From a virus, in IMG/VR virus record IMGVR_UViG_3300031787_000805, positions 1 to 24,419 of that record: a stretch of 24,419 nucleotides of DNA; one strand, 5' to 3'. The number at the start of each line of letters is the position of its first letter. Position 1 is the stretch's first letter. The notes under the pieces are model-generated. The model ran no database searches and was not told where the DNA came from. It saw nothing but the letters and a program-made list of their open reading frames with translations. Shown here piece after piece: positions 1 through 24,419 of this stretch. A program made the translations under genes and the position numbers.

Positions 1-1
1 T

Positions 2-106
2 TTGATGCGAACTTATGGCTATAGCGGGTATTTCAGCCCCGAGGCCAAGGTTGCCACCGTGTTTGAACCCATAAATGTGCGACTCGCCAAGGCGTTGAGA
101 CGCTGA
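2..106 (+). CDS. C-terminal fragment of an unidentified upstream gene
   Basis: An open frame enters from the left edge and ends at the TGA at 104-106. It gives 34 residues, including the stretch RTYGYSGYFSPEAK and ending in AKALRR. The real start lies outside the window. The in-frame ATG at 5-7 is probably internal, because a 33-residue protein with no visible ribosome site in the available sequence is unlikely. I do not recognise the family. The fragment sits 37 bases upstream of the terminase genes on the same strand, so it is probably the last gene of the preceding phage module. Confidence 0.5.
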   Translation: MMRTYGYSGYFSPEAKVATVFEPINVRLAKALRR

Positions 107-110
107 CTCT

Positions 111-139
111 TTAACTATTGTTTTATTTGTGCATAAATA
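111..139 (+). promoter_or_regulatory. possible weak promoter ahead of the terminase genes
   Basis: The 37-base gap at 107-143 is clearly AT-rich compared with its surroundings. It holds TTAACT (111-116) and TAAATA (134-139) separated by 17 bases. These match the sigma70 hexamers at only 4/6 and 3/6 positions. Transcription from this site would begin almost at the ATG at 144, giving a leaderless message, which weakens the call. It is listed because this is the only AT-rich intergenic gap in the first 5 kb. Confidence 0.2.
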
Positions 140-143
140 AGCC

Positions 144-398
144 ATGCCAAGACCTAAAGGATCGCCCAACAAGGCAACCGCAGAGGCCAGAGAGGCAATA
201 GCCCGTCTTGTAGACGGCAATGCTCATCGTCTTAACATCTGGCTAGACGAAATCTACGAGACAAAAGGCGCAGAAGCCGCATGGCGCTGCATGATGGATG
301 TCATTGAGTACCACGTACCCAAGCTCGCTAGACACGAACACACCGGGCAGAACGGCGAGAAGATCAAGATGGAAGTGACATGGATGGCTCCCGAGTAG
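144..398 (+). CDS. putative small terminase subunit
   Basis: An 84-residue protein lies directly upstream of the large terminase and overlaps it by 19 bp. It begins with a basic segment (MPRPKGSPNKATAEAREAI), followed by a helical region with DIYE-like and MMDVIEYHVPKLARHE segments. Small terminases recognise the packaging site and regulate the large subunit. The call rests on position and on resemblance to short basic helical proteins often annotated this way in short-tailed environmental phages. At 84 residues it is shorter than classical small terminases such as that of P22, so a different DNA-binding role is possible. No convincing Shine-Dalgarno precedes the ATG at 144, and the start could be read from a leaderless or unusual leader. 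Confidence 0.6.
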   Translation: MPRPKGSPNKATAEAREAIARLVDGNAHRLNIWLDEIYETKGAEAAWRCMMDVIEYHVPKLARHEHTGQNGEKIKMEVTWMAPE

Positions 399-1720
399 TC
401 ATCCCCTACCGCCCTCGCAAGGCGTTCATGCCGTTCCACAACCGAACGCAGCGGTGGGCTTGCCTAGTCGCCCATCGTCGCGCCGGTAAAACAGTTGCAG
501 CCGTCAACGACATCATCCGAGCCGCCATCACTTATCAAGGGGATCGGGGGCTGTTTGCCTACATCGCCCCTTACCGCTCCCAGAGCAAGGCTGTGGCATG
601 GCAATACTTCCTAGAGTTCGCAGAGCCAATCATCCAAAGCAAGAACGAACAGGAATTGCTCATCACCCTGATGAACGGCAGCCAGATACGTCTTTACGGT
701 GCCGACAACGCTGACGCTATGCGCGGCTTGGGCTTCTCGGGCGTGTACATGGACGAATACGGTGACTTTAAGCCAAGCGTATTCGGGAACGTCATACGCC
801 CTGCCCTGTCAGACAAGCAGGGGTGGGCTGTGTTTGGTGGTACGCCCAAAGGCAAGAACCAGTTTTGGGAGATTTACGAAACCGCCACTCGTATCCCTAG
901 CGAGTGGTTCCTGTTGCGCCTGCCCGCCACATCCAGCGGGATTCTCCCGGCGACAGAACTAGCCGCCGCCAGAGCGCAGTTGGCCGAGGATCAGTATCTA
1001 CAGGAGTACGAGTGCAGCTTTGAGGCTGCGATCCTCGGTGCTTTTTTCGGCAAGGAAATGCGAGAGGCAGAGCAGCAGGGACGCATCTGCCAAGTGCCGT
1101 ACGACCCGAATTACCCTGTGTACACCGCGTGGGACTTGGGTTATCGGGACGACACCGCCATTTGGTTCTATCAGTTAGGGCGCGGGGAACTGCGCGTCAT
1201 AGACTTCCACGCTGTCTCTGGCGCTGACATCTACGACATTGCCGAAACGGTGACGCAGAAGCCGTACCGCTACGCCAAACACTACTTACCGCATGACGCC
1301 CGCGCCAAGAGCTTGCAAACGGGCAAGAGCATTATTGAGCAGCTGGCTACGCATCTAGATGTCGCCAAACTCGCTGTCGTTCCCGACATTGGCGTACAGA
1401 GCGGCATACAGGCTGTGCGTATGATTCTGCCGCGTGTGTGGTTTGACGCAGAGAAGTGCCGCGAGGGCATTGAGGCGTTGCGTCAGTATCAACGCGAGTA
1501 CGACGAAGATAAGAAAGCCTATCGTCAGTCACCGCGCCACGATTGGACATCGCACCCTAGTGACGCTTTCCGAATGCTTGCGGTATCATACGCAGAACAG
1601 GCTGACAAGACCCCGACCCTTGAGCCTAAACCGCTGATCGTCGGGCCAGAGAACACCGTAACTCTTAACGATATGTGGGCGGTTCATGACCGCCAAGGCT
1701 CTCGGAGGGCAAGGATATGA
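380..1720 (+). CDS. terL: large terminase subunit (packaging ATPase-nuclease)
   Basis: This is the motor that pumps DNA into the prohead and cuts it. In the 446 residues the N-terminal ATPase shows a Walker A-like AHRRAGKT (31-38), a Walker B GVYMDE (121-126) and a coupling-type motif GGTPKG (153-158). The C-terminal RNase H-like nuclease shows its acidic residues in WDLGYRDDTA (D252), LPHDA (D306) and HPSDAFR (D395). Length and motif order fit the family well. The ATG at 380 lies inside the upstream gene in another frame, which suggests translational coupling. A later in-frame ATG at residue 17 would still keep Walker A, so the exact start is slightly uncertain. Confidence 0.95.
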   Translation: MDGSRVVIPYRPRKAFMPFHNRTQRWACLVAHRRAGKTVAAVNDIIRAAITYQGDRGLFAYIAPYRSQSKAVAWQYFLEFAEPIIQSKNEQELLITLMNGSQIRLYGADNADAMRGLGFSGVYMDEYGDFKPSVFGNVIRPALSDKQGWAVFGGTPKGKNQFWEIYETATRIPSEWFLLRLPATSSGILPATELAAARAQLAEDQYLQEYECSFEAAILGAFFGKEMREAEQQGRICQVPYDPNYPVYTAWDLGYRDDTAIWFYQLGRGELRVIDFHAVSGADIYDIAETVTQKPYRYAKHYLPHDARAKSLQTGKSIIEQLATHLDVAKLAVVPDIGVQSGIQAVRMILPRVWFDAEKCREGIEALRQYQREYDEDKKAYRQSPRHDWTSHPSDAFRMLAVSYAEQADKTPTLEPKPLIVGPENTVTLNDMWAVHDRQGSRRARI

Positions 1721-2010
1721 CCGCGATTAGTCCGACTCGGAACAATTACGTTGCCATCGCCGCGACGAGCAGCAGCACGTTTGGCACCGTTGGCGCGTAC
1801 CTGCACAGCGTCGTTGTCAACGTGCAGACCAACACAGAAGCCACCTGCATCGTTAGCGATAACGGCGTCACCCTCGTCAGCATCCCGGCCACGCAGGCCG
1901 CTGGCGTGTATGTGATCCCGTTGGAAGTTGGCACCAAGGGCCGCATCACCGCGACCTGCTCGGGCAACTCTAACTGCCGCGTTGTCGGCTTGTTCAGCGA
2001 TTACGTATGA
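1717..2010 (+). CDS. small beta-rich protein of unknown function
   Basis: The product is 97 residues, rich in Thr, Val, Ser and Ala with few charges. Alternating hydrophobic residues (for example SVVVNVQTN and VYVIPLEVG) suggest a compact beta-sandwich. It starts at an ATGA overlap with the large terminase stop, and GGAGG at 1704-1708 lies 8 bases before the ATG. The fold impression and its place between terminase and portal suggest a small virion or head-associated protein. No family is recognised. Confidence 0.75.
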   Translation: MTAISPTRNNYVAIAATSSSTFGTVGAYLHSVVVNVQTNTEATCIVSDNGVTLVSIPATQAAGVYVIPLEVGTKGRITATCSGNSNCRVVGLFSDYV

Positions 2011-2165
2011 ACCGCAAGCCCGGCCTGTACGCCAACATCCTCGCCAAGCAGGAGCGCATCAAGGCTGGCTCGGGCGAGCGTATGCGTAAGCCCGGTGACC
2101 CCGGTGCGCCGACTGCCAAGGCGTTTCGCGAGTCAGCCAAGACGGTTAAGAAGGAAAACAAGTGA
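2007..2165 (+). CDS. small basic protein of unknown function
   Basis: The 52-residue product begins MNRKPGLYANILAKQERI and carries a KPGDPGAPTAKAF segment. It is strongly basic and ends in a Lys-rich tail. It starts at an ATGA overlap with the gene before it and ends in a GTGA overlap with the gene after it, which strongly supports real translation despite its size. Short proteins with this KPGLYANI...GSGE.M.KPG pattern are familiar from aquatic tailed phages, but their role is unknown to me. The high charge would be compatible with DNA or RNA binding or with packing inside the head. Confidence 0.75.
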   Translation: MNRKPGLYANILAKQERIKAGSGERMRKPGDPGAPTAKAFRESAKTVKKENK

Positions 2166-2458
2166 GCGCAGCGTGGCAGCGTAAGGCAGGCAAGAACCCA
2201 AAAGGCGGTCTAAATGCCGCTGGTCGTGCCTCCTACAAAGCCGAAACGGGTGGCACGTTGAAACCCCCGGTAAAAGCTGGCGACAACCCCCGCCGCGCCT
2301 CGTTCCTCGCCCGCATGGGCAATATGCCAGGGCCGATGGAAAAGAACGGCGAGCCTACGCGCTTGGCTCTTGCCCTCAAGGCATGGGGCGCAGGCAGCAA
2401 GGCAGAGGCCAAGGCGAAAGCCAAGGCAATCAGCAGTCGTAACGAGAGGAAAGCCTGA
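2162..2458 (+). CDS. small basic conserved phage protein (DUF6321-like, tentative)
   Basis: A 98-residue protein with a GTG start at 2162 in a GTGA overlap with the previous gene. It contains WQRKAGKNPKGGLN, the segment GDNPRRASFLARMGNMPGP, and an Ala/Lys-rich C-terminal helix. This pattern is typical of a small basic protein found in many aquatic phages, which I believe corresponds to DUF6321; that name is from memory and should be checked. Function is unknown. It belongs to a run of three small genes between terminase and portal, and its TGA overlaps the portal ATG (TGATG), implying coupled translation with the portal. Confidence 0.75.
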   Translation: MSAAWQRKAGKNPKGGLNAAGRASYKAETGGTLKPPVKAGDNPRRASFLARMGNMPGPMEKNGEPTRLALALKAWGAGSKAEAKAKAKAISSRNERKA

Positions 2459-4479
2459 TGGACGTATTGGTACAGCCGGAACTGAACAAGTACCTCCGCA
2501 TCATCGGGCAGTACGACAACGAATTTGCCAAGTGGCAGGCGCGTACCAAGAAGATCATCAAGCGTTACCGCGACGATACCCGTGGGCAGACGCTGACCGA
2601 ATCCGCGAAGTTCAACATCCTCTGGTCAAACGTGCAGACGCTACGCCCTGCCGTGTACGCCAAGCTCCCGAAGGCTGACATTGGCCGCCGCTTTGGCGAT
2701 AACGACCCCGTGGGGCGCGTGGCAGGACAACTGCTAGAACGCGCCATTGACTTTGAAATTGAGCATTACCCCGATTACCGCTCAACCATGTCTTACTGCG
2801 TAGAGGATCGGTTCCTCGGTGGACGCGGCACGGCATGGGTACGGTACGAACCGCACACCGCCCCCATTGGCATTGAGGATGACGGCGTATCGGTTACCGG
2901 CAACATTGAGCAGGGCGAGGGCGCACCGCCGCAGATGGAGCGCATAGAGTACGAATGCGCCCCGGTGGATTACGTTCATTGGCGTGACTTTGGTCACAGC
3001 ACCGCCCGCACATGGGAAGAAGTCGGACAGGTATGGCGCTGGGTTTACATGACCCGCGAGGCGCTCGTAGAGCGTTTTGGCGAGGAAATGGCGGCCAAGA
3101 TACCGCTAGACCAAGGCCCAGAGCCGTTGAACGCCTACAACGAAAACAAGCGCCTCTATAATCGCGCAAAGATTTGTGAACTTTGGGACAAGGAAACCCA
3201 GAAGGTTTACTGGTTCAGCAAGGGAATGCCGCAGGTCATTGATACCCGCGATGACCCGCTGGGGCTTGAGGGGTTCTTCCCCTGCCCACGCCCGCTGTAC
3301 GCCACGACGACCAGCGACACGCTCGTACCCGTTCCTGACTTTGTGCTGTACCAAGATCAGGCGATGGAGTTGGACATTCTTTCCGACCGCATTGACGGTT
3401 TGGTGAAATCGCTACGTGTGCGTGGCGTATATGACGCCAGCCAGCCTGCCCTACAACGCCTGATGACGGAGGGCGACAACAATGCGCTTATTCCAGTTGA
3501 TAAGTGGATGGCTTTCAGCGAGAAGGGCGGCCTTAAAGGCAGCATTGACCTTCTCCCGCTGGACACGCTCGCCAACGCCCTACTCAACTGCTACCGCGCC
3601 CGCGAGGACATCAAGAGCCAAATCTACGAAATCACGGGCATCGCAGACATCATCCGAGGTGTCTCGGCAGCCTCAGAAACGGCCACGGCGCAACAGATCA
3701 AAGGCCAGTACGCAGGATTAAGACTGCGCTCCATGCAGGAGGAGGTGGCGATGTTTGCCGCCGAACTCATCCGGCTGAAGGCGCAGGTCATGTGTATGCA
3801 CTACCAGCCAGAGACGATTCTGGCGTATGCCGCTGCCGAGCAGATGACGCCAGCGGATCAACAGTTGATCCCGCAGGCGCTGGAACTGATCCGCAACAAG
3901 CCGTTGCGTAGCTTCCGCATAGACATTGCCTCCGACTCGCTTGTGATGCTGGACGAAAACCAGAACAAACAGGATCGGCTGCAATTCCTACAAGCGTTTG
4001 GTGGGTTCCTAGCCCAAGCACTCCCGGTTGGTCAGGCGTCACCCGAGATGGTGCCGATGATGATGGAGTTGCTGCGCTTTGGTATGCAGGCGTTCAAGGC
4101 CGCTCGCCCGATTGAGGGTCAGATTGACGCCACCTTGCAACAGTTGGCACAGGCCGCCCAACAGCAGCAGCCTGATGGCGAGCAGCAGGGCAAGCAAGCC
4201 GAGTTGCAGCAGAAGGGTCAGATGGAGCAGGGGCGTATGCAGATGGAGGCGGCGCTACAGCAGGCCAAGCTGCAACAGCAGATGCAGATGGAGCAGCTCA
4301 AGAACCAGACCAAGATGGCGATGGAGCAGCAGAAGCAGCAGTTTGAGGCGCAGTTGGAGGCTATGAAGCTGCAAAGTCAGCAGGAAGCCGCCAAGTACAA
4401 AGCCGACATGGACGCCCAAACGCGCCTAATCATCGCGCAGATGAACAAGACCCTACCCCCAACCACGTTTAACCAATGA
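2458..4479 (+). CDS. portal protein (podovirus-type)
   Basis: The portal forms the ring at one head vertex through which DNA enters and leaves and to which the tail attaches. The 673 residues start with a helical segment (LNKYLRIIGQYDNEFAKW) and contain the wing/stem region with SAKFNILWSNVQTLRPAVYA and ITGIADIIRGVS, a conserved type of segment in P22-like portals. From about residue 558 to the end (nt 4129 onward) the protein becomes extremely Gln/Met/Ala-rich and helical, resembling the C-terminal barrel helix known from the P22 portal. It follows the terminase module and precedes the scaffold, as expected. The ATG overlaps the upstream TGA, and GAGAGGAA at 2443-2450 is a good ribosome site. 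Confidence 0.9.
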   Translation: MDVLVQPELNKYLRIIGQYDNEFAKWQARTKKIIKRYRDDTRGQTLTESAKFNILWSNVQTLRPAVYAKLPKADIGRRFGDNDPVGRVAGQLLERAIDFEIEHYPDYRSTMSYCVEDRFLGGRGTAWVRYEPHTAPIGIEDDGVSVTGNIEQGEGAPPQMERIEYECAPVDYVHWRDFGHSTARTWEEVGQVWRWVYMTREALVERFGEEMAAKIPLDQGPEPLNAYNENKRLYNRAKICELWDKETQKVYWFSKGMPQVIDTRDDPLGLEGFFPCPRPLYATTTSDTLVPVPDFVLYQDQAMELDILSDRIDGLVKSLRVRGVYDASQPALQRLMTEGDNNALIPVDKWMAFSEKGGLKGSIDLLPLDTLANALLNCYRAREDIKSQIYEITGIADIIRGVSAASETATAQQIKGQYAGLRLRSMQEEVAMFAAELIRLKAQVMCMHYQPETILAYAAAEQMTPADQQLIPQALELIRNKPLRSFRIDIASDSLVMLDENQNKQDRLQFLQAFGGFLAQALPVGQASPEMVPMMMELLRFGMQAFKAARPIEGQIDATLQQLAQAAQQQQPDGEQQGKQAELQQKGQMEQGRMQMEAALQQAKLQQQMQMEQLKNQTKMAMEQQKQQFEAQLEAMKLQSQQEAAKYKADMDAQTRLIIAQMNKTLPPTTFNQ

Positions 4480-4823
4480 AACGCACCTACGTTTTTATTG
4501 ATGGCGAGTTTGTAGAGCGTCGCAAAGACGAGAAGGGTCAGTATCACTACGTGCAGCCCGACATTCAGCCGTACAAAAGCATGGTTGACGGCAGCATGAT
4601 TACCTCACGCTCACAGCACCGCCGCCATTTGAAGGCGCACGGTTGTGAGGAGGTAGGCAACGACGATCCCGCCAAACACATACGGCGGGAAAAGCAGTCA
4701 AACGAGCGCATGGAACGCCTCAAGTATGAGGTGAACAAGCGCATGACCAACGAACAAGCTGATCGCATCATCAGACAGTTACGCCAAGAGTTGAATTTCA
4801 CCAATCCCCACAGGAGAGGCTAG
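4476..4823 (+). CDS. conserved small phage protein between portal and scaffold
   Basis: The 115-residue product begins MKRTYVFIDGEFVER. Its middle section, YKSMVDGSMITSRSQHRRHL, is followed by HGCEEVGND, and a basic, helical C-terminal half follows. It starts at an ATGA overlap with the portal stop and ends immediately before the scaffold ATG, so all three are probably coupled. Proteins with the same SMVDG..I.SR..HR.HL pattern often lie next to portal and scaffold genes in short-tailed phages. A role in head assembly is inferred from position alone. I cannot assign a Pfam family with confidence. Confidence 0.8.
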   Translation: MKRTYVFIDGEFVERRKDEKGQYHYVQPDIQPYKSMVDGSMITSRSQHRRHLKAHGCEEVGNDDPAKHIRREKQSNERMERLKYEVNKRMTNEQADRIIRQLRQELNFTNPHRRG

Positions 4824-5813
4824 ATGGACATTGAGAATCAGGAAGCCCCACAGGCTGAAACGATTGACCGCAGGGCAATGCTGGAGGAGCAGTTAGAGGC
4901 TGCCGAGCGTGGTGAGCCGATTGAGGCCAGATCACGCGATGAGAGCGGGCGTTTTGCTAAACCCGCCAAAGTGGAGGCAGAACCCGAGGTAGAGGAAGAA
5001 GAACCGCCGGTATGGCGTCGTCCCCCGGCGTCGTGGAAGAAGGATTTCCATGAGGTTTGGCAGAAAGCCGACCCGAAAATGCAGGAATACGCATGGCAGC
5101 GCGAGGAGCAGATGCGAGCGGGCGTGGAACCGCTGCTCTCCAAGGCGCAGTTTGCCGATGCGATGCAGGAAGCCATCAGCCCTTACATGAACACGATTCA
5201 AGGGCTTGGCTTGCAGCCAGAAAAGGCTGTTGCCGCGTTGATGGAGGCTGATCACAAGCTCCGCAACAGCGACCCGCAGACCAAAATGCAGTATTTCGCG
5301 CAGTTGGCGCAGAGCTACGGCATCAACCTAGGCGCAATGCAGGGGCAAGCCCCCACAGCAGCGCCAAACAGCGTTGATCCGATGGTCTACCAACTGCAAA
5401 ACGAACTGAACAAAGTCCGTGGCGAGGTCATGGGCTGGAAACAGCAGCAGGAAATGGTGGAAAACCAGACCCTGCTCAACGAGATCAACCAATTTAGTTT
5501 GAAGGCCGATCATTTTGAAGAAGTCCGACCAACGATGATCCAGCTCCTACAGAGCGGGGTCGCGCAGACGTTGGATGAAGCCTATGATAAGGCCATTCGG
5601 CTTGACCCGACCTTGTTTGAACAGACGCTTAAAGCCCAACAGGCTGAAGTGGCTGCAAAACAGGCGAAGGAGGCCAATCGGGTAGCGAAAACTGCCCGCG
5701 CAGCAGCGGTGAGCGTCAGAAGTGCCACACCCGGCCCAAACACGGCTCCCAAGGCAGCAAACCGTCGCGCACTCTTGGAGGAGGCTTTCTCCGAAACAGA
5801 GCCGCGTTTGTAA
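4824..5813 (+). CDS. putative capsid scaffolding protein
   Basis: Scaffolding proteins guide coat assembly and leave before or during packaging. The 329-residue product has an acidic N-terminal part (EAEPEVEEEEPP, about 51-62), a PPASWKKDFHEVWQKADP segment, and long charged or Gln-rich helices to the C-terminus. The final part is basic and Ala-rich (AAKQAKEANRVAKTARAAA), typical of scaffolds whose basic C-terminus contacts the coat. It sits directly upstream of the major capsid gene. AGGAG at 4812-4816 precedes the ATG. No protease domain was seen. The assignment rests on composition and position rather than on a motif. Confidence 0.75.
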   Translation: MDIENQEAPQAETIDRRAMLEEQLEAAERGEPIEARSRDESGRFAKPAKVEAEPEVEEEEPPVWRRPPASWKKDFHEVWQKADPKMQEYAWQREEQMRAGVEPLLSKAQFADAMQEAISPYMNTIQGLGLQPEKAVAALMEADHKLRNSDPQTKMQYFAQLAQSYGINLGAMQGQAPTAAPNSVDPMVYQLQNELNKVRGEVMGWKQQQEMVENQTLLNEINQFSLKADHFEEVRPTMIQLLQSGVAQTLDEAYDKAIRLDPTLFEQTLKAQQAEVAAKQAKEANRVAKTARAAAVSVRSATPGPNTAPKAANRRALLEEAFSETEPRL

Positions 5814-5822
5814 TTAACTGAT

Positions 5823-5829
5823 AAAGGAG
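5823..5829 (+). promoter_or_regulatory. strong ribosome binding site of the capsid gene
   Basis: AAAGGAG lies 7 bases upstream of the ATG at 5837, in a short AT-rich gap (5814-5836). It is among the best Shine-Dalgarno matches in the window and precedes the protein expected to be made in the largest amount. It also fixes the capsid start. Confidence 0.7.
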
Positions 5830-5836
5830 TCATCAA

Positions 5837-6862
5837 ATGGCATTTGCCAACTCAAGTATCAGCGACATCATTGCTACCACCATCCAGAGCCGTAGCGGTG
5901 AACTCGCTGACAACGTGACGAACAACAACGCGTTGCTTCGTCGTCTTAAGGAGCGTGGGAATGTGCGTGTATTTTCGGGAGGAAACGTCATCCTCCAAGA
6001 AATCATGTACACCGATCCGACCACGAACAACACGAACAGCTACTCCGGTTACGAAGTGCTGAACGTGGGTCAGAACAGCCCGATCAGCTCGGCGCAGTTC
6101 TCCATCACGCAGTACGCTTCTGCGGTGACCATCTCGGGTCTGGAGATGATCCAGAACTCGGGTAAAGAGGCCATCATTGACCTTCTTGACGGTCGCATGG
6201 AAGTGGCCGAAGCCCAGCTGGCTAACCGCATCAGCGGTGACCTGTATGGCGACGGCACCGGCAACGCGGGTAAGAACCTCACGGGTCTTGCTGCTGCTGT
6301 GCCGGATGACCCGACTGTTGGCACCTACGGTGGAATAAACAGAAGTGTGTGGACGTTCTGGCAGTCCAAGAAGTTCTCCGCTTCCGCTGATGGCGGTGGT
6401 GCGGGCGCTGTCTCCAGCACGACCATTCAGGGCTACATGGATGCCCTCGCGGTGCAGTTGGTTCGTGGAACCGACAAGCCTGACCTGATCGTGGCCGACA
6501 ACAACTACTATCGTTTCTACCTGCAGTCGCTCCAAGCGATTCAGCGTATTACCGAGAGTGGTTCTGGCATGGCTGGCGCGGGTTTCGCGTCGTTGAAGTA
6601 CTACGGTGCCGGTATGGCGTCTGACGTTGTGTTGGACGGTGGTATCGGTTCCAGCACGTACAACAGCGGCTCGGGCAACGCGAACCATATGTGGTTCCTC
6701 AACACCAAGTACCTGATGTTCCGCCCCCACAAGGATCGTAATTTCGTTCCGATCGGTGGTGAGCGTCAGGCCGTCAACCAAGACGCCATTGTGAAACTGA
6801 TTGGCTGGGCCGGTAACCTTACCTGCTCGGGCAGCCAGTTCCAAGGCGTTTTGATTGCTTAA
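5837..6862 (+). CDS. major capsid protein
   Basis: This coat protein builds the icosahedral head. The 341-residue sequence has the pattern of HK97-fold coat proteins common in short-tailed phages: an N-terminal helical arm with TTIQSRSGELADNVTNNNAL, then LLRRLKERGNVRVFSGG, a VTISGLEMIQNSGKEAIIDL segment, the helix spanning EVAEAQLANRISGDLYGDGT, and a C-terminal part with NTKYLMFRPHKDRNF. It follows the scaffold and precedes a decoration-type gene. The stop at 6860-6862 is fused to the next gene's ribosome site. Assignment to one named coat family (for example that of Bordetella phage BPP-1) would need a profile search. Confidence 0.9.
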   Translation: MAFANSSISDIIATTIQSRSGELADNVTNNNALLRRLKERGNVRVFSGGNVILQEIMYTDPTTNNTNSYSGYEVLNVGQNSPISSAQFSITQYASAVTISGLEMIQNSGKEAIIDLLDGRMEVAEAQLANRISGDLYGDGTGNAGKNLTGLAAAVPDDPTVGTYGGINRSVWTFWQSKKFSASADGGGAGAVSSTTIQGYMDALAVQLVRGTDKPDLIVADNNYYRFYLQSLQAIQRITESGSGMAGAGFASLKYYGAGMASDVVLDGGIGSSTYNSGSGNANHMWFLNTKYLMFRPHKDRNFVPIGGERQAVNQDAIVKLIGWAGNLTCSGSQFQGVLIA

Positions 6863-6875
6863 GGAGTAAACGACA

Positions 6876-7352
6876 ATGGCTGTTTCTACTAGTAATCTCA
6901 TTGGCGTTTCTCTCGGCTACACGGACTCGTCGCCTGCCTTTAACCTTGGCACCGTCGTCAACCTTGACGATGGCGGTCAGGCTATCTATGTGCAGGCGGC
7001 TTCCACTTGTGCGACCTACGCGGCGGTTTCCGTTCGCGTGGACAACAAGGTAGTTCCGCTCACCACGACCAACTCGGCTGCCTCCAAGGCTGTCGGGTTC
7101 GCGCAGGTGTCCATTGCCTCGGCCTACTACGGCTGGGTGCAGTTGGGCGGTAAGCCTCGCGTGAACGTGGCTGCGGCTTGTGAGCCGAGCGTTCCGCTGT
7201 TCACCACCGCAACCGCTGGCGTTCTTGATGACGCCACGGTAACCGGCGGCCTTGTCGCGGGCATCGTTGCAACCACTTCAGCAGCCTCGGCTTCTGCGGT
7301 GACCTGCATCGCTGGCTACCCGCACGTTGCCACGGGCGTTGTGGGCTTCTAA
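6876..7352 (+). CDS. putative head decoration protein
   Basis: The 158-residue product is rich in Ala, Val, Thr and Gly and low in charge. It appears wholly beta: FNLGTVVNLDDGGQAIYVQA, YGWVQLGGKPRVNVAAACEP and a final VTCIAGYPH segment. Such small beta proteins directly after a major capsid gene usually bind the outside of the head and stabilise it. AAGGAG at 6861-6866, overlapping the capsid stop, lies 9 bases before the ATG at 6876, so strong coupled expression is expected. The function is inferred from position and composition. Confidence 0.7.
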   Translation: MAVSTSNLIGVSLGYTDSSPAFNLGTVVNLDDGGQAIYVQAASTCATYAAVSVRVDNKVVPLTTTNSAASKAVGFAQVSIASAYYGWVQLGGKPRVNVAAACEPSVPLFTTATAGVLDDATVTGGLVAGIVATTSAASASAVTCIAGYPHVATGVVGF

Positions 7353-8128
7353 TGAAGCCGCTGGAGATCACGGTGCAGGCGGCAGGGACGGAGGAGGAGC
7401 TTTGCTCCAATATCCGCTCTGCGCTTGCCCGTGGTCTGCCAGAGTTGACCCTCGCTCCCATCAAACACGATGGTCACATGGTGTTGGTGGCGAGCGGGTG
7501 GTCAATGCCTGATTACATTGACGAGATTAAGGCGCACCGCAAAGCCGGTCGCCCCATTGTGTCCATTAAGGCCACACACGATTTCCTCGTTGAGAACGGC
7601 GTAGAGCCTGACCTGTGGATCAACCTTGACCCACGCGACCGCACCAGCGGCATTAAGCACCTCAACGACCACACGACGTATATGCCAGCCTCGCGCTGCC
7701 CACCCACCACCTTTGACTACCTTAATGGCAAGAAAGTGTTGCTGTGGCACTCATGGGCGCCCGGCCCCGAAATGGAAGCCATTGGCCCCGGCAAACTAGC
7801 GATTGGCGGCGGCACGACTTCGGGTCTGCGAGCCGTCAACATTGGATATATCCTCGGCTACCGTAACTTCACCATGTACGGTTACGACTCTTGCAATAGC
7901 CCGGACGGGCGCAAGAAGTTCTGTGGCGCTACCCCCGGCGCGACCGTAGACATTTGGGTGGGCGGCCCGACAGGCAAAAAGTTCAACTGCAACATGGCAA
8001 TGGCGCAGCAAGCCAACGAGTTTCAGAAACTGTTTGAAGTCATGCCTGACCTAAACTTAAACGTGAAAGGGCCAGGACTGATTGCCGAGATTATGCGGAT
8101 GCGTGACGAACGCGCCGAGGCGGCCTAA
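7352..8128 (+). CDS. DUF115 / MptE-like (Maf-related) protein
   Basis: The 258-residue protein resembles the DUF115 (MptE-like) domain, which includes archaeal 6-hydroxymethylpterin diphosphokinase and the bacterial Maf proteins that glycosylate flagellin. Visible signatures are HMVLVASGWSMPDYIDEIK (42-60), IKATHDFLVENGVEPDLWIN (72-91) followed by LDPRD, GGGTTSGLRAVNIGYILGY (152-170) and FTMYGYDSC (173-181). In many relatives the first loop reads SGPSL; here Trp replaces Pro. The chemistry in a phage is unknown: glycosyl or nucleotide-sugar transfer to virion proteins is one possibility, and loss of activity is another. Its ATG overlaps the decoration gene stop (TAATG), placing an apparent enzyme inside the head genes. 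Confidence 0.7.
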   Translation: MKPLEITVQAAGTEEELCSNIRSALARGLPELTLAPIKHDGHMVLVASGWSMPDYIDEIKAHRKAGRPIVSIKATHDFLVENGVEPDLWINLDPRDRTSGIKHLNDHTTYMPASRCPPTTFDYLNGKKVLLWHSWAPGPEMEAIGPGKLAIGGGTTSGLRAVNIGYILGYRNFTMYGYDSCNSPDGRKKFCGATPGATVDIWVGGPTGKKFNCNMAMAQQANEFQKLFEVMPDLNLNVKGPGLIAEIMRMRDERAEAA

Positions 8129-8955
8129 TGGCGATCCCCTCCCGAGTGTTAGGGTCAGGCGTCAACAGCCTGTCCACCGTTTCCATTTGCGGTGACGGTA
8201 ATGCCTCGGTAAGCGCAGCAGGAACGTCAGCGGGCAACGCCACGCAACTGACTTACGTTTACAACAACATCACAACGGTTGCCTCGGGCGCTGGCGTTAA
8301 GCTGCCGCCTACCGAAATGGGCGAAACCATCATTGTGCGTAATGGCGGTGCAAACCCGTTGCTGGTGTACCCCTATGACGCCAACAGCAGCATCAATAGC
8401 GTAGGTTCTGGACTAATCAACACGGGTTGCTCGGCTTTGTTCTTTGCCGTTAGCAACACGGTTTGGGAAGAATTGCAGGGGTTTGGCCGAGCAGTTCCTA
8501 TTCTGCATTACGGTTCTTTTTCAGATACGTCTTTGCAAGCGGCGGCATCTATCAATACCGCCTATGGCATGACGTTTAATACCACCGATAGCAGCAATGG
8601 CGTGTCTATCGGATCGCCCACTTCCCGACTTGTTGTGGACTATCAAGGCGTCTATAACGTCCAGTTTTCGGCGCAGTTAGATAAAACCTCGGGCGGCGCA
8701 GGTAACGTCTACATTTGGCTGCGTAAAAACGGCACTAATGTGCCAAATACAGCAAGTACGGTTGCCATCCAAGGCACCGCTGCGCGTACCGTTGCGGCAT
8801 GGAATTTCATCATCCAACTTGAACCCACCAACTACGTTGAGTTGATGTGGGCAGTTGATGACACAAGCGTTAGAATCCTTGCAGCCAGCGCCACAAGCGT
8901 ATGGCCTGCAATCCCCTCGGTCATTTGTACCGTAACACAGGTCAACAACCTGTAA
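8128..8955 (+). CDS. virion surface protein with C1q/TNF-like C-terminal domain
   Basis: The 275-residue product appears to have two beta-rich parts. Residues about 40-115 form a small domain (GVKLPPTEMGETIIVRNGG, LLVYPYDA) of a type repeated in phage appendage proteins. Residues about 125-275 resemble a C1q/TNF-like jelly roll: GVYNVQFSAQLD, NVYIWLRKNGTNVP, AAWNFIIQLEPTNYVELMW. Such domains are usually trimeric and occur at exposed tips of phage fibers and head decorations. It is translated from a TAATG overlap with the upstream gene and sits in the head cluster, which favours a head fiber or decoration over a tail fiber. Ligand unknown. Confidence 0.65.
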   Translation: MAIPSRVLGSGVNSLSTVSICGDGNASVSAAGTSAGNATQLTYVYNNITTVASGAGVKLPPTEMGETIIVRNGGANPLLVYPYDANSSINSVGSGLINTGCSALFFAVSNTVWEELQGFGRAVPILHYGSFSDTSLQAAASINTAYGMTFNTTDSSNGVSIGSPTSRLVVDYQGVYNVQFSAQLDKTSGGAGNVYIWLRKNGTNVPNTASTVAIQGTAARTVAAWNFIIQLEPTNYVELMWAVDDTSVRILAASATSVWPAIPSVICTVTQVNNL

Positions 8956-8962
8956 TCCCCAC

Positions 8963-8967
8963 AGGAG
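8963..8967 (+). promoter_or_regulatory. ribosome binding site that fixes the start at 8976
   Basis: AGGAG lies 8 bases before the ATG at 8976. The same frame is open back to 8901, overlapping the previous gene, but that longer version has no comparable site. The downstream ATG is therefore preferred. Confidence 0.65.
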
Positions 8968-8975
8968 CAAGGACA

Positions 8976-9521
8976 ATGCCATTAGATAGCGACATCAACA
9001 ACGCCGACGCCCAACTGCACGTTGAGTTTTACACCCGCGACGAAGGCGCAAACGCAGGCAAAACCTACGTTCGCATCATGGCACCCGGTGACAAAACCAA
9101 TATCCTTGACCAGCCGTTGCGCGATGACCACAAGGAGCGTTTCCCCCGTCAATGGTTGTATTTCCAGATGCAGCAGAACGAGGGCGCAGCCTCCCAGATT
9201 GGCACCCCGCTGTCTCAATGGAACAAAGACGCTCCCGATGAAATTAACCGCGACCAGATCGCAGAGTTGAACATCCTCAAATTTGTCACGGTGGAGCAAC
9301 TTGCCCTTGCCTCGGACGCCCAACTACAGCGCGTCGGCATGGGTGGCATTGGATTGCGCGACCGCGCACGTTTGTACCTTAACCGCAAGAACCGCAACGA
9401 AACGAATGCGGAGCTTGAGGACACCAAAAAGCAGCTTGCGGAACTGCAAGCGCAAATGGCGTCATTGCTCAACGACGAGCCGAAGCGTCGTGGCAGGCCG
9501 CCAAAATTAGCGGAGGCATAG
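8976..9521 (+). CDS. coiled-coil protein with C-terminal AT-hook-like motif
   Basis: The 181-residue product starts MPLDSDINNADAQLHVEFYT. The N-terminal half includes GKTYVRIMAPGDKTNILDQP and the region around FPRQWLYFQMQQNEGA. A helical stretch from about 138 to 165 (NETNAELEDTKKQLAELQAQ) should form a coiled coil. The end reads KRRGRPPK (170-177), matching the RGRP core of AT-hook minor-groove binders. Proteins of this general plan are seen in head modules of aquatic phages but have no firm function. The tail could touch packaged DNA, or may simply be a basic tail. The start was chosen for the ribosome site at 8963-8967. Confidence 0.75.
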   Translation: MPLDSDINNADAQLHVEFYTRDEGANAGKTYVRIMAPGDKTNILDQPLRDDHKERFPRQWLYFQMQQNEGAASQIGTPLSQWNKDAPDEINRDQIAELNILKFVTVEQLALASDAQLQRVGMGGIGLRDRARLYLNRKNRNETNAELEDTKKQLAELQAQMASLLNDEPKRRGRPPKLAEA

Positions 9522-9522
9522 T

Positions 9523-10437
9523 ATGGGCAGCACGATGGTGCAATTAGTGCAGCAATGCACAAACGAGTTGGGTATTCCGACTCCTTCCACGGTCGCAGGT
9601 AACGCCAGTCAGGACGTTATCCAGTTACTCGCGTTGATGAACGCTTGCGGCTATGAATTGCTCCGTCGTGCTGATTGGCGAGAACTGACCAAACAGCACA
9701 CGTTTTACACCGAGGCGATTACGACCACCGGAACGTGGTCAACAACGTCGTATACCGTGACCAGTATTCCCTCTACCGTGGGACTAGACACGACGTATCA
9801 GGTGCAGGGCGTTGGCATCCCCAATGCCACTTACGTCACCGCTGTAACGGGCAACACTAGCCTTACGCTGAACTACGCCCCTACCGAAGCGCAAATTGAC
9901 GGGCAGTTGATATTCCAGAAGGTCAAATACGACCTGCCTGCCGACTACAACAGCACGGTCAACCGCACGCATTGGGATAAGAGCAAGCGTTGGGAAATGC
10001 TCGGCCCCGAGAGCGCACAGCAATGGGAATGGCTGCTGTCGGGTTATATCAGCACCGGCCCACGTATCCGTTGGCGATTGCTCGGCAAATACTTCCAGAT
10101 TTGGCCGGGTATGAACGCTGGCGAGTTGCTCGGCTTTGAGTACCGCAGCAACGCTTGGGTCAACAACGCCCTTGGCGTAGCAAAAACCAGTTTTACGGCT
10201 GATACCGACACCTGCATTTACCCTGATCGCGTGATGGTGCTTGGCACCAAACTCAAATACTTTGAGGCCAAGGGCTTTGACACTACCGCGCTGTACCGCG
10301 ATTACATCGCAGAACTGGAAACCGCTATTGCGCAGGATGTGGCCGCCGCCAACCTTTCCTTTGCCCCGCGACCGGGAACCGTGCTTATCGGGTACGACAA
10401 CATCCCTGACAGCGGCTACGGCACGGACAGCCAATAA
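9523..10437 (+). CDS. tail adaptor / head-tail connector (P22 gp4 or T7 gp11 type)
   Basis: The 304-residue protein has features of the adaptor that docks under the portal and starts the short tail: an N-terminal helical bundle with QCTNELGIPTPST and ACGYELLRRADWRELTKQHT (41-60), a YDLPADYNSTVNRTHWDKSK segment (136-155), and WRLLGKYFQIWPGMNAGELL followed by GFEYRSNAW. A beta segment at about 66-125 (IPSTVGLDTTYQVQGVGIP) looks inserted between the helical part and the YDLP motif. The gene precedes the hub gene, the usual order. GGAGG at 9512-9516 lies 6 bases before the ATG at 9523. An ATG at codon 5 is a possible alternative. Confidence 0.75.
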   Translation: MGSTMVQLVQQCTNELGIPTPSTVAGNASQDVIQLLALMNACGYELLRRADWRELTKQHTFYTEAITTTGTWSTTSYTVTSIPSTVGLDTTYQVQGVGIPNATYVTAVTGNTSLTLNYAPTEAQIDGQLIFQKVKYDLPADYNSTVNRTHWDKSKRWEMLGPESAQQWEWLLSGYISTGPRIRWRLLGKYFQIWPGMNAGELLGFEYRSNAWVNNALGVAKTSFTADTDTCIYPDRVMVLGTKLKYFEAKGFDTTALYRDYIAELETAIAQDVAAANLSFAPRPGTVLIGYDNIPDSGYGTDSQ

Positions 10438-12002
10438 TGGCATCGCCCGTTCGCAGGCGGCTAATTCAGAAAACGACCGCCAACGTGGCGTCGTTGCCTG
10501 CCCCGGTGGGTGGCTGGAACGCTCGGGACGCACTCGCCAACATGGCTCCTACGGATGCCGTGTACTTGGAGAATATGTTTCCGAGCGTTTCCAACGTGAA
10601 TTTGCGCGGTGGATACACCAAACACAAGGTTGGGTTACCGGGAACCGTTGATACGTTGATAACGTACAACGCAGGCAACACCATCAAGTTGTTTGCTATT
10701 TCTACTGGCAACATTTACGACGTTACCTCTGCGGGCACGGCAGGATCGGCGCTAGTCGCCAGCCTTTCTAACTCCGCATGGGAATACACCAACGTAACTA
10801 CGGGCGGCGGCAGTTACCTTTATGCTGCTAACGGCGTAGACAAACCGTTGCTGTACAACGGCACAACATGGACGCCGATTGATGGCGTATCCACGCCTGC
10901 TATTACGGGCGTTACTACAACTGACTTGGAAAGCCCCACGCTGTTCAAAAACAGAATGTGGTTTATTCAAAAAGACACCCTAAAAGCATGGTATTTGCCG
11001 GTTGCGTCAGTCGGTGGCGCGGCTAACGTGCTTGACCTGTCTAGCGTCATGCACTTGGGCGGCAAACTCACGGCGATGGCAACGTGGACGATTGACGCAG
11101 GCTACGGCGTTGACGACAACCTTGTGTTGATTAGCGACAAGGGCGAAGTGGCCGTATATCGCGGCACAGACCCATCCAGTGCCTCTACATGGTCGCTTAT
11201 TGGCGTGTGGATCATCGGCCAGCCAATCAGTCGGCGCTGCGTGACCAAGTACGGTGGTGACCTGCTGATTCTGACGTTGGACGGTTTGATCCCGTTTGCC
11301 TCTGCGCTGCAATCGTCGCGCCTTGACCCCAACATTGCGTTGTCAGACAAGATACAGGGCGCATTTGCGTCAGCAGCACGCACGTATAAAGACACGTTTG
11401 GCTGGGCGCTGCTCTATAACCCGCTCAACAACGCCCTAATCGTCAACGTGCCAGTCAGCACCGGGCAACAGCAGTTTGTGATGAACAACATCACAAAAGC
11501 GTGGTGTAACTTTACGGGCTGGAACGCAAGTTCGTGGGCGTTGGTAGGAAGTGAGCCGTACTTTGGCGGCAATACCTACGTTTCAAAGGCGTGGACAACG
11601 GGCGACAACGGCTATATGGACGACGGGGAGCCGATCCCGACCAAGGCGTTGCAAGCGTTCAACTACTTTGAAACGCGTGGCGTCATCAAATACTTCACCC
11701 GCGCACGCCCAAGCATTTTTAGCAACGGTCAGCCGCAGATCGTCATTGGCATTAACACCGATTTTCAGACGGTAGACCAGACGGGCGCGCTGTCGTTCTC
11801 GCCCACCACCGCAGGGTTGTGGGGCATTGGCTCATGGGATGTGGCGTTGTGGGGTTCGGATGTGGTCATCACGAACAACCAATCCGGCGTGACAGGTTTG
11901 GGCTACTCGGGCGCTATTTCGTTTACGAGCAGCAGTAAAAACTTACAGATTCAATGGGCATCAACTGACGTTGTGTATCAAATCGGATGGGCTGGAATAT
12001 AG
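10437..12002 (+). CDS. tail hub / stabilization protein (P22 gp10 or T7 gp12-like)
   Basis: The 521-residue protein follows the adaptor in a TAATG overlap. After a basic N-terminus it reads PAPVGGWNARDALANMAPTD, then AVYLENMFPSVSNVNLRGGY, the typical opening of nozzle or hub proteins in short tails. Repeated beta-blade-like sections follow (SYLYAANGVDKPLLYNGTTW, NLVLISDKGEVAVYRGTDP, DLLILTLDGLIPFASALQSS), consistent with a beta-propeller. Such proteins close the channel below the adaptor and hold fibers or needle. The assignment to a hub is based on these segments and gene order; which of the known hub subfamilies it joins is not resolvable by eye. Confidence 0.75.
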   Translation: MASPVRRRLIQKTTANVASLPAPVGGWNARDALANMAPTDAVYLENMFPSVSNVNLRGGYTKHKVGLPGTVDTLITYNAGNTIKLFAISTGNIYDVTSAGTAGSALVASLSNSAWEYTNVTTGGGSYLYAANGVDKPLLYNGTTWTPIDGVSTPAITGVTTTDLESPTLFKNRMWFIQKDTLKAWYLPVASVGGAANVLDLSSVMHLGGKLTAMATWTIDAGYGVDDNLVLISDKGEVAVYRGTDPSSASTWSLIGVWIIGQPISRRCVTKYGGDLLILTLDGLIPFASALQSSRLDPNIALSDKIQGAFASAARTYKDTFGWALLYNPLNNALIVNVPVSTGQQQFVMNNITKAWCNFTGWNASSWALVGSEPYFGGNTYVSKAWTTGDNGYMDDGEPIPTKALQAFNYFETRGVIKYFTRARPSIFSNGQPQIVIGINTDFQTVDQTGALSFSPTTAGLWGIGSWDVALWGSDVVITNNQSGVTGLGYSGAISFTSSSKNLQIQWASTDVVYQIGWAGI

Positions 12003-12430
12003 TCAGCGGCCCCCACGTTGGGGCATGGGTAACCGCCCAGACCGAAGGGGCGTTTGACCCGAATCGGTCAGTTGCCATTGGGCTTGAACGCGACGGCAAG
12101 CTCGTTGCCGGAACCGTTTACGAGAATTGGAACGGGCGATCCGTCGTTTGCCACATCGCGTGGGAACGGGTTACCCCGACTTACATGGCTGCCGTTTACG
12201 ATTATGCGTACAACGTCGCAGGAGTTGATAAGATAATAGGGCCAATCAGCAGCAACCATACCCGGGCGCTCGCATTGGTCAGCAAGATGGGGTTTTCGGA
12301 AGAAGCGCGAATTAAAGACGCCGCGCACGATTCTGGAGACATTGTTTTGATGACTCTGACACCTGACAAGTGTCGTTTCTTGGAGCCGAGGTATGGGCAA
12401 AAAATCACCAGCACCGCCACCAGCGCCTGA
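11987..12430 (+). CDS. GNAT-family N-acetyltransferase
   Basis: The 147-residue product matches the small GNAT fold. A beta hairpin (SVAIGLERDGKLVAGTVYEN) precedes VCHIAWERVTPTYMAAVYDY and a helix-strand with YNVAGVDKIIGPISSNHTRA. The final ALALVSKMGFSEEARIKDA (113-131) and GDIVLMTLT are the classic C-terminal GNAT elements. GNATs move acetyl groups from acetyl-CoA to amines; the substrate here is unknown. The start overlaps the hub gene by 16 bp and the end overlaps the next gene by 38 bp, so the extremities are constrained by three frames. The last residues, QKITSTATSA, are probably a by-product of that overlap. Confidence 0.8.
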   Translation: MGWNIVSGPHVGAWVTAQTEGAFDPNRSVAIGLERDGKLVAGTVYENWNGRSVVCHIAWERVTPTYMAAVYDYAYNVAGVDKIIGPISSNHTRALALVSKMGFSEEARIKDAAHDSGDIVLMTLTPDKCRFLEPRYGQKITSTATSA

Positions 12431-15400
12431 CTACACCACCCTTGCGATCAAGCAGGGTGAGGCCAACATGGCCGCCGCCAGACAGTCGGCGTATATGTCC
12501 AATCCGAATATTTATTCGCCCACGGGTACGCAGACCGTTGAATGGACAAAGACGCCAACGGTTGATAAAGACGCCTACAACAAGGCGATGGAGGCTTACC
12601 AGCAGCGGTTGTTTAGCAACCCAGAAATGGCTGGTGAAGCGCCCTCTGAAGATCAATTTACGACGTTTATTGAGCAGCCGACTGTTCGCCAAACTATCAA
12701 TCCGAACGCCGAAGCCGCATTGCGTCAGCAAGAGCTGGCGCAGTTGTATATGTCGCAGGCAGCGTCGGGTGCGGCGAGTGGGCTTGGTAACCTCGGCATT
12801 GCCTCTGCGTTTGACGCCCGCAACATCCCCGGCTTGCGCTATGACGTAGCCGGTGCGGGTGACATTCAGCGCGGTTATCCGATGATGGGATATGCCGGTG
12901 CGCTTGGTCAGGGCGCAGGTGGCGAAATAGCGGGTGCTCCGCAGGGCGTGTATTCCCCGATGGCGGGGTATTACACCGAAGGATTGCCGGGTCAGGTTGG
13001 GCCGGGGCAGCAAGCGGGCGCTGGCCCTGCCGCACCAACCAACCTTGGGCAATTTGACGAATCGCGTTTCTATTCGCAGTCAGCTCCGGGCGGTCAAGCG
13101 TTTGGTACTGCAACGGGCGGCCCTGCTGGTATGCAATTTGGCGGCCTTGACCTGTCGGGTCTTGGCATGGCGCAAGGCGGCCCGAGCGCAGGACAGTTTG
13201 CCGCATACGGCGGCGTTGGCGCTCCGCAGATACAGGGCTTGAATCTTGCCAATGTAGGTCAAATTCTTGGCGGCCTTTCGCCGTCCATGTTGGCGCAACT
13301 TGGCGGTGGCCCATCAGCTGGCCTGTATGGCATGGCAGGCGGCGGCCCCGCTGGCGTTCAGTTTGGCGGCTTTAATGCCGCGCAACTTGGGCAGATTGCA
13401 AACGCTCCAAGCATGGGCGATTACGGCCTAGCAGGACGCGGCCCAGCTGCGGGTCAAATTGACCAAAACCTAAATTTGTCAGGCGTTGGCGATGTTGCCC
13501 GCAACGTGCAGGAAGGTCGGTTTGGGTATGCCCGTGGCGACCTTGCTACGCCAGAACTTCAGCGCCAGTTAGCCACACAAAACCTTGCCGCTATGCCGGT
13601 CAACGCAGGCATGACGGCGCAACAAGCGATCCTGTCGCGCTTGTCGCCGCAGTTGCAGGGCGAACGTCAGCAGCTTCAGACGCAGCTGATTAACCAAGGC
13701 TTGCGACCGGGTGGCGAGGCGTACAACTCTGCCATGTCGGCGCAGATGCAGAAGGAAAACGACCTTTTGCTGCAAGCCGCCGCGCAGGGCATTGGCCTAG
13801 ACGCGCAGATGCGTCAGCAGGGGCTTTCCGAGCAGCAGACGCTTGCCGGCTTTGCAAACCAAGCCGCATTGGCACAGTTTGGCGCTGGCGCACAGGGTTT
13901 GGGATTGTACAACCAAGCGTTGTCGCAGAACTTCCAACAGAGTCTTGCCGCGCAGTCAGCGCAGAACATGGCGCAACAGCAGGCGTTCCAGCAACGCCTT
14001 GCGGCAGGCGAATTTGGACGCGAAGCGCAACTCGCGTCGTTTGGCATGGGGCAATCTGCACAGCAGATGGCAAATCAAGCCACTCAGCAAAACTATCAGC
14101 AGGCGTTGGCTGCACAACAGGCACAAAACCAAGCGCAACAGCAAGGATTTGGCCAGCAGATGGCCATGCAGCAGTTCAGCCGTGAGGGTGCATTGGCTGG
14201 GTTTGAGACGCAGCAAGCAGCCCAGCAGGCTATCAATCAGGCTATCGCGCAAAACTTTGCCCAAGGCCAAGCCGCGCAGCAGCTTCAAAATCAGGCAGCC
14301 CAGCAAAACATTCAAAATGTGCTGGCGACCGAGGAAGCGCAGCGAGCAGCGCAAGCGCAGCAGTTTGGGCAGGCAGTTACTGGCGCACAAGCGGCAGCAG
14401 GACTTACTGGCCAGCAGTTTGAAATGCAGCAGGCTGCCCAACAGGCGCAAAATCAAGCGCAAGCGCAAAATTTCCAGCAAGCATTGGCTGCCGCACAGCA
14501 GGGCAATGCCGCGCAGCAGCAGAACTTCTTGCAGCGCGTTGCTGCGGGAGAGTTTGGCCGCGAAGCGCAACTGGCAACCTTCCAAACGGGTCAGCAAGCT
14601 GCACAAGCGCAAAATCAGGCCATTGGGCAGAATTTCCAGCAGGCTCTTGCCGCGCAGCAGGCTCAAAACGCGGCTATCGCGCAAAATTACCAACAAGCAC
14701 TTGGCGCTGGTCAATTCAACCGAGAAGCGTTGTTGCAGCAATTTGGCATGGGGCAGCAGGCACAGCAGCTTGCCAATGCCGCCGCAGGACAAAACTTCCA
14801 GCAGCAACTGGCCGCACAGCAGGCCAATCTTGCGCGTCAAGCCCAGCAGGTCGGTCAGTCGCAGGAGCAAGCGCAGTTCTACAACCAAGCGCAGGCGCAG
14901 GCTTATCAACAGGAATTGGCGCGTCAGGCTGCCGCAAACGCCGCACAACAACAGCGTTTCGGTCAACAGATGGATATTCAATCCGCGCAGAACGCCGCTC
15001 TGGCGCAGAATCAGGCACAGCAGCAAGCCGGTGCCGCATTCTTCAACCAAGCGCAGCAACAGCAGTTCCAGCAGAACATTGCCAATCAGCAGTTTTACAA
15101 CACGGCTGTGCAGCAGGCGTTGGCGCAGCAGGCGGCTATGCGAAGCATTCCGGTCAACGAGATCAGCGCATTGTTGTCAGGCGGTCAGGTCAACGTGCCG
15201 CAATTCCAAGGCTACAGCGGCGTCACCGTTGCACCTGCTCCCATCTTCCAAGGTGGTCAGGCGCAAGACGCAGCCGCAATGCAGCGGTATGGCATCCAAG
15301 CCAATCAGGCTGCGAGCAATGCGGGCGGGTTGTTCAACCTTGCAGGCTCGCTCGGTAGCGCAGCCATCATGGCGTCAGATCGCCGTTTGAAGTCCAACAT

Positions 15401-15563
15401 CGTGCGCGTAGGTACGCATCCGCTCGGCATAGGCGTGTACGAGTACGACATCTTTGGCAAGCGTCAGCGCGGCGTCATGGCTGACGAAGTTGAATCTGTG
15501 ATGCCAGAGGCGGTAGTAACGCATCCGGCTGGCTTCCAAATGGTCAACTACGGGATGCTCTAA
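12393..15563 (+). CDS. 1056-residue repeat protein with S74-type C-terminus
   Basis: A probable virion (internal or tail-tip) protein built of distinct parts. Residues 1-130 start MGKKSPAPPPAPDYTTLAIK, an opening often found in a family of phage virion proteins. Residues 230-371 are Gly-rich imperfect repeats. Residues 400-490 contain PVNAGMTAQQAILSRLSPQL. Residues 494-907 are 23 tandem 18-residue Gln/Ala-rich helical repeats. Residues 915-960 include VNEISALLSGGQVNVPQFQG. The end, from S995, reads SDRRLKSNIVRVGTH and QRGVMADEVESVMPEAVV, the signature of the S74 intramolecular chaperone, which in fibers can cleave itself just before that Ser. The gene overlaps the GNAT gene by 38 bp. The exact role (needle, ejected protein or fiber base) is uncertain. 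Confidence 0.85.
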   Translation: MGKKSPAPPPAPDYTTLAIKQGEANMAAARQSAYMSNPNIYSPTGTQTVEWTKTPTVDKDAYNKAMEAYQQRLFSNPEMAGEAPSEDQFTTFIEQPTVRQTINPNAEAALRQQELAQLYMSQAASGAASGLGNLGIASAFDARNIPGLRYDVAGAGDIQRGYPMMGYAGALGQGAGGEIAGAPQGVYSPMAGYYTEGLPGQVGPGQQAGAGPAAPTNLGQFDESRFYSQSAPGGQAFGTATGGPAGMQFGGLDLSGLGMAQGGPSAGQFAAYGGVGAPQIQGLNLANVGQILGGLSPSMLAQLGGGPSAGLYGMAGGGPAGVQFGGFNAAQLGQIANAPSMGDYGLAGRGPAAGQIDQNLNLSGVGDVARNVQEGRFGYARGDLATPELQRQLATQNLAAMPVNAGMTAQQAILSRLSPQLQGERQQLQTQLINQGLRPGGEAYNSAMSAQMQKENDLLLQAAAQGIGLDAQMRQQGLSEQQTLAGFANQAALAQFGAGAQGLGLYNQALSQNFQQSLAAQSAQNMAQQQAFQQRLAAGEFGREAQLASFGMGQSAQQMANQATQQNYQQALAAQQAQNQAQQQGFGQQMAMQQFSREGALAGFETQQAAQQAINQAIAQNFAQGQAAQQLQNQAAQQNIQNVLATEEAQRAAQAQQFGQAVTGAQAAAGLTGQQFEMQQAAQQAQNQAQAQNFQQALAAAQQGNAAQQQNFLQRVAAGEFGREAQLATFQTGQQAAQAQNQAIGQNFQQALAAQQAQNAAIAQNYQQALGAGQFNREALLQQFGMGQQAQQLANAAAGQNFQQQLAAQQANLARQAQQVGQSQEQAQFYNQAQAQAYQQELARQAAANAAQQQRFGQQMDIQSAQNAALAQNQAQQQAGAAFFNQAQQQQFQQNIANQQFYNTAVQQALAQQAAMRSIPVNEISALLSGGQVNVPQFQGYSGVTVAPAPIFQGGQAQDAAAMQRYGIQANQAASNAGGLFNLAGSLGSAAIMASDRRLKSNIVRVGTHPLGIGVYEYDIFGKRQRGVMADEVESVMPEAVVTHPAGFQMVNYGML
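13080..13505 (+). repeat. Gly-rich protein repeats, four imperfect units
   Basis: Within the 1056-residue protein, residues 230-371 divide into four units of 33, 43, 33 and 33 residues. Each carries a PSxGxYGxAG-like start, a GPAxxQ core and an NLxxxGxx end. Clear matches are GGPAGMQFGGLDLSGLG, GGPAGVQFGGFNAAQLG and RGPAAGQIDQNLNLSGVG. Codons have drifted, so this is an old duplication visible mainly at the protein level. Confidence 0.7.
13872..15113 (+). repeat. 23 tandem 54-bp units (18-residue helical repeats)
   Basis: Residues 494-907 of the 1056-residue protein split without a single insertion or deletion into 23 units of exactly 18 residues. Typical units are QNFQQALAAQQAQNAAIA, QAFQQRLAAGEFGREAQL and ATFQTGQQAAQAQNQAIG. 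Position 3 is Phe or Tyr in 20 of 23 units; the exceptions are Ile, Val and Gln. Units also group in threes (162 bp): units 2-4, 5-7, 12-14 and 15-17 follow the same A-B-C order, with an AAGEFGREAQL-like B unit. The DNA is dominated by CAG, CAA and GCN codons. Confidence 0.9.
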
Positions 15564-15814
15564 TGCGGTACACCAAAACCTTCAAAGAGCGAAACGACGC
15601 ACAGCGATTGGCAGAAATGCTGGCAATGCAGGAGGCTAACCAGCGGGTCAGCACCGATTACGGCGCAATGCCGACAATGGCGACGCCAAGCGCCTCTGTT
15701 GATCCGTTAGAACTGCTTAAAATGCGGCAAATGGCTAATCGCCGCGTCGGCCAAAGCGTTGGACGCAACACTTATGACACCGTAACGCCCATGAACACGC
15801 AGGGGTTAGCATGA
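15563..15814 (+). CDS. small protein of unknown function with LAEML motif
   Basis: The 83-residue product starts at a TAATG overlap with the 1056-residue gene and ends in an ATGA overlap with the next. It is helical at the N-terminus (AQRLAEMLAMQEAN, 13-26) and again at DPLELLKMRQMANRRVG, separated by a Met/Ala/Thr/Pro linker. No known domain was recognised. The LAEML segment recurs near the N-termini of the next two gene products, which links the three as partners or relatives. A minor virion or ejection-complex protein is the most likely role, by context only. Confidence 0.7.
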   Translation: MRYTKTFKERNDAQRLAEMLAMQEANQRVSTDYGAMPTMATPSASVDPLELLKMRQMANRRVGQSVGRNTYDTVTPMNTQGLA

Positions 15815-16254
15815 ACGGATTTTCACCAGATCGTAGACCGCAGCAGTTAGCCCAGATGCTGGCTGCCCAAGAGCGCAACTCCTCGTTAAACGGCCCGGGG
15901 ATGCAGCAGCCAATGCGCCCCTCGTCGGCTTATGCTGGAGCAACGCCTAACTCTGCTCCTGGCGTTGCCCCGCAATCCATGAACTTTAACGGCCCTCCCG
16001 GCCCGCAGCAGTACGGCGGCCCCATTAGCAACCCGTCTATGAGTGCAATGGCTGCTCCGCAGCAGGCTGGTGTGGCAGGCGGTATGCCAATGGGCGGTAT
16101 GGGTCGCCCGATGGGCAGCAGAATGTCGCCGCAAGTTGGCGGTCAGATGCAGCGCCCACGCGGCCCCGGCGCACAGGGTTATCCACGCTCTCCGGGTTTA
16201 ACGACCCCGCAGGGAGGTGGCTACAGAGGGGATTTTGACTATGGCACAGAATAA
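15811..16254 (+). CDS. Pro/Gly/Met-rich low-complexity protein
   Basis: The 147-residue product has a short helix near the start (PQQLAQMLAAQERN, 10-23), and is then almost entirely Pro, Gly, Met, Gln, Ser and Ala, for example GPPGPQQYGGPIS and GGMPMGGMGRPMGSRM. This part is expected to be disordered and carries a net positive charge from scattered Arg. The gene is held in place by an ATGA overlap upstream, and its end overlaps the next gene by 14 bp. The sequence resembles no enzyme. A flexible internal virion protein that could thread through the tail channel is an inference. Confidence 0.7.
   Translation: MNGFSPDRRPQQLAQMLAAQERNSSLNGPGMQQPMRPSSAYAGATPNSAPGVAPQSMNFNGPPGPQQYGGPISNPSMSAMAAPQQAGVAGGMPMGGMGRPMGSRMSPQVGGQMQRPRGPGAQGYPRSPGLTTPQGGGYRGDFDYGTE
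16226..16232 (+). promoter_or_regulatory. ribosome binding site that fixes the start at 16241
   Basis: GAGGGGA lies 8 bases before the ATG at 16241. An upstream in-frame GTG at 16217 would add eight residues, but the GGAGG near it (16213-16217) runs into that codon and cannot serve it. The ATG is preferred. Confidence 0.55.
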
Positions 16255-17500
16255 AGTTCGCACCGTTCCCACGTTCCGCGCCCCGTCAGCTTACGAAGAA
16301 GAAATGATGAGGGCGCAGCGCCAACAGCAGTTGGCCGAAATGCTGCGTCAGCAGGCTTTTACGCCTGACGAGGAGCCGTACACTTTCCAAGGCTTTCGTG
16401 CCACGCCATCCCCAACTAACGCACTTGCTCGCGTGTTGTCGGCATATACGTCCAAGAAATTAGGCGAGAAAGCCGAAGAAGCCGAGGGTAAAGCGCGTCA
16501 GGCCGACCTTGAGGCATTTGAAACGCTGCGCCGCGACCTTGGCCCACAGACGCGCACCGTCGCCCCCGATATGTTTGGCGATCCAATGGAAATGGGCAGC
16601 AAGTACACGCCGCCTGTCACCGAAACGGTTATGCCAACGTATCAACAGCGCGAAGAAACATTGAGCCGCGCATTGGCAGGCGGTACGCCAATGGCGCAGC
16701 GGTACGCACAGTTGATGCTGTCGCGTCAGCCGCAGGTCAGCCTTGAGGCGATCATGGAGGCATCGCCAGAAAGCCGCCAGAAATACCAAGAAACGGGCGA
16801 TCCGTTTGCGTTGGCAAAGCCGCCAAAAGCGCCTAATTTGCCAAGCAGTTATGAAGAATATTTGATTGCGTCTAAAGACCCAAAATATTCAAGATTTATA
16901 ACTGAAAACAAAGGCAACAAGACTATTGTGTTGCCGGGCGAAAGAACAACTAACGTATTGTCTGATGAATTTGCCAAGGGCATTGCGGCGCAAGACCTTG
17001 AAACCATCAAAGCAGGTGAAGCCGCATTGGGGCAAATTGAAGTTGCAAACAATGTGCGTGATTTGCTTCAGCAAAACCCAATTACCGGCACAGGGGCGCC
17101 CGCACGACTTGCGCTTGAAAAAGGTTTGGCAAGTGCAGGCTTTATTGCGGGTGATCGTGCAAGCGTTACAGAGAATTTGTCGGCAAATCTCGCCAAAGCA
17201 ACACTTTCCCTTGTTAAGACAAGCGGGCTAGGTTCGGGTCAAGGATTTACAGACAAGGATCGTGAGTTCTTGGAAAAAGCCGCAGCTGGCAAGATTGAAA
17301 TGACTGACAAAAATTTGCGTTACCTTGCTGACTTGAACGATAAAGCAGCGCGAGCCAACATTACTCGCAGTAATGCGGTTAGAGCGCGTTACCGAGAACT
17401 GCCTAATTTCCGTGGTATGCCGGGAATGTTGCCTAATATTGATTTGCCGCCTGCATACGGCAGTCAGTTGCCTCCCGGCGCAACGTTGGATCGTCGGTAA
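16241..17500 (+). CDS. putative internal virion / ejection protein (419 aa)
   Basis: The product has a Gln/Met-rich helix at the N-terminus (RQQQLAEMLRQQ, 27-38). Next comes a helical section with ALARVLSAYTSKKLGEKAEE, a Pro-rich linker, and a C-terminal helical domain with NLAKATLSLVKTSGLGSGQG, then GFTDKDREFLEKA (335-347) and a NDKAARANITRSNAVRARYR helix. The last domain resembles a recurring C-terminal unit of phage ejection-type proteins. No lytic transglycosylase or peptidase motif is visible. The gene lies between other presumed internal proteins and starts 14 bp before the upstream stop. The stretch around 16850-16980 is AT-richer than its neighbours. Role inferred from context and composition. 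Confidence 0.7.
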   Translation: MAQNKVRTVPTFRAPSAYEEEMMRAQRQQQLAEMLRQQAFTPDEEPYTFQGFRATPSPTNALARVLSAYTSKKLGEKAEEAEGKARQADLEAFETLRRDLGPQTRTVAPDMFGDPMEMGSKYTPPVTETVMPTYQQREETLSRALAGGTPMAQRYAQLMLSRQPQVSLEAIMEASPESRQKYQETGDPFALAKPPKAPNLPSSYEEYLIASKDPKYSRFITENKGNKTIVLPGERTTNVLSDEFAKGIAAQDLETIKAGEAALGQIEVANNVRDLLQQNPITGTGAPARLALEKGLASAGFIAGDRASVTENLSANLAKATLSLVKTSGLGSGQGFTDKDREFLEKAAAGKIEMTDKNLRYLADLNDKAARANITRSNAVRARYRELPNFRGMPGMLPNIDLPPAYGSQLPPGATLDRR

Positions 17501-17511
17501 GAGGTATCAGC

Positions 17512-19611
17512 ATGGCTTACCAAGAAGGCGCAACAGCTACCAACAAGGAAACGGGTCAGCGGTACATTTTCCGAGGTGGAAAGTGGGAAGAATTAACGCC
17601 GCCACCGACTTCAGCGCGAACAATGGGCGCAAACTTATCGCCCACAGCGCAAGGCGCAATGACGTTTGGGCAGGGCGCAACGTTCAATATGTTGGACGAA
17701 CTGGCGGGCGCTGCGGCTCTCGGGCAGATGGGGCAGTCCTACGCAATGGGCGGCACCAATGTTGCTCCAACTCGCGCCGATTACACCGCTCCGCGTGACA
17801 TCGTGCGCGGCGGCACAGAACGTTTTGCAGAAACCAATCCAAACCTTGCCCTTGGCCTAGAAATGGCTGGTGGCTTGGCTACGTTGCCGATCAGCATGGG
17901 TGGCTCTGCTGCGCCTGTTGGCGCAAACATCGCTTCTCGCGCTGGGCGGTACATTGCCCCCGTTGCAGCGCAGAGCGCCGTCAGCGCGGCAGGCGCAAGC
18001 GAAGCAACAGACCCGACACAGCTTGGCATGGACATCCTCTATGGAACGGGCGTTGGTACTGCTACGGGCGGTTTAACGGGACTTGGAATTAAAGGCGGTG
18101 GGTCATTGATTCGCCGCGTAACGCCGAGCATGAAGCGCGATTTTGAATTGCAGCCCGCTCGGGAACGTCTTGCACAGCTGTTGCAGCGCGATGCGTACTC
18201 TCGTATGCCGCCTGACACGCTTGCTAAGCAAGATCGTATTGCCGAAATTGAGCGTCAATTAAAAGTGCTGCCCGGCCCGTCACAGTTGAAAGCGCGGCTG
18301 CAAGAAGAACTGACTGCGCTGACGAGCGGCGTTGAGGCTGACCCGACCGAAATTGCTGCCGCTCGGCTGCAACGCCCCCGTGGCGGCGGTCTTGGCCAAG
18401 AGGCTCCCATCGCCGCAACTGGCTCTGCGACGCGCAGCGAATTAGCGTTGCTGCGTAATCAGCCCGGTTCTACCGAGGGGATGATTGAGCGCGGTACTCG
18501 CCCGCTGGTAAATCGCCGTGGTGATCGTTTAATTGAGGCATCAGATCGCTTGCTTGAGGCAGAGGGAGTGCCTTTCCGCGCTACGGTTCGCCAATACACA
18601 GAGCAAGCTAAAGCCAAATCAGCGCCGTACTACAACCAGTTGCAAGATTTGGATTTCCCCGTTGACGCCAAACTTGCCGAGATACTGAATCGCGCTCGCA
18701 AAGCGTACAGCGAGGCAGAAGAACTGGCGTTAGTGTCGGGGATGCCCGAAAAACTTAACCTTAACGAGTTGCGCCCCGGTGATCGTGTGCCGTTTGGCGT
18801 GTTGGACACGCTGAAACGTGCGCTTTACGACATTGAGGAAGGCGCAAAGGGCGAATTTGGTAAGGCAACCGAGAAAAGCCGCGCTTATACGGGTTTGCGC
18901 CGTGAATTGACGGAGAAACTTGATCAAATTTCGCCAAAAGACGACCAAGGCCGCAGCATTTATCAGCTTGCCCGCGAAAATTTTGGCAGCGAAACGCAGA
19001 TTGCCGAGGGCATGAAGCGTGGCCGCGACGTAATGACGCAAGACGTTGAGGAATTGGCCGAAATTATTGACGACATGGAACCCGCGCAGTTGCAAGCATT
19101 TCGTCTTGGCGCTGCACAAGCATTGAGGGATCAGGCAGGAACGCCAGCAGGCCAAACCAAGCTGATGAACTTGCAGAAATCTCCCGCAATGCAAAAGCGA
19201 TTGAGATTGGTGTTTGGCAACAACTTTCGCGAGTTTCAAGCCACGGTGTTGCGTGAGGCAGAACTGCAAAAGACTGCCCGAGCGGGTGAAGGGTCGCAAA
19301 CCTTCCGTTTAGGAGCGGGCGAGCAAGATCAAAGTGCGCTTGCCAAAGCGTTGCAGGCGGCGCAACTTGCACAAGGCGACGTTTTAAGCAGCGCCGCTGC
19401 TGTTGCAGCCAAAGACAAAGGCAAGAAATTGAACGAAAGGCAGCGTCAACAATTAGCAGAATTGCTGTTGCTAAAAGGCCAGCCTGCACAAGACGAATTG
19501 CGTAATGTGCGCTTGTACCTAGAGCGACGCGCAGCGGCACAACGCCGCGCACAAGAGGCGTCGGGTCGCATTGGCGCATTCGGCGCTGGTTACGGCGCAG
19601 GACAGGAATAG
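17512..19611 (+). CDS. large internal virion / DNA ejection protein (699 aa)
   Basis: The N-terminus reads ATNKETGQRYIFRGGKWEEL (9-28), a short beta module of a type that recurs in phage internal proteins. Residues 111-200 are Gly/Ala-rich and hydrophobic (LALGLEMAGGLATLPISMGG and IKGGGSLI), which could insert into membranes. The rest is long charged helices, including RERLAQLLQRDAY, ARKAYSEAEELALVSGMPEK and, near the end, RQRQQLAELLLLKGQ. This plan, membrane-active segment plus long helices, is that of ejected proteins that build a trans-envelope conduit. No peptidoglycan hydrolase motif was seen. GAGG at 17501-17504 precedes the ATG by 7 bases. The gene lies immediately before the tail fiber. 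Confidence 0.7.
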   Translation: MAYQEGATATNKETGQRYIFRGGKWEELTPPPTSARTMGANLSPTAQGAMTFGQGATFNMLDELAGAAALGQMGQSYAMGGTNVAPTRADYTAPRDIVRGGTERFAETNPNLALGLEMAGGLATLPISMGGSAAPVGANIASRAGRYIAPVAAQSAVSAAGASEATDPTQLGMDILYGTGVGTATGGLTGLGIKGGGSLIRRVTPSMKRDFELQPARERLAQLLQRDAYSRMPPDTLAKQDRIAEIERQLKVLPGPSQLKARLQEELTALTSGVEADPTEIAAARLQRPRGGGLGQEAPIAATGSATRSELALLRNQPGSTEGMIERGTRPLVNRRGDRLIEASDRLLEAEGVPFRATVRQYTEQAKAKSAPYYNQLQDLDFPVDAKLAEILNRARKAYSEAEELALVSGMPEKLNLNELRPGDRVPFGVLDTLKRALYDIEEGAKGEFGKATEKSRAYTGLRRELTEKLDQISPKDDQGRSIYQLARENFGSETQIAEGMKRGRDVMTQDVEELAEIIDDMEPAQLQAFRLGAAQALRDQAGTPAGQTKLMNLQKSPAMQKRLRLVFGNNFREFQATVLREAELQKTARAGEGSQTFRLGAGEQDQSALAKALQAAQLAQGDVLSSAAAVAAKDKGKKLNERQRQQLAELLLLKGQPAQDELRNVRLYLERRAAAQRRAQEASGRIGAFGAGYGAGQE

Positions 19612-19621
19612 GAGATAAACG

Positions 19622-22600
19622 ATGAGCTTTAACGGCAGCGGTACATTTGTCATCAACTCGGCAGGTCAGCCTGTCGTAGCCAATACTGTCATCAGCGCGA
19701 CCACGTTTAACGCGCTGACAGCCGACCTTGCGAACGGTCTAACGACCTGTATCACCAAGGACGGGCAGAGTACGCCAACGGCCAACATTCCGATGGGCGG
19801 GTTCAAAATCACGAACCTTGCCACAGGTACGGCTGCTACGGACGCCGCTACGGTTGCCCAGATTCAGAGCAACGGCGCGGCCCTCGTTACGGTGACCGGA
19901 ACCGACACGCTGACCGGATCGCTGACCCCGGCCCTTGTCGCTTACGTTACGGGTGCGGTGTATTACTTTGTCGCCCCAGCAACCAACACGGGCGCTGTCA
20001 CGCTCAACATTGACACGCTCGGCGCAAAGAACGTCACGCGAGACGGCACCACCGCTCTTGTAGCCGGTGACATTGTTTCGGGCGAAATGATCGCCGTGGT
20101 GTACGACGGCACGCGCTTTCAGTTAATCAGCCCCGTCAACAGTTTCACCAACCTCAACGTGTCGGGCACGCTGACCGTTGCAGGTACGTCCACGCTTAAC
20201 GGCAACCTCGCCGTGGGTGATGCCGCTGCTGACACGATCAACTTCAAGTCAAGCGGCTGGACGCTGACGAACAACGTCTCCATCACGGGTACGTGGGCAG
20301 ACATTGGCTCCATTACCACCGCTGACATCAACGGTGGCACCATTGACGGCACGGTGATCGGTAACGGTTCTGCGGCTGCGGGTACGTTTACGACCCTCGG
20401 CGCGACGACCGGCAACATCACCACCGTCAACGCTACGACCGTAGATAGCACCAACCTTGAGGTAACCAACCTCAAAGCCAAAGACGGCACAGCGGCAGGC
20501 TCTATTGCCGACTCCACGGGCGTTGTCACGCTTAACAGCTTAAACGCCACAACGGTCAACATTGATGGCGGCACCATTGACGCCACGACCATTGGCGGGG
20601 CAGCCCCTGCGGCTGGCACGTTCTCTAACCTGACTGCCACCAATCTGTCGGCTGCATCAGCCAACCTTGGCGTGGCGGTTATTGGCACGTTCTCGGCAAC
20701 GACGCTGGAACTGACCAATCTTGAAGTGACCAACATCAAGGCTGATGACGGTACCTTGGCCATGACGGTGCAAAACGTCACCGGCAAGGTCAACATCCCT
20801 GTGGCATCTATCGCGTCAGCTAATGCCGCTGTGGCGCTAATCACAAACGGCACCGTCACCAACTTGGTGTCGTCTGACGCGTCCATTGGATCGGCTGCCA
20901 TCGTCAACGCCGCTGTCACTAATTTGACGGCAACTGGCGCGTCTATCGCCTCGGCCAATCTTGGCAATGCGGTTATTTCGTCACTTTCGTTGACGGGCGT
21001 ATCTATTGCCTCTGCCAACCTAGGCACCGCCGTTATTACCAACGGCACCGTTACAAATTTGACAGCAACAAGCGCCTCGGTTGCCTCGGTTAATGCAGGC
21101 GTGGCGCTGTTGACCACGGCAACGGTGACAAACCTGACCGCCTCTGGCGCGTCCATTGCGTCGGCTAATATCGGCAACCTTCAGTTTACCGCTGCCTCAA
21201 TCGCCAGCATCAACGCAGGCGTGGCGGTAATTACCAACCTCACGGCTACCAGCGCCTCTATTGCCTCGGCTAACGTCGGCACAGCGGTTGTTACGACGGG
21301 AACGGTGACCAACCTCACCTCTACCTCTGCGTCTATTGCGTCGGCTAATGCGGCGGTAGCGTTGGTGACTACGGGTACGGTCACGAACCTGACCAGCACC
21401 TCGGCCAGCATTGCCTCGGCTAACCTTGGCAACGCAGTTGCCACAACCTTGACGGCCACGGGGGCGTCGGTCGCGTCTGCCAACGTCGGCACAGCGGTAG
21501 TCACAGGGTTGACGGTGACTAACGCTTCTATTGCCTCGTTGAACGCAGGCACGGCGACGATCACGACCGGCAACCTCACCTTCTCGTCCACCGGCCAGCG
21601 CATCACGGGCGATATGTCCAATGCGACTCTTACCAGTCGGCTTGCTTTTCAGACCAGCACGACAGATGGCGCTACTAGATTGATGGTTCTTCCAAATGGA
21701 ACCTCAACGACATCTGCCTTTAATCTTTTAAATTCTTCAGACGCAAACAATGCGTCGTATTTAACTCTTGCTTGCGAATCAACTGTTGCAGCGTTTAGAG
21801 CCACAAACGCTGGCACCGGTACGTTGTTACCAATGGCATGGGTTACCGGCGGCAGCGAGCGTATGCGGCTGGATACGTCGGGGAATTTGCTGGTCAATAC
21901 AGCATCTAGCGGGTTCAATGCCGCAGGCTTGCCGTTAGTTGTCGGCTCTGGTTCCGGCAACACCGGAATGACGATTTATTCTGGAACTGCGGGCGTTGGA
22001 TCAATTCACTTTGGCGATACGGTAACGACAGGCGCTGACGGTTATCGCGGCTTTTTGAACTACAACCACAGCACCAACGCGATGCAGTTGGGAACTGACG
22101 CAACCGCTCGCATAACCATTGACGCCATCGGCAGCGTCGGTATTGGAGGGGCGGCAGACCCTACTGATAAATTTGCTATTAGAGGAACACTTCCTTCAAG
22201 CAGCACCGCTTCGCTTGCGTTTATCAATCGCGCAACAGTTCCAAGCACCACCACAACTATATACCAAGGTTTTACAAGCCTTCTGTACACGCAAGCGGCG
22301 TCGTTTACGCTTGGCAACGCAGTTCATTTTCAAGCGCAACAAGTTTCAATAGGCGCTGGCTCAACAGTAACTAATCAATTTGGATTTTTAGTTGACTCCG
22401 GTATGACCGGAGCCACCAACAACTACGGCTTCTACAGCAACATCGCCTCTGGCTCAAACCGCTGGAACTTCTATGCAGCGGGGACGGCGCAGAATTATTT
22501 TGCGGGAACTACCACGGTTGGAAACAACGACATTTCTCCCGCGTCTAGCAACGTGGCGGGTGTTGCAATTGGATCATCAGGGTACATTTCAGTTTCTCGC

Positions 22601-23152
22601 GACAGCAATGCTGTTGCCGGTTTTAATCGCAAAACTAACGATGGTGACATTGTTATATTTCATCAAGACGGAACCACGGAAGGCAGCATTTCGGTAAGCG
22701 GCAACACCATTTCGTATAACGCTTTTGCGGGTTCGCATTGGTCGCAACTGCAAGACGGCAGCAAGCCGGACATTCTGCGCGGCACGGTTATGGAGTCTAT
22801 TAACGAATTGTGCGTGTGGCCGGGTGAGCAGAATGAGCGTCTGCCCAAGTCCAAGATCAGCGACACCGCTGGCAGCAAGAAAGTCTACGGCGTTTTTATG
22901 GCTTGGGATAACGACTGGACTGCAACCAACGATATGCTAATTACGTCGGTTGGTGCGTTTATTTGTCGCGTCAACAGCAGCGTCACGGTGCAGGAAGGAG
23001 ATTTACTGGAATCCAACGGCGACGGCACGGCGCGTGTCCAAGCGGATGACATTATCCGCAGCAGCACCATTGGCAAAGTCACCAGCACGGTCAAAACGCA
23101 TCAATATGCTGACGGATCGTACTGTGTGCCGACTGTTCTGTATTGCGGCTAA
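19622..23152 (+). CDS. tail fiber with repetitive shaft and self-processing-type C-terminus
   Basis: A 1176-residue appendage likely to bind the host. Residues 1-85 hold a common phage fiber N-terminus (TTFNALTADLANGLTT, ANIPMGGFKITNLATGTAAT). A beta domain follows to about 165. Residues 238-394 are two copies of a 78-79 residue module, and residues 395-654 are 52 pentads. The distal part (about 655-1030) has fiber-tip segments such as GGSERMRLDTSGNLLV and a second DAIGSVGIGG. The final 145 residues (from Y1032, with AFAGSHWSQLQDGSKP, RGTVMESINELCVWPGEQN and VYGVFMAWDNDW) resemble a C-terminal trimerisation and auto-processing domain of the G2-like kind. TAGGAG at 19609-19614, made partly of the upstream stop, precedes the ATG by 7 bases. 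Confidence 0.9.
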   Translation: MSFNGSGTFVINSAGQPVVANTVISATTFNALTADLANGLTTCITKDGQSTPTANIPMGGFKITNLATGTAATDAATVAQIQSNGAALVTVTGTDTLTGSLTPALVAYVTGAVYYFVAPATNTGAVTLNIDTLGAKNVTRDGTTALVAGDIVSGEMIAVVYDGTRFQLISPVNSFTNLNVSGTLTVAGTSTLNGNLAVGDAAADTINFKSSGWTLTNNVSITGTWADIGSITTADINGGTIDGTVIGNGSAAAGTFTTLGATTGNITTVNATTVDSTNLEVTNLKAKDGTAAGSIADSTGVVTLNSLNATTVNIDGGTIDATTIGGAAPAAGTFSNLTATNLSAASANLGVAVIGTFSATTLELTNLEVTNIKADDGTLAMTVQNVTGKVNIPVASIASANAAVALITNGTVTNLVSSDASIGSAAIVNAAVTNLTATGASIASANLGNAVISSLSLTGVSIASANLGTAVITNGTVTNLTATSASVASVNAGVALLTTATVTNLTASGASIASANIGNLQFTAASIASINAGVAVITNLTATSASIASANVGTAVVTTGTVTNLTSTSASIASANAAVALVTTGTVTNLTSTSASIASANLGNAVATTLTATGASVASANVGTAVVTGLTVTNASIASLNAGTATITTGNLTFSSTGQRITGDMSNATLTSRLAFQTSTTDGATRLMVLPNGTSTTSAFNLLNSSDANNASYLTLACESTVAAFRATNAGTGTLLPMAWVTGGSERMRLDTSGNLLVNTASSGFNAAGLPLVVGSGSGNTGMTIYSGTAGVGSIHFGDTVTTGADGYRGFLNYNHSTNAMQLGTDATARITIDAIGSVGIGGAADPTDKFAIRGTLPSSSTASLAFINRATVPSTTTTIYQGFTSLLYTQAASFTLGNAVHFQAQQVSIGAGSTVTNQFGFLVDSGMTGATNNYGFYSNIASGSNRWNFYAAGTAQNYFAGTTTVGNNDISPASSNVAGVAIGSSGYISVSRDSNAVAGFNRKTNDGDIVIFHQDGTTEGSISVSGNTISYNAFAGSHWSQLQDGSKPDILRGTVMESINELCVWPGEQNERLPKSKISDTAGSKKVYGVFMAWDNDWTATNDMLITSVGAFICRVNSSVTVQEGDLLESNGDGTARVQADDIIRSSTIGKVTSTVKTHQYADGSYCVPTVLYCG
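20333..20803 (+). repeat. two-copy module in the tail fiber shaft
   Basis: Two consecutive copies, 20333-20566 (78 residues) and 20567-20803 (79 residues), share a start GGTIDxTxIG, an AAGTF(T/S)xL element and a long match NLEVTN(L/I)KA(K/D)DGT. The second copy ends exactly where the pentad array begins. The middle parts have diverged. Both copies are probably beta-helical or beta-prism shaft segments. Confidence 0.65.
20804..21583 (+). repeat. 52 in-register pentads in the tail fiber shaft
   Basis: Residues 395-654 of the fiber divide into twelve blocks, each opening with A-S-I-A-S or a close variant. Block lengths are 25, 20, 20, 25, 25, 15, 20, 25, 25, 20, 20 and 20 residues, so every one is a multiple of five. 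Typical pentads are ASIAS, ANLGT, AVITN and GTVTN. Position 3 of each pentad is usually Ile, Leu or Val, and position 1 is often Ala, Gly or Leu. At the DNA level, blocks differ by whole multiples of 15 bp. Confidence 0.85.
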
Positions 23153-23163
23153 TTGGAGGCAAA

Positions 23164-23313
23164 GTGAAACTAGACCTTACACCCGAGGAAGTGCAGGCCA
23201 TCCTGCAAGTATTGGGACAACTCCCGACAAGCAGCGGCGCATGGCCGTTGTTGGTTAAGATTGACGCGCAAGTAAAGGCGCAAGCCGAACAGAAGGAGAC
23301 GGACAATGGCTAA
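23164..23313 (+). CDS. small protein of unknown function (49 aa)
   Basis: The product starts with GTG at 23164 and begins MKLDLTPEEVQAILQVLGQL, an amphipathic helical pair followed by a Gln/Lys/Glu-rich tail. GGAGG at 23155-23159 lies only 4 bases upstream of the start, which is short but usable. The stop at 23311-23313 lies 8 bases into the next gene, whose own ribosome site (AAGGAG, 23293-23298) lies inside this one. Short proteins with an L-T-x-E-E-V-x-x-I-L pattern are common near lysis and fiber genes of aquatic phages. No function is known to me. Confidence 0.6.
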   Translation: MKLDLTPEEVQAILQVLGQLPTSSGAWPLLVKIDAQVKAQAEQKETDNG

Positions 23314-23617
23314 TTGGAAAGTAGAAAGCATGGTCGTAAAGCCGGTAGACGGCTCGTACACCGATTGCGTAGTGACTGCAAATTGGCGCTGCACGGCTAC
23401 AAGCGGCGACTACAGCGCGTCCAACTACGGCAGCATGGGCTTTGCCTCACCGGGCGACGTTTTCGTGGCCTACCCCGATTTGACCGAGGACATCGTGCTA
23501 GGTTGGATTTGGGCAAACGGCGTGGACAAGGCAGAGGTTGAGGCAAACGTGGCGCGTGAGTTAGATATGCAGGTCAACCCGCCGACCGTCGCCAAGCCGC
23601 TGCCGTGGAGTGCGTAA
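23306..23617 (+). CDS. small conserved phage protein (DUF7936-like, tentative)
   Basis: The 103-residue product begins MANWKVESMVVKPVDGSYTD, then has VVTANWRCTAT, a SASNYGSMGF segment and LTEDIVLGWIWANGVDKAEV, and ends in PLPW. This matches from memory a small protein widespread in aquatic phages, possibly DUF7936; the number should be checked. The N-terminal half appears beta, the C-terminal half helical. AAGGAG at 23293-23298 gives a clear start 7 bases downstream. It lies between the tail fiber and the membrane proteins, so it may belong to either the fiber or the lysis group. Function is unknown. Confidence 0.75.
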   Translation: MANWKVESMVVKPVDGSYTDCVVTANWRCTATSGDYSASNYGSMGFASPGDVFVAYPDLTEDIVLGWIWANGVDKAEVEANVARELDMQVNPPTVAKPLPWSA

Positions 23618-23811
23618 TGACGACGGTGCAAGAGCTAGAGACGACCGTGACGAGCCACATTGACGTTTGCACGGTGCGTTACGAGGCCATCCATGCGCGA
23701 CTGAAGCGCCTTGAGCAACTTATGCTGAAGGTGGGCGGTGCAATTATCCTCATCCTCCTTGGCGCGCTCGGCAGCATGGCCGTTTTGCTTCTTGAGGCTG
23801 TGCAAAAGTGA
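23617..23811 (+). CDS. putative holin-like membrane protein (64 aa)
   Basis: The product has a helical soluble part (HIDVCTVRYEAIHARLKRLE) followed by one strong transmembrane helix (GGAIILILLGALGSMAVLLL, 44-63). This layout, helical or coiled-coil segment then a C-terminal membrane anchor, resembles XhlA-type holin-associated proteins. The TAATG overlap at 23615-23619 favours the ATG at 23617; an in-frame GTG at 23605 would lie within the preceding gene without a clear site. It is the first of three membrane proteins in a row. A holin or holin partner role is inferred, not shown. Confidence 0.6.
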   Translation: MTTVQELETTVTSHIDVCTVRYEAIHARLKRLEQLMLKVGGAIILILLGALGSMAVLLLEAVQK

Positions 23812-24065
23812 ATATGCAGAAGATTGTGGATATGTTGTTCCCGGTGCTGCTGGCCGCTGTAGGCTGGCTGCTTGCGGAAATCGCATCGTTCAACAATCGC
23901 CTGATTGCTATTGAGTCAAAAATCCCCATCCTGATCACCGAGGACGGGGTGCCGACTGACAGCCCGTTAAGCGCGTCGCGCCGTCAAGAATTGAAGGACG
24001 ACATCATGGAGGACATCCATGACCTACAGGTGCGCGTCAAACTGATGGAGGAGCGCAACAAATGA
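23808..24065 (+). CDS. small membrane protein of unknown function (85 aa)
   Basis: The product has one N-terminal hydrophobic helix (MLFPVLLAAVGWLLAEIASF, about 9-28). It continues as a soluble part with IPILITEDGVPTDSPLS and the charged helix DDIMEDIHDLQVRVKLMEER. The ITxDGxPTDSP pattern is familiar from small phage membrane proteins near lysis genes, perhaps the DUF7201 group (uncertain). Translation can begin at GTG 23808 in a GTGA overlap with the upstream stop, or at ATG 23814 two codons later; coupling favours the GTG. Orientation appears N-terminal anchor, C-terminal soluble. Confidence 0.65.
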   Translation: MNMQKIVDMLFPVLLAAVGWLLAEIASFNNRLIAIESKIPILITEDGVPTDSPLSASRRQELKDDIMEDIHDLQVRVKLMEERNK

Positions 24066-24419
24066 TGACGATGGTTAGCACGTTCTTGTCGTTCCTTGCG
24101 GGCGGTTTGCCCAAGATTCTGCAAATTTTCCAAGACCGGCAGGACAAGAAGCATGAGCTTGCCCTAGTTGCCGCGCAAAAGGAGCGTGAACTAGCCCTCG
24201 CAGAACGTGGGTTTATCGCGCAGGCACGGGTTGAGGAAATCAAACTAGAGCAGGTGCAGACGCAGACGGCTGCCGAAGAGCGTCAGGCGCTGTATAGCCA
24301 CGACGTTGAGATCGGCAAAGGCGCAAGCCAATGGATGATCAACCTTCGCGCCTCGGTGCGCCCGGTTGTGACCTACATCTTTGTGCTAGAGCTGGTCGCC
24401 CTCAACATCGCAGGCGTCT
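24062..24419 (+). CDS. putative 3TM-type holin, cut by the window edge
   Basis: The gene starts at an ATGA overlap (24062-24065) and runs beyond the window, giving 119 visible codons. It begins with an amphipathic or hydrophobic segment (STFLSFLAGGLPKILQIF). A long charged helix follows (QDRQDKKHELALVAAQKERE and onward). It then reads WMINLRASVRPVVTYIFVLE with a second hydrophobic helix. The order, short N-terminal helix, charged linker, then a RASVRP segment leading into a membrane helix, resembles holins of the GTA_holin_3TM group. Whether further membrane helices follow cannot be seen. Confidence 0.6.
   Translation, partial: MMTMVSTFLSFLAGGLPKILQIFQDRQDKKHELALVAAQKERELALAERGFIAQARVEEIKLEQVQTQTAAEERQALYSHDVEIGKGASQWMINLRASVRPVVTYIFVLELVALNIAGV

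Follow-up and report, generated by a model that had tools for sequence, protein, structure and literature searches.

The window analysed here, a linear viral record of 24,419 bases taken at its full length, carries on its plus strand an open reading frame (19622..23152; P0001) for a 1176-aa protein that resembles a tail fiber and lies within a structural gene cluster. Its neighbours in the window match terminase, portal, major head, tail and amidase families, and residues 1-394 of the protein match the "virion structural protein" family phrog_13989 (E 2.7e-9). Residues 1-229 (19622..20308, plus strand), set apart by similarity to other phage proteins and by conservation among homologs, are presumably the virion-proximal part. 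In phage MW202489, the protein encoded at the syntenic position shares 54% identity with residues 1-62 at its own N-terminus, and its gene, like the window's fiber gene, follows two long hypothetical genes. Residues 104-176 are similar to tail fibers of Pseudomonas phages. Given the structural neighbours, the family match and the N-terminal similarity and synteny with MW202489, the open reading frame probably encodes a tail fiber, and the neighbours together with weak family matches suggest that its product would be located in the virion. A structural gene neighbourhood, a conserved N-terminus and stalk and a variable C-terminal tip, which are general marks of tail fibers, were all found.

The main shaft occupies residues 395-654 (20804..21583, plus strand). 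A first-pass annotation had described this stretch as 52 pentads in a single register, grouped into 12 blocks of 15, 20 or 25 residues; its coordinates and frame are exact, and the arrangement lies far above chance. Eight blocks open with ASIAS, two with ASVAS, one with ASIGS and one with VSIAS, at opening-to-opening spacings of 25, 20, 20, 25, 25, 15, 20, 25, 25, 20 and 20 residues, and the last block has 20. The preference for aliphatic residues at the centre, also part of that description, was reproduced: position 3 is Ile, Leu or Val in 37 of the 52 pentads, compared with a single-phase maximum of 27 in 20,000 residue shuffles. The identity autocorrelation of the shaft peaks at lags 20 (z = 11.0) and 25 (z = 11.5), and most neighbouring lags are negative. 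Ala stands at pentad position 1 (i-2) in 62% of pentads. The blocks share only 45-78% DNA identity, and the register is nonetheless perfect.

The pentad register extends upstream of the shaft. Five-phase Viterbi decoding delimited a first stretch at residues 230-284 (20309..20473) and a second at residues 306-371 (20537..20734), both on the plus strand and broken by two copies of a module of about 31 residues. A module pattern search placed copy 1, STNLEVTNLKAKDGTAAGSIADSTGVVTLNS, at residues 276-306 (20447..20539, plus strand) and copy 2, LTNLEVTNIKADDGTLAMTVQNVTGKVNIPV, at residues 364-394 (20711..20803, plus strand), directly before the shaft and within a register-breaking spacing of 53 residues. 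The module pattern, xTNLEVTNxKAxDGT...TGxVN, occurs 47 times in the set of 53 homologs, 25 of which have it. It disrupts the five-residue register of the stalk and may form a wider knob on it. Long antisense open reading frames mirror the repeat (20119-21177, minus strand, 352 aa; 21181-21621, minus strand, 146 aa); these look like a by-product of repeat codon usage, not genes.

A scan of viral contigs yielded 62 loci, from which 56 distinct proteins, the window's included, were analysed. Among block-opening spacings of up to 60 residues, 480 of 488 are multiples of five (64 of 15, 206 of 20, 207 of 25 and 3 of 45), counts that are not independent events since the homologs are related to each other. 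The eight off-register spacings comprise seven of 53 residues and one of 18. Six of the seven cross the separate module of about 31 residues, and the seventh (L055) runs past the end of the shaft. The spacing of 18 lies in shaft block 2 of L023 and reflects a true 21-bp (-7-residue) deletion relative to L018, to which L023 is otherwise 98.4% identical. The first-pass annotation had named homolog length changes other than multiples of five as evidence against its reading, and this deletion is the one such case among hundreds of spacings. As the sole true register break within a shaft, it could be real or an assembly error. Spacings of 28 (L002) and 57 (L024, L029) in the initial motif scan were regex or upstream artefacts and were discounted as exceptions.

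Five-phase Viterbi decoding of the 56 homologs gave a single phase shift over their 14,088 pentad residues. When the model was re-learned on whole proteins, 70 shifts appeared in 53 proteins, and those among the shifts listed fall mostly inside punctuation modules. Of the periods scored (4-7), period 5 stands far above 4, 6 and 7. Pentad positions 1 and 3 are complementary in size: the 179 distinct pentads of the family divide into 94 small/large, 47 large/small, 30 large/large and 8 small/small, as expected if both positions face one core. A separate covariation links positions 3 and 5 of the second pentad with position 2 of the third across 185 distinct homolog blocks (L001-L059). Two states of this triplet prevail, (large, polar, V) with 56 blocks and (A, V, L) with 51, few blocks being mixed; they may reflect the packing of the core or a dual ancestry of the blocks.

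Total shaft length is a multiple of five residues in 50 of 51 homologs, and these totals are spread across all classes modulo 15 and modulo 20. The register is therefore counted in single pentads and not in coils, whether of a triangular or a square helix, and the spread contradicts the earlier suggestion that the shaft lengthens by whole coils. The accompanying proposal of 15-bp steps holds as a rule of register but not as an event, since the closest relatives differ by whole 60- or 75-bp blocks and their sums: pairs at about 90% nucleotide identity or above differ mostly by a clean 60, 75, 120, 210 or 225 bp. For example, L009 carries one ASIASANIGTAVITAATVTG block more than L007, adjoining a near-identical block. 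Gaps of 1, 4, 9, 11 and 76 bp, which are not multiples of 15, also occur between pairs; with the exception of the 21 bp of L023, such odd sizes seem to arise largely where pairs are less alike or gaps are split. The multiples of 15 bp would follow from blocks being made of pentads and from other indels being purged, the purging itself being a supposition.

The first-pass annotation had likened the shaft to pentapeptide repeat (PPR) proteins, on the basis of their i-2/i pattern, and this resemblance proved specific. A phmmer search with the shaft against all PDB sequences returned PPR chains as its ten best matches (best E 1e-5; HetL 4.8e-4, NP275-NP276 2e-3), and a family profile gave eight matches, all to designed PPR proteins. 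Neither a residue shuffle of the shaft nor a fixed permutation of its pentad columns, which keeps period and composition, matched anything in the PDB, so it is the i-2/i order, rather than composition, that underlies the PPR match. No PDB fiber sequence matched the shaft in the phmmer and profile searches. At the level of sequence search, the results favour a monomeric fold class, that of PPR proteins, over any trimeric beta-helix in the PDB. Like the designed beta1 proteins (4yc5/4yfo), HetL (3du1) and NP275-NP276 (2j8k), the shaft has tandem pentads in an unbroken register, with i-2 occupied by Ala and i by an aliphatic residue.

Membership of the PPR family itself was not upheld. At E<=0.1, 7 of 38 members hit Pentapeptide_4 (lowest E 4.4e-7), but the window scores 16.2-16.6 bits and L026 27 bits, below the Pfam cut-off of 38. 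A small residue at i-2 (65%) is the sole canonical PPR element found. The centre is Ile or Val in 60% of pentads and Leu, Phe or Met in 13%, where PPR proteins have Leu or Phe, and Asp or Asn stands at i-1 in only 23%. The shaft differs from PPR proteins further in its fiber context, in having relatives with a trimer chaperone, and in lacking a confident monomer fold: the square beta-helix put forward in the first-pass annotation was sought in two monomer predictions, neither of which gave a confident square helix. Mean pLDDT was 56 with a 38-row gapped alignment and 46 with a cleaner 25-row alignment, and this low AlphaFold confidence is only suggestive as to the fold. Foldseek searches of these models against the PDB and viral models gave no significant match, with TM scores to PPR entries of 0.11-0.24. 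Two further searches bear on the repeat. Ten of 38 members match the Pfam family bPH_5 (best 6e-5), but the match is below cut-off in the window, overlaps the repeat and was set aside as repeat cross-talk. A tblastn query of cultured phages with the shaft gave no hit; the BLAST low-complexity filter probably masks the shaft, so the empty result does not speak for its absence there.

One explanation of these similarities is that each chain alone forms a right-handed square beta-helix, with 20 residues per coil and three chains possibly side by side, as a degenerate but true PPR domain. The PDB and profile matches, absent in the controls, the Pentapeptide_4 hits in 7 of 38 members and the Ala at i-2 are consistent with it. 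The missed Pfam cut-off (16.2-27 bits among the scores listed), the non-canonical centre and i-1, the structure predictions, and shaft totals that are not multiples of 20 argue against it, and we consider it rather improbable.

Evidence for a trimer comes from relatives of the fiber. A Peptidase_S74 domain was detected in 15 of the 28 homolog C-termini scanned (best E 1.6e-17), and none was recognised in the window's own tip, scanned alongside them. The S74/ICA intramolecular chaperone domain assembles phage homotrimers with a triple-beta-helix stalk (PMC8326128; also PMC11058221). These 15 relatives of the shaft resemble S74/ICA tailspikes and fibers, such as endosialidase and the GA-1 appendage, in their C-terminal domain, whereas the window's fiber has a different tip. 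Wider domains also punctuate the triple beta-helix of the T4 gp34 stalk (PMC5537660); the window's stalk would be similar in being trimeric, with an aliphatic core and extra domains between its repeats, but the gp34 triple beta-helix has no clear sequence motif and the window's shaft has a strict five-residue grammar. The P-SCSP1u gp28 fiber consists of six trimers, with distal parts that were not resolved by cryo-EM (PMC10575957), and could not be used as a template for this reason. Because S74 occurs in over half of the scanned homologs, the trimeric arrangement that the first-pass annotation had listed as an alternative is now favoured; together with the gp28 trimers and the gp34 parallel, it makes a trimeric stalk highly probable.

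A trimer could also be an ordinary triple beta-helix or triple beta-spiral of a solved type, built from octads, hexads or 15-residue units, that looks pentadic by chance. Triple beta-helices with wider domains at intervals are common in the stalks of phage fibers, T4 gp34 among them (PMC5537660), and the window's shaft is likewise interrupted by a recurring module. Nonetheless, the fit at periods 6 and 7 is far poorer than at 5, shaft totals are not multiples of 15, and the shaft has no match among PDB fiber sequences; a solved fold of this kind is unlikely.

Pentads are also found in other fibers. The register is dominant in an AKIAD-type family of at least 564 related stretches and in a SANIT-type family of 59 loci (L071-L129), and a cyanophage-like fiber (L060) carries the pentads NGTIT NLTGT AATIT and an S74 domain at its end. 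Because all three are pentadic, pentad fiber shafts constitute a wider class, within which the family of the window's shaft has an unusually clean block grammar. Among the papers searched, none was dedicated to pentad-repeat phage fibers. The AKIAD/NVTT fibers of T7-like marine phages (e.g. AP013539, a relative of P-SCSP1u gp28) resemble the shaft in their aliphatic centre, frequent Ala at position 1 and a clearly best period of 5. They differ in having a Phage_T7_tail N-terminal anchor, charged K/D in the repeat, and regular 10-residue words where the window's shaft has blocks of 15, 20 or 25. One such T7-like fiber (L065) is related to P-SCSP1u gp28, which is built as trimers and has a distal shaft that cryo-EM did not resolve. 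In the SANIT-type family, pentad runs are regularly interrupted off-register by a TTFGxxATTQLRGASG element.

The shaft is under strong purifying selection, with dN/dS of 0.00-0.11 among relatives with equal block patterns and 0.05 between the window and L002. A register that merely reflects shared ancestry and drift in a disordered or loose Ala/Ser/Thr-rich linker, free of structural constraint, would account for the low-complexity composition, the low AlphaFold confidence and the block types that related homologs have in common, but is very unlikely in view of this selection, the perfect register of blocks at 45-78% DNA identity, the hydrophobic phase with its size complementarity, and the dominance of period 5 in two other fiber families.

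The C-terminal tip (residues 655-1176; 21584..23149, plus strand), recognised by its divergence between homologs, is presumed to be the receptor-binding part. In homolog pairs with 94-100% identical shafts, N-termini are usually 95-100% identical and C-termini mostly only about 32-60% identical. The stalk is thus conserved and the tip is exchanged or fast-diverging. In the window, residues 975-1173 share 47% identity with the C-terminus of the tail fiber of Roseobacter phage CRP-831, the last ~200 residues share about 35% with Pelagibacter phages, and residues 738-962 are similar to Synechococcus phages.

These data are best explained, with a probability of roughly 0.6, by a trimeric beta-solenoid stalk that has one face per pentad and carries exchangeable tips. 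The repeat would make up the stalk of a phage tail fiber formed as a homotrimer, and each pentad one short face, a strand and a turn, of a beta-solenoid-like rod; this assignment of one face to each pentad is probable. Pentad positions 1 and 3 would point into the core and complement each other in size, such that an off-register indel would break the core and the gain or loss of whole pentads would not. Because the elementary unit would be one face, any whole number of pentads could be tolerated. Stalk length would change by duplication or loss of whole blocks of 15, 20 or 25 residues, probably through recombination between similar block DNA, and the conserved N-terminus and stalk would carry interchangeable C-terminal tips, which would contact the host, presumably as receptor binders. 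An intertwined triple helix is the somewhat likelier arrangement of the three chains, and three separate square helices a serious contender. A more far-reaching version is proposed tentatively: the beta-solenoid trimer, in which every face would have exactly five residues, may be a fold that has yet to be solved and is common to at least three unrelated-looking fiber families, with the register filtering the evolution of stalk length into whole faces through block duplication and loss as tips are exchanged.

By estimate, a square helix would rise by about 0.24 Angstrom with each residue and an intertwined triple helix by about 1 Angstrom, and shaft length in a single micrograph would separate the two. 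Host range is set by phage fibers, whose long stalks have been poorly resolved, as for the distal fiber of the related cyanophage P-SCSP1u (PMC10575957). A strict five-residue grammar that purifying selection maintains in dozens of relatives would supply a rule for the stalk-length changes that are tolerated and for the sites of tip exchange.

Several further observations are minor. The genome-contig scan returned one Planctomycetota MAG fragment of 72 aa, partly masked and too small for host assignment. The label "triple helix repeat-containing collagen" on the MW202489 protein (L067 6001-7137) was dropped as proof of a trimer; the protein sequence lacks Gly-X-Y repeats, and the label is therefore spurious. 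An acetyltransferase is annotated further upstream of the fiber-like gene in MW202489, and an acyltransferase-like gene lies among the virion genes of the window at 11987-12430 (phrog_4470, E 1.2e-28). A second large structural protein of 1056 aa (window 12393-15563), similar to phrog_6121, has its own C-terminal Peptidase_S74 domain.
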